This document shows, in pieces, positions 1 to 64,000 of a stretch of 64,000 nt of DNA. The notes under the pieces were generated by a model that did not search any database, was not told where the DNA came from, and worked only from the letters and a program-made list of their open reading frames with translations. Source of the DNA: Psychrosphaera sp. F3M07. GTDB taxonomy: Bacteria; Pseudomonadota; Gammaproteobacteria; Enterobacterales; Alteromonadaceae. Position 1 is the stretch's first letter. Every line of letters begins with the position of its first letter. The position numbers and the translations under genes were made by a program. The DNA lies in assembly GCF_018860345.1 (NCBI RefSeq), contig NZ_JAHKPJ010000028.1:1-64000 (forward strand), written 5' to 3'.

Positions 1-198
1 TTTTGTTTGTTTGGTCAAATAACATGCAAAACTAGGTAAATTAATGCTTTAAAGGTACTTTTTGATGAAATATTGAACGGTTATAACAAATAAACAGCTT
101 AGTTATAAACTTTACTAGCTATGCGCTGAATAGAAGTTATGTATGTATATAGGAGGAGATATATAAAAGAAGATGTATTGTTATAAAGATTTTAATCG

Positions 199-230
199 TA
201 AAAAAGAAAAAAGCCGGGTAAACCCGGCTT
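199..230 (-). terminator. Terminator of the alpha operon
   Basis: A GC-rich hairpin (GCCGGG / CCCGGC with a four-base loop, 213-228) lies just after the rplQ stop codon. Read on the minus strand it is followed by a long run of T, the form of a Rho-independent terminator. It should end the rpsM-rpsK-rpsD-rpoA-rplQ transcript. The next 200 bases to the window edge are AT-rich and show no gene that I can support. Confidence 0.9.
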
Positions 231-234
231 TTCT

Positions 235-636
235 TTATTCTTCAGTAGCTTCAACTACTTCAGCATCTGCATCAAGTTCTGGTCTTTCAACCAGTTCAAT
301 GTAGGCCATTGGTGCTTTATCACCAGTACGGTAGCCGCACTTAATGATACGTGTGTATCCACCTGGGCGTTCATTGTAACGTTGACCTAATTCACTAAAT
401 AACTTACCAACTACTTCAGCGTCTCTCGTACGAGCAAACGCTAAGCGGCGGTTAGCTACGCTGTCTTGTTTAGCCATTGTGATCAATGGTTCAACAACAC
501 GACGTAATTCTTTAGCTTTTGGCAAAGTTGTTTTGATGATTTCATGCTTCACCAAAGAACCCGCCATATTACGGAACATCGCTTGACGATGACTGCTGTT
601 GCGGTTTAATTGACGACCACTCTTACGATGGCGCAT
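235..636 (-). CDS. rplQ: 50S ribosomal protein L17
   Basis: Large-subunit protein near the peptide exit tunnel. The 133 residues begin with [12 protein letters not shown], the highly conserved L17 N-terminus, and carry the RNASGSLV-like stretch near residues 20-30. E. coli L17 is 127 residues, and the extra length is a short acidic tail (EVVEATEE). It is the last gene of the alpha operon, 41 bases after rpoA and directly before a strong terminator. Confidence 0.98.
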
Positions 637-677
637 GAGCTTTTCCTTCTAACTAATTCGTTTAACCGTAATTCGGT

Positions 678-1670
678 TTAGTCATTTTCTAACAGACTAG
701 CTGGCGGCCAATTTTCTAGACGCATGCCTAGTGACAACCCGCGAGACGCTAACACGTCTTTTATTTCTGTTAGAGACTTTTTACCAAGGTTAGGAGTTTT
801 AAGTAACTCAACCTCGGTTCTTTGAACCAAATCGCCGATGTATTGTACTTGTTCAGCTTTCAAACAGTTAGCTGAACGAACAGTCAACTCTAGATCGTCC
901 ACAGGACGTAATAGAATTGGATCAAATTCTGGTTTCTCTTCTTCTTGCTGCACTTCAGTAACATCACGTAAATCTACGAACGCTTCTAATTGCTCTGCTA
1001 AAATAGTAGATGAACGACGGATAGCCTCTTCAGGATCCAATGTGCCGTTCGTTTCCATATCAATGATCAATTTGTCTAAATCAGTACGTTGTTCTACACG
1101 AGCACTTTCAACATTATAAGCTATACGCTCAACAGGGCTGAATGAAGCATCGAGTAAAAGACGACCGATTGGACGATCCTCATCGTCAGAGGACACACGC
1201 GCAGATGCAGGAACATAGCCACGGCCACGCTGCACTGTAACACGCATTGAAATTTCAGAACTTGCGCTCGTTAAATTACAAATAACGTGTTCAGGGTTGA
1301 TAATTTCTACATCACCATCGTGCTGAAAATCACCAGCTGTAACAGGGCCGTTACCTGACTTAGTTAAAGTCAAAGTTACTTCGTCTTTCCCTTCTACGCT
1401 AACTGCTAAACCTTTAAGGTTTAACAATATTTCAATCACATCTTCCTGTACGCCTTCTTTTGCACTGTATTCGTGCTGAACACCGTCGATTTCTACTTCG
1501 GTCACTGCACAACCAGGCATAGAAGACAACAAAATTCTGCGCAACGCATTACCTAAAGTATGACCAAACCCACGTTCTAGTGGCTCTAGTGTTACTTTAG
1601 CGCGAGTTGGACTCACCTGTTCTATATCTACAAGCCTTGGCTTAAGGAATTCAGTTACAGACCCCTGCAT
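678..1670 (-). CDS. rpoA: DNA-directed RNA polymerase subunit alpha
   Basis: Alpha subunit of RNA polymerase, which starts core assembly as a dimer and contacts upstream promoter DNA and activators. The 330 residues cover the N-terminal assembly domain (about 1-235, with the conserved [20 protein letters not shown] dimerisation segment) and, after a linker, the C-terminal domain (about 250-320, with RSANCLK and [11 protein letters not shown], the DNA and activator contact helices). Length matches the E. coli protein (329). It lies between rpsD and rplQ in the standard alpha operon order. Confidence 0.99.
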
Positions 1671-1694
1671 TATATATCCTCTTATGTTTCAACT

Positions 1695-2315
1695 TTACTT
1701 AGAGTAAAGTTCAACAATTAACTGTTCGTTAATCTCTGCAGATAAATCAGTACGTTCTGGGTTTGATTTATAAACACCAGACATAGCTTTATTATCTACT
1801 TCAATCCAAGTAGGTTTTTCACGTTGTTCAGCTAACTCAAGAGCTGCAACAATACGTCCTTGCTTCTTCGATTTTTCACGAATAGCAACAACATCTTCTG
1901 CAGACACTTTGTAGGAAGGAACGTTCACTACGCTACCGTTAACAACAATTGCTTTGTGGCTAACTAGTTGACGAGCTTCTGCACGAGTAGTTGCATAACC
2001 CATGCGATAAACAACGTTATCTAAACGGCTTTCTAAAAGTTGCAACAGGTTTTCACCAGTATTACCTTTAATACGAGCCGCTTGTTTATAATAGTTACGG
2101 AATTGTTTTTCTAAAATACCGTAAATACGACGTACTTTTTGTTTTTCACGAAGCTGCAAACCATAATCAGACAAACGAGGCTTACGAGCTCCGTGTTGAC
2201 CTGGTGCAGTATCGATTTTACATTTAGATTCTATAGCACGTACGCCACTCTTAAGAAACAAATCTGTTCCTTCGCGACGACTAAGCTTTAGCTTTGGACC
2301 CAAATATCTAGCCAT
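1695..2315 (-). CDS. rpsD: 30S ribosomal protein S4
   Basis: Primary 16S rRNA binding protein of the small-subunit body. The 206 residues start [19 protein letters not shown] and contain the S4 RNA-binding region around residues 95-155 ([20 protein letters not shown]). Length equals the E. coli protein. In enterobacteria S4 is also the translational repressor of this operon, acting at the rpsM leader. A candidate target fold is present at 3102-3165, so the same feedback is likely here. Confidence 0.99.
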
Positions 2316-2337
2316 GTTCTTTCTCCACTAACAGTCG

Positions 2338-2727
2338 TTATACACGACGTTTTTTAGGCGGACGACAACCGTTATGAGGAATAGGTGTCACGTCAGTAAT
2401 GTTAGTGATCTTGAAACCAACGCCATTTAATGCGCGGATTGCAGATTCACGACCAGGACCAGGGCCCTTGACGAAAACTTCAATATTCTTCAAACCGTAC
2501 TCTTTTGCTGCTTCGCCTGCGCGTTCAGCCGCTACCTGTGCAGCGAATGGTGTTGATTTACGTGAACCACGGAAACCTGAACCACCTGCCGTAGCCCAAG
2601 ACAATGCATTGCCTTGACGGTCGGTTAATGTAACGATTGTGTTGTTGAAAGACGCATGGATATGAGCCATACCATCAGCAACCTGCTTTTTTACCTTTTT
2701 ACGTGAACGAGTTGGAGCTTTTGCCAT
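2338..2727 (-). CDS. rpsK: 30S ribosomal protein S11
   Basis: Small-subunit platform protein. The 129 residues match the usual length and carry conserved segments: [19 protein letters not shown] near the start, [13 protein letters not shown] in the middle, and the terminal [13 protein letters not shown]. It lies 17 bases downstream of rpsM and 22 bases upstream of rpsD, as expected for translational coupling in the alpha operon. Confidence 0.99.
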
Positions 2728-2744
2728 TTCTTGCTACCTCCGCC

Positions 2745-3101
2745 TTATTTTGAAATAGGTTTACGTGGACCTTTACGGGTACGCGCATTAGTTTTAGTGC
2801 GCTGACCGCGTAGAGGAAGACTGCGACGGTGACGTATGCCACGGAAACAACCTAGATCCATTAAACGCTTAATATTCAATGTTACTTCACGGCGAAGATC
2901 ACCTTCTACAGTGTACTTGCCTACTTCTTCACGTAATTTATCCAAATCTTCTTCAGATAAAGTTCCGATTTTCGTATCTTCTGCGATACCGGTTGCTGCA
3001 CAAATAGCTTGTGAGCGTGTTTTACCGATGCCGTAAATCGCTGTAAGTGCGATTACAGAATGTTTACGATCGGAAATGTTAATGCCAGCGATACGGGCCA
3101 C
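2745..3101 (-). CDS. rpsM: 30S ribosomal protein S13
   Basis: Small-subunit head protein contacting the 50S subunit and P-site tRNA. From the chosen start the protein reads [10 protein letters not shown] and is 118 residues, the E. coli length, ending in the basic [12 protein letters not shown] tail. Two in-frame GTG codons are present, at 3107 and 3101. AGGAG at 3110-3114 lies eight bases from the 3101 GTG and only two from the 3107 GTG, and family alignments favour the shorter form, so I chose 3101. There is no ATG option. It is first in the alpha operon. Confidence 0.96.
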
Positions 3102-3165
3102 TAACACATCTCCTATAGTTATGGGTCAGTCGAAAAGCCCGTTAGGATACTCGACCTCTGACCGA
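3102..3165 (-). promoter_or_regulatory. Alpha operon leader, candidate S4 repressor site
   Basis: Between rpmJ and rpsM the minus-strand RNA can fold GGTCAG (3158-3163) with CTGACC (3124-3129), with inner TCGA/TCGA pairing, just upstream of the rpsM ribosome-binding site. In E. coli the rpsM leader forms a pseudoknot bound by S4 that traps the initiating ribosome. Position and stem resemble that element. The pseudoknot itself was not worked out here. Confidence 0.6.
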
Positions 3166-3175
3166 TTGTAAATAA

Positions 3176-3196
3176 GGGCGAGAAATATTCTCGCCC
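3176..3196 (-). terminator. Hairpin between spc and alpha operons
   Basis: A perfect eight-base-pair stem (GGGCGAGA / TCTCGCCC, loop of five) lies just downstream of rpmJ on the minus strand. Only a weak T-rich stretch (TTATTTA) follows, so it is either a leaky terminator or a processing/stabilising hairpin at the spc-alpha boundary. Confidence 0.55.
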
Positions 3197-3213
3197 ATCA
3201 AGTTTATGTCGTA

Positions 3214-3327
3214 TTAACCCTGACGCTGTTTATGCTTAGGGTCTGTACAAATTACGCGAACAACACCTGAACGCTTAATTACTTTACAGTTACGACAAAT
3301 CTTCTTAACGGAAGCACGTACTTTCAT
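3214..3327 (-). CDS. rpmJ: 50S ribosomal protein L36
   Basis: A 37-residue protein that short-ORF filters miss. It begins [14 protein letters not shown] and ends DPKHKQRQG. The zinc ribbon ligands are visible as C11, C14, C27 and H32, so this is the zinc-binding (C+) form of L36. It lies 18 bases after secY and closes the spc operon, its normal place. The start is ATG. Confidence 0.96.
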
Positions 3328-3345
3328 TGCTTATACTCCGCAATT

Positions 3346-4704
3346 TTAGCGGCTATAACCTTTCAGGTTAGCTTTATCTAAAGCGTTTCCTGCTAGGTTT
3401 GCCTTTTTAAGAACAGATTCATATTGATGAGACATCAATAACGTTTGAACCTGAGCCATAAAATCCATGACAACAACAACGATGATTAACAACGATGTGC
3501 CACCAAAATAAAATTGGACGTTCCAAGCTATCATCATAAATTCTGGTACAAGACAAACAAATGTGATGTACATAGCACCAGCTAGTGTCAAACGTGTCAT
3601 TACTTTATCTACGTATCTCGACGTTTGTTCACCAGGTCTGATACCCGGAATAAATGCACCTGAGCGCTTTAAGTTATCAGCTGTTTCTCTCGGGTTGAAA
3701 ACCAACGCCGTATAGAAAAAACAGAAGAATATTATAGCAGCCGCATACAACATTACATATAGGGGTTGCCCTGGAGATAGAGTTAAAGACATTTGCTGCA
3801 AGAAATCTGCAACAGCACCTTCACCTGTACCGAACCAAGCCGCTATTGTACTTGGAAACATGATAATACTACCAGCAAAAATTGGTGGTATTACGCCAGC
3901 CATATTTACCTTAAGCGGTAAATGTGAGCTTTGTGCTTGAAACACTTGGCGGCCTTGTTGGCGTTTAGCGTAGTTAACGACGATACGACGTTGTCCACGT
4001 TCAACAAATACAACAAAGTATGTAACTGCAAAAACAATAACTGCAATCAACATTAGAACTAACAAATGAATTTCGCCCTGACGAGCTTGTTCTGCTGTTT
4101 GTCCTATTGCTGAAGGTAACCCTGCAACGATACCAGTAAAGATCAATATTGAAATACCGTTACCAATACCACGTTCTGTAATTTGTTCGCCTAACCACAT
4201 TAAAAACATGGTTCCAGTTACTAAACTTACAACAGCAGTAAAATAAAAACCTGGCCCAGCATTAATTACTAGTCCCGGCATCATAGTTGGTAAACTGGTA
4301 GCAATACCAAACGACTGGAATGTCGCTAGCACCAGCGTAAAATAGCGCGTGTACTGACTGATTTTCTTACGACCAGACTCACCCTCTTTCTTTAGCTCAG
4401 CTAAAGAAGGGTGCATTACCGTTAACAACTGCATAATAATAGAGGCAGTTATATACGGCATGATACCTAACGCTAATACTGAAGCACGCTCAAGCGCACC
4501 ACCGGAGAACATATTGAACATTTCTACGATGGTACCCTTTTGCTGCTCGAATAAATCAGCTAGTACTGCGGCGTCAATCCCAGGAATTGGAACAAATGAA
4601 CCCAATCGAAATACAACGATTGCAATCAATACAAACCATAAGCGTTGTTTCAACTCGGCAAAGCCGGTTTGTCCGCTTTGTAGGTCTAATCCTGGTTTAG
4701 CCAT
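3346..4704 (-). CDS. secY: Protein translocase subunit SecY
   Basis: Central pore subunit of the SecYEG inner-membrane channel for secreted and membrane proteins. The 452 residues contain about ten hydrophobic segments. The N-terminal part has [13 protein letters not shown] and the plug region ([20 protein letters not shown]), and the cytoplasmic loop has [20 protein letters not shown], all SecY hallmarks. Length is close to E. coli SecY (443). It is encoded between rplO and rpmJ in the spc operon. Confidence 0.99.
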
Positions 4705-4717
4705 AATGTACTTATCC

Positions 4718-5149
4718 TTATTCTACTTTTCCGCCAGCTGCAACGATAGCTTCTAACGCACCTTTAGTAACACGTAGACCAGCTACAGTTACAGCACGAG
4801 AGACAACACCAGACATTACAACTTTTACGAAAAGTACGTCTTTCTTCACTAAACCTGCCGCTTTTAGCGACTCAAGGCTAACTACGTCACCCTCAACTTT
4901 AGCGATTTCAGACAATGTTACTTCATCAGTAACCAACGATTTACGAGAAGTGAAACCGAATTTCGGTAGACGACGTTGTAAAGGCATTTGACCGCCTTCA
5001 AAACCAGGTCTTACACTTCCGCCAGTACGAGATTTCTGACCTTTGTGTCCACGACCACCAGTTTTACCTAAACCAGAACCGATACCGCGACCTACGCGTT
5101 TCTTATCTGTTTTAGCACCTGGAGCTGGAGATAGAGTATTCAAACGCAT
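4718..5149 (-). CDS. rplO: 50S ribosomal protein L15
   Basis: Late-assembly protein of the large subunit. The 143 residues open with [13 protein letters not shown] and contain the glycine-rich [19 protein letters not shown] stretch that threads into 23S rRNA, then the folded C-terminal half. E. coli L15 is 144 residues. It lies three bases after rpmD and 13 before secY. Confidence 0.99.
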
Positions 5150-5152
5150 CGA

Positions 5153-5335
5153 TTACCCCTCCACTTTAATCATGTATTGAACTTGGTTTACCATACCACG
5201 TACACAAGCAGTGTCTTCCAACTCTACTGTGTGGTTGATACGGCGTAAGCCCAAGCCACGTAATGTAGCTTTATGCTTCGGTAAACGACCGATAGAGCTA
5301 CGTATTTGTGTTACTTTAATCGTTTTCTTAGCCAT
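5153..5335 (-). CDS. rpmD: 50S ribosomal protein L30
   Basis: Small large-subunit protein of 60 residues, beginning [16 protein letters not shown] and containing [14 protein letters not shown], the L30 signature. Length is typical of the short bacterial form (E. coli 59). It lies between rpsE and rplO with gaps of only six and three bases, so these genes are surely co-translated. Confidence 0.98.
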
Positions 5336-5341
5336 GGTTTA

Positions 5342-5842
5342 TTACCCCAAGATTTCGCCAACGTTAAGACCACGTTTAGCAGCTACTTGTGCAGGAGATT
5401 TCATTCCAGCAAGAGCATCTACTGTAGCGCGAACTACGTTGATTGGGTTAGTAGAACCGTAACATTTTGAAAGTACGTTATGTACACCTGCTACTTCAAG
5501 GACGGCACGCATTGCGCCACCGGCGATGATACCTGTACCTTCAGAAGCTGGTTGCATGTAAACTTTAGATCCAGAGTGACGACCCTTAATTGGGTGTTGC
5601 AATGTACCATTAGTTAACTCTACATTTACCATGTTACGACGCGCTTTTTCCATTGCTTTTTGAATAGCAGCTGGAACTTCACGCGCTTTACCATAACCAA
5701 AACCTACACGGCCGTTTTTGTCACCAACAACAGTTAAAGCAGTGAACGAGAATATACGACCACCCTTAACTACTTTTGATACACGGTTAACCGCGATAAG
5801 CTTTTCTTCGAATTCTGTTTGTTTTGTATCTACATTAGACAT
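5342..5842 (-). CDS. rpsE: 30S ribosomal protein S5
   Basis: Small-subunit protein important for decoding fidelity and mRNA unwinding at the entry site. The 166 residues match E. coli. Seen are the double-stranded RNA binding part ([25 protein letters not shown]) and the C-terminal domain ([13 protein letters not shown]-like segment, [12 protein letters not shown]). It lies nine bases after rplR in the spc operon. Confidence 0.99.
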
Positions 5843-5851
5843 GAGCTACTC

Positions 5852-6202
5852 CTAGAACTGAAGACCGGCTTCGCGAGCAGCGTCTGCTAACGCTTTCACA
5901 CGGCCGTGATATTTAAAACCGCTACGGTCAAATGACACTTTCTCAACGCCATTTTTAACCGCACGTTCTGCAATTGCTTTACCAACAGCAGCCGCAGCTT
6001 CAACGTTACCTGTAGAAGAAACCGCTGAGCGGATATCTTTTTCTACAGTAGACGCCGCCGCTAACACTTTACCTTCAGGAGAAATTACCTGAGCATAAGC
6101 GTGGCGTGGCGTACGGTGCATTACTAAACGAGTAACACCGTTTTCAATAAACGTTCTGCGAGTGCGTTTGGCACGACGTAAACGAGCTGTTTTCTTATCC
6201 AT
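5852..6202 (-). CDS. rplR: 50S ribosomal protein L18
   Basis: 5S rRNA-binding protein of the central protuberance. The 116 residues begin [16 protein letters not shown], a basic arm typical of L18, and contain [16 protein letters not shown] and the terminal [23 protein letters not shown]. Length is one residue short of E. coli L18. It lies between rplF and rpsE. Confidence 0.99.
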
Positions 6203-6211
6203 CGTCTTACC

Positions 6212-6745
6212 CTACTTTTTCTTAGCCTCTTTGCGACGAATGATTTCATCACTGTATCGGATACCCTTGCCTTTATAAGGCTCTGGCTCACGATAAGCGC
6301 GAATATTCGCTGCAGTTTGACCAATTAGATGTTTGCTAGCACCCTTAACCAAGATTTCTGTCTGGGTAGGTACTTCGATAGTTACGCCTGCTGGCACTTC
6401 GAAATCAACTGGGTGAGAGAAACCAAGTGATAAGTTAAGTACGTTGCCTTTTAAGGCTGCACGATAACCAACACCGTTTAAAATAAGTTTCTTTTCAAAA
6501 CCAGCACTAACACCAACAACCATGTTGTTAATATTAGCTCGAGCAGTGCCCGCCTGTGCCCATGCGTCAGAAAAACCTTCGCGTGGAACAGTGGTAACTA
6601 CGTTGTCAACAACAACCACTTCAACAGCAGGGTTAACACTAATAGCTAACTCGCCTACTTTACCTTTAACTTGTACGTCCTGACCATTAACGGCGATTTC
6701 TACACCGGCAGGAACATTAATAGGTGCTTTTGCTACACGAGACAT
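6212..6745 (-). CDS. rplF: 50S ribosomal protein L6
   Basis: Large-subunit protein near the GTPase-associated centre. The 177 residues begin [16 protein letters not shown] and end with [24 protein letters not shown], the L6 signature. Two homologous halves are apparent. Length equals the E. coli protein. It lies 13 bases after rpsH and nine before rplR. Confidence 0.99.
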
Positions 6746-6758
6746 TATGACTCTCCTA

Positions 6759-7151
6759 TTAAGCTACGTAGCCGATGATTTCTCCGCCGATGCCCGCTTT
6801 ACGAGCAGCACGGTCAGTCATCAAACCTTTCGATGTTGATACGATAGCTACGCCAAGTCCACCCATTACTTTAGGTAGATCACCAGTCTTCTTATATATA
6901 CGAAGACCAGGGCGGCTAACGCGTTTAATTGTTTCTATTACTGGATTACCTTCAAAGTATTTCAAAGTAACGTTTAGCTCACGCTTTACATCACCAGAAA
7001 CTTCGTAATCAGCAATAAAACCTTCGCTCTTCAAAAGTTCAGCTAACGCTGTTTTCAACTTTGATGAAGGCATAGTAACGGCAACCTTGTTAGACATTTG
7101 GCCGTTACGAACGCGGGTGAACATATCCGCGATAGGATCTTGCATGCTCAT
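6759..7151 (-). CDS. rpsH: 30S ribosomal protein S8
   Basis: 16S rRNA central-domain binding protein. The 130 residues begin [18 protein letters not shown] and end with [26 protein letters not shown], the S8 signature. In E. coli S8 represses the spc operon by binding the rplE start region. I did not attempt to define such a site here. It lies between rpsN and rplF. Confidence 0.99.
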
Positions 7152-7171
7152 CTTTCAATACTCCCAGATTC

Positions 7172-7477
7172 TTACCAAGAAGCCTTTTTAAGGCCTGGAA
7201 CTTCACCACGCATAGCTGCTTCACGAAGTTTAATACGGCTTAAGCCGAACTTACGTAAAAAGCCATGAGGACGACCGGTCACGTTACAACGATTACGTTG
7301 ACGTGAAGGACTTGAATCACGAGGAAGCTCTTGAAGTTTAAGCACTGCTGCCCAACGGTCTTCATCAGACGTGTTAACGTCATTGATAGTAGCCTTTAAG
7401 TCGGCACGTTTAGCAGCGAATTTAGCAACTAATTTGGCACGTTTTACATCACGTGCTTTCATTGATTGTTTAGCCAT
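7172..7477 (-). CDS. rpsN: 30S ribosomal protein S14
   Basis: Small-subunit head protein. The 101 residues begin [16 protein letters not shown] and carry [21 protein letters not shown] near the C-terminus. Only one cysteine of the zinc-ribbon positions remains and the protein is the long form, so this is the zinc-free (C-) type of S14. It lies 11 bases after rplE. Confidence 0.99.
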
Positions 7478-7488
7478 AACTCTACACC

Positions 7489-8028
7489 TTATCCTTTAAA
7501 TGGGAAGTTGAAAGCAGCTAACAAAGCGTGACCTTCCTCATTTGATTTTGCTGAAGTAGTAATAGTGATATCTAAACCACGTATCTTATCTACTTTATCA
7601 TAATCAATTTCAGGAAAGATAATTTGCTCGCGTACGCCCATACTATAGTTACCACGACCATCAAATGATTTCGGGTTTAAACCACGAAAGTCACGAACAC
7701 GAGGAAGTGCTATTGTAATTAGACGCTCTAAAAAGTCCCACATACGCTCACCGCGTAGAGTTACCTTGGCACCGATCGGGTATCCTTCACGGATTTTGAA
7801 ACCAGCAACTGATTTACGAGCTTTAGTTACAACAGGCTTTTGACCAGCAATAGATTGCATGTCAGAAGTTGCTGCTTCTAAAACTTTCTTGTCAGCTAGG
7901 GCTTCACCCAGACCCATGTTCAGGGTAATTTTCTCAAGTCGAGGGACTTGCATGACAGATGTGTAGCCGAACTGTTTCATCAATTCAGGCACTACGCTGT
8001 CTCTATAAGTATCATGCAGTTTCGCCAT
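7489..8028 (-). CDS. rplE: 50S ribosomal protein L5
   Basis: 5S rRNA-binding protein of the central protuberance. From the chosen ATG the protein is 179 residues, starting [16 protein letters not shown], exactly the E. coli length. GGAG lies seven bases upstream of this ATG, which decides it against an in-frame start 12 bases earlier. Conserved segments include [12 protein letters not shown] and [16 protein letters not shown]. It lies 14 bases after rplX. Confidence 0.98.
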
Positions 8029-8042
8029 CGTATACTCCAAGA

Positions 8043-8357
8043 TTAGATAGTTTTACCATTAGATTTGAAGAAACGAACTTTTTTCCCATCTTCAAATTTA
8101 AAACCTACACGATCTGCTTTCCCAGTTTCTGGGTTAACAATCGCAACATTTGATACGTTGATTGACGCTTCTTTCTCAATAATTCCACCAGGCTGCTGTA
8201 GTTGTGGTACAGGCTTAGTGTGTTTCTTGATCAAGTTGATCCCTTCAACGATTACTCGTTCAGTACCAGCGATAACTTTTAAAACTTTAGCAGTTTTACC
8301 TTTATCTTTGCCGGCAATTACGATGACTTCATCATCACGACGAATTTTGCTTGCCAT
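8043..8357 (-). CDS. rplX: 50S ribosomal protein L24
   Basis: Assembly-initiator protein of the large subunit. The 104 residues include the KOW motif ([21 protein letters not shown], residues about 7-28) and [30 protein letters not shown], diagnostic of L24. Length equals E. coli. It is the second gene of the spc operon, 10 bases after rplN. Confidence 0.99.
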
Positions 8358-8367
8358 GTTTAGCTCC

Positions 8368-8736
8368 TTAAATTACTTCAGGTGCCAAGGACACGATTTT
8401 CATGAACTTGTCGTTACGTAATTCACGTGTAACAGGTCCAAAAATACGAGTACCAATTGGCTGCAAGTTGGCGTTCAATATAACAGCTGCATTGCTGTCG
8501 AAACGGATGGATTGACCATCTGGACGACGTACGGCTGCTTTAGTGCGAACTACCACCGCGTTAAGAACATCACCTTTTTTAACTTTACCGCGAGGAATTG
8601 CTTCCTTAACAGTAACTTTAATGATGTCGCCTACACGGGCATAACGTCGGTGAGAGCCACCTAGAACCTTAATACACTGTACGCGACGTGCACCGCTGTT
8701 GTCAGCCACATCAAGCGTAGTTTGCATTTGGATCAT
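8368..8736 (-). CDS. rplN: 50S ribosomal protein L14
   Basis: Large-subunit protein that makes an inter-subunit bridge. The chosen ATG gives 122 residues starting [16 protein letters not shown], the universal L14 start and length, with GGAG seven bases upstream. A longer in-frame reading to 8796 is not supported by the family. It is the first gene of the spc operon, about 95 bases downstream of a good sigma-70 promoter (8831-8859). Confidence 0.98.
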
Positions 8737-8830
8737 GTTTAGTGCTCCACTATTAAATTTACTTCTACTGCCCTTTCGGACAAAGCTACGTTCCAAACCT
8801 TTACAAGGTTACCCTCAAAAAGGGCGCGCA

Positions 8831-8859
8831 AGTGTAACTGAACCTCCTAACGAATTCAA
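8831..8859 (-). promoter_or_regulatory. Promoter of the spc operon
   Basis: On the minus strand TTGAAT (8854-8859) and TACACT (8831-8836) are separated by 17 bases, followed by a GC-rich start region (TGCGCGCCC). The E. coli spc promoter likewise has a GCGCC-type discriminator, a feature linked to stringent control by ppGpp. The 230-base gap between rpsQ and rplN holds this promoter and the S10 terminator. Confidence 0.75.
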
Positions 8860-8975
8860 CCTAAGTTTTGAATTTGTTTAAGATTTGTTCAATTACGATT
8901 TAAAACCATACTATTGACCGACTGGTCGCGAAGTAAGGGTTAAAATACAGATTCATTATTACTCTGTATTTGTAT

Positions 8976-9004
8976 AAAAAAACCGGAGCTAAGCTCCGGT
9001 TTTC
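8976..9004 (-). terminator. Terminator of the S10 operon
   Basis: Stem CCGGAGC / GCTCCGG (8983-8999) with a three-base loop, flanked on the minus strand by a run of seven T. It follows rpsQ, the last S10 operon gene, and precedes the spc promoter, so it separates the two transcription units. Confidence 0.9.
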
Positions 9005-9027
9005 ATTACAAAAGTTCTTTAATCAGA

Positions 9028-9282
9028 TTAAAGAGCTTTTGCTTTTTCTATTACGTCTACTAACGTCCAAGATTTATTCTTAGATAGTGGACGACATTCA
9101 CGGATTGTTACCGTGTCGCCAGTTCCACATTGGTTAGTTTCGTCATGTGCGTGCAACTTAGTTGTACGCTTAACGAATTTACCGTAAATAGGGTGTTTTA
9201 CCTTACGTTCGATAGCAACAACAATAGACTTGTCCATTTTGTCGCTAACTACGCGGCCTTGTAATGTACGGATTTCGCTCAT
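9028..9282 (-). CDS. rpsQ: 30S ribosomal protein S17
   Basis: 16S rRNA 5'-domain binding protein of 84 residues, E. coli length. It opens [19 protein letters not shown] and contains [19 protein letters not shown] and [18 protein letters not shown], the S17 signature. Its start overlaps the rpmC stop by one base, so translation is coupled. It is the last gene of the S10 operon. Confidence 0.99.
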
Positions 9283-9476
9283 TACGCACCTGCCTTAGTT
9301 TGTGCAATTACTGTTTTAACACGTGCAATGTTGCGACGTACTATTTTCAGTAAATGTGATTGAGCTAGTTGACCCGAAGCATGTTGCATGCGCAAATTGA
9401 ATTGCTCACGTAACAAACTTAGTAGTTCAGCATTTAGCTCTTCTACAGATTTATCTTTAAGTTCGCTAGCTTTCAT
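9282..9476 (-). CDS. rpmC: 50S ribosomal protein L29
   Basis: Protein near the nascent-chain exit that helps dock trigger factor and SRP. The 64 residues start [21 protein letters not shown] and contain [16 protein letters not shown], conserved in L29. Both ends overlap neighbours by one base (rplP stop, rpsQ start), a tightly coupled arrangement. Confidence 0.98.
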
Positions 9477-9889
9477 TACATCACCGTTCTAGTTACAAAA
9501 GTGGTTTTGAATGGTAATTTACGTGCTGCAAGTTTAAATGCATCACGTGCTAGTTCTTCACTAACACCATCCATCTCGTAAAGTACTTTACCAGGTTGAA
9601 TTTCAGCAACCCAATATTCTACATTACCTTTACCTTTACCTTGACGAACTTCTAACGGTTTTGCCGTAATTGGTTTGTCAGGGAAAACGCGGATCCAAAT
9701 TTGACCTTGACGCTTTACTGCACGAGTCATAGCACGACGAGCTGCTTCGATTTGACGAGCAGTCATACGGCCACGGCCAGTAGCCTTAAGACCGAAAGTA
9801 CCAAAGCTAACTTTGTTACCGTTTTGTGCTAATCCACGGTTGCGGCCTTTATGCTGCTTACGGAATTTTGTACGTTTTGGTTGTAACAT
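9476..9889 (-). CDS. rplP: 50S ribosomal protein L16
   Basis: Large-subunit protein close to the A site, needed for late 50S assembly. The 137 residues begin [19 protein letters not shown] and contain [15 protein letters not shown] and [16 protein letters not shown]. coli L16 is 136 residues. It lies 10 bases after rpsC and overlaps rpmC by one base. Confidence 0.99.
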
Positions 9890-9899
9890 AGTCTACTCC

Positions 9900-10604
9900 C
9901 TACTTAGCTTTCTGGCTACGACGCTTCTTCGCTGGCTTTGGTTGCTTTGGCTCTTCAACTTGAACAGAACCGAAACCACCTAGTACTTCACCTTTAAAGA
10001 TCCATACTTTCACACCGATGATGCCGTAAGTAGTTAATGCTTCAGAAGTAGCATAGTCGATATCAGCACGTAAAGTGTGTAGAGGTACACGGCCTTCACG
10101 ATACCATTCTGAACGTGCAATTTCTGCTCCGCCCAAACGACCACTAACTTCAACTTTGATACCCTTCGCACCAATACGCATAGCGTTTTGTACCGCGCGC
10201 TTCATAGCACGACGGAACATAACACGACGTTCTAGCTGGCTAGAAATGCTGTCAGCTACTAGCTGTGCATCTAACTCAGGCTTACGAACTTCTGCGATGT
10301 TGATTTGAGCAGGTACACCTGTCAATTTAGCAACAACATTACGAAGTTTTTCAACGTCTGCGCCTTTCTTACCAATAACAACACCTGGACGAGCCGTGTG
10401 TATTGTTACTTTGATAGATTTAGCAGGACGTTCAATCGTAATCTTTGATACTGAAGCGTTCTTTAATTCTTTAGTCAAAAATTGGCGGACTTTTATATCG
10501 CCATTTAAGTGACTCGCATATTCTTTAGTATTCGCGTACCAGGTAGAAACCCATGGTTTAGTGATACCTAGGCGAATACCCGTAGGATGTACTTTTTGAC
10601 CCAT
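9900..10604 (-). CDS. rpsC: 30S ribosomal protein S3
   Basis: Small-subunit protein at the mRNA entry site with helicase function. The 234 residues start [18 protein letters not shown], include the KH domain with [16 protein letters not shown] (about residues 62-78) and the C-terminal domain with [24 protein letters not shown]. The C-terminus is a basic tail ([12 protein letters not shown]). It lies 11 bases after rplV. Confidence 0.99.
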
Positions 10605-10615
10605 TAGTTAATCTC

Positions 10616-10945
10616 CTAATCCGCTACTACAACAGTTATGTGTGAAGAGCGCTTAAGTACGCGATCAGCACGGCCTTTTGCACGAGTCTTGATGCGTTTC
10701 ATTGTAGGACCTGCGTCCACAAAGATTTTCGCAACACTAAGTTCATCGATATCTGCACCGTCGTTATGCTCAGCATTGGCGATTGCAGATTCTAAAACTT
10801 TCTTCACTAACACAGCTGCTTTCTTGTTGCTGTATGTCAATACTTCTAACGCTTTGTCCACTGGTAGACCACGAATCTGGTCAGCTACCAAGCGAGCCTT
10901 CTGTGGAGAAGTACGGGCAAAACGATGTTTAGCTAAAGCTTCCAT
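10616..10945 (-). CDS. rplV: 50S ribosomal protein L22
   Basis: Large-subunit protein whose long hairpin lines the exit tunnel. The 109 residues begin [26 protein letters not shown] and end with the extended hairpin ([31 protein letters not shown]), where macrolide-resistance mutations fall in other species. The length is close to E. coli (110). It lies nine bases after rpsS. Confidence 0.99.
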
Positions 10946-10954
10946 TTTCTACTC

Positions 10955-11233
10955 CTACTTCTTCTTAGCTTTCTTGTCAGCCGCGTGACCGCGGTACGTA
11001 CGAGTTGGTGAAAATTCACCTAACTTGTGTCCAACCATTTCGTCAGAAACATATACTGGAACGTGTTGACGACCATTATGGACAGCGATGGTCAATCCAA
11101 TCATATCAGGAATGATCATTGAGCGACGAGACCAAGTTTTAATTGGTTTCTTGTTCCCGCTTTCCAAGGCTGCTTCAACCTTCTTCAGCAAGTGTAGGTC
11201 TATAAAAGGACCTTTCTTGAGAGAACGTGGCAT
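10955..11233 (-). CDS. rpsS: 30S ribosomal protein S19
   Basis: Small-subunit head protein of 92 residues, beginning [18 protein letters not shown] and containing [22 protein letters not shown] and [15 protein letters not shown], all S19 hallmarks. Length equals the E. coli protein. It lies between rplB and rplV. Confidence 0.99.
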
Positions 11234-11249
11234 GGTATTACCTCACTAA

Positions 11250-12074
11250 TTATTTATTACGACGACGAACAATAAACTTGTCCGTTGACTTATTCTTACG
11301 AGTCTTAGCACCTTTAGTCGGTTTACCCCAAGGAGTAACCGGGTGACGACCACCAGAAGTACGACCTTCACCACCACCATGTGGGTGATCTACCGGGTTC
11401 ATTACAACACCACGGACAGTAGGACGTACACCGCGCCAACGGCTTGCACCAGCTTTACCAAGCTTGCGAAGCATATGTTCAGCGTTACCAACTTCACCTA
11501 ACGTCGCACGACAATCAGCAAGAACTTTACGCATTTCGCCAGAGCGAAGACGTACTGTTACATATTGACCATCAAATGCTAAGATTTGTACGTAAGCACC
11601 TGCAGAACGAGCAAGCTGTGCACCTTTACCAGGTTTCAACTCAACGTTATGTACTGTGCTACCTACAGGCATGTTACGCATAGGCATAGCATTACCAGGT
11701 TTAATCGGGGCATCGATACCAGACATTACTGGATCACCTGCTTTTAGACCTTTAGGCGCGATGATGTACTTACGTTCACCGTCTGCATAAAGAACTAATG
11801 CAATGTTTGCACTACGATTTGGATCATACTCAAGACGTTCTACTTTCGCAGGAATTCCGTCTTTATTACGCTTAAAGTCTACAACACGGTAATGTTGTTT
11901 ATGACCGCCACCAATGTGACGAACAGTAATACGACCGTTATTGTTACGACCACCTGATTTAGATTTTTTCTCTAAAAGAGGAGCGTATGGTGCGCCTTTA
12001 TGTAACTCAGCATTAACTACTTTCGTTACGTGACGGCGACCAGGAGAAGTTGGTTTACATTTTACTAAAGCCAT
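11250..12074 (-). CDS. rplB: 50S ribosomal protein L2
   Basis: Essential protein beside the peptidyl transferase centre and in inter-subunit bridges. The 274 residues begin [20 protein letters not shown] and end in the conserved core [20 protein letters not shown], including the histidine near position 229 that is essential in E. coli. Length is one residue over E. coli. It lies 14 bases after rplW. Confidence 0.99.
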
Positions 12075-12088
12075 TTTTTAGTCTCCTA

Positions 12089-12394
12089 TTACTCGGCTGC
12101 GCCGTCTTCAAGATCAAGAGAAGCACCTTCAGCAAGTGTCACGTAAGCTTTTTTCCAATTCTTACGACGACCCATGCGTGCACCAGTACGTTTCGCTTTA
12201 CCTTTCACATTAAGTGAATTTACTTTCGTAACTTCAACTTCGAAAAGTTTTTCAACAGCAGCTTTAATTTCTGCTTTTGTAGCGTCTACAGCAACTTTGA
12301 ATACTAACGTGTTGTTAGCTTCATTTGCCAATGTGCTCTTTTCAGAAACATGTGGAGCTACTAATACTTTTAACAAACGTTCTTCGCTTATCAT
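12089..12394 (-). CDS. rplW: 50S ribosomal protein L23
   Basis: Protein at the exit tunnel that anchors trigger factor and the signal recognition particle. The 101 residues begin [21 protein letters not shown] and contain [21 protein letters not shown] and [20 protein letters not shown]. The start overlaps the rplD stop by four bases, so the two are translationally coupled. Confidence 0.99.
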
Positions 12395-12996
12395 GCTAGC
12401 ATCTCCTCAATTTGTTTCACGGCACCAGCAGTTACTACAACTTTATCAAACGCGATTAAACTAACCGGGTCGATTGTTGCAACGTCACGTACATCAACTT
12501 TATATAAGTTGCGTGCTGATAAGAATAAGTTCTCAGATACTTCTTCAGTTATGATAAGTACATCTTTCAAGCTCATTTCGTTTAATTTAGCAGCTAGTGC
12601 TTTAGTTTTAGGCGTTTCTAATTCGAAACTTTCTACAACTACGAAACGTTCTTGACGAACTAATTCAGATAGGATGCTTTGGATAGCACCACGATACATT
12701 TTTTTATTCACTTTTTGTGAATGGTCTTGTGGTTTTGCAGCAAATGTAACACCACCAGAACGCCATATTGGAGAACGAATAGTACCCGCACGAGCACGAC
12801 CTGTTCCCTTTTGACGCCATGGTTTTATACCACCACCGCTAACTTCTGAGCGAGTTTTTTGAGCTTTAGAACCCTGACGAGCGCCTGCAGCGTATGCAGT
12901 TACTACTTGGTGAACTAATGCTTCGTTGAACTCACGACCGAAGGTAGCTTCAGAAACTTCAACAGCGCCCTTAGCGCCAGCAAAATCTAATTTCAT
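12391..12996 (-). CDS. rplD: 50S ribosomal protein L4
   Basis: Large-subunit protein that in enterobacteria also represses its own operon at the S10 leader. The chosen ATG gives 201 residues ([16 protein letters not shown]), the E. coli length, with GGAG seven bases upstream. A GTG directly before it is in frame but less well placed. Visible signatures are the loop [19 protein letters not shown] and the C-terminal [18 protein letters not shown]. It lies 14 bases after rplC. Confidence 0.98.
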
Positions 12997-13010
12997 CACT
13001 ATTCTCCGGA

Positions 13011-13649
13011 TTACGCTTTAACAGCAGGTTTAACAATGACGTCGCCGCCAATTGAACCAGGTACAGCGCCTTTAACTAATAGTAAGTTACGCTCTGCATC
13101 TACACGTACAACTTCAAGATTCTGAGTTGTTGTACGTACGTTACCCATTTGGCCAGCCATTTTCTTACCTTTAAATACACGACCTGGAGTTTGGTTTTGA
13201 CCAATTGAACCCGGTGCGCGGTGAGAAAGTGAGTTACCGTGAGTTGCGTCTTGCATGCTGAAATTCCAGCGCTTAACACCACCTTGGAAACCTTTACCTT
13301 TTGACGTGCCAGTAACGTCTACTAATTTAGCGTCATTAAATACTTCTACAGTAATTTCGCTACCAATTACGATATCGTCGCCTTCACCTGCAGCTAAGCG
13401 GAATTCCCACATACCACGACCAGCTTCAACACCTGCTTTCGCAAAATGTCCTGCTTGTGCCTTAGTAACGCGGTTCGCTTTTTTAGTGCCAGCAGTAACT
13501 TGCAATGCGCGATAACCATCGGTTTCTTCGTTACGGATTTGAGTAACACGGTTAGGTGTCGCTTCAATAACCGTAACAGGAATTGATACACCATCTTCAG
13601 TGAAGATACGTGTCATTCCTACTTTACGTCCGACTAGACCTATAGTCAT
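13011..13649 (-). CDS. rplC: 50S ribosomal protein L3
   Basis: Early-assembly protein reaching the peptidyl transferase centre. The 212 residues begin [20 protein letters not shown] and contain [13 protein letters not shown] and the loop [26 protein letters not shown], which includes the glutamine that is N5-methylated by PrmB in E. coli. It is the second gene of the S10 operon, 24 bases after rpsJ. Confidence 0.99.
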
Positions 13650-13673
13650 TTTGAAACCCCTTTAATCTCTCGA

Positions 13674-13988
<315 letters not shown>

Positions 13989-14019
13989 TTACCTCAAAAG
14001 AGCATTTTAGAAAGAGCAT

Positions 14020-14062
14020 AAAAAAACATCGCATTAGCCTTCTTCATCAGAAATCTAAGCGG
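14020..14062 (-). promoter_or_regulatory. Attenuator hairpin in the S10 leader
   Basis: In the rpsJ leader the minus-strand RNA can form a long stem (ACCGCTTAGATTTCT with AAGAAGGCTAATGCG, GATG loop, one bulge) followed by seven T, about 35 bases upstream of the rpsJ start. In E. coli an equivalent leader hairpin with a U-tract is where L4 stimulates NusA-dependent termination. Its position and form make the same L4 control likely here. Confidence 0.7.
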
Positions 14063-14204
14063 TGTAAATTTATCTATTTAGTTGGATTCCCAATCGGAAC
14101 CCCTGTACTGATTAACATATCGCTAATCTTTCAAACCAATGAAAAGAACATTTTTAATTATTGGTTTGCCCATATGCCTGCAACTAGTACAGACGGGAGA
14201 GCGC

Positions 14205-14232
14205 ATTTTATAGATCTTGACTATAAATGCAA
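14205..14232 (-). promoter_or_regulatory. Promoter of the S10 operon
   Basis: On the minus strand TTGCAT (14227-14232) and TAAAAT (14205-14210) are 16 bases apart, followed by GCGCTCTCCCG. Transcription from about 14198 would give a leader of about 210 bases, somewhat longer than the E. coli S10 leader. The rest of the 13986-14354 gap holds the leader hairpins and the start region of the divergent beta-amylase gene. Confidence 0.75.
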
Positions 14233-14354
14233 CAGTTTATTTGTATAAATTGTATTTTAATCGGAGTCCATGCATTCCAGCATTACGCATACGTATGGCT
14301 GTTTCATCAAGGCAAGTTTTCAGACACTCTTAGATGCATTAATTACATCATTCA

Positions 14355-15785
14355 ATGGACGTTATGATTAAGTTATTCAAATCAATTACATTAATAGCCA
14401 CACTAGTCCTTTGGAGTCATACCGCACTTTCAGCCTCGGTTAACGTTATGGGTCCTTTATGGTTAGACACTCAAGAACAATGGCACGACTTTCGTGACGA
14501 TCTAAAAACCGCCAAACAAATGGGCGTCGAAGCAGTCACTGTTGACGTTTGGTGGGGAGCCGTTGAAAAGAATGGAGATCAGTTGTTCGACTGGTCTTAT
14601 TACGACAAAGTTTTTATGGCTATTTTAGAAGCAAAATTACGAATAGTACCCATAATGTCTTTTCATCAATGTGGAGGTAACGTTGGTGATGTCTGCAACA
14701 TTCCTATTCCCAAATGGATTTGGCACCACTTTAATAACAAAGGTACACCTCCAGCGTTTAATACGATTGGGTCAAATGTCCAAGCTTATGACCTCATGTT
14801 CAAAAGTGAACAAGGTAATTACTCCAACGAATATGTTTCGCTTTGGGCGGACAAATTTGTGATCCCACAATACATAGAGTTTATGTCTGCTTTTGAATCT
14901 CACTTTAGTCGTATGGCTCCAAACTTTGATGAATTAAACATAAGTATGGGGCCCGCCGGAGAGTTGAGATACCCTTCTTATAATAGCCACGACAACAACA
15001 CTGGATATCCAACACGTGGTGCGTTTCAATCTTTTGGTCGTTTGGCCATTATTGACTTTCAACAATCTATGCTTAGAAAATATCAACAATTAACTAAAAT
15101 TAATGAAGCATGGAAAACCTCATATTCATCACTTAAGCAACTCGCGTTGCCAAAAAATATGGGGGAATTTGTAATAACTGGCCAACACCTTAATACAACA
15201 TATGGTTTAGATATATTAGATTGGTATCATAAAGCTTTGATGCAACATGGTGAACGAATGTTATCCGCAGCTTCAAATGGTTTCTCAACAGCCTTTAAGC
15301 ATATTGATTTAGGTTATAAAGTGCCAGGTATACACTGGTTAATGTCAGCACCTTTGCCTTTAATGCGAGCGGCAGAGTTAGCTTCAGGTGTGATTTCACC
15401 CGGCTTTAATTCGAGTAAAATGCAAGTTGAAGGTCATGGATATCGCGCAGCTATTGCGTTAGCAGCCAAATATACAACTAATGAACGCCAAGTTATTTTG
15501 CATTTCACCTGTTTAGAAATGTCAGATCAGCCAGTTGCACCTGCTTTTTCATTGGCAAATACACTTGTCGCTTGGGTTGGTAAGGAAGCAAAAAGACAAG
15601 GGGTTACTGTTAAAGGCGAAAATGCTCTGTCAGCTGGCACTTCGACACTAACAGGTTGGCACAATATAACGGATGCACTACTTAATGATGGGTATGACGG
15701 GATAACGATCCTCAGGTTAAACCACGTGACTCAAGACCTTGGAAGAACTCAATACCCAGAACTTATTAAGAAACTTAATAATTGA
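14355..15785 (+). CDS. Secreted beta-amylase (glycoside hydrolase family 14)
   Basis: Exo-acting hydrolase that releases beta-maltose from the non-reducing ends of starch and related alpha-glucans. The 476 residues start with a signal peptide (basic MIKLFK, hydrophobic core, cut near ALS-A at about residue 26). GH14 motifs are clear: SFHQCGGNVGD (about 102-112, substrate loop), GPAGELRYPSY with the catalytic acid E203, and FTCLEMSD with the catalytic base E388. No starch-binding domain follows. Start may be 14355 or the ATG at 14364; neither has a strong ribosome-binding site. It stands alone, divergent from the S10 operon, with no other maltose gene nearby. GH14 is mostly known from plants and Gram-positive bacteria, so transfer is possible. 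Confidence 0.93.
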   Translation: MDVMIKLFKSITLIATLVLWSHTALSASVNVMGPLWLDTQEQWHDFRDDLKTAKQMGVEAVTVDVWWGAVEKNGDQLFDWSYYDKVFMAILEAKLRIVPIMSFHQCGGNVGDVCNIPIPKWIWHHFNNKGTPPAFNTIGSNVQAYDLMFKSEQGNYSNEYVSLWADKFVIPQYIEFMSAFESHFSRMAPNFDELNISMGPAGELRYPSYNSHDNNTGYPTRGAFQSFGRLAIIDFQQSMLRKYQQLTKINEAWKTSYSSLKQLALPKNMGEFVITGQHLNTTYGLDILDWYHKALMQHGERMLSAASNGFSTAFKHIDLGYKVPGIHWLMSAPLPLMRAAELASGVISPGFNSSKMQVEGHGYRAAIALAAKYTTNERQVILHFTCLEMSDQPVAPAFSLANTLVAWVGKEAKRQGVTVKGENALSAGTSTLTGWHNITDALLNDGYDGITILRLNHVTQDLGRTQYPELIKKLNN

Positions 15786-15871
15786 TTATAGTTTGATTAG
15801 ACGCCAGAGAATAAGACAACTATTGTCGGCTTTGACCTAACTTACATATCCTTATGGTGTCGGCATTGTCT

Positions 15872-15914
15872 CCTGATTGACCTGCTGGCCACATCCATGT
15901 AGCCGTTTATCAGG
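15872..15914. repeat. REP-like nested palindrome
   Basis: CCTGAT (15872-15877) and ATCAGG (15909-15914) enclose an inner near-perfect stem, GGCCACAT / ATGTAGCC (15887-15904, one wobble, tight loop). It lies in the 189-base gap between the convergent beta-amylase and acyl-CoA dehydrogenase genes. No T-run follows on either side, so it is not a classical terminator. Small intergenic palindromes of this kind often occur as dispersed REP-like repeats, but only this copy is clear in the window. Confidence 0.45.
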
Positions 15915-15974
15915 CGATTAAAGGCGTTTTGTTGACGCTAAATAATCTAATTTTTATGAAGTTAATTATAATTG

Positions 15975-17744
15975 CTAGAAATCTTCGACATTGTGTGTGA
16001 ACAACATATCTGCACCGGACTCTATTTGTAATTTCAAACTCATTATCTTCGGTAATATTCTGGCAAAATAATATTTACCCGTTTTTATTTTAGATTGTGA
16101 TAAAGCTTTATCTTCAACATTTTTAGCGGCTACCATCATTTTCGCCCACATATAACCAAACAAGACATAACCAAATAGATGTAAGTACTCAACCGAAGCG
16201 GCACCAAGTTCACTTGGATTACTTGATGCTTTCTTTAATACGTCTACAGTTACCGCTGATAATAAGTCTACCGCTGCTATAAGCTGATTAAGCTCGTCTG
16301 GAAATTCCGCTTCATGATCTTTAGCAAATTGAATAACTTCTTTAGCTAATACATTTGCAGTATTACCATTGTCCATTGCTACTTTTCGACCGATTAAATC
16401 AAGTGCTTGAACACCATTAGTGCCTTCGTATATTTGCGTAATACGACAATCCCTAACTAATTGCTCTTGTCCCCATTCACGAATATAACCGTGCCCACCA
16501 AAGACCTGTTGACCGGCAACACATGAATCAAAACCCATATCAGTGACAAATGCTTTGGCGATCGGTGTTAATAGTTGGCCTTTTAAATATGCAGCTTTTG
16601 CAACTTCCGAATCGTCGGAGAACTTAGCAATGTCTAATTGCATAGCAACATATGTATTAAATGCCCTTGCCCCTTCATTTAATGCCTTCATGTTTAATAA
16701 CATTCTTCGAACATCTGGGTGCACAATAATAGATTCTGGCTTTTTATCCGCCGTTTTTACCGAACCCTTACCTTGTTTTCTATCTATAGCGTATTCCAGC
16801 GCATTTTGATAAGAACGCTCTGATGCGCCTAATCCTTGAATACCTACAAACAAACGCTCATAGTTCATCATTGTGAACATACAGGCTAGACCTTTGTTTT
16901 CTTCGCCTACTAGATACCCTTTAGCTCCGTCAAAATTCATGACACAAGTTGAGCTACCATGTATACCCATCTTATGTTCTATTGAGCCACAACCTAATGC
17001 GTTGTGTTCACCTAAAGTTCCGTCCTCATTTACGTTATATTTTGGAACAATAAATAAAGAGATCCCTCTTGAACCTTCTGGAGCTCCAGGTAATTTTGCT
17101 AATACTAAATGAATGATATTTTCAGTTAAATCATGTTCACCACCAGTGATGAATATTTTACTGCCTGTGATGTTATAACTGCCTTCTTCATTTTTTTCGG
17201 CTTTCGTTTTGATTAACCCTAGATCTGTACCAGCATGTGCTTCTGTTAAACACATGCTGCCTGCCCATGTTCCTGCATACATATTAGGTAAGAAGGTTTC
17301 TTTTAATTGATCCGAAGCGTGGGCATTAATAGAAACACATGCACCGGCAGTTAGCCCTGAATATAAAGAGAAGCCAAGATCCGCGCCACACATCATTTCT
17401 TCATGCATAGCCGATAACATTTTGGGCATACCCATACCGCCATATTCAGGGTCGCCAGCTAAACCTACCCAACCGCCTTCTGCAACTACATTATATGCCT
17501 CTTTAAACCCTTTAGGTGTTGTGACAAGGCCATCATTCCAAGTGACACCTTCTTCATCCGCATTTCGGCTATTGGGGGCAATTACACTCTCTGTAACTTT
17601 TGCACTTTCTTGTAAAATTGCATTCGCCGTTTCACGATCAATATTTTCTGCCAATGTGGCATTTGATTGCCAAAATTGGTCTGCCTTAAATACGTCAAAT
17701 AATAAAAAGTTCATGTCATTTACTGGGGCAGAATATTTACTCAT
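15975..17744 (-). CDS. Acyl-CoA dehydrogenase (long form, beta-oxidation)
   Basis: FAD enzyme making the first double bond in fatty acyl-CoA degradation. The chosen ATG gives 589 residues starting MSKYSAPVNDMNFLLFDVF; a GTG nine bases upstream is in frame but less typical. The N-terminal helical domain, the middle beta domain (MCLTEAHAGTDLG about 165-180, KIFITGGEHD) and the helical core with QIYEGTNGVQALDLIGRK, near the active-site glutamate, are all present. An extra C-terminal domain of about 120 residues is typical of this roughly 600-residue bacterial subfamily. It stands alone, with a CAAACGTTTG palindrome 55 bases upstream. Confidence 0.93.
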   Translation of the reverse strand: MSKYSAPVNDMNFLLFDVFKADQFWQSNATLAENIDRETANAILQESAKVTESVIAPNSRNADEEGVTWNDGLVTTPKGFKEAYNVVAEGGWVGLAGDPEYGGMGMPKMLSAMHEEMMCGADLGFSLYSGLTAGACVSINAHASDQLKETFLPNMYAGTWAGSMCLTEAHAGTDLGLIKTKAEKNEEGSYNITGSKIFITGGEHDLTENIIHLVLAKLPGAPEGSRGISLFIVPKYNVNEDGTLGEHNALGCGSIEHKMGIHGSSTCVMNFDGAKGYLVGEENKGLACMFTMMNYERLFVGIQGLGASERSYQNALEYAIDRKQGKGSVKTADKKPESIIVHPDVRRMLLNMKALNEGARAFNTYVAMQLDIAKFSDDSEVAKAAYLKGQLLTPIAKAFVTDMGFDSCVAGQQVFGGHGYIREWGQEQLVRDCRITQIYEGTNGVQALDLIGRKVAMDNGNTANVLAKEVIQFAKDHEAEFPDELNQLIAAVDLLSAVTVDVLKKASSNPSELGAASVEYLHLFGYVLFGYMWAKMMVAAKNVEDKALSQSKIKTGKYYFARILPKIMSLKLQIESGADMLFTHNVEDF

Positions 17745-17799
17745 TTTCTTCACTCATTGATCAAAAGTTAACAAACTATACATCAAGAACAAATTAAAA

Positions 17800-17809
17800 C
17801 AAACGTTTG
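17800..17809. promoter_or_regulatory. Palindrome CAAACGTTTG, possible fatty-acid repressor site
   Basis: A perfect ten-base palindrome lies 55 bases upstream of the acyl-CoA dehydrogenase start. TetR-type fatty-acid regulators of the PsrA family bind sites made of CAAAC and GTTTG half-sites. The fit of site and gene function is suggestive, but a ten-base palindrome may arise by chance. Confidence 0.45.
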
Positions 17810-17948
17810 AATTTATTTTTAATGCCCTAACAATACCTACAAAATATAGACCATGCTTATCATCTTTCTCATTTTTTATTTGATAAAGAGATAGATAAAT
17901 CATTAAAAATAAAACAAAATTAATACTGACCGACATGATCAAAGATGA

Positions 17949-18410
17949 ATGACTATAACTATGACAATTTGGATAGATGCAGACGCTTGCCCATTACCAG
18001 CAAAAGAGATTTTATTTAAAGCGGCTGAGCGCACGCAAACGCAGTTAATATTGGTCGCCAATCAATATATCAATATTCCACCTTCTAGGTTCATTAAAAT
18101 GATCCAAGTACCAAGCGGATTTGATGTTGCAGATGATGAAATTGTCAAACGTGTGCAACAAGATGATCTCGTTATCACTTCGGACATTCCACTTGCATCG
18201 GAAGTCATTGATAAAGGCGCCTTAGCATTAAACCCACGAGGTGAGCTTTATACCAGTCAAAACATTAAACAAATACTGAACATGCGTGACTTTATGGATA
18301 CGATGCGCTCAAGCGGAATAAACAGTTCTGGCCAGGCGAAATATGGTGATAAAGACAAACAACAATTTGCCAACCAACTAGATCAGTGGTTAGCAAAGGC
18401 TGTTAAGTAA
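17949..18410 (+). CDS. yaiI: UPF0178 family protein YaiI
   Basis: Conserved protein of the YaiI/YqxD family (DUF188), a PIN-like fold with unknown function. The 153 residues contain the family hallmarks: [15 protein letters not shown] near the start, [11 protein letters not shown] (about 75-86), [15 protein letters not shown] and [10 protein letters not shown], then [13 protein letters not shown]. coli YaiI aligns over its full length. Translation could start at 17949 or at the ATG at 17961 ([11 protein letters not shown]), which fits the family better; neither has a strong ribosome-binding site. It is divergent from the acyl-CoA dehydrogenase. Confidence 0.92.
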
Positions 18411-18437
18411 TATAAGCCTGCAATTGCTATTAATTGA

Positions 18438-19343
18438 CTAATCTGTTTTTTTTGGCATCACCACATATTGACCAACAAATTTAGCGACAGGCGTCATATC
18501 ATCTAACACTTCTACTTGAACGGTTATACGCGCCTTTTTGTTTTCTTCTAATGGTAAAAAGTCACCTTCTATATTTTCAAAGTTTGCAATGGAACGAGGG
18601 AGCTCAGTCACCGGTTTATGATAATGAATATCGGCATCAGCTAAAACGATATCACCTTCGATTTTTTGCTCCTTCATCATCAAATGTACAAGTCCCCACC
18701 CCGTTAATGTTGCAAGAGAGTAGATACTACCAGCGAACATAGTGCCATGTAGGTTCATATTAGGATTTAACGCTGCTCTTGTTTCAAACGTTGTGCCCGT
18801 ATATTGATATACACGTATTCCCATAAGTTGAGTTATTGGGATCTGTTGGTGCCAAATATTTTGTAGATCCAAGCACCATTGAGGGTTACGGATGATGACT
18901 TCAACTTCATCTAATGGTTTACACATTTGTACATGAGGGATCTGTCCAAAAATCTCAGGGGCGTCACCGGTGACTTGGTAACCTAGATTTTCGTAAAAGT
19001 TAGTTGCGCTGGTTCTGGCATTTAATATGACTCGTTTTACACTTTCTTGACGCGCAATGGCCTCTAAAGACTCAAGCATTACCGTCGCTAATCCTTTGCG
19101 TCTATGCTGTTCAATCACAGCCATATATCTTATCTGACCTTCATCGGTACTAACCAGATGTAATCTTGCGACCCCTACTACATTACCTTGTTCGTCTATT
19201 ACCATTCGATGCCAAGCGTGTTGCTCATATTCATCTTTTTCTGAGCCACGAGGTTGTTGCAATGGCGCTCTTAAAACTTGCCAGCGGATCTCATAGTAGT
19301 GTTCCCACTCTTGCTCTGTTTGTGGTGCAACCACTTGGTACAT
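18438..19343 (-). CDS. yiiD: GNAT acetyltransferase / hotdog fusion (YiiD-type)
   Basis: Two-domain protein of 301 residues that aligns over most of its length with E. coli YiiD. Residues 1-145 form a GNAT acetyltransferase domain (MAVIEQHRRKGLATVMLESLE is the acetyl-CoA loop). Residues 150-300 form a hotdog thioesterase-like domain (GTMFAGSIYSLATLTGWGLVHLMM; ADADIHYHKPVT). Related hotdog proteins have been tied to starting fatty-acid synthesis by decarboxylating malonyl-ACP; that role is family knowledge recalled with moderate certainty and is not shown by the sequence. It is convergent with yaiI, 27 bases apart. Confidence 0.88.
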   Translation of the reverse strand: MYQVVAPQTEQEWEHYYEIRWQVLRAPLQQPRGSEKDEYEQHAWHRMVIDEQGNVVGVARLHLVSTDEGQIRYMAVIEQHRRKGLATVMLESLEAIARQESVKRVILNARTSATNFYENLGYQVTGDAPEIFGQIPHVQMCKPLDEVEVIIRNPQWCLDLQNIWHQQIPITQLMGIRVYQYTGTTFETRAALNPNMNLHGTMFAGSIYSLATLTGWGLVHLMMKEQKIEGDIVLADADIHYHKPVTELPRSIANFENIEGDFLPLEENKKARITVQVEVLDDMTPVAKFVGQYVVMPKKTD

Positions 19344-19443
19344 ATTTTTCCCCTCAATAACAATAACGCATTAATGTTTTATCTATATTTTTCTTATTAT
19401 TTACGTTACAAATAACTATTGTTTCAACCATTTAAGACTATTC

Positions 19444-20166
19444 ATGAACTTAGCGCAAACACTATCTCCAGATACAGAAGCTAAAATAATATATATGAAT
19501 AGTTCTGAAAATGGTCGAATAATTATATATAAAAACGAAAAGTATACTTGGTTGGTGGTGGATGACGTCATTCAAAGTGCCATAGAAAATACACTGCCTT
19601 ACCGTCCTGTATTATCATATTGTTTTGTCATGTTATTACCGATTATTCACCACAAAGTACCTGATTCGATTCTAGAGTTAGGGGCAGGTGGTCTATCTAT
19701 TCAGCGTTATCTCAGCCATGCTTACCCATCTATTAAGATGACCAGTATAGAAAATAATCAAGAAGTATTATCGGTTGTTGATGAGAATTTTCCAGCCATA
19801 AACAACCCATCCGTGATTAAACAAAACGCTTTTAACTTTATTGAATCCGCGCTTGCCAACACAGAAAAATTTGATTGGATTATGTGTGATTTATTTCAAG
19901 GTGATCAGTCACCAGTATTAATCAAAAGCCAAACATTATATAAGCAACTGTTTGAATTAATTAATCCGAATGGTTGGTTAATCATTAACTGTTTAACCCA
20001 GAGCGATGAAGAGATTGAGCAACTAGGTACGTTTTTAAAACACACATTTAACAATAAACATTACGTGTTTTCCGTGCCAGAAATGATGAACAAAGTGTTA
20101 ATGGTGAATAAAATAAACCACTTTTCTTTTCCCGAAGGCATAGAAGAATGCAATGAAGCTAAATAA
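19444..20166 (+). CDS. Spermidine-synthase-like SAM-dependent protein
   Basis: A Rossmann-fold protein of 240 residues. Residues 75-90 (SILELGAGGLSIQRYL) are the nucleotide-binding motif I, SIENNQEVL supplies the acidic ribose-binding residue, and FDWIMCDLFQGD (about 140-151) corresponds to the substrate-side aspartate of the spermidine synthase family. The protein is shorter than SpeE (about 285) and lacks a clear GGGDG motif, so a polyamine product is not assured; another aminopropyl- or methyltransferase role is possible. It has no operon partner. Confidence 0.7.
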   Translation: MNLAQTLSPDTEAKIIYMNSSENGRIIIYKNEKYTWLVVDDVIQSAIENTLPYRPVLSYCFVMLLPIIHHKVPDSILELGAGGLSIQRYLSHAYPSIKMTSIENNQEVLSVVDENFPAINNPSVIKQNAFNFIESALANTEKFDWIMCDLFQGDQSPVLIKSQTLYKQLFELINPNGWLIINCLTQSDEEIEQLGTFLKHTFNNKHYVFSVPEMMNKVLMVNKINHFSFPEGIEECNEAK

Positions 20167-20227
20167 CGCTTACAACCAATAAACACTGATTACTCATCAC
20201 AACAGCACTATTTACCTGCAATAACAC

Positions 20228-20467
20228 TTACTTGTTTTTTAGCTCTTCAACCACTTGTTCAAGTTGATCTAACTTAGCACGAGTTCTAGCTAACACTTGG
20301 GTTTGCACATCAAATTCTTCTCGGCTAACAACATCCAGTTGAGTTAATTTAGCTTGTAACACCGCTTTCACTTTATCTTCAATATTGTCGGCCATGTTTT
20401 TTACACTTGGCGGAATAACATTGGTTATTTGTTCGGCCAACTGTTCTATTTTTTTAGCATTGATCAT
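20228..20467 (-). CDS. ubiK: Ubiquinone biosynthesis accessory factor UbiK
   Basis: Small coiled-coil protein of 79 residues of the BMFP (YqiC) family. It begins MINAKKIEQLAEQITNVIPP and its second half, VVSREEFDVQTQVLARTRAKLDQLEQ, is the BMFP signature. In E. coli and Salmonella it forms a trimer with UbiJ to support aerobic coenzyme Q synthesis and has membrane-fusogenic activity. It has an ATG start with a purine-rich upstream region and is encoded alone. Confidence 0.93.
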   Translation of the reverse strand: MINAKKIEQLAEQITNVIPPSVKNMADNIEDKVKAVLQAKLTQLDVVSREEFDVQTQVLARTRAKLDQLEQVVEELKNK

Positions 20468-20530
20468 TTATCTATTTCCTTTTGTTAGCTACAAATACGA
20501 TTATTATAAATTTTGAATTATATTACACAA

Positions 20531-22093
20531 TTACCATGCGATCATAGTTTGAAAACCAGCACCAACTCTATCTTTTGCCGCTTGCAAACCTAAATCAAAT
20601 TGAACTGGGCCTAAATAAAGTCCAGCACCTAATGTGAGGGTATCTGCGTTATTTGAGGATGAATTAGATCCTAAGACGTCACTGGCTCTAATTAAGTTAT
20701 GGCGATAACCCACTCTTAACTCAACAACATCCCATGCATTAATGACCGCGCCTACACTTGCAAATTGGGAACCCTGAAAAAACTCAGAGCCATCAGCGAA
20801 TTGTGGTCCTTTAGACTCAGTGACATCTATATCAGCAGAAACTCTAAACCAAGTTGCGTTATAACTCGTCCCTAATCTGAATTGGGGTTCAACTTTAAAA
20901 AATAAAGATGCTTGCTCTTCATCCAAACGCACCGGATTACTTTCTATTTCAGTGCCCATAATATTTTTAACACTAATACCAACACGCCATCTGTTCGCTC
21001 TATCTAAGCTTAAAATCATACCTAAATCTGCAGTAAAAAAGTCTTTAGAATTTCGGTAATCATCACCATCTATCTTATCTTCGTCAAAAGCCGTCGCTGA
21101 CGCTTGATAATCATAAAACTCTAAATGAACTGATTTTAATGTGGTGCCGACACTTAGTGTTCGACCACTTTTATATTTCCAATTACTGCCAATTGTCATA
21201 CTAGCTTCAAACCAACCGATGGCAGCAAAGCGTGCATTAGACTTTAAATCATCACTATCGAACTGCACACTGTTGGTATCAAAATCGAAAATATCACCAT
21301 ATTCTTGGTATAATTTTTCTTCAGTAGACTTGGCTTGGTCGACTAATAACAATGCCTCATCATATGCGCCTTGCGCATTAGTCGCAGTAGCTTGAGCGGC
21401 ATCAAGGTCAGCTTGTGATACGCTATCAGGGTCAGTTTCAACTAATTGTTTAAACTCTTCTAATTCAGCAGCAGCAAGTGTTAAGTCGCCTTCTAATCTA
21501 TTTTTATCATCAAATAATGGGCGAACATCATCTAACAAAAATTGCCCCAAATGACTAAAACGTCGAATTAAGTTAGTGTCCGCTGGGTCAACTATTGCTG
21601 TACCACCAAAGCTAAACTGAGAATTTAATTGAAATGAAACGGCAAAACGGTCAAAAGCCATGCCTATCCCAGCGTTGCCACCTAAGTCTATATTGGCACC
21701 AATTCCATTTAACTTATCCACCGCATCAGCAATAGCATTAACGGTATTAATGTTGTTTTGTAATAAATTAATATCGCCTTCTAACAAATCTTCATTAGAG
21801 AACTCATCGAATTGTTCAGTCTCTTGCACAAAGTCATCTAACGTTTTAACTGTGTTATCTTGATCAACGGCTTGACCACGAATATTAAAAACTAAGAAAA
21901 AATCATTTGATGTTCCCGCCGCAGTGCCAATTAAGGCAGGGTTATAACTTCCCGCTGCTGACCAATGAGCAGAACTAGTACCGGCACTGCCATATCCCAG
22001 TGACCTGCCAGTTTGAAAAAAATGATCATATGCCAATGCCGACGTACTTGTTAGCCCCAGTATTGTTGCAATAGTTATCAACGACTTGTACAT
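20531..22093 (-). CDS. TraF-like outer-membrane/envelope protein
   Basis: Envelope protein of 520 residues with a signal peptide (cut near residue 21, ALA-Y). The N-terminal part (FQTGRSLGYGSAGTSSAHWSAA, YNPALI) and the C-terminal beta-rich half (VSADIDVTESKGPQF, ELRVGYRHN, ending in MIAW) resemble the chromosomal TraF_2 family, named after an F-plasmid protein but common in marine gammaproteobacteria without conjugation genes. Porin-like beta-barrel structure is likely. Residues about 190-255 form an acidic, alanine-rich helical insertion likely to be a coiled coil. No conjugation genes are near, so a conjugation role is not supported. Confidence 0.75.
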   Translation of the reverse strand: MYKSLITIATILGLTSTSALAYDHFFQTGRSLGYGSAGTSSAHWSAAGSYNPALIGTAAGTSNDFFLVFNIRGQAVDQDNTVKTLDDFVQETEQFDEFSNEDLLEGDINLLQNNINTVNAIADAVDKLNGIGANIDLGGNAGIGMAFDRFAVSFQLNSQFSFGGTAIVDPADTNLIRRFSHLGQFLLDDVRPLFDDKNRLEGDLTLAAAELEEFKQLVETDPDSVSQADLDAAQATATNAQGAYDEALLLVDQAKSTEEKLYQEYGDIFDFDTNSVQFDSDDLKSNARFAAIGWFEASMTIGSNWKYKSGRTLSVGTTLKSVHLEFYDYQASATAFDEDKIDGDDYRNSKDFFTADLGMILSLDRANRWRVGISVKNIMGTEIESNPVRLDEEQASLFFKVEPQFRLGTSYNATWFRVSADIDVTESKGPQFADGSEFFQGSQFASVGAVINAWDVVELRVGYRHNLIRASDVLGSNSSSNNADTLTLGAGLYLGPVQFDLGLQAAKDRVGAGFQTMIAW

Positions 22094-22251
22094 GAATTTC
22101 CTTTGAATAAACCAACGTTTTACTGATGTGATTGTTGATAAGTCTGAATCTTAGAATTTTATAGTAAAAAATTCACTTGTGTTGATTTAAAGTTATTTTT
22201 TATTGTCACCCATATTTGTTAATATCCCGCCCCTAATCAAAAGGGTGCCAC

Positions 22252-24267
22252 GTGAAATTAAATCCAGAACAAGAATTAGCCGTAACATACGTTGACGGTC
22301 CATGTTTAGTACTAGCTGGAGCCGGTTCAGGCAAAACCAGAGTTATTATCAATAAGATTGGGCACCTGATTGAAAATTGTAATGTTCCTGCCAATAAAAT
22401 CGCAGCCGTGACTTTCACCAATAAAGCGGCACGAGAAATGAAAGAGCGGGTAAAACAATCAATTGATAAAGATAAGGTGAAAGGACTAAAAATCTCTACT
22501 TTTCACACCTTAGGTTTAGATATCATAAAAAAGGAAATTAAGATCCTTGGTTATAAATCAAACTTTTCGTTATTCGATGATCAAGATTGTTTTGCGTTAT
22601 TAAAAGAACTAACCGAAACGGAACTAGGCGAAGATAAAGAAAGCATTTACCAACTGATAAATAAGATATCTAGTTGGAAAAATGAATTAATGTTGCCACA
22701 AGCTGCCATCAGCCAAGCCACCGACCCAGAAACCGCACTTCTTGCTGAATTATACCAAAGATATCAATCACAAATGCGTGCCTACAATGCCCTTGATTTT
22801 GACGATTTGATATTAATACCCACGTTATTATTCAGAAACTACCCTGAAGTTATTGAGCGTTGGCAAGACAAAATCCACTATCTATTAGTGGATGAATATC
22901 AAGATACCAATACTAGCCAATATGAATTGGTTAAGATGTTGGTGGGTAAACGTGCGCAATTTACTGTTGTTGGTGACGACGACCAATCCATTTATTCTTG
23001 GCGTGGCGCTAAACCACAGAACTTAGTTTTATTAAGTAAGGACTTTCCTAATCTTAATCTGATTAAACTAGAACAAAATTATCGTTCTGTAGGCTGTGTA
23101 TTGCATGCAGCTAATGTATTGATTGATAAAAATCCACACGTGTTTGATAAAAAATTAAAAACCAACATGGAATATGGTAATCCAATACGCGTCATTCAAA
23201 CTAAAAATGAAGACAATGAAGCTGAACGTGTAATCGCTGAAATTATCGGTCACCGATTTACCAATAAAACCCACTATGGTGATTACGCGATTTTATACCG
23301 GGGCAATCATCAAAGTCGTATATTTGAAAAACTGTTAACCACCAATAGGATCCCTTATAAAATCAGTGGTGGTACGTCATTTTTTTCTCGCTCTGAAATT
23401 AAAGATATTATGGCGTATTTACGTCTTGTTGTTAACCAAGATGACGACAACGCCTTTTTACGTATTGTAAATACTCCCCGCCGACAAATCGGACCGACAA
23501 CATTAGAAAAACTTGGTCATTTAGCGAATGACAAACACATTAGTTTATTTGAAGCTGCATTTGATAGTGCATTTATTGGTATGGTTACCGGACAAGCTAA
23601 ATCGGCCATGCAATATTTCACGCGTTGGATTGTTGAAATAAGCGATCAAGTATTACGTAGTGAACCGTTAGATGCGGTAAAAGAATTACTAAAAGGCATT
23701 CACTACGAAGATTGGTTATTCGAAACAAGTTCTAGTCCTAAAGCCGCCGAAATGAGAATGAAAAACGTCAGTGAGTTATACAAGTGGGTTACTCAAATGT
23801 TGCAAGGCGACAGTGAACACGAGCCGTTAACATTAGCGGAAGTTGTAAACAAACTGACATTACGTGACATGATGGAACGTAATGAAGACGAAGATGAAGG
23901 TAACAACCAAGTTCAATTAATGACAATGCATGCGTCCAAAGGTTTAGAATTTCCTTACGTATTTATGGTTGGTATGGAAGAAGGCTTTCTACCACATCAA
24001 TCAAGCATTGACGAAAACAACATTGAAGAAGAACGACGCCTTGCTTATGTAGGTATCACTCGAGCACAAAAAGAGTTGGTATTAACTTACACCAAAGAAA
24101 GAAGACAATACGGTGAAACCGTCATGAGTGAACCATCTCGATTTATTGAAGAACTTGATCAAAAAGATCTTAGATGGGAGAAAAGCGGACAAGCGGTACC
24201 AGAAGCGCAACGAAAAGAAAAAAACAAAACTAATATAGCAAATTTAAGAGCCATGCTTAAAAAGTAA
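22252..24267 (+). CDS. rep: ATP-dependent DNA helicase Rep
   Basis: Superfamily 1A 3'-5' helicase that clears proteins ahead of the replication fork. The 671 residues begin at a GTG with AAGGG seven bases upstream; the start [18 protein letters not shown] matches E. coli Rep. Motifs in order: Walker [12 protein letters not shown] (about 22-32), Ia [77 protein letters not shown] followed by KPQNLVLL is Rep-like. It is not in an operon. Confidence 0.96.
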
Positions 24268-24311
24268 ATTTACGGCTATTTTATTATTAAGATATTAAAT
24301 CAGAACGTAAA

Positions 24312-26000
24312 TTATATAGATGAGATATTATTAACCTTTCTCCTTATAAAACTAAGTGCAACTAAGTAAACTAAAAGTAAATTCATTGAGCCTCCACTAC
24401 TTTTCTTTATGATTGTAGCTTGCTGTATTATAGAATCCTTGGCGGCATCATTATCGATAACGGTAAGGGTCACTTCATAATCACCTGAATCCGAAAACTC
24501 ATGCCATACTTGGTTACCTGAAGTGCTTGAGCTCCCAGTAAAAACCCACTGATAATCGACAATTGAACCATCACTATCGGTTGAGGCTCTCGCATCAAAC
24601 CGACATTTTAGCTCAATACATGAATAGGTAAATTTAGCTTCAGGTGCAACGTTAGGGGGGAGGTCTCCTTCATCTGGGTTTACTCTCGCATAATATCCCT
24701 GCCAATCCCAATTTATACCAGGATCTGTGTGAGTTTGATCTGGATAATGTTGATGCCCTTTTACCGATATTTCGTACTCCAAAGTAACAACATTATGGTG
24801 TGCTTGCTCTTGATAAGCCTTGGAACAATCAATGTTTTTTCGACTACATAAATCGAACGAAAGATCAGCCGAAGATTGATACATAGCCTCGGTATACCAA
24901 CTGGCATTATCAACCCAACCTTCATGTTCAATACCAATACTATATGGATTCGCTGTCCTTGCGTGCCATGCTTTATCATTTTCTCTGACCATTTGCGTAA
25001 CTTGCCCATCAGAGCTTCGGATTATGTAATGTGCTGACACTTGTGAGGCTGGATTAATTAACCAATTAATTGAACCTGAATACGAACCTTGGGTCGTGTG
25101 AATTACGATATGACTTATTTGACTACCACTACGAGAACTTTTGTTTGGACTTTCTTTCCAAATTGCACCTTCATAATCGACAACTACAGAGCTAGTTTGA
25201 TACTTATTATCTGATGTTTTGCTAGATTTATTAAACGATTGATTCTCTGGTTCTTGTTCTTGTTTAATTGATTCTTCAATAAAATCTTCTGACTGCTTAA
25301 CTCTAATACTCTTTTTACTGGCATCTAAAATCATATGTGGCGCTTGCAACTGCTGTAATTCTTTTTTATTAAAAGCAAGTGACCAATCAATAGCTTGTGC
25401 TTTGATCATAATGCCATCTTTTAGAATACCGTTATTGGCGATTAATAAAGCGTCATAAGCATAACTTTCTCGGGCATAGTTATTAATTTGAGTTGAAGCG
25501 CTTATCCCCGACATGTGTTCTAACACTTTGCGAGTACTAGCCAGTCCTTTACCAATACTTTTTGAAGAATGTAATTTGTGAGCTAAAAAAGAAGCCGTAG
25601 CAAAAATATGTTCTTCAACATTATCGATAAGACGTTGCTCATCTACTCCGCTATGTTTGGCTACTTGAGATAGAGTATTTACAAATCCAAAGTTATTTGT
25701 GTTGTACAAACCAAAAAGACCAATGGATTGAGGACGCATATCATGAATAATAGAATCAGAAGGTATTCGATGCTGCCAACGACTTGCGGTATAAGCCAAA
25801 CTCTCCAATATACCATCAGGCAATATAGGATAACGCTTATAAGCTAAGTCAAAGTAGTATTTATATTCAGCTCTGTTTTGAATTAACTCACTTTGAAAGT
25901 TCTGATTTTCCAAATGTTCAACACCTAATGTAGAAGCCAATACATTAGAACCGCAGCAAAGCAATATTATGAAACAACCAATTTTTCCCAACCTATCCAT
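24312..26000 (-). CDS. Exported N-acetylmuramoyl-L-alanine amidase with PKD domain
   Basis: Peptidoglycan amidase of the Amidase_2 (PGRP-like) family, 562 residues. A signal peptide (1-22) leads into a helical domain (about 30-165; ILESLAYTASRW and SIGLFGLYN recall a degenerate lysozyme-like module). The amidase domain lies at about 285-425, with likely zinc ligands in IVIHTTQG, VKGHQHYPDQ and HTDPGINWDW. A PKD domain follows (about 450-535; DARASTDSDGSIVDYQWVF). The end, SGGSMNLLLVYLVALSFIRRK, fits a GlyGly-CTERM signal: glycine pair, membrane helix, basic cluster, as processed by rhombosortase. It probably acts at the cell surface. Confidence 0.88.
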   Translation of the reverse strand: MDRLGKIGCFIILLCCGSNVLASTLGVEHLENQNFQSELIQNRAEYKYYFDLAYKRYPILPDGILESLAYTASRWQHRIPSDSIIHDMRPQSIGLFGLYNTNNFGFVNTLSQVAKHSGVDEQRLIDNVEEHIFATASFLAHKLHSSKSIGKGLASTRKVLEHMSGISASTQINNYARESYAYDALLIANNGILKDGIMIKAQAIDWSLAFNKKELQQLQAPHMILDASKKSIRVKQSEDFIEESIKQEQEPENQSFNKSSKTSDNKYQTSSVVVDYEGAIWKESPNKSSRSGSQISHIVIHTTQGSYSGSINWLINPASQVSAHYIIRSSDGQVTQMVRENDKAWHARTANPYSIGIEHEGWVDNASWYTEAMYQSSADLSFDLCSRKNIDCSKAYQEQAHHNVVTLEYEISVKGHQHYPDQTHTDPGINWDWQGYYARVNPDEGDLPPNVAPEAKFTYSCIELKCRFDARASTDSDGSIVDYQWVFTGSSSTSGNQVWHEFSDSGDYEVTLTVIDNDAAKDSIIQQATIIKKSSGGSMNLLLVYLVALSFIRRKVNNISSI

Positions 26001-26333
26001 TTTAGTTTTCCTTTATGACAGTGATACTTTTAACCAGAACACGTCCCTTTAAATAGGTTTAAACACTCAAACATTGTATGTTTTTCACCCGCTGGGAATA
26101 TTTTACCAACACTAAAGACAGGAAGAGGAATATAGTATTCCCTATTTGGGTGTTTTTTCTAAAGATTGACTAAATGATTAGCTATTGAACCTAGTAAAAA
26201 GACTAAGTCGAAGAAGGTAAGGTATTTTAATATTTTGGTTTATATATCCGCTCTATTGAATATATAAACATTAACTTAAGAGAGTTGTAGATAAGGTTTA
26301 GGGGAACTGTTCATTATTTGTTAAAGCTGTAAA

Positions 26334-26416
26334 TTGCTATAGTTTAAATTGTGTATATCCGTGCTCTTGGCCATAAAAACAAAATTTTTAGTCGGCCAGC
26401 AATCTATTTATAGCAA
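26334..26416. repeat. Nested inverted repeat, possible MITE-like or structured element
   Basis: TTGCTATA (26334-26341) and TATAGCAA (26409-26416) are perfect outer arms of an 83-base segment, with inner arms TGGCC and GGCCA around 26369-26399. The element has no coding content. It could be a remnant of a small non-autonomous mobile element or a structured RNA. The evidence is only the symmetry. Confidence 0.4.
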
Positions 26417-26459
26417 TCCGTCTATGTTATCCGCATCAGGCCTGTTTAAATGCATCCAT

Positions 26460-26488
26460 AGATCGCTGTCTGTGGTATACAGTGATCT
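26460..26488. repeat. Ten-base-pair stem hairpin
   Basis: AGATCGCTGT (26460-26469) pairs with ACAGTGATCT (26479-26488) with one wobble and a nine-base loop. It lies just upstream of the cytochrome c5 terminator. No T-run follows, so it is not itself a terminator. Confidence 0.45.
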
Positions 26489-26510
26489 TGAGAGTCAAAA
26501 AATAAGTAAT

Positions 26511-26537
26511 AAAAAAGGGCAATAAATGCCCTTTTTT
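26511..26537 (-). terminator. Terminator of the cytochrome c5 gene
   Basis: A perfect 11-base-pair stem, AAAAAAGGGCA / TGCCCTTTTTT with a five-base loop, 20 bases past the cytochrome stop on the minus strand. The A/T runs on both sides make it bidirectional in form. Confidence 0.9.
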
Positions 26538-26556
26538 ATCAATTGAATTAATTCAA

Positions 26557-26946
26557 TTATTTTAACATAAACTCAATAGCTGCTTTAATTTCATCATTTG
26601 AACAAGCCATACATGTTCCTTTTGGCGGCATTGCATTAAAACCGTTAATAGCATGATCTAACAATGTGCTCATACCTTTCGCTTCTCTTGGTCCCCATGC
26701 TGCAGCATCGCCTTTTTTAGGTGCACCCATAGCGCCAGTACCATGACAGGCGAAACAAGATTGTTGATAAACGTCTGCACCAGATTTAGGTCCTGCAGGT
26801 TCTGCTGGCTTTGCAGGTTCTGCTCCAGCAAGATACACTTGTCCAACTGGCTGAATTCTTTTCTCAACATCATTTTTAGTTGGTTCAGTTGCAAGAACTG
26901 ATGTTATAGACAGAACAGTTAAAAGTGTTACAAGTATTTTTCTCAT
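26557..26946 (-). CDS. Cytochrome c5 family monohaem protein
   Basis: Periplasmic electron carrier of 129 residues. It has a signal peptide (1-19, cut near VLA-T), a Pro/Ala-rich linker (AEPAKPAEPAGP), then a single c-type haem site CFACH (about 64-68), a likely axial methionine in FNAMPPKG, and a CMAC pair (about 112-115) forming the disulfide typical of c5. Shewanella ScyA is of this type and passes electrons to terminal oxidases or peroxidases. It is divergent from polA, and a strong terminator follows. Confidence 0.92.
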   Translation of the reverse strand: MRKILVTLLTVLSITSVLATEPTKNDVEKRIQPVGQVYLAGAEPAKPAEPAGPKSGADVYQQSCFACHGTGAMGAPKKGDAAAWGPREAKGMSTLLDHAINGFNAMPPKGTCMACSNDEIKAAIEFMLK

Positions 26947-27475
26947 TGTGAGCTCACCTATTATTTAAGATACAAACGTATTGTACCTTGTAATTTCTAT
27001 CGATTGAATATCCACTGCGATATTATGGGTTTATAACCCCTACCAAATCAAGTAAATGCCTATATTTATTTATTTTTTTATATGGAATTAACTACTTAGA
27101 CTGTAGTCAGCTGTGTTTAAATATTATTATTGTAAAATAATATAAAAAAGAGCTAGATCCAACTCAATTTTATGTGTAAGTTATCTGTCCTGTTTTTCAC
27201 AAACAGAACAAAAAGTGACCCGTTAGAGGTTCACCAATGGAGTATAATAATAACAATATCGGAGCCGTCATAGACGCTTATATACAATTAATACATCTTT
27301 ATATATTTAAAACATTTGCTTAACTAAGTAGATTTTTATTCACCTACTTATCCACAAGTTTAAAATGTTATTCACAAATTTAATATCATGTTGAACGCTA
27401 TGCCTATAGCGGTTTTCGACATTTTATGTCATTCTTATTCACTAATTTATTCAAAGTAATCTGGAAATAATCCAC
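26947..27475. other. Intergenic region between cytochrome c5 and polA
   Basis: This 529-base region separates divergent genes and must hold both promoters. It is very AT-rich and no gene is supported. The clearest features are DnaA-box-like sequences upstream of polA (27348-27376, with a further match TTTTTCACA at 27193-27201). No paired -35/-10 elements were convincing. Confidence 0.55.
27348..27376 (+). promoter_or_regulatory. Two tandem DnaA-box-like sites upstream of polA
   Basis: TTATCCACA (27348-27356) is an exact DnaA consensus box and TTATTCACA (27368-27376) fits the relaxed form TTWTNCACA. They have the same orientation, 20 bases apart, about 100 bases upstream of the polA start. 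They may tie polA transcription to DnaA or titrate it; the function is inferred from the motif only. Confidence 0.45.
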
Positions 27476-30283
27476 ATGACTACTGATCGCATTTCAGACC
27501 CTAATTTGCCTTTAATTTTAGTTGATGGTTCTTCGTACTTATTTCGTGCTTATCATTCACCTCCACATTTAACTAATTCTCGTGGCGAATCAACCGGTGC
27601 TATCTATGGCGTGATCAACATGCTTAAAAGTTTAGTTAGACAGTACTCACCTCAACAAATGATAGTTATATTTGATGCTAAAGGTCCAACATTTAGAAAT
27701 GATATGTATGCTGAATACAAAGCAAACAGACCGCCAATGCCTGATGATCTTAGATATCAAATAGAACCTTTACATAAAATAATTGAAGCTATGGGGTTAC
27801 CCATTATCGCTATTGAAGGCGTTGAAGCCGATGACGTCATTGGAACCATTGCTCACGAACAATCTCAATTAGGCAATAAAGTATTGATCAGTACGGGCGA
27901 CAAGGACATGGCACAACTTGTTAACGAACATGTCACGCTTATTAATACCATGACAAATACAATCTTGACCCCTGAAGGGGTTGAGACCAAATTTGGTGTT
28001 AAACCAGAATTAATCATAGATTACTTGGCATTAATGGGTGATAAGGTAGACAACATCCCGGGGATTCCTGGCGTTGGTGAAAAAACTGCCGTGGCCCTTA
28101 TCCAAGGATTAGGCAGTATCAAAAACATCTATCAGCATATCGATGATGTCGCTGCATTAGGGTTCCGGGGCTCAAAGACAATGCCGACTAAGCTTATTGA
28201 TAATAAAGAGCAACTAGAGCTTTCTTATCAACTTGCCACCATTAAACTCGATGTTGATCACGGTATTTCTGCTGACAACATGTTTATACAGTCGCCAAAT
28301 AAAGAAAAACTAGCTGAGTTATATAAAGAGTGTGAATTCAAGCGTTGGTTAGCCGAAGTTCTTGCTGGTAATGATAACTCTGAGCCACCTTTGGTTGGTT
28401 CTATTAAAAAACCTGAACCAAGTGAACAAGACGCACCTCAAATCAATGCCCCAACGATTGATAAAAGTTTATACCAAACCATTTTCACTTTGCCTCAATG
28501 GCAATCCATCCTAGATGAAGTTAGTCAGGCTAAATTAATAGCTTTTGATACCGAAACCACATCTATAGATTACATGGACGCCGAACTTGTTGGTCTATCA
28601 ATAGCTTATGAATTCAACGATGATATCAAAGCGATTTATGTCCCCCTAGCACATGACTATGAAGGCGCGCCTTCACAAATAACGTTAGAAGAGATCACCC
28701 CTAGTTTACAAACATTATTGGCAAATGATTCCATCCATAAAGTAGGTCAAAACCTTAAATATGATATCAACGTTCTCGCAAAATATAACTTAGTTATTAA
28801 TGGCGTAGTCGGTGACACTATGTTGCAGTCTTATGTGTTTAATAGTACCGCGACAAAACATAATATGGACAGCTTAGCGTTAAAGTATCTTGGCCATAGT
28901 TGCATTTCTTTTGAAGATATTGCTGGCAAAGGAGCCAAGCAATTAACCTTTAATCAAATTCCCATTGAAACTGCCGCTCCATATGCCGCAGAAGATGCGG
29001 ATATAACGTTAAGGTTATTCAAATTCTTTAATGAAAAACTCCAACACATTTCGCCTTTGAATGAGTTAATGAAAAACATTGAATTACCTTTAATGCCAAT
29101 TTTATCTCATATCGAACACAACGGTGTATTAATTGATGCAGACCAAATGCATGCATTAAGCAGTGAGTTTTCACTTAAACTAGAACAGTTAGAACAAAAA
29201 GCACATGAAATTGCAGGTGAAGCGTTTAACTTAGCTTCACCAAAACAACTGCAAGTTATTCTATTTGAAAAGTTAGAGCTGCCAGTTATTAAGAAAACAC
29301 CAAAAGGTGCACCTTCCACAGCTGAAGAAGTGTTATTGGAACTTTCTCATGATTACGACTTGCCAAAAGTTATTATGGAATTTAGAGGGTTAAGTAAACT
29401 CAAATCAACATATACCGACAAATTACCATTAATGATAAAACCAGCTACAGGCCGTGTACATACGTCTTATCATCAAGCTATTGCGGCGACCGGAAGGCTG
29501 AGTTCAACTGATCCTAATTTACAAAATATACCGATTAGAAATGAAAACGGCCGTCGTATTAGAGAAGCTTTTGTTGCCCCAGCAAATACCAAAATCGTTG
29601 CTATTGATTACTCTCAAATTGAACTGAGGATCATGGCGCATCTAAGCAACGACCAAGGCCTATTAACGGCGTTTGCTAATAACTTAGATATTCACAAAAC
29701 GACCGCTTCAGAAGTGTTTTCAACACCGTTTTATGACGTCACAACTGAACAACGACGAGCAGCTAAAGCCGTTAACTTTGGCTTAATTTACGGAATGTCT
29801 GCATTTGGTTTAGCACGCCAATTAGGCATCAAACGTGGTGAAGCACAATCATACATAGATAAATACTTTGAAAAATTCCCTGGTGTATTAACGTATATGG
29901 AAACCACTCGGGTTAATGCTGAAAAACAAGGGTATGTAGAAACTTTGTTTGGTCGACGTTTATATTTACCAGATATCACAGCTCGTAACGTACCTCGTAG
30001 AAAAGCTGCGGAACGTGCAGCAATTAATGCGCCTATGCAAGGTACCGCAGCAGACATCATAAAAATGGCAATGATTAACGTTTATCAATGGTTAACGACG
30101 AATAATATCGCCGGGGTGAAACTTGTCATGCAAGTTCACGATGAATTAGTTTTTGAAATTAATCAGGATCTAGTAGAACAATATTTACCAATCTTAACTG
30201 ACCTAATGCAAAGCGCAGCAAGTTTGAATGTGCCATTAATTGCAGACTCAGGTATTGGTAATAATTGGGACCAAGCACATTAA
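27476..30283 (+). CDS. polA: DNA polymerase I
   Basis: Repair and Okazaki-fragment polymerase, 935 residues (E. coli 928). The 5'-3' exonuclease domain (1-300) has LILVDGSSYLFRAYHS, VEADDVIGT and DKVDNIPGIPGVGEKTA. The proofreading domain (about 340-520) keeps its acidic residues (AFDTETTSID, GQNLKYDINV, YAAEDADITLRLF), so 3'-5' exonuclease activity should be intact. The polymerase domain has SSTDPNLQNIPIR, DYSQIELRIMAH, RRAAKAVNFGLIYG and the catalytic VHDELVFE. The ATG has a weak GGA upstream. It is followed by a terminator and a small RNA candidate, as in E. coli. Confidence 0.98.
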   Translation: MTTDRISDPNLPLILVDGSSYLFRAYHSPPHLTNSRGESTGAIYGVINMLKSLVRQYSPQQMIVIFDAKGPTFRNDMYAEYKANRPPMPDDLRYQIEPLHKIIEAMGLPIIAIEGVEADDVIGTIAHEQSQLGNKVLISTGDKDMAQLVNEHVTLINTMTNTILTPEGVETKFGVKPELIIDYLALMGDKVDNIPGIPGVGEKTAVALIQGLGSIKNIYQHIDDVAALGFRGSKTMPTKLIDNKEQLELSYQLATIKLDVDHGISADNMFIQSPNKEKLAELYKECEFKRWLAEVLAGNDNSEPPLVGSIKKPEPSEQDAPQINAPTIDKSLYQTIFTLPQWQSILDEVSQAKLIAFDTETTSIDYMDAELVGLSIAYEFNDDIKAIYVPLAHDYEGAPSQITLEEITPSLQTLLANDSIHKVGQNLKYDINVLAKYNLVINGVVGDTMLQSYVFNSTATKHNMDSLALKYLGHSCISFEDIAGKGAKQLTFNQIPIETAAPYAAEDADITLRLFKFFNEKLQHISPLNELMKNIELPLMPILSHIEHNGVLIDADQMHALSSEFSLKLEQLEQKAHEIAGEAFNLASPKQLQVILFEKLELPVIKKTPKGAPSTAEEVLLELSHDYDLPKVIMEFRGLSKLKSTYTDKLPLMIKPATGRVHTSYHQAIAATGRLSSTDPNLQNIPIRNENGRRIREAFVAPANTKIVAIDYSQIELRIMAHLSNDQGLLTAFANNLDIHKTTASEVFSTPFYDVTTEQRRAAKAVNFGLIYGMSAFGLARQLGIKRGEAQSYIDKYFEKFPGVLTYMETTRVNAEKQGYVETLFGRRLYLPDITARNVPRRKAAERAAINAPMQGTAADIIKMAMINVYQWLTTNNIAGVKLVMQVHDELVFEINQDLVEQYLPILTDLMQSAASLNVPLIADSGIGNNWDQAH

Positions 30284-30306
30284 TTAAAATAAAATTACAT
30301 TTAGAT

Positions 30307-30344
30307 AAACGGTTTTGTAATTTAATTACAAGGCCGTTTTTTTT
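30307..30344 (+). terminator. Terminator of polA
   Basis: A long continuous stem (AAACGG with CCGTTT, then two wobble pairs and GTAAT with ATTAC, three-base loop) followed by eight T, 24 bases after the polA stop. Confidence 0.9.
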
Positions 30345-30550
30345 GCCTCAGCCACTAAACATAATCATATACAAATAAATTTTTGTGAATATATCACTGA
30401 TTAATGTCAAAAAAGTCTACGATTAAACGAACAAACTATTAGAGTAAATTATTTAATTATTTAAATTTAATTTAACTAAGAATTATCATACCCCTTTAAA
30501 ATAAAGGCATTTGACAAAGTATAAAAACTCGATTTTTTTAGAGTAAAGAC

Positions 30551-30578
30551 TTTACTTTTAATTTTAAAGCGTTATTAT
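30551..30578 (+). promoter_or_regulatory. Promoter candidate for the small RNA downstream of polA
   Basis: TTTACT (30551-30556) and TATTAT (30573-30578) are 16 bases apart, with a purine start at about 30585. A TTGACA also occurs at about 30511-30516 but without a good -10 at the right spacing. This promoter lies after the polA terminator, so it would drive only the small RNA. Confidence 0.5.
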
Positions 30579-30584
30579 GTCTAC

Positions 30585-30683
30585 AGTCTCTCTAACGAGT
30601 TGACCCTGTTGATATTTGACGAGAATTTATAGCCTCTCCCCAATTTGCTATGACCGACGCCCTTAAAGCGTCGGTTTTTTTTT
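30585..30683 (+). ncRNA. spf: Small RNA candidate in Spot 42/ErsA position
   Basis: A stand-alone transcript of about 95 bases is predicted between polA and engB. It has an upstream promoter-like pair, a hairpin ATAGC/GCTAT (30629-30651) whose loop is CTCTCCCCAATTT, and a strong terminator (CCGACGC / GCGTCGG, 30654-30674, nine T). The polA terminator lies far upstream, so this second terminator needs its own transcript. In enterics and vibrios this position encodes Spot 42, and in Pseudomonas ErsA. The sequence is not clearly Spot 42-like, so the name rests on position. The CUCCCC loop could pair with ribosome-binding sites. Confidence 0.65.
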
Positions 30684-30770
30684 GCTTTTTTATTTGGTTT
30701 TAAAACTATTCTGTAATTTGATTACAACTATTAACTTATTATTAATAGCTGTAAGTGTTGCTAATGGAAA

Positions 30771-31415
30771 TTAAAGCTCAGAATCTTCAGGTACAGGAGG
30801 GATTAACTCTTCAGCATCAAACCAAAGGTCTAACTTTTTAGATAACTGTGGGATCCCCAGCTTTTTCAAAGAAGAAAAAGTTTCAACGGATACATCACCA
30901 TTGAACTCTTTTGCCATCTCTTTAATTCGTAATAACTCAGATTTACGTTTGCCCGATTTGTATTTATCCGCTTTCGTCAATAAAGCCAAAACAGGTAGAT
31001 CAACTTCAACCGCCCAATGGATAAGGTCTTTGTCCAAGTCTTTCATCGGATGGCGAATATCCATTAAAACAATTAACCCTTTTAAACAGTTACGTTTTTG
31101 TAGGTATTCAGTAAGGGATTTTTGCCATTTTAATTTCATCGCTAAAGGCACTTTAGCAAAGCCATATCCTGGTAAATCTATCAAACGACGTTCATTGCCC
31201 ACATCAAACACATTAATTAATTGTGTTCGCCCAGGCGTTTTACTGGTTCTGGCTAATCCAGTTTGATCGGTTAATGTATTTAACGCACTTGATTTGCCCG
31301 CATTTGATCGACCAGCAAACGCAACTTCGTATCCTGAATCGATTGGCAAGCGGCGAATATCAGGCGCCGACGTTAAAAAAGACGCTTTGGTATAGTTAAT
31401 AATTGATTTAGACAC
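30771..31415 (-). CDS. engB: Ribosome biogenesis GTPase EngB (YihA/YsxC)
   Basis: Essential GTPase acting in 50S subunit assembly. The 214 residues have the G1 loop GRSNAGKSS (about 35-43), G2 region [11 protein letters not shown]3 [11 protein letters not shown]4 LTKADK and G5-like SVETFSS. The start is a GTG with AGAGGAA five bases upstream; the nearby ATG is out of frame. It is convergent with the small RNA and polA, the same neighbourhood as in E. coli. Confidence 0.96.
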
Positions 31416-31594
31416 CGCATTTCCTCTATATATTTGTTATCTAACTTTAATAATTCAACAACTTGAGTTAAATATACTCTCTAAGAATGTTTCACATTCT
31501 CACATTTGGTGTAGAATATCCTTAATTATACTCTTTGCGTGAACTGCTTCATAGACAAAGGATTTGAGATAACTTAAATAATAGAGACAATACT

Positions 31595-32221
31595 ATGAGA
31601 AATATTGCATTTACACTTACCATGTTAGTTGGACTCATTGGTTCAGCTCAAGCAACTGAAGGAAATGCCGAAGCCGGTAAAACAAAATCTGCTACTTGTG
31701 CTGCTTGTCATGGCGCCGACGGTAATGCAGCTGTCGCTATTTATCCCAAAATTGCTGGCCAACATGCCGGATACATATATAAGCAGTTAAAAGAATTTAA
31801 ATTAGGCATGACCTCTAGTGGTAAAGAAGGACGTTATGACCCTGTCATGAGCGGAATGGCAGCACCTTTGTCAGATCAAGATATGAAAGATGTGGCTGCT
31901 TACTTTGCATCTCAAACTATGAGCTCAGGTAGTACACCAGAAGATGTCGTTGAAGTTGGTCAAGACTTATACCGCGGCGGCGATATGGAGCGTGGAATTC
32001 CAGCTTGTTTAGCATGTCATGGTCCTAGAGGTGTTGGACACAGCCTTGCGGGCTTTCCAAAAATTTCTTTTCAACACCCTGACTATATTAAAGCTCAACT
32101 TGAAAAATTCAGAGATGGCACTAGAACTAACGACATGAATGGTATGATGCGTGACATTGCTGTTAAATTAACAGATAAAGACATCGAGATATTATCTAAA
32201 TACATGTCTGGACTTCACTAG
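31595..32221 (+). CDS. Dihaem cytochrome c4
   Basis: Periplasmic or membrane-attached dihaem electron carrier, 208 residues with a signal peptide (1-20, cut AQA-T). Two c-type haem sites, CAACH (about 35-39) and CLACH (about 132-136), lie in two tandem domains of about 90 residues, each with a distal methionine in SGMAAPLSD and NGMMRDIA. In related bacteria cytochrome c4 feeds cbb3 oxidase. It is divergent from engB, monocistronic, with a clear terminator 24 bases after the stop. Confidence 0.95.
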   Translation: MRNIAFTLTMLVGLIGSAQATEGNAEAGKTKSATCAACHGADGNAAVAIYPKIAGQHAGYIYKQLKEFKLGMTSSGKEGRYDPVMSGMAAPLSDQDMKDVAAYFASQTMSSGSTPEDVVEVGQDLYRGGDMERGIPACLACHGPRGVGHSLAGFPKISFQHPDYIKAQLEKFRDGTRTNDMNGMMRDIAVKLTDKDIEILSKYMSGLH

Positions 32222-32245
32222 TCTGTTTGATCAAATTGTTTAATT

Positions 32246-32274
32246 AAAAAAAGCGTCCTTTTGACGCTTTTTTT
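32246..32274 (+). terminator. Terminator of cytochrome c4
   Basis: A perfect stem AAAAAAAGCGTC / GACGCTTTTTTT with a five-base loop, directly after the cytochrome c4 gene. Confidence 0.92.
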
Positions 32275-32334
32275 ATATCGATTAATTGTAATCCATTAAC
32301 CAATACATTTTGTGAGATATTAACCATTACTTTA

Positions 32335-32352
32335 TGTAAGTCATTGCTGATA
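32335..32352 (+). promoter_or_regulatory. Candidate GacA/UvrY upstream box
   Basis: TGTAAG, six bases, then CTGATA: a perfect left half and a four-of-six right half against the GacA/UvrY box (TGTAAG-N6-CTTACA). It lies about 140 bases upstream of the proposed CsrB-like RNA start, a distance seen for such activating sites in other gammaproteobacteria. Confidence 0.45.
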
Positions 32353-32440
32353 AAAATAATCGTATATTAATTAACCTTATGTAAAACAACAATATTTTGT
32401 ATTTTTTATGATCAAGATGTAAAAAAAAGTAAATATTTAC

Positions 32441-32468
32441 TTGTGACTTTTATCAATAAGAGTACATT
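32441..32468 (+). promoter_or_regulatory. Promoter candidate of the CsrB-like RNA
   Basis: TTGTGA (32441-32446) and TACATT (32463-32468) are 16 bases apart, giving a start near 32475. This is a moderate match to sigma-70. Confidence 0.45.
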
Positions 32469-32474
32469 AACCTC

Positions 32475-32772
32475 CGTTACCACGTAGCAAATAAAAATAT
32501 GGATGCGACTCAAGGAAGTGGGTGTGGATACTAACTAGCGGAGTATTGTATGGGCTCCCAAGGAAGAACTAATAAAGTGTCAAGATGACCAATAATTAAT
32601 AAAGACATATACGGATATTAAATAAAAATAAAACGGATTATTAAATGAGTGACTAGACAAGGTTGTCATGCGTTCGGAAGGAATAATCGAAGTTAAATAG
32701 AAGAGGTGTCAAACTCAGTTTGAACACAATCACAAATTCAAGGCGATAGTTGTCACACTGTCGCCTTTTTTA
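32475..32772 (+). ncRNA. csrB: CsrB/CsrC-family regulatory RNA candidate
   Basis: About 300 bases with no reading frame, nine GGA motifs (32501, 32514, 32526, 32540, 32562, 32613, 32635, 32676, 32680), and a good terminator (GGCGATAG / CTGTCGCC, 32742-32765, then six T). Repeated GGA in loops is how CsrB, CsrC and RsmZ RNAs sequester the translational regulator CsrA. The gene lies directly upstream of yihI, where E. coli has csrC (engB - csrC - yihI). Promoter-like and GacA-box-like sites precede it. The exact ends are inferred. Confidence 0.8.
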
Positions 32773-32845
32773 TTGCCTGTTATTCCATAAATACAATTTC
32801 TTCAGTAAACTCACATTAACTAAATACCCATATGTCGGATAAATA

Positions 32846-33403
32846 ATGACACGCCAGAAAAAAAGCAGAAAAGTAGCTGAGATAAGAGTTAAGAGTAAAG
32901 ATACTCGCTCTGAAAAGCCTACTCAAAATCGTCGTAAAAAAACACCCAAAGGCCAAAAATCAGGAACTAGAAATAGTCTAGTTGAAGAAAGTAAAGTTCA
33001 TATTGCAGGCACTACGACTAAAAAAGATCCAAAACACGGCAGCAAAAAACCAATACCGCTTACAGGCGAAGTTAAAAAAGATCTTGTTGAAAAAGAAATC
33101 AAGCATTCGACAAATCAACCTTCTGCAAAATTAAACAAAGCAAAAATGGATGTTATACCACCGGACGTTGAATTAACGGATATTGAATCTGATGAAATGT
33201 TAATCGGTTTAGTTGAACGAGTTGAAGACGGTGAATTACTGACAGGTAAAGAAGCTAAATACTTTAATAAGCTAATGGATCGTCATGCTGAATTACTTAA
33301 AATTCTTGGTGTTGAAGACGACGAAAATGATTTTGACGAAGACGTAGATCCAATTGAAGGCCTTAAGTCTAATCAATGGGATGACTTACTCGACGACAAA
33401 TAG
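32846..33403 (+). CDS. yihI: Der GTPase activator YihI
   Basis: Activator of the ribosome-assembly GTPase Der (EngA). The 185 residues show the YihI pattern: a highly basic, disordered N-terminal half (KKSRKVAEIRVKSK, RRKKTPKGQKSGTRN), the conserved block KKDPKHGSKKPIPL (about 59-72), then an acidic helical half (LTDIESDEMLIGLVERVEDGE) ending in runs of Asp/Glu. The ATG lies about 70 bases after the CsrB-like RNA terminator. The following DUF2489 gene starts 11 bases downstream and is probably co-transcribed. Together with engB it makes this a ribosome-assembly neighbourhood. Confidence 0.92.
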   Translation: MTRQKKSRKVAEIRVKSKDTRSEKPTQNRRKKTPKGQKSGTRNSLVEESKVHIAGTTTKKDPKHGSKKPIPLTGEVKKDLVEKEIKHSTNQPSAKLNKAKMDVIPPDVELTDIESDEMLIGLVERVEDGELLTGKEAKYFNKLMDRHAELLKILGVEDDENDFDEDVDPIEGLKSNQWDDLLDDK

Positions 33404-33413
33404 GTAATCAACT

Positions 33414-33869
33414 TTGTATATTATTATTACATTAGCTGTTGTGATCATTGCCGGTCTTTCTTACTACGCAGGTACTTTGATTTGGCAAGTGAAACAACAA
33501 AAGAAAACAGCAGCGGCAGAAAAAACAAAACGACTTAGTTATATCACAGACAGCATTTTCCATATTGCTAAAGCAATGCAAGCTGAACAATGCGAACCGT
33601 CTGAGGGTGTGTTAAGAATTTGGGTATTGTTAGAGCATTATAATAATGACCAGCCAGAGCCTAAGGACTATCAAGAAGTGTATCCGGGTTATTGGTCGTT
33701 ATATTCTGAGATAAAAGATATGCCTACCCATGACGCTAGAAAGAAGTTTAATAAAAAAGAAATATTAAAATTAGATCTAGAGCGAATGGAAGCGGAACAA
33801 AAATACGCTGAACAAATCGTAGTAGATACTAATCACTTATTAACCGAGTTTGATATTAAAAGTAATTAA
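33414..33869 (+). CDS. DUF2489 family membrane-anchored protein
   Basis: Protein of 151 residues of unknown function. One N-terminal membrane helix (about 2-22) is followed by a helical cytoplasmic domain with the family pattern (SIFHIAKAMQAEQCEPSEGVLRIWVLLEHY, then DMPTHDARKKFNKKEILKLDLER). A TTG start is chosen because AGGT lies upstream and the membrane helix needs it; no ATG is available near. It is 11 bases after yihI, an order seen in related gammaproteobacteria. Confidence 0.8.
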   Translation: MYIIITLAVVIIAGLSYYAGTLIWQVKQQKKTAAAEKTKRLSYITDSIFHIAKAMQAEQCEPSEGVLRIWVLLEHYNNDQPEPKDYQEVYPGYWSLYSEIKDMPTHDARKKFNKKEILKLDLERMEAEQKYAEQIVVDTNHLLTEFDIKSN

Positions 33870-33885
33870 GCTTGGGCTACAAAGT

Positions 33886-33917
33886 AAAAAGGGAAAAACT
33901 ATGTTTTTCCCTTTTTT
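33886..33917. terminator. Bidirectional terminator between convergent genes
   Basis: AAAAAGGGAAAAAC (33886-33899) pairs with GTTTTTCCCTTTTT (33903-33916), three-base loop, with A/T runs both sides. It lies between the DUF2489 gene (plus) and the acyltransferase gene (minus) and can serve both. Confidence 0.9.
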
Positions 33918-33941
33918 AATTCTACAAAAGCCTAACACTAA

Positions 33942-34865
33942 TTATTGGTTTTGCGCTTGTAGTTTCAATTGCTCAAGTGTTTTCTCTTTTTGTTGCCACA
34001 ACCCCGACACCCAATTATGAATATATTTTTTATATTCTTTATCGGTTGAATAATCACCTATTAACTCTTTGTTAATGTCATGGATGTCTACATGCATGAA
34101 TACTTCTTTTACTTGGCCTGACAAGAAGTTATAAAAAGTTGGAATTTTATTGGGATAATATATCGTTACATCCACGACTTTATGTAACTGCTCCCCCATC
34201 ACTGTTAATACAAAACCAACCCCACCTGATTTTGGTTTTAATAAACCTTTAAACGGACTGTTTTGCATGTCATGTTTTTCATCCGTATATCGAGTGCCTT
34301 CCATAAAGTTCATTATCGATACTGGTGTATGTTTAAACTTCTCGCACGATTTTTTTGTCGTTTCTAAGTCTTTGCCTTTTAGATGTGGATTTTTTGCTAA
34401 AAATGATTTGCTATAACGCTTCATAAACGGAAAATCTAACGCCCACCACGCTAAACCCAATAATGGTACATAAATTAACTGGTGTTTTAAGAAGAACTTT
34501 AGAAATGGTAATTTACGATTAAATACACGCTGTAAAACAACAATATCAACCCACGATTGATGGTTAGCAACGACAAGGTACCAATCTTTATTGGATAATT
34601 CATAATTACCTGACACGTTTACATTCATCCGACTGAATATGCGTTGGATAAAATAGTTTACCGTTACCCAACCGGTGGCACAGGTATCTAATACTCTTCC
34701 GATACTTGCTCGTAACCAAGTAATAGGTATCAACTTAAAAACAGACAGTACAAATATAGGAATGCACCAAAATATAGTATTCAATATATAGAAACTTAAA
34801 GAAATTATGGCTATAAATAATCCAGCTAGATTTTTTAACAGGTTCTGCACGTTGTTACTCTTCAC
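33942..34865 (-). CDS. yihG: Membrane lysophospholipid acyltransferase (YihG-type)
   Basis: Acyltransferase of the PlsC superfamily, 307 residues. Two N-terminal membrane segments (about 10-50) precede the active site NHQSWVD (H102, D107) and the glycerophosphate-binding motif FMEGTRYT (about 190-197). The overall layout matches E. coli YihG, a polymorphic acyltransferase that sits next to polA there. It likely transfers acyl chains to lysophosphatidate. It is convergent with the DUF2489 gene. Confidence 0.9.
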   Translation of the reverse strand: MKSNNVQNLLKNLAGLFIAIISLSFYILNTIFWCIPIFVLSVFKLIPITWLRASIGRVLDTCATGWVTVNYFIQRIFSRMNVNVSGNYELSNKDWYLVVANHQSWVDIVVLQRVFNRKLPFLKFFLKHQLIYVPLLGLAWWALDFPFMKRYSKSFLAKNPHLKGKDLETTKKSCEKFKHTPVSIMNFMEGTRYTDEKHDMQNSPFKGLLKPKSGGVGFVLTVMGEQLHKVVDVTIYYPNKIPTFYNFLSGQVKEVFMHVDIHDINKELIGDYSTDKEYKKYIHNWVSGLWQQKEKTLEQLKLQAQNQ

Positions 34866-34981
34866 TTCTTAATTTAAAAATAGACGTTGAATTTGGTAAG
34901 TCGATATCGATGACTGTGTTGTGTTACTTGAGTATTTTACTTAACTCGCTATTGCTTTAGAAGTGAAAATAAAACATTTGT

Positions 34982-35236
34982 TTAAAAGTCAGTTTCAATC
35001 CAAATTGAACCTGTGTAATGCTCAAACTGTAAAATGAATTGATGTTGGCCTTTACGGTATCTTACTTGGTGTCTATCCATACCTATATCCTGTGCTATCA
35101 AGGTTGCACCTTCATGATCAATAAATAACTCGACAAATTGATCAAACTCTTCCCAATCAGGATGAGGTGTCACTTCCACATTGGTGACCTCACCTTCTTT
35201 CACTAATTTATATGTATATTCTTGTTTCACATTCAT
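34982..35236 (-). CDS. DUF3630-like small conserved protein
   Basis: An 84-residue soluble protein with a pattern of alternating beta strands (ATLIAQDIGMDRHQVRYR, HQFILQFEHYTGSIWIE). It resembles a small family of unknown function found in marine gammaproteobacteria (DUF3630), a moderate-confidence recognition. The start overlaps the ybaN-like stop by four bases (ATGA), so the two are co-translated. Confidence 0.65.
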   Translation of the reverse strand: MNVKQEYTYKLVKEGEVTNVEVTPHPDWEEFDQFVELFIDHEGATLIAQDIGMDRHQVRYRKGQHQFILQFEHYTGSIWIETDF

Positions 35237-35604
35237 TTCTTATTAATTTGTGATGGTCTTGACCATATAAAGGAAAATACCAAAAACATAATTCCAGCAA
35301 TTATTAACTTAACGGTATTATTCATATCTACAAAATAGAATGAAATAGTAAGCATAATAATAACACTACAAGTTGCTGTGATTTTGGCTCTTAAAGTGAT
35401 AACCCCATACTTTTCCCAATTTTGGATCATATTGCCAAAAACTGAATGAGATAATAACCACTGATGAAATCGAGGTGAGCTTTTAGAAAAACTAAAAGCG
35501 GCGAGCAGTACAAATGGCGTGGTTGGTAATAACGGCAAAATAACTCCGACGATGCCTATTATTAGACTTGTCCAAGCTAATACAAAATACCCTATTTTAT
35601 TCAA
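35233..35604 (-). CDS. ybaN: YbaN family inner-membrane protein (DUF454)
   Basis: Inner-membrane protein of 123 residues and unknown function. The family signature is clear at the N-terminus: GIVGVILPLLPTTPFVLLAAFSFSKSSPRFHQWLL. Two hydrophobic segments precede and two follow the loop. The start is a TTG with AGAGGT five bases upstream; no ATG is available near. It is translationally coupled to the following gene. Confidence 0.88.
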   Translation of the reverse strand: MNKIGYFVLAWTSLIIGIVGVILPLLPTTPFVLLAAFSFSKSSPRFHQWLLSHSVFGNMIQNWEKYGVITLRAKITATCSVIIMLTISFYFVDMNNTVKLIIAGIMFLVFSFIWSRPSQINKK

Positions 35605-35693
35605 CGAATACCTCTGCTAGGCCAATTAATACTCCGCATTGGCATATTATGCTACGATTCATGAACTATGTCAGAATAATTAAAGGAAGCACA

Positions 35694-36239
35694 ATGGATT
35701 TAAATGATTTGGTCAAGCAGATCGATGCACTCGAATCTTCTCCTCCATTTGAGTTATGGAATCCACCAAATTGTGGCGACATCGACATGGTTATTAAGTC
35801 AGATGGCAGTTGGTGGTATATGGGCACACCGATAACCAGAGAGAAGTTAGTGAAACTGTTTTCTACCGTTCTGATCAAAGAAAATGCTAATTATTTTCTT
35901 AAGACCCCAGCTGAGAAAATCGGAATAAAAGTAGAAGATGCACCTTTTATCATTACTGATTGGCAAACCTTAAAAACCAACAAAGAAGATGCAATACAAG
36001 TTATATCAAATCTTGGCCATAAGGCTATTTTGTCATCAACGCATCCATTAACAATTAATAACGAAGAGTCACAACAAGCCAAACTTTATGTTGAATTACA
36101 CCGTGGTTTAAAGGCAAAAGTGCATAGAAATGTATATTACCAGTGGATTAATACGGCTCAGGAAAAAACAATTGAGGGAGTCACTCATTTAGGTATATTC
36201 AGTGGTGGAACCTTTTTCTCAATGGGAGTGATTGACTAA
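35694..36239 (+). CDS. DUF1285 family protein
   Basis: Soluble protein of 181 residues of unknown function. The family signature includes PPFELWNPPNCGDIDMVIKSDGSWWYMGTPITREKLVKLF near the start. An in-frame reading from 35568 is possible, but AAGGA lies seven bases upstream of the ATG at 35694 and the shorter form fits the family. Its stop overlaps the stop of the convergent 99-residue gene by four bases. Confidence 0.88.
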   Translation: MDLNDLVKQIDALESSPPFELWNPPNCGDIDMVIKSDGSWWYMGTPITREKLVKLFSTVLIKENANYFLKTPAEKIGIKVEDAPFIITDWQTLKTNKEDAIQVISNLGHKAILSSTHPLTINNEESQQAKLYVELHRGLKAKVHRNVYYQWINTAQEKTIEGVTHLGIFSGGTFFSMGVID

Positions 36240-36535
36240 ATTAAACGAGCTATTTTTTCATATATTTTAGCGGCTTGGACCGGAGATAAATTTCCTCGTA
36301 TATCACTTTGTCCTGTCGTCGAACTCACTCTCACTTGTTCCGACTCTATCTGTGGTTCTTGTGGTAAATTACCGGAGATATGTACATTTTGACTATTTTG
36401 TTTTGTTAACTCTGCCGCTGTTGGGATCTGACTTACCTTATCGATGATTTCCGCTTGTTTAGTGCGTACCGCAACACGAGAGGCAACTTTAGTTTGCTCT
36501 ACTCCTGCAGTGACAGAATAATTAGAAATCGACAC
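36236..36535 (-). CDS. Unrecognised small protein
   Basis: A 99-residue protein without signal peptide or membrane segment. The C-terminus, EQVRVSSTTGQSDIRGNLSP then VQAAKIYEKIARLI, has a helical end vaguely like FlgM anti-sigma factors, but I do not claim that identity. Its stop overlaps that of the convergent DUF1285 gene. The reading frame is open for its full length with an ATG start, so it is probably real. Confidence 0.5.
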   Translation of the reverse strand: MSISNYSVTAGVEQTKVASRVAVRTKQAEIIDKVSQIPTAAELTKQNSQNVHISGNLPQEPQIESEQVRVSSTTGQSDIRGNLSPVQAAKIYEKIARLI

Positions 36536-36625
36536 GGTTCACTCGCTAACACAAATATCTAAGGCAGTTATAATTATAGTTCAAATTACTGGGTTCACCG
36601 TCCAATATCAAATATTTCAAACACA

Positions 36626-36651
36626 AAAAACCGAGCCTTAGCTCGGTTTTT
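36626..36651 (-). terminator. Terminator of the aroQ-accB-accC operon
   Basis: A perfect stem AAAAACCGAGC / GCTCGGTTTTT (36626-36651) with a four-base loop, 27 bases past the accC stop on the minus strand. Symmetric A/T flanks could also stop reading from the other side. Confidence 0.9.
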
Positions 36652-36678
36652 AATAATAGATTTACAACAAAGTAACTT

Positions 36679-38025
36679 CTATTTCTGCATACCCAATTTT
36701 TTTTCTAAATAGTGAATGTTTGTTCCACCATTTTGGAAATGTTCATCATCCATAATGCGTTGCTGTAAAGGGACATTGGTTTTAATGCCTTCAATCAACA
36801 GCTCGTTTAATGCATGTTCCATACGTTTAATAGCTATGCCACGGTTTTCACCGTAAGTAATAAGTTTACCAACCATTGAGTCATAGTTAGGCGGCACTTT
36901 ATAATTGGTATAAATATGAGAATCCCAACGAACACCTAAACCACCTGGTGAATGGAAACGAGTAATTTCCCCTGCACATGGAATAAATGACTCAGGATCT
37001 TCAGCATTAATACGACATTCAATAGCGTGACCACGGATAACGATATCGTCTTGTGTAAGCGATAACGGCTGACCTGCAGCAATACGTAATTGTTCTTTTA
37101 TTAAATCAACACCAGTTACCATTTCCGTAACTGGATGTTCAACCTGAATACGTGTATTCATTTCAATAAAGTAGAATTCGCCATTTTCGTATAAAAATTC
37201 AAAAGTACCCGCACCACGATAACCAAGTTCAATACAAGCTCTAACACAACGATCACCAATGTATTTTCGCAAGTCAGCAGTAATGCCTGGCGCTGGCGCT
37301 TCTTCTACTACTTTTTGATGACGACGTTGCATTGAACAGTCACGCTCACCTAAATGAACGGCGTTGCCTTGACCGTCGGCTAATACTTGAATTTCAATAT
37401 GACGAGGATTTTCAAGGAATTTTTCCATGTAAACCACATCATTATTAAATGCAGCACCGGCTTCTTGTTTGGTTAACGCTATTGAGTCAATTAGCTCTGC
37501 TTCGCTTCTTACCACGCGCATACCACGACCACCACCGCCACCAGCCGCTTTTACGATCAATGGATAACCAATGCGTTTAGCAATTGATTTATTAACAGCT
37601 GGATCATCACCAAGTTCACCATCTGAACCAGGAACACAAGGAACGCCTGCTTTTTTCATTGCTTCAATTGCAGAAACTTTATCACCCATCAAACGAATGG
37701 TATCGCCTGTTGGCCCGATAAAAATCAAACCGCTTTTTTCAACTTGATCAGCAAAATCGGCGTTTTCAGCTAAAAATCCATAACCAGGATGTATCGCCAC
37801 CGCATCTGTTACTTCTGCAGCTGCAATAATACGTGGAATATTTAAATAGCTGTCTTGAGCTGATGCTTTACCAATACAAATAGTTTCATCTGCAAGTAAT
37901 ACGTGTTTTAGGTTTTTATCGACAACAGAATGAACTGCAACAGTCTTAATCCCTAGCTCTTTACATGCGCGCAAAATACGAAGTGCTATTTCACCTCGGT
38001 TTGCAATAACGACTTTATCTATCAT
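36679..38025 (-). CDS. accC: Biotin carboxylase subunit of acetyl-CoA carboxylase
   Basis: ATP-grasp enzyme that carboxylates the biotin on AccB, the first step of fatty-acid synthesis. The 448 residues match E. coli (449). Visible: [33 protein letters not shown], the glycine-rich lid [14 protein letters not shown] (about 159-172), [20 protein letters not shown], and [18 protein letters not shown]. It follows accB by 13 bases and is the last gene of the operon. Confidence 0.99.
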
Positions 38026-38038
38026 GTGAAGCCCCTAC

Positions 38039-38494
38039 TTATTCAATTATGAATAAAGGTTGATCAAATTCTACTGGGTCTTCGTTTTCAACAAGAATAG
38101 CTTTAATAACACCAGCCTTGTCAGATTCGATTTGATTCATCATTTTCATCGCTTCGATGATACACAATACATCACCAACTTGAACAGATTGACCAACTTC
38201 AGCAAATGCAGGAGAAGAAGGAGAAGAAGCTCGGTAGAAAGAACCAACCATTGGTGATTTAACTTGATGACCAGATGCTACAGCAGGAGCTGCATCAGCA
38301 ACTGGAGCGGCAGCAGCTGGTGCTGGCGCAGCGGCTTGTTGTGCAGGAGCAGCAACAATTGGTGCAGCTTGCATTACTGGAGCTGGCGCTGCAGCAGAAA
38401 TACGTATTGACTCTTCGCCTTCAGTGATTTCAATTTCACCAACGCCAGATTCAATAACCATATCAACTAATGTTCTTATTTTACGAATATCCAT
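38039..38494 (-). CDS. accB: Biotin carboxyl carrier protein
   Basis: Carrier subunit of acetyl-CoA carboxylase, 151 residues. A short N-terminal domain ([22 protein letters not shown]) is joined by an Ala/Pro-rich linker (about 50-75) to the biotinyl domain, with the biotin-accepting lysine in [10 protein letters not shown] (about residue 117). In E. coli AccB represses its own operon. It lies between aroQ and accC, as is usual. Confidence 0.98.
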
Positions 38495-38532
38495 CTTAAT
38501 TACCTACTTATAAAAAGCTAATTTATTAAATA

Positions 38533-38979
38533 CTATTTTGATAAATGGTTCATCGCATGCACTAATGCGTAGCGGTAACCATCTGTCCCAAGTCCACAAA
38601 TCACGCCCTGAGCAATGTCAGATAAAAACGATTTATGGCGAAATTCTTCTCTGGCATGAACATTTGAAATATGTACTTCAATAAACGGAATGTTCACCCC
38701 TAACAATGCATCACGTAATGCAACGCTTGTGTGTGTAAAAGCAGCGGGATTAAAAATAATAAAATTTATCTTTCCCATCGCTTGATGGATAGCATCTATC
38801 AACTCAGCTTCCGAGTTGGATTGTTTATGGAACAGTTGTACATTATTAGATGACGCTTGCTCTTTAAGTTCTGCAACTAACTCATCTAACGTGTGCGCGC
38901 CATATATTTCAGGCTCACGTTTGCCCAACAAATTTAAATTAGGCCCATTTAACAATAAAACGCTGCTATTTGTAGTCAT
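38533..38979 (-). CDS. aroQ: 3-dehydroquinate dehydratase, type II
   Basis: Third step of the shikimate pathway, making 3-dehydroshikimate. The 148 residues fit the small type II enzyme. Motifs: [19 protein letters not shown] with the catalytic tyrosine-bearing lid, [17 protein letters not shown], and [17 protein letters not shown] with the catalytic histidine. It leads the aroQ-accB-accC operon, an arrangement common in gammaproteobacteria. Confidence 0.98.
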
Positions 38980-39138
38980 CTACCCACCTTTTTCTCTTAT
39001 CATGCATTTTTATTTATTTTTTTGTTATTCCACCTCATTACTGACTGGAAAACAAGCATGTAAAGAAATTAACTAGGTATTATAGAGAAATCAACACAAT
39101 TAGCAGCAAAATACTGGTCTAATGACACGGAGTGGGAG

Positions 39139-39297
39139 GTGAGGCGGTTAAAACCACAGGATTAAAGTCGAATGCCTCACCATTTTGGCATCGTTTTGTT
39201 TGTCAGAACCTAATTTTAGGCTCAACCATGACTCTCTAGTTTATTAATTAAGTCGATAAACCAGAGAGTGAATTTGAAGAATTGAAGTGAATGAGCC
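39139..39297. repeat. Complex palindromic intergenic region
   Basis: This part of the 332-base aroQ-dsbD gap is unusually symmetric. GTGAGGC (39139-39145) and GCCTCAC (39174-39180) are perfect arms, with GGTTaaAACC beside them. Further on ACTCTCT-GTTTAT and ATAAAC-AGAGAGT (39231-39269) form a long stem with one mismatch, enclosed by GGCTCA (about 39220) and TGAGCC (about 39292). No gene lies here. It may be a cluster of REP-like units; the promoter of aroQ should lie at its left end. Confidence 0.5.
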
Positions 39298-39311
39298 GAA
39301 GGATAACCGGT

Positions 39312-41108
39312 CTATTTTTCTGTAATCACTTTTAAGTGCTGGTTAAATAAAGTTGCATTCATAAAACCTGTCACTCGGTTGTTCGTTAACTCACCTTTTA
39401 AAGGGTCAAAAAACATAATAGTAGGCAAACCTAGAATATTATAATACTCGAGTATTTCTAAATCTTGATCTGTATTTTCAGTCATATCAACTTGTAGCAA
39501 TACAAAGTCAGCCATCTTAGCTTTTACGTCAGTATCAGAGAATGTATAAGCTTCAAACTCTTTACATGCCACACACCAATCCGCATAAAAATCTAACATA
39601 ACTATTTTATTCATTGCGGAGGCTTGAGCAACTTGCTGCTGTATTTCTTGTAAACTAGTTAGTTGAATAAAAGTATCTGTATGTGTTTCCGTAGTTTGTG
39701 CATTACCGGCATAAGTGAGGTTACCCATCCAAGGTTTTGCCACTAAAACAAGTCCACTTAGCAACAGTGTGATTGAAAGCGTCCAAAAAATACTTTTAGC
39801 CTGATTACTGCCATTGTTTAAATATTGGAATCTTAAGTAAGCAGCTAAAATAACTAACAGTACACCCGCTAACTGAAGCACAACCGACAACTCAACAATA
39901 CGTTCTAATAATATAAGCGGAATAGACAATAAGATAAATCCAAAGATAACCTTAACCATATCCATCCATGCGCCCGCTTTTGGCAGTAACTTCCCGCCAG
40001 ATGCACCAATAACCAATAATGGTAATCCCATACCAAGACTTAATACATATAAGGTAATAAAACCAATAAACAAATCACCGGTTTGCGCTACGTATAATAA
40101 CGCTCCGGTCAATGGCGCAGTGGTACAAGGCGAAGCAATAAGACCACTTAATAAGCCCATGGCAAATACGCCAAACACATTGCCTGACTTTTGTTTGTTG
40201 CTTACTTCTGTGAGTTTCGAAGTCCAAGACGCTGGGAGTTGTAAATTAATCCAACCGAACATAGCACACGCTAACAGCACAAAGATAATACTGGTGGCAA
40301 TCAATACCGATGGGTGCTGGAGATAAGCTTGGAACTGCACTCCCATACTTGCAACAACTAAGCCTAATAAAGAGTAAGTTAACGCCATCCCCTGTACATA
40401 TATAAAGGCTAGGTATAATCCTTTTTTTATTGTCAGGTTTTGTTGGCCAGCAATAATGCCTGACAAAATAGGAAACATTGGAAAGACACATGGAGTGAAA
40501 GCCAAGCCAACACCTAACCCAAAGAAGATCAATAAACTAACCAGAAAACTGCCACTGTTTAAACTCTCCGCTAATTGGTTTTGCTGAGAACTTGAATTAG
40601 CCGCAGTGGAGTCACTATTTGTTTGTGCGGCGGCATTGTCCACGGTGTCTAGATCTACCACCTTAGTCACAGGGTTGTAACACAAGCCTGCATTGGCACA
40701 ACCTTGGTAACGAATCTTAATTTGCGCACCCGGTTCAATGTTATCTAATTCAAGTTCAATGATAGCTTCAAAAAAGTAAACTTCTGTGGCACCAAAGAAC
40801 TCGTCTTCAATTTGGCTGCCTTCTGGTTGGCTTTGTTTAATGATAGTTGCGTTTTCTGCTGCAAATTTAAACTTATCTTTATATAAGTAGTAGTCCGTTG
40901 CGATAACCCAAGACAAAGTTAACTTTGTGCCTTTTTGTTCAAAATTGAATAAGAAAGCTTCATCAACCTCTAAAAAACTTTGTTGTGATGCAAAGATATC
41001 TTTTAAAGGATCTTTATCTGGACTTGGAATTGCGATTGATGCTGTAGCGAACATCAATGTCATCAATAATAGAATTGGGTTGAATTTGTTAACCAAAGTT
41101 CGAAACAT
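39312..41108 (-). CDS. dsbD: Thiol:disulfide interchange protein DsbD
   Basis: Inner-membrane protein that carries reducing power from cytoplasmic thioredoxin to the periplasm, feeding DsbC and cytochrome c maturation. From the chosen ATG it is 598 residues with a signal peptide (1-26). The alpha domain has the redox pair in GCANAGLCYNP; the eight-helix beta domain has CVFPMFPI and CTTAPLTGA; the C-terminal thioredoxin-like gamma domain has WCVACKEFE. An earlier in-frame start would overlap cutA and is unlikely. It follows cutA by two bases, as in E. coli. Confidence 0.96.
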   Translation of the reverse strand: MFRTLVNKFNPILLLMTLMFATASIAIPSPDKDPLKDIFASQQSFLEVDEAFLFNFEQKGTKLTLSWVIATDYYLYKDKFKFAAENATIIKQSQPEGSQIEDEFFGATEVYFFEAIIELELDNIEPGAQIKIRYQGCANAGLCYNPVTKVVDLDTVDNAAAQTNSDSTAANSSSQQNQLAESLNSGSFLVSLLIFFGLGVGLAFTPCVFPMFPILSGIIAGQQNLTIKKGLYLAFIYVQGMALTYSLLGLVVASMGVQFQAYLQHPSVLIATSIIFVLLACAMFGWINLQLPASWTSKLTEVSNKQKSGNVFGVFAMGLLSGLIASPCTTAPLTGALLYVAQTGDLFIGFITLYVLSLGMGLPLLVIGASGGKLLPKAGAWMDMVKVIFGFILLSIPLILLERIVELSVVLQLAGVLLVILAAYLRFQYLNNGSNQAKSIFWTLSITLLLSGLVLVAKPWMGNLTYAGNAQTTETHTDTFIQLTSLQEIQQQVAQASAMNKIVMLDFYADWCVACKEFEAYTFSDTDVKAKMADFVLLQVDMTENTDQDLEILEYYNILGLPTIMFFDPLKGELTNNRVTGFMNATLFNQHLKVITEK

Positions 41109-41110
41109 CT

Positions 41111-41434
41111 TTATTCGCCTTGTTGTAAATTTTGTTGCATCCAAGATAAATACTCTGAACTGCCATTTGATATATCTAATTGAATTATTTCTGGAACATC
41201 ATAAGGATGGTGAGTGTTAATATAAGACTCTACTTTTGGCCAATTAATTTCATTGGTTTTAATAAATAATTGGCATTCCGCAGCTTGCTCTACTTTCCCT
41301 TGCCATTTATAAATCGACACCATATTTGGCAAGATGTTAACACATGCCGCAATTTCCTGTTTAACCAGTTCTTCGGCGATGGAATGTGCACTCGTTAAAT
41401 CTGGGCAGGTTGTTAATATTAATTTGTACGTCAT
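41111..41434 (-). CDS. cutA: Divalent-cation tolerance protein CutA
   Basis: Small trimeric protein of 107 residues linked to copper tolerance in E. coli, its exact function being unclear. The signature residues are present: TCPDLTSAHSIAEELVKQEIAACVNILPN, IYKWQGKVE, and HPYDVPEIIQLDI. It is immediately upstream of dsbD and surely in the same transcript, an order conserved from E. coli. Confidence 0.97.
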   Translation of the reverse strand: MTYKLILTTCPDLTSAHSIAEELVKQEIAACVNILPNMVSIYKWQGKVEQAAECQLFIKTNEINWPKVESYINTHHPYDVPEIIQLDISNGSSEYLSWMQQNLQQGE

Positions 41435-41561
41435 TTTGCTTAATTTACGTTTAGTTACTTATTAATTAGGTTTAATTATAAGACGCTTTAATTACTTTAC
41501 TTGATAACCGCTTATATGTCCCATATAAATAGAGCTCATATTTTTAAAAAGTGAAGTTATT

Positions 41562-42053
41562 ATGCCGTTATTTTTAGTTTTTATTATCGTGCCGTTAATC
41601 GAATTAATGTTACTCATAGAAGTCGGTGGCATCATAGGCTCAGGTTGGACGTTTTTGATCATTATCGCCACGGCTATAATAGGTACTAAATTAGTTAAGC
41701 AACAGGGACTTCAAACTTGGAGTAAAATTCAACAAGAAATGGCAACTGGGCAATTGCCCGCCCAATCCTTGTTTGACGGTATTTGCATATTAATCTCAGG
41801 AATATTGTTAATAACCCCTGGATTAATTACTGACGTGATAGGTATGTTATTACTAACGCCTGCATTTAGAACCCTTGCTTATACGCAGCTTGGCAGTAAA
41901 ATTAAATTTAAAGCGGCTTCGTCTGCTCATTTTCATCAACAAAATCATTCCACCTATGATGGTGAGTTTTCTCATACAGATCAGAGTCAAAACAAAAATT
42001 TATCTGACCATCAACCCAATACTCTTGATGGCGAGTTTGAACGTAAAGATTAA
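41562..42053 (+). CDS. fxsA: Membrane protein FxsA
   Basis: Inner-membrane protein of 163 residues, named for suppressing F-exclusion of phage T7 in E. coli. The conserved part is FIIVPLIELMLLIEVGGIIG (first helix), GTKLVKQQGLQTW, and LISGILLITPGLITDVIGMLLLTPAFR. The C-terminal 45 residues are polar and histidine/serine-rich. As in E. coli it sits close to cutA-dsbD and groESL, though an unknown outer-membrane gene intervenes. Confidence 0.95.
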   Translation: MPLFLVFIIVPLIELMLLIEVGGIIGSGWTFLIIIATAIIGTKLVKQQGLQTWSKIQQEMATGQLPAQSLFDGICILISGILLITPGLITDVIGMLLLTPAFRTLAYTQLGSKIKFKAASSAHFHQQNHSTYDGEFSHTDQSQNKNLSDHQPNTLDGEFERKD

Positions 42054-42082
42054 TTACGCCTTAACGTTTAAAACGCACCACT

Positions 42083-42128
42083 AAAGAAACACGCTAATCA
42101 TATTGCTTGATTAAGCGTGTTTCTTTTT
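42083..42128. terminator. Terminator after fxsA
   Basis: A long stem, GAAACACGCT / AGCGTGTTTC with inner AATCA / TGATT and one bulge, followed by five T. It stops fxsA transcription and, in the reverse direction, that of the 42142-44007 gene. Confidence 0.88.
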
Positions 42129-42141
42129 ATCTGCGTAAGGT

Positions 42142-44007
42142 TCAAAAAATGACGTTTAACTTAATATACGGACCATGTATCAAGTCTTGTCGCTGGTAAT
42201 TAATGATCCAACCATCCTCTTCACCTTTCTCTGAATCTTCGGGATCTTGGCTGATATATTCATATTGAAATTTATAACCAGCAAGAATAGAGAGTCCAAG
42301 GCCTTTTAAAGACTTAATCCGACGTTGCCATATATAACCCGCATCCAACACCGCCTTTATATCAATGCTGTTTTTACCATGAACATCACCTTCTGCAGTC
42401 CCCACAGCATCTAACAAAGCTGCTTTACCCGAATGCAAACGCACGACGCCTAAGCCAAACTCACCGCTGACATACCAACGGTTATAATCTGTTTCATAAC
42501 GACTCGCATACCAGCCCTCGTCATAACCAATGACCATACCCAACTTAGACAGCTTAAAGTTTTTATCAAATGCCGATCCAGCAAAACGACGATTGTTATC
42601 AGCAAAACCAACCATACTTGGCGAAGCATAAGTAGAATAATATCCTCCCCAGTAAATCCCCCTTTCCGCCATGACTAAAGCTTGGTAAACCACTCTTTTA
42701 CTATTAAATACATATTGAGACTGTTCTTGTTCGCCTAGTTGATACTTTGCCGTGCCACCAGCATTTAATGACCCGTATACTAACCTTAGGGTATTAGCTC
42801 CGGAGAAAAGACCGTGATAGTCATACTGTACAACAAACTCTTTAACCACTTCTTGCAACACATCATTTTCGAGTGTGTTATCAACTGTTTTTCTGGCCTT
42901 ATTCTGCAACAAACTGACGGCCAATTGACTGTCTCCCCATCGTCCCTGCATATAATACGATGTTAAAACGTTGGTATTCATATCGTACTCAGTTACCGCT
43001 TTTTTCTGCTCTGACGCCTCTACTTTTTGATTTACATGCCAAAACGCAGGTTGGAACCCAGCACCAATCATAAACTCCATCCAACTCGCATTGGCAAACT
43101 CGTGTTGCTCATATTGCATTTGAGTTAACTCAATATTGGTGTATCTAAATTTTTCACGTGTACCACTTGTACTATTTAAGGCACTAAAGGTGACGTCTTT
43201 TTTTGTCATTTCCACATTAGGTTCAAAACCGAAATTGTGTAATTCACTGGCATTAACTTTGCCCACATTGGCTATACCACTGGCCGAAAAGTTATAAGCT
43301 ACTAGCGCTTTATTGTATGCGTTTACCCATTCGTAAAGAGCAGCTGAGAACTGACGATCACCTCTGGAGTTCACGCCTAAAATATTTCCAAAATCACTGT
43401 TTTTATGTAAATTAGTTTGAGCCGTTAACCAGCTCGAATCTGATGATTTAAGACTATTCAAATCGTTTACATGTAACTGATATTCTAATAGTTCTTCATC
43501 ATACTTATTGGCATGTTCACTTATGTAGGCAAAATTTATCACTCCGCCTTGATAGTGATCTATCACCGCGACCTTTACATTGGGGATTAATGAAAATTGG
43601 TAATTTTGATTACCAGAAAAACGGCCCAATACATCAATTGAATTCTCTTTAATGCAAACCACTTCCCCTAGTACCGATATGTCTCTATCTAACCCCGAGC
43701 ACATTTTAGTTGTGCTAAATTTTTTCCGATTCTTTGAACTGTGTAGATAATAATGTGTGACTGTTTTTTTCCCGCGCGAAACCGGTAAAGAGACCAATGC
43801 CCATTCAATATCAGAATAAATAGCACCGATTTGTAATCTTGCTTTGTGGTTATAGTAAAACCGTTGTTCACCTACAATTAACGACTGAGAACAATCTTTT
43901 TTACAATCCTTATTACGCTTTTGTAATTCCACCTTGGCAGTACTAAAGCTTGATATTGTCATTAACCACAACGTGATGAATAGATAAATCCAGTGCTTCA
44001 AAATCAT
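42142..44007 (-). CDS. Unrecognised outer-membrane protein
   Basis: A protein of 621 residues with a signal peptide (1-24) and a C-terminal phenylalanine after alternating aromatic strands (GYKFQYEYIS, HGPYIKLNVIF), typical of an outer-membrane beta-barrel. The mature N-terminus carries an unusual cysteine-rich stretch (about 34-40, CKKDC) that could form disulfides. Many Tyr/Trp-rich strands occur between residues 300 and 600. No family was recognised. It is read away from groES (divergent) and convergent with fxsA. Confidence 0.65.
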   Translation of the reverse strand: MILKHWIYLFITLWLMTISSFSTAKVELQKRNKDCKKDCSQSLIVGEQRFYYNHKARLQIGAIYSDIEWALVSLPVSRGKKTVTHYYLHSSKNRKKFSTTKMCSGLDRDISVLGEVVCIKENSIDVLGRFSGNQNYQFSLIPNVKVAVIDHYQGGVINFAYISEHANKYDEELLEYQLHVNDLNSLKSSDSSWLTAQTNLHKNSDFGNILGVNSRGDRQFSAALYEWVNAYNKALVAYNFSASGIANVGKVNASELHNFGFEPNVEMTKKDVTFSALNSTSGTREKFRYTNIELTQMQYEQHEFANASWMEFMIGAGFQPAFWHVNQKVEASEQKKAVTEYDMNTNVLTSYYMQGRWGDSQLAVSLLQNKARKTVDNTLENDVLQEVVKEFVVQYDYHGLFSGANTLRLVYGSLNAGGTAKYQLGEQEQSQYVFNSKRVVYQALVMAERGIYWGGYYSTYASPSMVGFADNNRRFAGSAFDKNFKLSKLGMVIGYDEGWYASRYETDYNRWYVSGEFGLGVVRLHSGKAALLDAVGTAEGDVHGKNSIDIKAVLDAGYIWQRRIKSLKGLGLSILAGYKFQYEYISQDPEDSEKGEEDGWIINYQRQDLIHGPYIKLNVIF

Positions 44008-44087
44008 TCCTTTTTATATTTAACCTTCTTGGCATGTGCATTAAATAATATTGTCAGCTGCAATCACAACATTTTTTACTTTTATCA

Positions 44088-44116
44088 CTTGGAATTGAAG
44101 TAAACACCCCCACTAT
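44088..44116 (+). promoter_or_regulatory. Heat-shock (sigma-32) promoter of groESL
   Basis: CTTGGA (44088-44093), 14 bases, then CCCCACTAT (44108-44116), close to the sigma-32 pattern CTTGAA-N13-15-CCCCATNT. It lies about 60 bases upstream of groES. No CIRCE palindrome (the HrcA site) was seen in the gap. Confidence 0.7.
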
Positions 44117-44178
44117 AGTTGCAACTTAAAGAATGCCTTAGAGCATAATATAAACCCTAAATCTGGAGATTATGATAA

Positions 44179-44469
44179 ATGACTATTCGTCCTCTACATG
44201 ACCGTTTAATTGTTAAACGTAATGAACAAGAAACTAAATCAGCTGGCGGAATCGTATTAACAGGTTCAGCAGCAGAAAAATCAACTCGCGGTGAAGTAAT
44301 TGCAGTAGGCAATGGCCGTATTTTAGAAAACGGAGACGTGCGAGCGTTAGACGTTAAAGTTGGTGATACGGTTATATTTAGTGAAGGTTATGGCGTTAAA
44401 ACTGAAAAGTTAGACGGTGAAGAAGTTTTGATCATGTCAGAATCTGACATCTTAGCAATTGTAGAATAA
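44179..44469 (+). CDS. groS: Co-chaperonin GroES
   Basis: Heptameric lid of the GroEL folding chamber. The 96 residues include [14 protein letters not shown], the mobile loop [16 protein letters not shown] and the C-terminal [16 protein letters not shown]. Length matches E. coli (97). It is followed by groEL after 82 bases in the standard operon. Confidence 0.99.
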
Positions 44470-44542
44470 TTATTCATTGTAGTGAGCCCTAAGTAACCGC
44501 TCACCACTCTATTTATTATTAAGTAATTAAAAGAATATATAG

Positions 44543-46198
<1,656 letters not shown>

Positions 46199-46250
46199 AC
46201 AACATCACACCGTTTCATAGAAACTCATTAAGTTTCACATGATGCAAGAA

Positions 46251-46280
46251 AGCCCGTAAACTGTGTTTACGGGCTTTTTT
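46251..46280 (+). terminator. Terminator of groESL
   Basis: An 11-base-pair stem (AGCCCGTAAAC / GTTTACGGGCT, three-base loop) followed by six T. The remaining 260 bases up to the next gene are AT-rich and show no gene or clear motif beyond the presumed promoter of the propeller-GGDEF gene. Confidence 0.93.
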
Positions 46281-46539
46281 AATACTTATTTTATATTTTA
46301 GCTAGAAATATGCAGTCATTTAGGTAATCAATGTGTAGCTGTTCATAGTTATCGGCAGGATGCTAGTTACATCGTAAGCTATACTTGGGAGTATTGAGTT
46401 AAGTACAAATAACCACCTTATTCACGATTTGTTGTAATAGTGCAACATTGGACTGGTATTTTGTGTTACTAATGGCAATGCTAATTTAGCTATAACTGTA
46501 ATTAGAATTATTAATACTAAATTTCTCAATTGAAATATT

Positions 46540-49500
46540 ATGGAATTCAAACTTTTGACAAAAAACCTTAGACTTCTCTTATTAGCTTGTTTAGCCATTG
46601 TGCTCTCATTATCATCAGCTATCGCATCGGGACCATCTACTCGTTTTGAACAATTGTCTATTGAACATGGACTCCCCCAAAGCAGTGCTAAAGCCATCAT
46701 ACAAGACAAGCAAGGTTTTTTATGGGTTGGAACAGAAGAAGGATTAGCGCGCTACGACGGTTACGAATTTAAAGTTTTCAAAAACAATTCTGACAGTTCA
46801 GAATCCATATCAAATAATTATGTGACAGCTCTATTTGAAGACAAACGAGGTTATATTTGGATAGGAACAAGAAATGGTGGCTTAAATCGCTTTAACCCTA
46901 TTACTGAAAAGTTTGTTCACTACCAGCATCAACCTAATAATTCCAATAGCTTAAGTGGAAATAGCATCCATGCTATTGCTCAAGATCTGCAAGAGAATAT
47001 TTGGATAGGAACGAATGGCGCGGGTTTAAATCGCTTTAACTCTAAAACTGAAAAATTCACACAGTTCCGGCACAAAACAAAGAACCTGAATAGTTTAAGT
47101 AGTGATTCCATTAGTGAAATTACAGTAGATAAAAATGGTCACCTTTGGATTGGTACATGGGGTGGTGGCCTTAATTATTTTAATACAGATACACAACAAT
47201 TTACTCACTATAATCATCAAAATAGCGACCCTCACAGTTTAAGTAATAATACCGTCACCGCCATAGTTGAAGACAAACATGGTAACTTTTGGTTAGGCAC
47301 AAAAGGAGGTGGATTGAATTATTATGATAAAAATTCTCAGAAATTTACTCATTACCGTCATGACAAAACAAATCAAAATAGCTTAAGCAATGATGAAGTT
47401 GAAACGATTCTTAAAGATGAGCATGGTAATCTTTGGTTAGGAACTCTAGGAGGTGGCCTTAATTACTTTAACCCTAAAACTAACCATTTTACTCATTATC
47501 GTAATCAATCAACTAACCTCAATAGTCTTAGCAATGACATTATCCGGGACATCATTTATGATCAGCAGGGTAATCTTTGGATTGGTACTGACGGCGGAGG
47601 GTTAAATCGTTTAAATTCACTCACCAAACATTTTACTCATTACCGCCATCAAGACTCTAATCCTAACAGTCTAAGTAATAATATAATAAGAGCTATAACT
47701 GAAGATCATAAAGGTAATCTTTGGGTTGGTACTTGGGGGGGAGGACTAAATCGATTTAACTCCGAGACAAGACAGTTTACCCATTTCCGTTCTGATCCTC
47801 AAAACCCAAACGCTCTGAACGATGATAAAATCTATGTCATCACTGAAGATCAACATAACAACCTTTGGATTGGTACTGACAGTCGAGGCGTAAATGTATT
47901 TGATCCAACCACCAAAACCTTCCGTCATTATCGACATGACCCCAATGACACTAACAGCTTAAGTGATAATGCAGTAAGCGCAATAACGGAAGACAAACAG
48001 GGTAATATCTGGCTCGGTACTTGGAAAGGGCTTAATAAATTTAACCCATCAACACAAACCTTTACTCATTACAAAAAGGAACAATCTAACCCAAACAGTT
48101 TAAGTAATAATAGTGTTCGGGTTATTACCTTAGATAGTAAAGGCAATCTTTGGTTGGGGACTTGGGGCGGGCTTAATCACTTCAATCCCAAAACGGAACA
48201 ATTTACCCATTATAAACATTTAGAATCAGACCCTAATAGTCTAAGTAACAATACTATCTATTCAATAAAAGAAGACCAACAGGGAAACCTTTGGGTAGGT
48301 ACAGCAAGTGGTTTAAATTTATTAGATACCAAAACTGGAAAATTTACTCACTTCTTTGAAGAAGACGGACTAGCAAATAATGTTGTCTATCGTATAGAAG
48401 AAGGCCATAACGAGGATATTTGGTTAAGTACTAACTTGGGGCTGTCCAACTTTAACCTTAAAACAAATACGTTCAAAAATTACAATATGGGTGACGGGTT
48501 ACAAAGTAACGAGTTTAATGCTGATGCCTCTTTTAAAAATGAACAGGGAGAATTGTTTTTTGGCGGCATTAATGGCTTTAATCGTTTTTTTCCTGACAAA
48601 ATAGAAGCTAATACACAATACCCTAAAGTAACTTTTACCGACATGCTGCTATCTAACCAATCGGTTCCGGTCAGTAGCTCAGAAATGGTTGACTCTAATC
48701 ATATTCAAATCATTAAGAATGCGTTGAACAATAAATATTCTCTAACACAAGCCATTCACTCTACATCTGACATAATCTTAACTCACCAACAAAATTTAGT
48801 TACTTTCGAATTTAGTACGTTGCATTTTTCTAATCCAACCAAAAACCAATACACTTATAAAATGGACGGCTTTGATAAACAGTGGATAAAAACAGATTAT
48901 AAAAATCGACGAGCAACCTATACCAACTTACCAACAGGCAGTTATATATTAAGGGTGAGAGCCAGTAACCCATATGGCATTTGGAACGAAGAAGGCGCAT
49001 CATTAAACATTACTGTTTTACCTCCCCCTTGGTTTTCATGGTGGGCGTATACCTTGTACTTTATCACTGCCATTGTTATTGCCTTGTATTTTGTACGTGC
49101 CCAACGTAATAAAATTACTTTTATTCAAAAAATCAATGAAGAATTAGAAATGAAAGTGGTGGAACGAACACTAGGTTTGCAAAAAGCAAATGAAGAGTTA
49201 GCTAAAATTAGCGTTACAGACGAATTAACAGGATTAAAAAATCGGCGATTTGTTACCAATCATCTAAAAAGTGATATTGACCTTATTTTGCGTAAAAACC
49301 GCACATTAAATGCGGAAGGCGTTACCGTTGACCTTAACAATAACGAATCAGATTTAATCTTTTTTTTAATCGATTTAGATAACTTCAAGCTCGTTAATGA
49401 TATCTACGGTCACTCTGCAGGTGATTCGGTATTAATGCAAATCAAGTCTATTTTAACTAAGGTATTTAGAGAAACTGATTACCTTGTCCGCTGGGGTGGA

Positions 49501-49896
49501 GAAGAGTTTCTAGTCGTTGCTCGCTTTTCTGATCGACGAAATGCAGCGGCCCTAGCAGAAAAGCTAAGGAAATCCGTTGAAATGCACGATTTTGTAATTG
49601 ACGAAAACACTATACTCAACAAGACATGTTCAATTGGCTTTGCCAGTTTCCCGTTTGTTATAAATAACCCAACAGGATTAAGTTGGGAGCGTGTATTAGA
49701 TATTGCAGATCATTGTTTGTACGCAGCTAAACATTCAGCTAAAAATACATGGGTCGGACTGGAGAATATAAGCTGTGTAGATGAAGATTTGTTTACCTCA
49801 ATAACCAGAAACACTAACGACTTAATAGATAGAAAGTTATTAGAGGTAAAAAGCTCTTTACCTGAACAAAGCGAAATTAAATGGAATGAATACTAG
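46540..49896 (+). CDS. Two-component-regulator propeller / GGDEF diguanylate cyclase
   Basis: A 1118-residue membrane sensor. After a signal peptide (1-29) come 14 repeats of about 48 residues, each ending in a pattern like GNLWIGTxGGGLNxFN, followed by THYRH and NSLS (about 35-690): two seven-bladed propellers. A Y_Y_Y domain (about 740-825) and one membrane helix (about 828-850) follow, then a coiled segment and a GGDEF domain (LTGLKNRRFV, catalytic GGEEF, and the inhibitory RETD five residues before it). It should make cyclic di-GMP in response to a periplasmic signal. No kinase domain is present. It heads a stretch of signalling genes. Confidence 0.93.
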   Translation: MEFKLLTKNLRLLLLACLAIVLSLSSAIASGPSTRFEQLSIEHGLPQSSAKAIIQDKQGFLWVGTEEGLARYDGYEFKVFKNNSDSSESISNNYVTALFEDKRGYIWIGTRNGGLNRFNPITEKFVHYQHQPNNSNSLSGNSIHAIAQDLQENIWIGTNGAGLNRFNSKTEKFTQFRHKTKNLNSLSSDSISEITVDKNGHLWIGTWGGGLNYFNTDTQQFTHYNHQNSDPHSLSNNTVTAIVEDKHGNFWLGTKGGGLNYYDKNSQKFTHYRHDKTNQNSLSNDEVETILKDEHGNLWLGTLGGGLNYFNPKTNHFTHYRNQSTNLNSLSNDIIRDIIYDQQGNLWIGTDGGGLNRLNSLTKHFTHYRHQDSNPNSLSNNIIRAITEDHKGNLWVGTWGGGLNRFNSETRQFTHFRSDPQNPNALNDDKIYVITEDQHNNLWIGTDSRGVNVFDPTTKTFRHYRHDPNDTNSLSDNAVSAITEDKQGNIWLGTWKGLNKFNPSTQTFTHYKKEQSNPNSLSNNSVRVITLDSKGNLWLGTWGGLNHFNPKTEQFTHYKHLESDPNSLSNNTIYSIKEDQQGNLWVGTASGLNLLDTKTGKFTHFFEEDGLANNVVYRIEEGHNEDIWLSTNLGLSNFNLKTNTFKNYNMGDGLQSNEFNADASFKNEQGELFFGGINGFNRFFPDKIEANTQYPKVTFTDMLLSNQSVPVSSSEMVDSNHIQIIKNALNNKYSLTQAIHSTSDIILTHQQNLVTFEFSTLHFSNPTKNQYTYKMDGFDKQWIKTDYKNRRATYTNLPTGSYILRVRASNPYGIWNEEGASLNITVLPPPWFSWWAYTLYFITAIVIALYFVRAQRNKITFIQKINEELEMKVVERTLGLQKANEELAKISVTDELTGLKNRRFVTNHLKSDIDLILRKNRTLNAEGVTVDLNNNESDLIFFLIDLDNFKLVNDIYGHSAGDSVLMQIKSILTKVFRETDYLVRWGGEEFLVVARFSDRRNAAALAEKLRKSVEMHDFVIDENTILNKTCSIGFASFPFVINNPTGLSWERVLDIADHCLYAAKHSAKNTWVGLENISCVDEDLFTSITRNTNDLIDRKLLEVKSSLPEQSEIKWNEY

Positions 49897-50140
49897 GGGC
49901 TGTTTAGCTTTCATATTCTGCAATTCTGGCGGTTATTTATTGCATCCAGCTAGGCAGAAGATTTAACAATAGTCGTTCTATTTAATAAGCTGATAACGAC
50001 GTTGGGGTGATAAATATCCCCCTTTGGGTTGAGGTTAGATATCCCTTGAGATACAAACTTCAGTTGATTGAATTCGAAAACCAAAGAAAAGATGTTACCT
50101 AAAACCTGGCAGTTACACAGATTTAGTTACAGGGTCGTTC

Positions 50141-50389
50141 CTAATCGAGCAATGCGGCCATTTCGATAGTGTCATAAGGTATAAAAATACGTTTACACTC
50201 TAGAATACTTACTTCGTTATCGTCTTCTTCAGCGCTATCATCATCGTTTACATTTGATGGCTCAGGTCTAAATATTATGAACTTATCCGTATAAATTTCA
50301 GTAACTCCAACCATAGTTAAACCACTTTTAGTTCGCAAAATACACTCTTCTTCACGAAATTCATCTTCCATCATTTTTTTAGTAAACAT
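50141..50389 (-). CDS. Small acidic protein, unrecognised
   Basis: An 82-residue protein with no signal or membrane segment. It has two beta-like halves (CILRTKSGLTMVGVTEIYTDKFIIF and ECKRIFIPYDTIEMA) split by a very acidic linker (NDDDSAEEDDNE). The layout hints at a small regulatory or Sm-like fold, but this is a guess. ATG start. It lies 114 bases upstream of the hybrid kinase region and in the opposite direction to the GGDEF gene. Confidence 0.5.
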   Translation of the reverse strand: MFTKKMMEDEFREEECILRTKSGLTMVGVTEIYTDKFIIFRPEPSNVNDDDSAEEDDNEVSILECKRIFIPYDTIEMAALLD

Positions 50390-50503
50390 CTCGAACCTTA
50401 AATGGTAAAAATTGAAATACTTAACTATCGAAGATAGCTAAGCGTCATTTTAATGCAAGGAAAACTTTGTCCTTGTGTTAACTAACTATTCGCTTTGAGT
50501 AAT

Positions 50504-53242
50504 TCATTTTTTTGTGCAATTTAAAATTGCCGCCACCGCATTTTCTAAATTAACCGGTTTTGGCAAATGTGCGTTCATCCCTGCTGCCAAATATGCATTT
50601 ACGTCGACTTCTAATACATTTGCAGTTAACGCTATGATAGGCACGTTTTGGTGTTTAAAAGTTAATTCACGAATTTTTTTCGTGGCTTCAACACCGTCCA
50701 ACTCCGGCATTTGAATATCCATTAAAACAATATCTACTTTATCTAACTGCTTTAGTTTATCTATACATTCTTGGCCATTATTGGCGACCGTTAATAATTC
50801 CACCCCTTCTCGCTGTAAGATCTGCTGCATGACAAATTGATTAATAAGATTGTCTTCCGCTAACAGAATATGCAAGCCTTGCAACCGATTAGAGGGCAAT
50901 TCAGCGTTTAACGCTTTTGGTATAGTCTGTTCAATTGATTGTTGTAATGCTTGAAATAACTGAGAGCTTGAGCAGGGCTTTTCTAAAATGTCTTGAACCT
51001 GCATACCGTCTAACTGTGTATTAACGGAATGTTTATTCAACGCTGAAATAATAATCACTTTTGGTTCAGTCTCTAATTTTAATGAACGCATCGTAGTTAA
51101 AAAACCAAAACCTGACATGGAAGGCATGATCCAATCTAACAAAATAACATCAGGTAACGCCCCAGCTGTTAAATTATCAATTCCTTCTTTACCTGAACTA
51201 CAGATTGTATGAGATACGTTCATTTTATCTAACACTTCACGATAATTTTGTTGTGCGGTTAGGTTATCTTCAATTACTAACGCCCTAATAGGTACATCAA
51301 ATTTAAATGTGATGTCGTAATCTTGTAGTAAATTAGTTGGGCTATGATTGAAACGCATCTTAGCCTTAAATACACTGCCTTTACCCACAGTGCTTGTCAC
51401 GTCAATGTTCCCATTCATTTGTTTGCATAACAATTTACTAATAGATAATCCCAGACCAGTGCCACCATATTTTCTTGTGGTACTACTGTCTACTTGGGTA
51501 AAAGAGGAAAATAACGTGGAGAATTTGTCTGCGGGTATTCCAATACCTGAATCTTCAACTGAAAAAAGAACGTCTATCGACTGTGGTGTTTGGTTACTAA
51601 CTACTTCTGAACTGATATGAACTTTAACAAACCCACTTTCTGTGAACTTAACAGCGTTAGAACATAGATTTAATAGTACTTGGTTTACACGCACTACATC
51701 ACCATTTAATTCATGAACAATATTTTTATCCATCTCAATACTAAAAGTAATACCTTTGCTTTCACATAATGCAGCAAACGAGGTTTGAAGTATTTCCACC
51801 ACGTTATACAAGCTAAATGGTGCTTGTTCGAGTTGGATATTACCCGACTCAATTTTAGATAAGTCTAATATATCGTTTATGATCACCAACAAGTGTTTTG
51901 TTGATATCTCTATTTTGGCTAAATAATCCTGTTGTTGTTCATCTAAATTAGTCTTCATCAGTAGTTGCGACAAACCAATAAGACCATTCATTGGGGTTCG
52001 AATCTCATGACTCATATTAGCGAGAAATTCAGACTTTATTAACAAAGACTTTTCCGCGGCTTCTTTCGAAATACTTAACTCTTTAGTACGAGTTGCAACC
52101 CTATCCTCCAAAGATGCGCGTTCTCTATTTAAAGCACCAATTGCTAACAATCGCTTGCGGTTGATTTTAAGCAACAATAACACTAACAAAACTAGCGCAG
52201 TTAACACGAAAATGATCATTATAATTTGTGTTTTGTATTGCTCAAAAAAAGTAGGTTCGTAAAAAGCAAGTTCGGCACTTTCTGGTATTTGCTCAATCGA
52301 TATCCCCCAACGTTTCAATTGTCGCCAATCGTAATAAATGGAATTTATACCTTCTAACTTATTATGGTTGAAGTTTTTCCCCGCTTGAATGTCGATCATT
52401 ATATTTGCCAACTCTTTACCAATTAAGTCAGCTGACAACATGTAGCCACCAAGAACTCCTGAGCCTAATAAGGATTTCCAAAAAGAAAAAATGGGTACTG
52501 ATGTTCCTTTGCTAATTATATTTAACACTTGGTATGGCGTTAAATTATGACCATTACGTTGTTTAAACACTGGTGTGAAAATAACCACAGAATCGGAGGG
52601 TAAATTTGATAAATCATTCTCAAGCTCTGCTAATGACCTATTAAATAAAGGTTTTACTGGTATGTTAGGGGCAATTTCATTAAACAACTTAGTCAAATTT
52701 AAATAGTGATCGAAGGATAAATGCCCTTGGTTGTCAGTCACTATTATGACCTGTTTTGGATGATGATAATCTACTATTAATTTAACTCCTTTTTCGTAAT
52801 CATTCCCTGTTGTAATAGCAATTTGATCCGCTGGCAACGCTTTTGAAAACGTACTTGATGGCCTCACATAAATCCGCTTCTTACTCTTTAAGTTATCTCC
52901 AAGATCTCTCAAAAAATAGGCCGCTGCAGGCCCTTCACTTATAATTAAGTCTAGTTTTACATCGCTGTACTTTTGCTTAAGATAATGCGCAAAATTGTGA
53001 ACATTTTTATCGTTATTAAACCGTCCTTTATCTAAGGTTTCTGCATACAAGTTAATATTACTCTGACTAAACGTTAACTGATGTTGCATGCTTTTTATCA
53101 GATTGGTTTGCCAAGGAAGAAATAAGTCTATTGAACTAATGTACAATACTTGAAAAGTTTCTGATTTATCTGCAGGTGCCGACAACAGCTGACCGCTGGG
53201 AATATTCAGCAATAGAATAAGTAACACATGCCATATTTTCAT
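50504..53242 (-). CDS. Hybrid histidine kinase with periplasmic-binding-like sensor
   Basis: A 912-residue hybrid kinase. A signal peptide or first helix (1-21) leads to a periplasmic domain (about 25-325) with the alternating strand/helix pattern of ABC-type substrate-binding proteins. A membrane helix (338-359) and coiled coil follow, then HisKA ([13 protein letters not shown]412), the ATPase domain ([19 protein letters not shown]) and two receiver domains (phospho-acceptor D in LLDWIMPS and in VLMDIQMP). No HPt domain is present, so phosphotransfer must go through another protein. It is downstream of and in line with the TonB receptor gene. Confidence 0.92.
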
Positions 53243-53287
53243 ATTGGCTGATAACTTTGTAATGTATACATAACCTGCACTATTGGA

Positions 53288-55789
53288 TTAAAAGTGGTAA
53301 TCAAAACTAGCTCCTATCATCTGCTGACCGCTAGTTTCTGAAGGTAAACACGTAACTGTAGATGCTAAGTCTATACCTGTGGAACTTGAGTCAGCACTGG
53401 TATTAGGAGCAAAAAAGTCTATCCCTCCCATATCAATACAATGCGATTCTTTTGTAATATTATTTAGTTGTAAGCCTAACTTATATTGCTGCTCTGTACC
53501 AAAATAATAACCGACGGATGCATTAAGCCAAAACTGCTCGCTTTTCTCTGAATAAAAATCTCTATCAAATGTTAAGCTATCGAGTTGCTTACTGACGTAT
53601 CGACTATCTAAATGCAAAAGTACATAGCTGCTGTCAAATTCAATCGCTTTATTTACTGACAGATTAAATGTGGTTTCTGGTGTATTAGTCAGTTGGTGAG
53701 TTTCATCGGCTGCTGTTAATCCACCAACATCAACCACTTCGCTTTGTAATAATCCCAATGAGGTTTGCACATCCAAACTAGGTGCAGGTAACCACTTGGT
53801 TTCGAGCTCTAATCCGACGATTTCAGATAATGGAATATTTACATATTGTGGTTGCCCTTCGAATACACCAAAGGTTTGTAAGTCATGCCATTGATAAAAA
53901 AAGCTCGCGGCACTTAGTTGAAAATTTGATGTGATATTCGTTTTAATTCCCAACTCATAAGCGTCCAAAAATTCAGGTTTAAATGCTTGTTCCGCGCCAT
54001 CGCCAAATAACGAGGATAATGCTCTTGTATCAAATCCCCCTGATTTAAACCCTCGGCTGTAACTTGTATAAATAAGGGTGTTAGGTTTGAGTTGATAATC
54101 CAAAATGACATTACCAGAAATTTCGCTTAGTGACTGTTCTAACTCGTACAATGACTGAGTCGAGGGTACAACAAAACACCCTCCAGCTTCTCTTTCCCGG
54201 CAAGATTCAATAAATTCACCTGAGATAAATTGATCTAATGGCACATTATCAAAAATGAGATCCGTAGCGGTATTAAAGGGGATATTAGATCCGTTAGTAT
54301 TGTTACTCGGTGGGGTATTATAATTTGCCGCTACGCCAAATGTAGACTCCGCCGTTTTATCATTTTTGGAATACCTAAGCCCTACCGTAGCGTTTAATTT
54401 ATTGGATAATGCCCAGGAAGTTTGCCCATAAATTGAAATATCTTTATCGGTTTGATCCAAGTAATTAAATGGCATTATCTCACGAGGTATATTGCCACTT
54501 GGTCCAATGTAATTAAAACGCCGAACAATCGTATATAGCTCCATATTTTCTTGGTACAGATATAAGCCGACTAACCAGTTAATTTCAGCATCGTCATTAG
54601 ACAACAATCTAAACTCTTGCGATATTTGTTGATAACGACCATCTTGATAGGCGATAAATTGCAGCGAGTTTGTGCCAGATAACTCTTCTGCATTATTAAC
54701 CTTAATATTGTTCGCACTAGTTATGGACAAAAACTGCATCCCACTGTCAAAGTCATGTTGTGCTTTAATAAAACTACCCTCAACTTCTACCAGTGCAGTA
54801 CCACTTGATACATTATACGCTTGATGTTTATTGCCCGTTGCAGGGTTAAAACCATTACGGTCAACAGTGTTTAATCTTGATGAACTGTCAAAATTAACAT
54901 TGGTTAATAAAGGGCTAATTAGTGCCCTATCGTCTATTTCAGATGCGTCTATATAGTCCTGTTTGCCGTTAATAAATAAGTAGGGGTCATCGACTGAACG
55001 AGTACCCATGGCTTTATAACCCATTTTAGAACCATCGGTTTTCGCTGATTGCCAGTTGACTAATAACTCAGAGTTGCTTTGCAGTTCCCATTTAAATTGC
55101 AACCGAGATGAATCTCGTTTTTTATCACCCAAATTTGTTTTACCCAGAGGTTGGGCATTGTTGTCAGTTGCAAGGTTTTTAAACAAGCCATCTTGTCTTT
55201 GTGATTGATGAGCAAATCGTAGCGCCATATCTTTTCCAATCGGCGCATTCAAAACCGTTAATAATTCCTGTGAGTTTGCATTACCAAGTCCAATTTTCAC
55301 ACGCCCAGACCATTCATCCAACAGCGGCTTATTGGAAGTATAGTTAATTGCACCGCCTGTCGTATTGCGACCAAATAAACTATTTTGCGGTCCCCTTAAG
55401 ACTTCAACGGCATGTACATCAAATAAGCCAATGGCTCCTGAAAATGGTGAACTCATTGATACTTCATCTATGTAAACGCCAACCGCTTGGTTAACATTTG
55501 CATGAAAGTTATTCGTACCGACACCCCGGATTGTAATACCCGAATTTAAATCGCTAGACGCATTAGAGGAGACATTTGACAATATATTCAGGATAGATTT
55601 GACGTCATCCGCACCAAAATTTTCCAAAGCCTCACCATCAAATGCTTGCATTGAAATAGGAACATCTTGAATTGGTCGGCTACGCTTTTGCGCCGTTACT
55701 TCGATCACTTCTATATCATTTTCATTGGCATTAACTTCACTGAATAATGAAACAATACACAAAGTGAGTAGGTATATTTTACTTCGCAT
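53288..55789 (-). CDS. TonB-dependent outer-membrane receptor
   Basis: An 833-residue TonB receptor. The signal peptide (1-21) is followed by a likely TonB box (IEVIEVTAQ), the plug domain (about 45-155; PISMQAFDGE, ILSNVSSNAS, GVYIDEVSMS, EVLRGPQNSLFGRNTTGGAINY), and a 22-strand barrel ending in FDYHF. It resembles the large group of receptors that alteromonads use for sugars, lipids or siderophores; the substrate is not readable. It lies 46 bases upstream of the hybrid kinase, likely an operon, and divergent from a second hybrid kinase. Confidence 0.93.
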   Translation of the reverse strand: MRSKIYLLTLCIVSLFSEVNANENDIEVIEVTAQKRSRPIQDVPISMQAFDGEALENFGADDVKSILNILSNVSSNASSDLNSGITIRGVGTNNFHANVNQAVGVYIDEVSMSSPFSGAIGLFDVHAVEVLRGPQNSLFGRNTTGGAINYTSNKPLLDEWSGRVKIGLGNANSQELLTVLNAPIGKDMALRFAHQSQRQDGLFKNLATDNNAQPLGKTNLGDKKRDSSRLQFKWELQSNSELLVNWQSAKTDGSKMGYKAMGTRSVDDPYLFINGKQDYIDASEIDDRALISPLLTNVNFDSSSRLNTVDRNGFNPATGNKHQAYNVSSGTALVEVEGSFIKAQHDFDSGMQFLSITSANNIKVNNAEELSGTNSLQFIAYQDGRYQQISQEFRLLSNDDAEINWLVGLYLYQENMELYTIVRRFNYIGPSGNIPREIMPFNYLDQTDKDISIYGQTSWALSNKLNATVGLRYSKNDKTAESTFGVAANYNTPPSNNTNGSNIPFNTATDLIFDNVPLDQFISGEFIESCREREAGGCFVVPSTQSLYELEQSLSEISGNVILDYQLKPNTLIYTSYSRGFKSGGFDTRALSSLFGDGAEQAFKPEFLDAYELGIKTNITSNFQLSAASFFYQWHDLQTFGVFEGQPQYVNIPLSEIVGLELETKWLPAPSLDVQTSLGLLQSEVVDVGGLTAADETHQLTNTPETTFNLSVNKAIEFDSSYVLLHLDSRYVSKQLDSLTFDRDFYSEKSEQFWLNASVGYYFGTEQQYKLGLQLNNITKESHCIDMGGIDFFAPNTSADSSSTGIDLASTVTCLPSETSGQQMIGASFDYHF

Positions 55790-56030
55790 TGATCACAACT
55801 TTTATTAAGATTTCATTAGCATAGCGGTAAAATGCTTATTTTGCTCTACCTACATGGTAAGTAACGACCACAGATATTGAAGTGTATCAAGTTGAACTGT
55901 GTTGTTAAGACCTCACACAACAAAATAAAGCAACACATCATCCCTAACAAGAGGCGAATTGCAGTAGTGCCACGTTTCCTTTTAGTGTTATAGTCTTCGC
56001 CGTTGAAATAAACCGATAACGAGTCATGAT

Positions 56031-58622
56031 TTGAGATTTAAAGATAGCATTTTTGGTGTAGTTGCTTTGCTATTAGCATTTGTATTATTAGTTTTAGTCT
56101 TGTTTTTTAATTATGTAAAAGACCAAAAACTGATTAAACTTGAGTTCCAAAACCAGCGAGAATCCGCCTTAGCCTTATCCGAGGACTCTTTCAGAGAACT
56201 GCAAAATATTGTTGAACAAGATTTAACGTTACTCGTCGCAACTTATGAACAAAACCTTGATACTCCCACCTTCCTCACGTCTTTATTTCAAAATTTATTA
56301 AGCGCAAGAGAAAATTTATATTTGCAAGCTAGAGTGATTGATTTATCCGGCATGGAAATAATTAGAGTGGATAATGGTCATTTAAACACGAAAGTCGCTA
56401 GCCCATCCGAGTTACAAAACAAATCGTCTCGTGATTATTTTAACGACACGTTAACCATGACCGACAATCAGGTGTATTGGTCTTTAATTGACTTAAATAT
56501 GGAACGTGGCGTTATTCAACAACCATATATAGCAACAACCAGAGCAGCAAAAGTATTTAGGAATACACAAGGAGAAATCAAAGGTATTGTTATTTTAAAT
56601 CTCGACCTCAATAATTTATACAAAAAAATAAATACCTTTGTCGAATCGAGAGAGTTAGAGTTTTTCCACACAGACAAACAAGGGCATTTTTCATTTCATC
56701 CAATTGAAGCGCTTAGATGGGGTGGGATATTCCCGGAACGCAAACATTTAACGATTACAGAAACCATCACTAAAGATATAGCGCCTATCCTAAAGGGAAT
56801 TCAAACCGTTGAATGCAACGAAGGTTCCATACTGTCTGTCCAATACAGTCCTAACAATGGACTCCATTCTGGTTATATTGCAATTTCAACACCGGCTGAA
56901 CGTGTCGTCTCGGCGATGTTAAGCTTGAAACTTACATACGTACTGTACTTTTTATCACTAATTGTTATTTTTTCAATTCTAGCCTTTATCACCCTACGTT
57001 ATCGTAATATTAAATCTGCACATCAGGCACAAATTGTAAATTCATTAGCTGAAGCCAAAGGCAGTGCGGAGTTTAAAAGTCGTTTTCTGGCCAATATGAG
57101 CCATGAGATCAGAACCCCCTTAAATGCGATCGTTGGTATGTTATTTTTAATAAAAAATGATGACCCAACACCATCGCAACTTAAGTTAATACATACACTT
57201 GAGTCTAGTTGTAGCCACTTATTGTCGATTGTAAATGACATTTTAGATTTTTCTAAAATCGACTCCAATATGCTCAAACTCGAAAAAGAAGATTTTCATC
57301 TCCATGAAGTTTTAGACAATATAGCTGGAATAAGTCGACAATTATCCAGAGATAAAGATATCGAAGTATTAACTTCGTTTTCCAATGACATAATCTGTGA
57401 ATTATCTGGCGATGCATTTAGATTAACGCAAATTTTAATCAATCTAATGAGCAACGCCATTAAGTTTACTCATAAAGGCCACGTTACTTTAGACGTAAGT
57501 ACCGAGGTCAAAGACAATATTATTTTAGCCCGATTTATTATTTCCGATTCCGGTTGTGGGATGACAGAAGAAACCATTGAGTTAATACGTAATCCATTCC
57601 AACAGGCGGATACATCGACAACAAGACGTTTTGGTGGCACGGGTCTAGGTATTTCAATTGTTGATCAATTAACTAAGTTAATGGGTGGTAACATCTCAAT
57701 AACGAGCGTAGTTAATGAAGGGTCAACTTTTGCTATCGAAATCCCCTTTGAACGCAGTCAAACTCATCTCAGTTATCGTCCCTATGATCAAGTTGATTTC
57801 AGCCAACTCAATGCCATTATTGTTGACGATGATCCCGTCGCTAGAGATTACCTTGCCAACATAGTAAAAGGTTTTGGCTGTAATGTAACCACCTTCGAAA
57901 CCGGTGAAGATAGCTTAGTCTTTTATAAACAATCTTTAGCGTCCAACTTTGCAATCCATCTGATATTTATGGATTGGCGATTGCCAGGAGAAGATGGTTT
58001 AACCATTGCGAAAGAAATGTCAGCGCTTTGCTCTGAAAAAAAACCTGTCATTATTATGGAAACGGCATACGGGCGTGAAATTATGCGCGAAGAAGGTTTT
58101 TCAGGCAGCATTAATAAACTGTTAATTAAACCTATCACGCCGTCAGATGTATTTGATGCTGTTAATGAGCAACTTTCAATAGCCAACAATCAACACCTTC
58201 CTAAAACTCAGAGCACTATAAAACTAGATGAGTTAATTTTAGATGGGATTCATGTATTGATTGTGGATGATAATCGTATTAATCAAACCGTTTGTGGCAA
58301 AATTCTGTCAAAACTGGGCGCCACCTTCGAAGTAGCCGATAACGGAGCCATTGCTATTCAAGTATTAGAATCCCAACATAACGCATTTAACGTGGTGTTA
58401 ATGGATATGCAAATGCCCGTACTTGACGGGGTAGAAGCAACTAAGATATTACGCACCAAAGCAATGTTTAAAGACCTACCGATTATTGCGTTAACGGCAA
58501 ATGTAAGTAAAGAAGACATCGACATTTGTAACGCGGCGGGGATGAACGATTACGCTTCTAAACCTATTGAAGCAGATAAGTTAGCTAAGCTAATTTTGCA
58601 ACATACTATTCAACAACCGTGA
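56031..58622 (+). CDS. Hybrid histidine kinase with Cache-like sensor
   Basis: An 863-residue hybrid kinase. It has a membrane helix (8-28), a periplasmic dCache-type sensor domain (about 31-295), a second helix (302-323), then HisKA ([13 protein letters not shown]358), the ATPase domain (NLMSNAIKF, GTGLGISIVD) and two receiver domains (VDDDPVARDYL with D in FMDWRLPG; VDDNRINQT with D in LMDMQMPV). The start is a TTG; it is the only start that keeps the first helix. There is no HPt domain. It is divergent from the TonB receptor with a 241-base shared gap. Confidence 0.9.
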   Translation: MRFKDSIFGVVALLLAFVLLVLVLFFNYVKDQKLIKLEFQNQRESALALSEDSFRELQNIVEQDLTLLVATYEQNLDTPTFLTSLFQNLLSARENLYLQARVIDLSGMEIIRVDNGHLNTKVASPSELQNKSSRDYFNDTLTMTDNQVYWSLIDLNMERGVIQQPYIATTRAAKVFRNTQGEIKGIVILNLDLNNLYKKINTFVESRELEFFHTDKQGHFSFHPIEALRWGGIFPERKHLTITETITKDIAPILKGIQTVECNEGSILSVQYSPNNGLHSGYIAISTPAERVVSAMLSLKLTYVLYFLSLIVIFSILAFITLRYRNIKSAHQAQIVNSLAEAKGSAEFKSRFLANMSHEIRTPLNAIVGMLFLIKNDDPTPSQLKLIHTLESSCSHLLSIVNDILDFSKIDSNMLKLEKEDFHLHEVLDNIAGISRQLSRDKDIEVLTSFSNDIICELSGDAFRLTQILINLMSNAIKFTHKGHVTLDVSTEVKDNIILARFIISDSGCGMTEETIELIRNPFQQADTSTTRRFGGTGLGISIVDQLTKLMGGNISITSVVNEGSTFAIEIPFERSQTHLSYRPYDQVDFSQLNAIIVDDDPVARDYLANIVKGFGCNVTTFETGEDSLVFYKQSLASNFAIHLIFMDWRLPGEDGLTIAKEMSALCSEKKPVIIMETAYGREIMREEGFSGSINKLLIKPITPSDVFDAVNEQLSIANNQHLPKTQSTIKLDELILDGIHVLIVDDNRINQTVCGKILSKLGATFEVADNGAIAIQVLESQHNAFNVVLMDMQMPVLDGVEATKILRTKAMFKDLPIIALTANVSKEDIDICNAAGMNDYASKPIEADKLAKLILQHTIQQP

Positions 58623-58942
58623 CGAGCGCATTTTACAATATGTATTTTAACCCAATAAGTTCTATAAAATCAGGCTGCCACCGCAACGAAACAAATAGTA
58701 AATTAAGCTGTTATTAACTTTATTAGCGCGTTAAAACTCCCTAGGAATTCATCTCTCATATGGCAGAAGCTAGTATTAAAATCAACATTGGTTTTAATAC
58801 ATTAACAAATCTATTCTAGGTAAGCTTTCCTAAATAAATCAATAAGTAAACAACAAATAACTTCCTTAAAAAAATTATTATCATTAGAATGTGATCTGGT
58901 TTTATATCATCAAACTAGTAAAATTTATTTAAGGATAGAAAC
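58623..58942. other. Intergenic region before the unknown membrane protein gene
   Basis: This 320-base gap holds no gene. It contains a nine-base-pair inverted repeat GTATTAAAA / TTTTAATAC (58773-58800) and a Fur-box-like stretch at 58870-58888, upstream of AAGGATAG, the ribosome-binding region of the following gene. Confidence 0.6.
58870..58888. promoter_or_regulatory. Fur-box-like sequence
   Basis: The reverse complement, TCTAATGATAATAATTTTT, matches about 14 of 19 positions of the Fur consensus GATAATGATAATCATTATC. It lies 54 bases upstream of the 58943 start. In AT-rich DNA such matches can be chance. Confidence 0.3.
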
Positions 58943-60844
58943 ATGGCATACGATTTCGGAGCCCAATCATTAGGAATAAAAAATCCATTTAAAGCCGAAG
59001 GAAAAATAAAAACCATTGCTGGATTAATTATCACCATTATTGGGGTTTATATTTTACTTCAGGTACCTGAAAACTTAAAAGTGGATAAAGTATTAGGTTG
59101 GGTATATGCAGGATTAGGGTTTATCTTAATTATTTCAGGTCTAAAACGATGTAGTGCCGGCCTTTATCAGTTATTCAAATATTTTGTCGGACGTTCTGTT
59201 CCAATTTCTCTATCATATAACTTTAGTAAAACCGAGAGCGATAATGCTAAAGCGGAAAAAGATGCAGTTCTGTACAACCACCAAGAACTAAATTCAATGC
59301 TACTCGGTAGAAAAAACTCAACCTTTATTGAGCCGACTGGTTGGTTGTCACGTTTTATACATACCATCCTTCCTAAGTTAACATTTTTGCCTTACCCATT
59401 AAGAAATACAGCTGAGGAATTGGCTTCGGTTGTAATTAACACAATTACAGCTATTGCTGCATACGCTATTGCAAGTTTTGTAGTCTTATCAGGCTTAGCA
59501 GGTGAAAAAGCGCAAATTTTCATGTTGCCAATTTTTTCAGCCTTATTACTGGTATATTTAATTACCACTTGGAAATCATCAGCCCATTCACTAGAAAGTG
59601 CTAACAACTATAAATTGAATCAAATCGCTGGGAAGTCTGTTATTGGATTAATAGCTCTATCATTTGTAATTCCTATGTTAGCTGGCTTCTATCTAGATGA
59701 ATTAATTCCTGTAAGTATGGAAGTGCTCGCAGAGTTAAAATTAGAGCAATATATGTTTAGTGCTTGGGGCAACCTAGGAATATTTTTTGTATCTCTTTTT
59801 GTGTTATTAGGATTAATAGTTCCATTATTATTAAGTCGTATGAACGATGCTAATCCTCAAACATCAGTTTCAGAATATAGAGATAATTTACAAGAAAATG
59901 TTCATCCAAAAGAAATATTTATAAACGTTGAAAATATTATTCTGGCAAACCGAAGAGTTAAAGAAGTCCCTAATCGAATATACAAAGAATTCAATCCAGA
60001 GCTCGTGCCTGAAAGTGACAAGAAAGGGACTTTTAATGGCGAATTATTGATAGAAACGCAGCCTGAACTGACTAGCACCGAAGTGAAAAACAAGACAAAT
60101 AAAATACTTCTCACCTTATTTTCTCAAGTCGGCTTGGTCGCAACTGTAGTATTACTTTGTGCCTTTATATTTCAAGCTATTGAGCTGTACATTTACTTAC
60201 AGCCAGTCATACTGGCAAATAAAACCGCATCTAATCAACTTATGAATTCAGTATTTTTAATTCCCATTGTTGGTTTTGTTAGTAAGTTGCTCTTCATCTA
60301 CTTTGCTTGGCGTGGCACCAAAGCAATCTCTCGCATTCTAGAATCTTGTTCTCACACTTTTTGGGGAGAAATACACTTTAGCTCTTTATTGATGAACCTA
60401 AAAGTAGAAGGTACATACACAGAAAGTAAGATGGCAACAGGTATGGGTATTAACGACTCAACAAGGAGCGAAAATTTTGTTGTTCGTTCTTCCATAACTC
60501 CTTGGTTAATTACGTCTCGAATCGACAGCTGTGTATTTGCGACATCTGGCTCTAATAATTTAGAAACTCCTCGCTATATAATGAGTATGAACAAAAATGA
60601 TTTAGAAATGGAACAAATCGTTGAAGAGATGAAAACATTCTTGGTCAGTAGAGAAGTCATTGCCGCGCTTAGGAACACTCAAGATTTAGATAACACAATG
60701 CAGATCTTAGAAGTGAATAATAAATCTAGAGAATTCCTAAGTAAAAATCAGGAATCTTTAACGGAGCAAGCTGGCTATTTAAGAAATGAAGATAATACTG
60801 ATAACGAGGAAAATGTAACAGACAATACGAGCAAGCAGGTATAA
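58943..60844 (+). CDS. Unrecognised multi-pass membrane protein
   Basis: A 633-residue protein with no signal peptide but about eight membrane helices (near 23-40, 50-67, 162-184, 192-210, 231-250, 274-298, 388-412 and 430-450). A soluble loop lies at about 300-385 and the C-terminal 180 residues are soluble, containing SSLLMNLKVEGTYTES and ending in an acidic tail. I recognise no family. AAGGATAG upstream of the ATG is a good ribosome-binding site. A Fur-box-like site lies just upstream. It is monocistronic by position. Confidence 0.7.
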   Translation: MAYDFGAQSLGIKNPFKAEGKIKTIAGLIITIIGVYILLQVPENLKVDKVLGWVYAGLGFILIISGLKRCSAGLYQLFKYFVGRSVPISLSYNFSKTESDNAKAEKDAVLYNHQELNSMLLGRKNSTFIEPTGWLSRFIHTILPKLTFLPYPLRNTAEELASVVINTITAIAAYAIASFVVLSGLAGEKAQIFMLPIFSALLLVYLITTWKSSAHSLESANNYKLNQIAGKSVIGLIALSFVIPMLAGFYLDELIPVSMEVLAELKLEQYMFSAWGNLGIFFVSLFVLLGLIVPLLLSRMNDANPQTSVSEYRDNLQENVHPKEIFINVENIILANRRVKEVPNRIYKEFNPELVPESDKKGTFNGELLIETQPELTSTEVKNKTNKILLTLFSQVGLVATVVLLCAFIFQAIELYIYLQPVILANKTASNQLMNSVFLIPIVGFVSKLLFIYFAWRGTKAISRILESCSHTFWGEIHFSSLLMNLKVEGTYTESKMATGMGINDSTRSENFVVRSSITPWLITSRIDSCVFATSGSNNLETPRYIMSMNKNDLEMEQIVEEMKTFLVSREVIAALRNTQDLDNTMQILEVNNKSREFLSKNQESLTEQAGYLRNEDNTDNEENVTDNTSKQV

Positions 60845-60874
60845 GCTGATTGCCTTAGCTAGGTTAATTACAAT

Positions 60875-60907
60875 GCCCCGTTAACTTCAATTAACGGGGC
60901 TTGTTTA
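60875..60907. terminator. Hairpin between convergent genes
   Basis: GCCCCGTTAA / TTAACGGGGC (60875-60900), a perfect ten-base-pair stem with a six-base loop followed by TTGTTT. It is a likely terminator for the unknown membrane protein gene; the T-run is short. Confidence 0.75.
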
Positions 60908-60908
60908 A

Positions 60909-61778
60909 CTAGATGATGCTAACTTTATCGCCAACATAAATCATATGCCCAACCATATTTTTACTGCTTGTTGCTAACACTGCATTTTGCCCAAAAAAAG
61001 CACCTTTCTTATCAACATGTTCCATATTAAATAAAGTTTTTAGTGGTTGCTGTGCAGTTGGTACAAGGCCTGTTAATTGATCTATCCCTGGTACATTGCA
61101 GCGCTCACATGGATTACAAAAATCAATGGTACAAGTTTGATTATCATCATGCCTTGTAATTTTTAAACTCTCACTTTGATGTTCTATAAATGCAGGAACG
61201 TTATCTAAAATAATATTTCCTCGAAAACGATTCATTGGGATCGCTGGAAGTTGCTGCGATAGCAATTGACTATTTAGCACATCGAGTGACGCTGTATTTG
61301 TGAGTAAAAACGGATAACCATCTGCAAAGTGTGTGGTGTTTTTATTACCTTGACTGTGTTTTACACTAACTTGACGCTCAAAACTGGGATTCATTCTTAC
61401 CAAACTGAGTGTTTGTCCACGCCATAAACCAAGTACATTAACTAACCAGTCTGATGCCTTTTTTCCTTCATCTAAAACCTGACATTCGCTTTTCCAAACC
61501 GTTGCGGTTTTCTGTTCAGTTAAGTCAGAATTTAATGCAATTTCTAAAGGTGTATGATCTGGGTGGGTTAATACTAAATGAGTCTCGGTTATCGCCGTAT
61601 GTATTGTCGCCATTTTTGCACAACTACGTTGTGTTAAAAACAATCCATCTTCATTAACAACCATCCAATGTCGATCCCACTGAAGCCCTTTCTCTGTTAG
61701 TAAGCTTTGTGTCAAATTGATCCCTTGTAACGATTTTACCGGGTAAATCACCAACTCTGAAATAACACCAGATACCAT
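60909..61778 (-). CDS. MOSC domain protein (YcbX-like)
   Basis: A 289-residue MOSC protein. The N-terminal beta-barrel domain (ISELVIYPVKSLQGI, QWDRHWMVVNEDG, QRSCAKMATI) is followed by the MOSC domain (MNRFRGNIILD, FCNPCERCNVPGID with the molybdenum-ligand cysteine, GQNAVLA). YcbX-type proteins reduce N-hydroxylated compounds. E. coli YcbX has a C-terminal 2Fe-2S ferredoxin domain of about 80 residues, which is absent here, so an electron donor must come from elsewhere. The ATG at 61778 has GGAAG eight bases upstream and is preferred to a GTG at 61793. Confidence 0.88.
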   Translation of the reverse strand: MVSGVISELVIYPVKSLQGINLTQSLLTEKGLQWDRHWMVVNEDGLFLTQRSCAKMATIHTAITETHLVLTHPDHTPLEIALNSDLTEQKTATVWKSECQVLDEGKKASDWLVNVLGLWRGQTLSLVRMNPSFERQVSVKHSQGNKNTTHFADGYPFLLTNTASLDVLNSQLLSQQLPAIPMNRFRGNIILDNVPAFIEHQSESLKITRHDDNQTCTIDFCNPCERCNVPGIDQLTGLVPTAQQPLKTLFNMEHVDKKGAFFGQNAVLATSSKNMVGHMIYVGDKVSII

Positions 61779-61856
61779 AGTATAAACTTCCACTTTTTAT
61801 TGATATTGAAGAAAATGTAATGCCGAAAAGCGAGTGTACTTATTTATTCTAATGAC

Positions 61857-62738
61857 TTAATTAAATAACCAAAAATATGATCCACCAAATAAGTTATGGG
61901 TGGTGACTTTCACCAATGGTGAAGACGAATATTTGGCCGCGCTTATATCACTGTGCGCAAAAAATAAACTTACAATTTGATTGTCCTTTTGCCAACGTAA
62001 ACCAGTATTAAATCTAAAACCAGCGTAACCACCTAAAGCCGTATATTGTTCACGAGTTGCCGTCGCAAAAATTGGATCTACTCCATAAAACGTTTGTGCA
62101 TATTTGTCTGAAACAAACTCAAATTTAAACGAACCAGATATACTGACATGCCCTAAAAAATAATCTTTATCTAAGCGTTTTCTAAATACTATGCTTGGAC
62201 TAGAACTGAAGTTTAACGATTCATTTTTGAACGTCCTAGCTTCTCTGAAGTTAATATCAATAAATAATGCATTATTTTTGGTATCACCTCCTTTCAGAAA
62301 ATATTTAAAACTGGGGCCGTATTCTATTACGCCATCAATATCATCCATTCCCTTTCTGGCTTTATTTTTATCACTGTTTACTGGAATTGCACCTGAAAGG
62401 CTTAATGATACATACAGATTCTCACTGTTAAATAATTTGCCATTAATTCCGCTTTGGCTAATTTTCATTTTTGGGCCGTTATAATAAATATATGGTACTG
62501 GCAGTAATAACTCTCTGCTTTCATCGGAGCCAATATACTCTGGTACACCATTTACTGAAGCTATCCCCACCCCAAAAATCCACTTACCCTTTTCGGAGGT
62601 TAAATTTGCTAGGTTTTTGTCGCAATCTATTACTTCTAGTATTTCACAACTGCCTGCTCCAACTTCAGCTATCGCATATGAAGAGACATTAATGACTAAA
62701 AGAATAATGATAGAACGAAAGATAAATTGAATATTCAA
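61857..62738 (-). CDS. MipA/OmpV family outer-membrane protein
   Basis: A 293-residue outer-membrane beta-barrel of the MipA/OmpV family. Signal peptide 1-24; the pattern GVGIASVNGVPEYIGSDESRELLLPVPYIYYNGPKMKIS after the mature N-terminus is the family signature, and the protein ends in YFWLFN. Family members are tied to peptidoglycan synthesis scaffolding (MipA) or osmotic response (OmpV). Two cysteines (about 31 and 39) near the mature N-terminus could pair. Confidence 0.85.
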   Translation of the reverse strand: MNIQFIFRSIIILLVINVSSYAIAEVGAGSCEILEVIDCDKNLANLTSEKGKWIFGVGIASVNGVPEYIGSDESRELLLPVPYIYYNGPKMKISQSGINGKLFNSENLYVSLSLSGAIPVNSDKNKARKGMDDIDGVIEYGPSFKYFLKGGDTKNNALFIDINFREARTFKNESLNFSSSPSIVFRKRLDKDYFLGHVSISGSFKFEFVSDKYAQTFYGVDPIFATATREQYTALGGYAGFRFNTGLRWQKDNQIVSLFFAHSDISAAKYSSSPLVKVTTHNLFGGSYFWLFN

Positions 62739-62876
62739 ACGGCAGCCAATCAGATTAATTAAGTTATATCGTTTGTTTTATCGAAATTTAACGAAAAAAC
62801 GTACAGTTATTTGTTGATTTTAAATATGAAAATTAAACGTTAATATAATGACATATATATTACTTAGGTAGAAAAA

Positions 62877-63635
62877 TTGATTAAATCAACGTTTAAAGTT
62901 TTCTCGTATATGATTATTTTATTAATCATAGGTTTTTTACTCAAACCTATGCCCAGCTTTGAACACTCATCACCGAGGGAGTTACCTTGGGCATTACCAG
63001 ATATTAACCAAGCATATACAAATTATCAGTATTTAGATAATGGTCAAATATTGATAGAAATAACGCATGTCCCACTTATCAATATAACACCTAAAATGCT
63101 AGCCTGGTTTTATCAAAACTTACCTATTTCAACAGTACAAATTGATCAAACAACCTTGCCTTGGTACCACATCTTTCACCCTACAGAACATGGTGTTATA
63201 AATGTTGTAGAACCCGCTACTAGTAACCTACCTGGCATGGGTGTTGGTGCTCTAATTCAAAGAAAAGAGTGGTTTGGTGATTTCAACAGCCAAGGAGCTG
63301 GGCGCATAATTAACTTTTCAGAACAAGGCATGACTATTAAACCTGAGTTAGCTGGATTGCACTTTGGTCAGATTGAACACTCGTTTATTCAAACGAATAA
63401 AGGCAGCCAATACACAGTAAAAATTCTAATTGGTTCAGATCTGCCCGTTTTAGGCCCTATTATTAACTTAGTCATTCGTTATAAAATGTTCCCTGAGCCT
63501 ATGATCAAACAATGGCTTAGGCATCAAGTTGAAGAAGTAGGTAGTCTGAACTCATTTTTACCTCAACTGTACGGTGCTAAGCATAACGAACACCATTACC
63601 GACTCCAGTTATCAACACAAGCTGAACTCAATTAA
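62877..63635 (+). CDS. DAPG hydrolase-like protein
   Basis: A 252-residue protein with an N-terminal membrane helix (about 8-25), then a domain with LAWFYQNLP, a WYHIFHPTEH motif (about 100-109) and EHSFIQTNKGSQYTVKI. The motif and layout recall the DAPG hydrolase (PhlG) family, which cleaves a carbon-carbon bond in acetylated phloroglucinols using zinc. I am only moderately sure; the membrane anchor is unusual for PhlG. The start is a TTG with AGGT upstream. Its end overlaps the ABC transporter end by four bases. Confidence 0.55.
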   Translation: MIKSTFKVFSYMIILLIIGFLLKPMPSFEHSSPRELPWALPDINQAYTNYQYLDNGQILIEITHVPLINITPKMLAWFYQNLPISTVQIDQTTLPWYHIFHPTEHGVINVVEPATSNLPGMGVGALIQRKEWFGDFNSQGAGRIINFSEQGMTIKPELAGLHFGQIEHSFIQTNKGSQYTVKILIGSDLPVLGPIINLVIRYKMFPEPMIKQWLRHQVEEVGSLNSFLPQLYGAKHNEHHYRLQLSTQAELN

Positions 63636-64000
63636 TCTTGTTGCATAGCCCACATTTTTGCGTAGCGGCCATTCGCTAACAATAACTGTTGATGGTTACC
63701 GGTTTCAACAATTTCGCCTTGGTGCATGACAATGATCTTATCTGCATCCACTATGGTGGATAATCTATGAGCAATCACCAATGAAGTATGGCCTTTGGCT
63801 ATTTCTTGTAATGCAGCCAAAATAGCTTGCTCAGATCCAGAATCTAAGGAAGACGTCGCTTCATCAAAAATTAGTATTGGTGGACGTTTTAAAATAGTTC
63901 TAGCTATAGCAACACGTTGTTTCTCACCACCTGATAATTTTAATCCACGTTCTCCAACTACCGTTTGTTCTTTTTTAGGCAGGTCTTGAACAAAATCATA
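63632..64000 (-). CDS. ABC exporter ATP-binding region (partial, Atm1-like)
   Basis: The C-terminal 122 residues of an ABC protein whose start is beyond the window. Seen are the signature LSGGEKQRVAIARTIL, Walker B ILIFDEATSSLD and the switch histidine in VIAHRLSTI, in a chain preceded by VVGERGLK. The spacing is that of a fused permease/ATPase exporter, and VGERGLKLSGGEKQRVAIAR is like the Atm1/HMT group. Only the nucleotide-binding end is visible, so the substrate cannot be stated. Confidence 0.85.
   Translation of the reverse strand, partial: YDFVQDLPKKEQTVVGERGLKLSGGEKQRVAIARTILKRPPILIFDEATSSLDSGSEQAILAALQEIAKGHTSLVIAHRLSTIVDADKIIVMHQGEIVETGNHQQLLLANGRYAKMWAMQQD

Follow-up and report, generated by a model that had tools for sequence, protein, structure and literature searches.

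In the passages of the Csr literature compared here, csrB and csrC are activated by UvrY, and CsrA binds GGA in loops (PMC7652899); csrC of E. coli sits in the intergenic region 3' of spf (PMC3295665). Within the order Alteromonadales, Csr RNAs with experimental support include CsrB1/B2 of Shewanella (PMC3171408), Pf1 of Pseudoalteromonas (PMC9927453), and Aln1a-c of Alteromonas (PMC5864184). In a CsrA assay done in E. coli, Pf1 has an effect on glycogen, and the matches given by its authors all lie in Pseudoalteromonas (PMC9927453); Aln1a-c were the highest expressed genes of their data set (PMC5864184). No Alteromonadales names were found in the text of PMC5568370, and the Csr RNA passages compared do not name the cytochrome c4/yihI locus outside enterics.

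The Psychrosphaera RNA considered here has no description among the literature matches listed. Kulkarni, in 2006, reportedly predicted CsrB-type RNAs in many species, and an earlier prediction there is possible.

The window analyzed is a stretch of 64,000 nt from Psychrosphaera sp. F3M07 (NZ_JAHKPJ010000028.1, positions 1 to 64,000). Judged from its sequence, the segment at about 32476-32772 most likely encodes a CsrC-type, CsrA-sequestering small RNA (probability about 0.9). It is a new record of a known kind of RNA and nothing new in principle.

Gene context

The RNA lies between a cytochrome c4 gene and yihI (Table 1), in an interval where no ORF reaches 60 aa, which, like the terminator, agrees with a non-coding RNA. 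The window also contains genes for a DUF2489 protein and an acyltransferase, both assigned from Pfam and position. The gene order in E. coli K-12 is yihG - polA - spf - yihA(engB) - csrC - yihI, and the yihA-yihI interval there is without cytochrome c4. The likeness of engB - cytochrome c4 - RNA - yihI to E. coli engB - csrC - yihI, pointed out in the preliminary description, is borne out: the RNA is on the yihI strand, between engB and yihI, the position by which a csrC ortholog is recognized.

The same description regarded the cytochrome c4 gene as an odd insertion between engB and the RNA; it is instead the common state of the group, because engB on the minus strand followed by cytochrome c4 on the plus strand, recognized by motif, lies 5' of yihI in 26 of 33 yihI loci gathered by YihI similarity. 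The closest named loci of this set belong to Psychrosphaera saromensis and an uncultured Psychrosphaera, with YihI 77% identical. Cytochrome c4 adjoins the RNA in seven of eight Psychrosphaera, the exception being one metagenome-assembled genome (L027/L083) with neither EngB nor cytochrome c4 within the flank. Hairpins following cytochrome c4 are also present in several relatives.

On the other side of the RNA, a putative methyltransferase gene, named from sequence, stands before yihI in 14 of 30 mapped loci (L086, L087, L090-L094, L096-L098, L100, L102, L106, and L107); none is found in the flanks of the eight Psychrosphaera loci. Elsewhere in the window, an alpha operon ribosomal-protein leader lies at 3069-3169 on the minus strand (RF00140, 75.8 bits).

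Table 1. Features of the polA-yihI region, in window positions
Feature	Position	Strand	Basis and remarks
polA	27476-30283		Pfam and position
engB/yihA, ribosome-assembly GTPase	30771-31415	-	Pfam MMR_HSR1; named by position as E. coli yihA
Cytochrome c4, two CxxCH haem sites	31595-32221	+	Pfam Cytochrom_C; usual neighbor 5' of the RNA
Terminator-like hairpin AAAAAAGCGTC...GACGCTTTTTT after cytochrome c4	32246-32275	+	Read from sequence
UvrY/GacA-box-like site 1, TGTGAGATATTAACCATT	32311-32328	+	8/12; left half matches, right half degenerate
UvrY/GacA-box-like site 2, TGTAAGTCATTGCTGATA	32335-32352	+	10/12; starts 24 bp after site 1
Putative promoter, -35 TTGTGA, 16 nt, -10 TACATT	32441-32446, 32463-32468	+	Read from sequence
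Predicted CsrC-type small RNA, ~297 nt	32476-32772	+	Estimated start, based on the -10 box and on E. coli csrC
5' hairpin GUUAC/GUAGC	32476-32488	+	Helix 1; double changes in each of the four pairs counted; 91% of cells paired
Nine GGA, candidate CsrA sites	32501, 32514, 32526, 32540, 32562, 32613, 32635, 32676, 32680	+
Central hairpin GUCA-AGA-UGAC	32579-32589	+	Helix 2; paired in 45/45 sequences; 2/3 pairs with double changes
Hairpin GUGUCAAAC/GUUUGAACAC 5' of the terminator	32706-32727	+	Read from sequence and alignment
Intrinsic terminator GGCGATAG...CTGTCGCC and T run	32740-32772	+	Hairpin 32740-32767; helix 3 of the covariation model
yihI, Der GTPase activator	32846-33403	+	Pfam YihI

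GGA motifs

Nine GGA in about 200 gene-free bases had drawn attention to the locus. All nine were located, and no other 200 nt of the plus strand equals them: 32501-32682 is the densest such stretch of that strand in the window, with 19 overlapping 200-nt frames holding nine GGA, all of them covering this cluster. The minus strand reaches at most seven GGA per 200 nt, and the strand opposite 32475-32772 carries one. Compared with dinucleotide shuffles of the single RNA (mean 5.6 GGA; 5 of 200 reach nine), the count is only mildly unusual, so the case for the motifs rests on their conservation.

Together, 45 related RNAs contain 392 GGA, whereas 200 rounds of shuffling give 260 on average and 288 at most; the rows are related and not independent. 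In a MAFFT alignment of 21 RNAs, which is not fitted to the covariance model, the GGA at 32501, 32562, 32613, 32635, and 32680 are invariant (21/21), and those at 32526 and 32540 are poorly conserved. Among trinucleotides seen at least three times, with the terminator left out, GGA is the most conserved over these rows (0.72 vs a mean of 0.30). An RNA with no terminator by the rule used (L005) was added by hand to the set, L036 was left out of the 21-RNA alignment, and for L053 the cytochrome c4 terminator was taken as that of the RNA. Within the alignment of the eight Psychrosphaera, most GGA sites are kept while the sequence between them changes.

The preliminary description held that GGA lying in stems would speak against a Csr RNA. 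The motifs are mostly predicted to be open, the G of GGA having a mean unpaired probability of 0.54 vs 0.31 for other G, with the higher value in 42 of 45 RNAs; in the window RNA itself, however, the GGA at 32540 is predicted to be paired (0.03 unpaired) and that at 32635 mostly so (0.32). Multiple conserved GGA, most of them in predicted loops or single strands, are thus found here as in the Csr/Rsm class.

The block AGACAAGG.UGUCGUGC.UUCGGAAGG at 32655-32682 is nearly invariant within Psychrosphaera. It resembles ACARGG of the CsrA SELEX consensus as given in the part of PMC7652899 compared, but U follows, not A.

Secondary structure and terminator

The clean terminator seen at the end of the GGA stretch consists of a hairpin plus T run (Table 1) and shares its core with the E. 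coli csrC terminator. The hairpin just 5' of it has a counterpart, GUGUC...GACAC, in several relatives. Applied to the 21-RNA alignment, RNAalifold predicts three elements: the hairpin at the 5' end, a hairpin of 3 bp in the center, and the terminator. Double changes occur in 9 of their 19 pairs. When 45 sequences are aligned to the covariance model, 95.8% of cells pair and double changes occur in 16 of 19 pairs; this alignment was fitted to the model and thus leans towards it. The covariation score of the 45 sequences is reached by 0 of 500 shuffles, and controls with slid partners collapse. Taken singly, the sequence folds with ordinary energy (z -0.16 vs shuffles), and by a structure score on its own the RNA would have been discarded.

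In the 21-RNA alignment, the loop of the central hairpin reads AGGA in every one of the 13 rows from outside Psychrosphaera. In Psychrosphaera the loop GGA has been lost (8/8 rows), and the stem is retained by compensatory changes.

Conservation across genomes

A 391-base query spanning the element matches its own genome and all seven other Psychrosphaera at near full length, with 71-91% DNA identity in the others, and the RNA is present even where the spacing between RNA and yihI is larger (L029). Absence from close relatives, the outcome that the preliminary description named as contrary to its proposal, is therefore not what was found. Outside the genus, in 52 genomes, the same query gives only short pieces of 18-53 bases, in 10 of them. 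Among the 33 yihI loci, GGA-dense stretches (8-17 per 250 nt) lie 3' of cytochrome c4 in Alishewanella, Rheinheimera, Arsukibacterium, and Ferrimonas, and Idiomarina-type loci have few GGA (about 3-6 per 250-300 nt). Five Idiomarina-type loci (L051, L052, L054, L055, and L056) carry a GGCGATG...CATCGCC terminator 5' of yihI together with 4-5 GGA per 300 nt; the RNA of this type may have lost most of its CsrA sites.

The covariance model, R1, was searched without regard to position in 118 genomes, including that of the window, and gives matches in 73 of them at E<=1. Many of the weaker matches consist of the terminator alone, which can reach 28.4 bits. Mapping to neighboring genes covers the best 30 matches, eight of which are Psychrosphaera sequences used in the model and 22 of which come from outside the genus and were not in it. 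YihI is found in the flank of 29 of these 30, cytochrome c4 in 27, and at least one of the two in all 30; because the search ignored position, this placement is independent evidence. Ferrimonas matches are intermediate (47-58.5 bits). A weak R1 match within the window at 43887-44042 on the minus strand (19.7 bits) was inspected and set aside.

Relation to Rfam families and E. coli csrC

A check against the Rfam CsrB and CsrC models, suggested in the preliminary description, is negative at threshold: no family is found at the RNA locus at gathering thresholds. With permissive settings, CsrC (RF00084) scores 17.3 bits vs a gathering threshold of 61, with the lowest E-value (0.006) of the 22 matches listed, and CsrB (RF00018, gathering 71 bits) has no match listed at the locus. 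Searches of the whole genome with the CsrC model (E<=10) return two matches elsewhere and do not list the RNA locus; the CsrB model gives a 9.7-bit match elsewhere only.

In the reverse direction, R1 was run on 108 kb of E. coli K-12 DNA and finds csrC as its best match, at 23.1 bits with the next at 12, a score that comes partly from the terminator and lies below the 28.4 bits of terminator-only matches elsewhere; csrB, contained in the same 108 kb, has no R1 match. The alignment of R1 with csrC is colinear over the hairpin, the GGA blocks, and the terminator. We consider it probable that the RNA is the ortholog of E. coli csrC. Since the R1 score is modest and the Rfam CsrC model misses the locus, orthology rests mainly on position, boxes, and the terminator core.

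Upstream boxes and putative promoter

A GacA-box-like site had been noted upstream of the RNA; it is present as site 2, and site 1, unlisted in that note, precedes it (Table 1). Both sites are aligned across the eight Psychrosphaera. The score of the pair in the window is reached by 0.5% of mononucleotide shuffles, and these two degenerate boxes correspond to the upstream UvrY/GacA box of Csr/Rsm RNAs. Box pairs at 21-26 bp spacing were sought in 44 upstream regions and found in 24: seven of eight Psychrosphaera, 10 of 13 Alishewanella/Rheinheimera/Arsukibacterium, six of 22 others (L086-L107), and E. coli csrC (1/1). For each pair found, no more than 1% of mononucleotide shuffles of the region concerned reach its score; the spacing is 22-25 bp in Psychrosphaera, in Alishewanella/Rheinheimera/Arsukibacterium, and in E. 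coli csrC. The pair of L032 overlaps a terminator, and several relatives have perfect UvrY palindromes. Searching the genome strictly for the TGTAAG box with two mismatches gives background levels (158 forward vs 163 control).

Thirteen of the 22 loci L086-L107 lack both a box pair and any single box of 11/12 or better, one of them (L105) being mis-sliced at a contig edge. Eleven loci (L090-L095, L097, L099, L101, L106, and L107) have no UvrY palindrome above 10/12 within 330 nt upstream, the best being 10/12 in L099, which 4.5% of shuffles reach. These 11 were selected because the search had found no box in them, and they have in common a TGTAAA...TTGTAAA direct repeat at -35, followed in most of them by a -10-like GTAT-type box just 3' of the TTGTAAA repeat. 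Their genomes encode a UvrY ortholog (50-61% identity). Tandem distal UvrY-like boxes are retained in Psychrosphaera and Arsukibacterium-type genomes. With no box within 330 nt and a direct repeat at -35, CsrC of the box-less clade may answer to a different signal. It is possible, though we suggest it only tentatively, that the csrC locus is an old CsrA sponge kept vertically across Alteromonadales, with its control rewired between clades.

The promoter-like pair reported earlier is readable in the sequence at 32441-32468 but is absent from the list of a generic promoter scan, which returned seven sites vs a shuffle mean of 6.2. A GTA[AC]ATT -10 region occurs in all eight Psychrosphaera and in 13 of 14 Alishewanella/Rheinheimera/Arsukibacterium loci.

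The Csr system of the genome and a probable second RNA

The genome encodes one CsrA as well as UvrY and BarA (67% and 40% identity to the E. coli proteins), the partners with which Csr/Rsm RNAs operate. A genome scan for TGTRAGN6CTYACA with <=1 mismatch gives 16 sites vs 11 in the reversed control, and one of them is exact. The start of this single exact UvrY box is 191 nt ahead of an intergenic stretch of 357 nt (the start chosen for the stretch being a prediction) that holds 26 GGA and no TCC and has a terminator at its end. The stretch lies outside the window, on contig C24, minus strand (971-1327 of locus L116, within G000:C24:26495-27065). Among the 15 box sites that came with loci, no other exceeds 6 GGA per 250 nt. 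All eight Psychrosphaera, the genome itself included, have matches to the C24 RNA, five of them over part of the query only, and each homolog is accompanied by an exact box and holds 26-30 GGA per 300 nt. The C24 RNA is below Rfam thresholds, with an rsmX match of 30.5 vs 56 bits; from its sequence it appears to be CsrB-like and likely the stronger sponge in the genome. Of the two likely sponges in the genome, the RNA at 32476-32772 is thus the smaller. A CsrB counterpart was also sought at syd, the csrB neighborhood of E. coli, in 50-nt steps over 1.5 kb on each side; this candidate was rejected, as the scan finds at most 6 GGA per 250 nt, overlapping syd itself.

Proposed mechanism and alternative explanations

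The proposal of a CsrB/CsrC-type RNA in the csrC position thus gains support from a conserved RNA with covarying helices, the conservation of GGA, synteny, UvrY-like boxes, and the finding of csrA, barA, and uvrY in the genome. A second GGA-rich locus is present as well. In the mechanism that we infer, phosphorylated UvrY would activate transcription of the RNA via the two tandem upstream boxes. With five or more deeply conserved GGA sites, located in loops and in single strands rich in A, the RNA would bind CsrA dimers and remove them from target mRNAs; CsrA control would be relieved, with a corresponding phenotype. It would act as the weaker of two sponges, beside the CsrB-type RNA of C24 with its 26 GGA.

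Function and descent can be separated. A GGA-bearing sponge might have replaced csrC, or arisen independently at the locus, and would then share CsrC-like function without common descent. This is unlikely: the similarity to E. coli csrC is indeed weak (23.1 bits, and the Rfam CsrC threshold is missed), but the position is common to both, the box pairs are equally spaced and lie at comparable distances (about 165 nt before the proposed start here vs 190 in E. coli), the terminator cores are similar, the GGA blocks are colinear in the model alignment, and Ferrimonas supplies matches of intermediate score. Function itself would differ if the RNA acted by base pairing, alone or in a dual role, with the 3' block AGACAAGG.UGUCGUGC.UUCGGAAGG pairing with mRNAs and GGA secondary. 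The near invariance of this block in the eight Psychrosphaera exceeds what GGA alone would need; outside the genus, however, the block varies while the GGA at 32680 stays, and over 21 rows no trinucleotide is better conserved than GGA, which makes a base-pairing RNA improbable.

Two further explanations would dispense with a free regulatory RNA. A long 5' leader of yihI would also lie upstream of that gene and on its strand, but a conserved intrinsic terminator precedes yihI and the putative methyltransferase gene intervenes in 14 of the 30 mapped loci, so that a leader is highly improbable. Chance clustering of GGA in A-rich spacer DNA could account for the count in the single sequence, which 5 of 200 shuffles reach, and for the ordinary folding energy; set against conservation, covariation, and family-wide recovery, its probability is close to negligible. 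The CsrC-type, CsrA-sequestering RNA remains the preferred reading.

Csr RNAs diverge fast in sequence and are missed as a result; both RNAs of this genome stay below the Rfam thresholds. Synteny combined with a lineage model recovers a Csr RNA from one constant locus across members of a family. This opens a way to study how CsrA controls growth, motility, and biofilm in marine bacteria, as well as evolutionary change of the UvrY input to sponge RNAs.

Comparison with known Csr RNAs

The three groups of Alteromonadales RNAs are compared here as far as the passages of the cited papers describe them. Aln1a-c of Alteromonas macleodii carry A(N)GGA in single strands and are proposed CsrA sponges; they differ in having three start sites, all within a single intergenic region of 404 bp, and are placed by locus tags only, Te101_04650/04655 (PMC5864184). 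Pf1 of Pseudoalteromonas is a CsrB-family RNA with a GacA site, but with 21 GGA it is nearer in GGA number to the C24 RNA (PMC9927453). CsrB1 and CsrB2 of Shewanella are controlled by BarA/UvrY and have TGTAAGN6CTTACA boxes; their loci differ, csrB1/2 lying at SO_1615-1617 and a predicted csrC, which is not UvrY-dependent, between mutM and SO_4727 (PMC3171408).

The closest likeness is to E. coli CsrC (b4457; RF00084), which also lies between engB/yihA and yihI on the same strand. Both have a UvrY-like box pair upstream (spacing 22 bp there vs 24 here), GGA repeats, and a terminator of the form GGCGAYAG...CTGTCGCC. Unlike E. coli csrC, the Psychrosphaera RNA has nine GGA instead of 14, is preceded by cytochrome c4, is more A-rich, and falls below the Rfam threshold. 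Taken together, the two predicted sponge RNAs of the Psychrosphaera genome resemble the CsrB/CsrC pair of E. coli.
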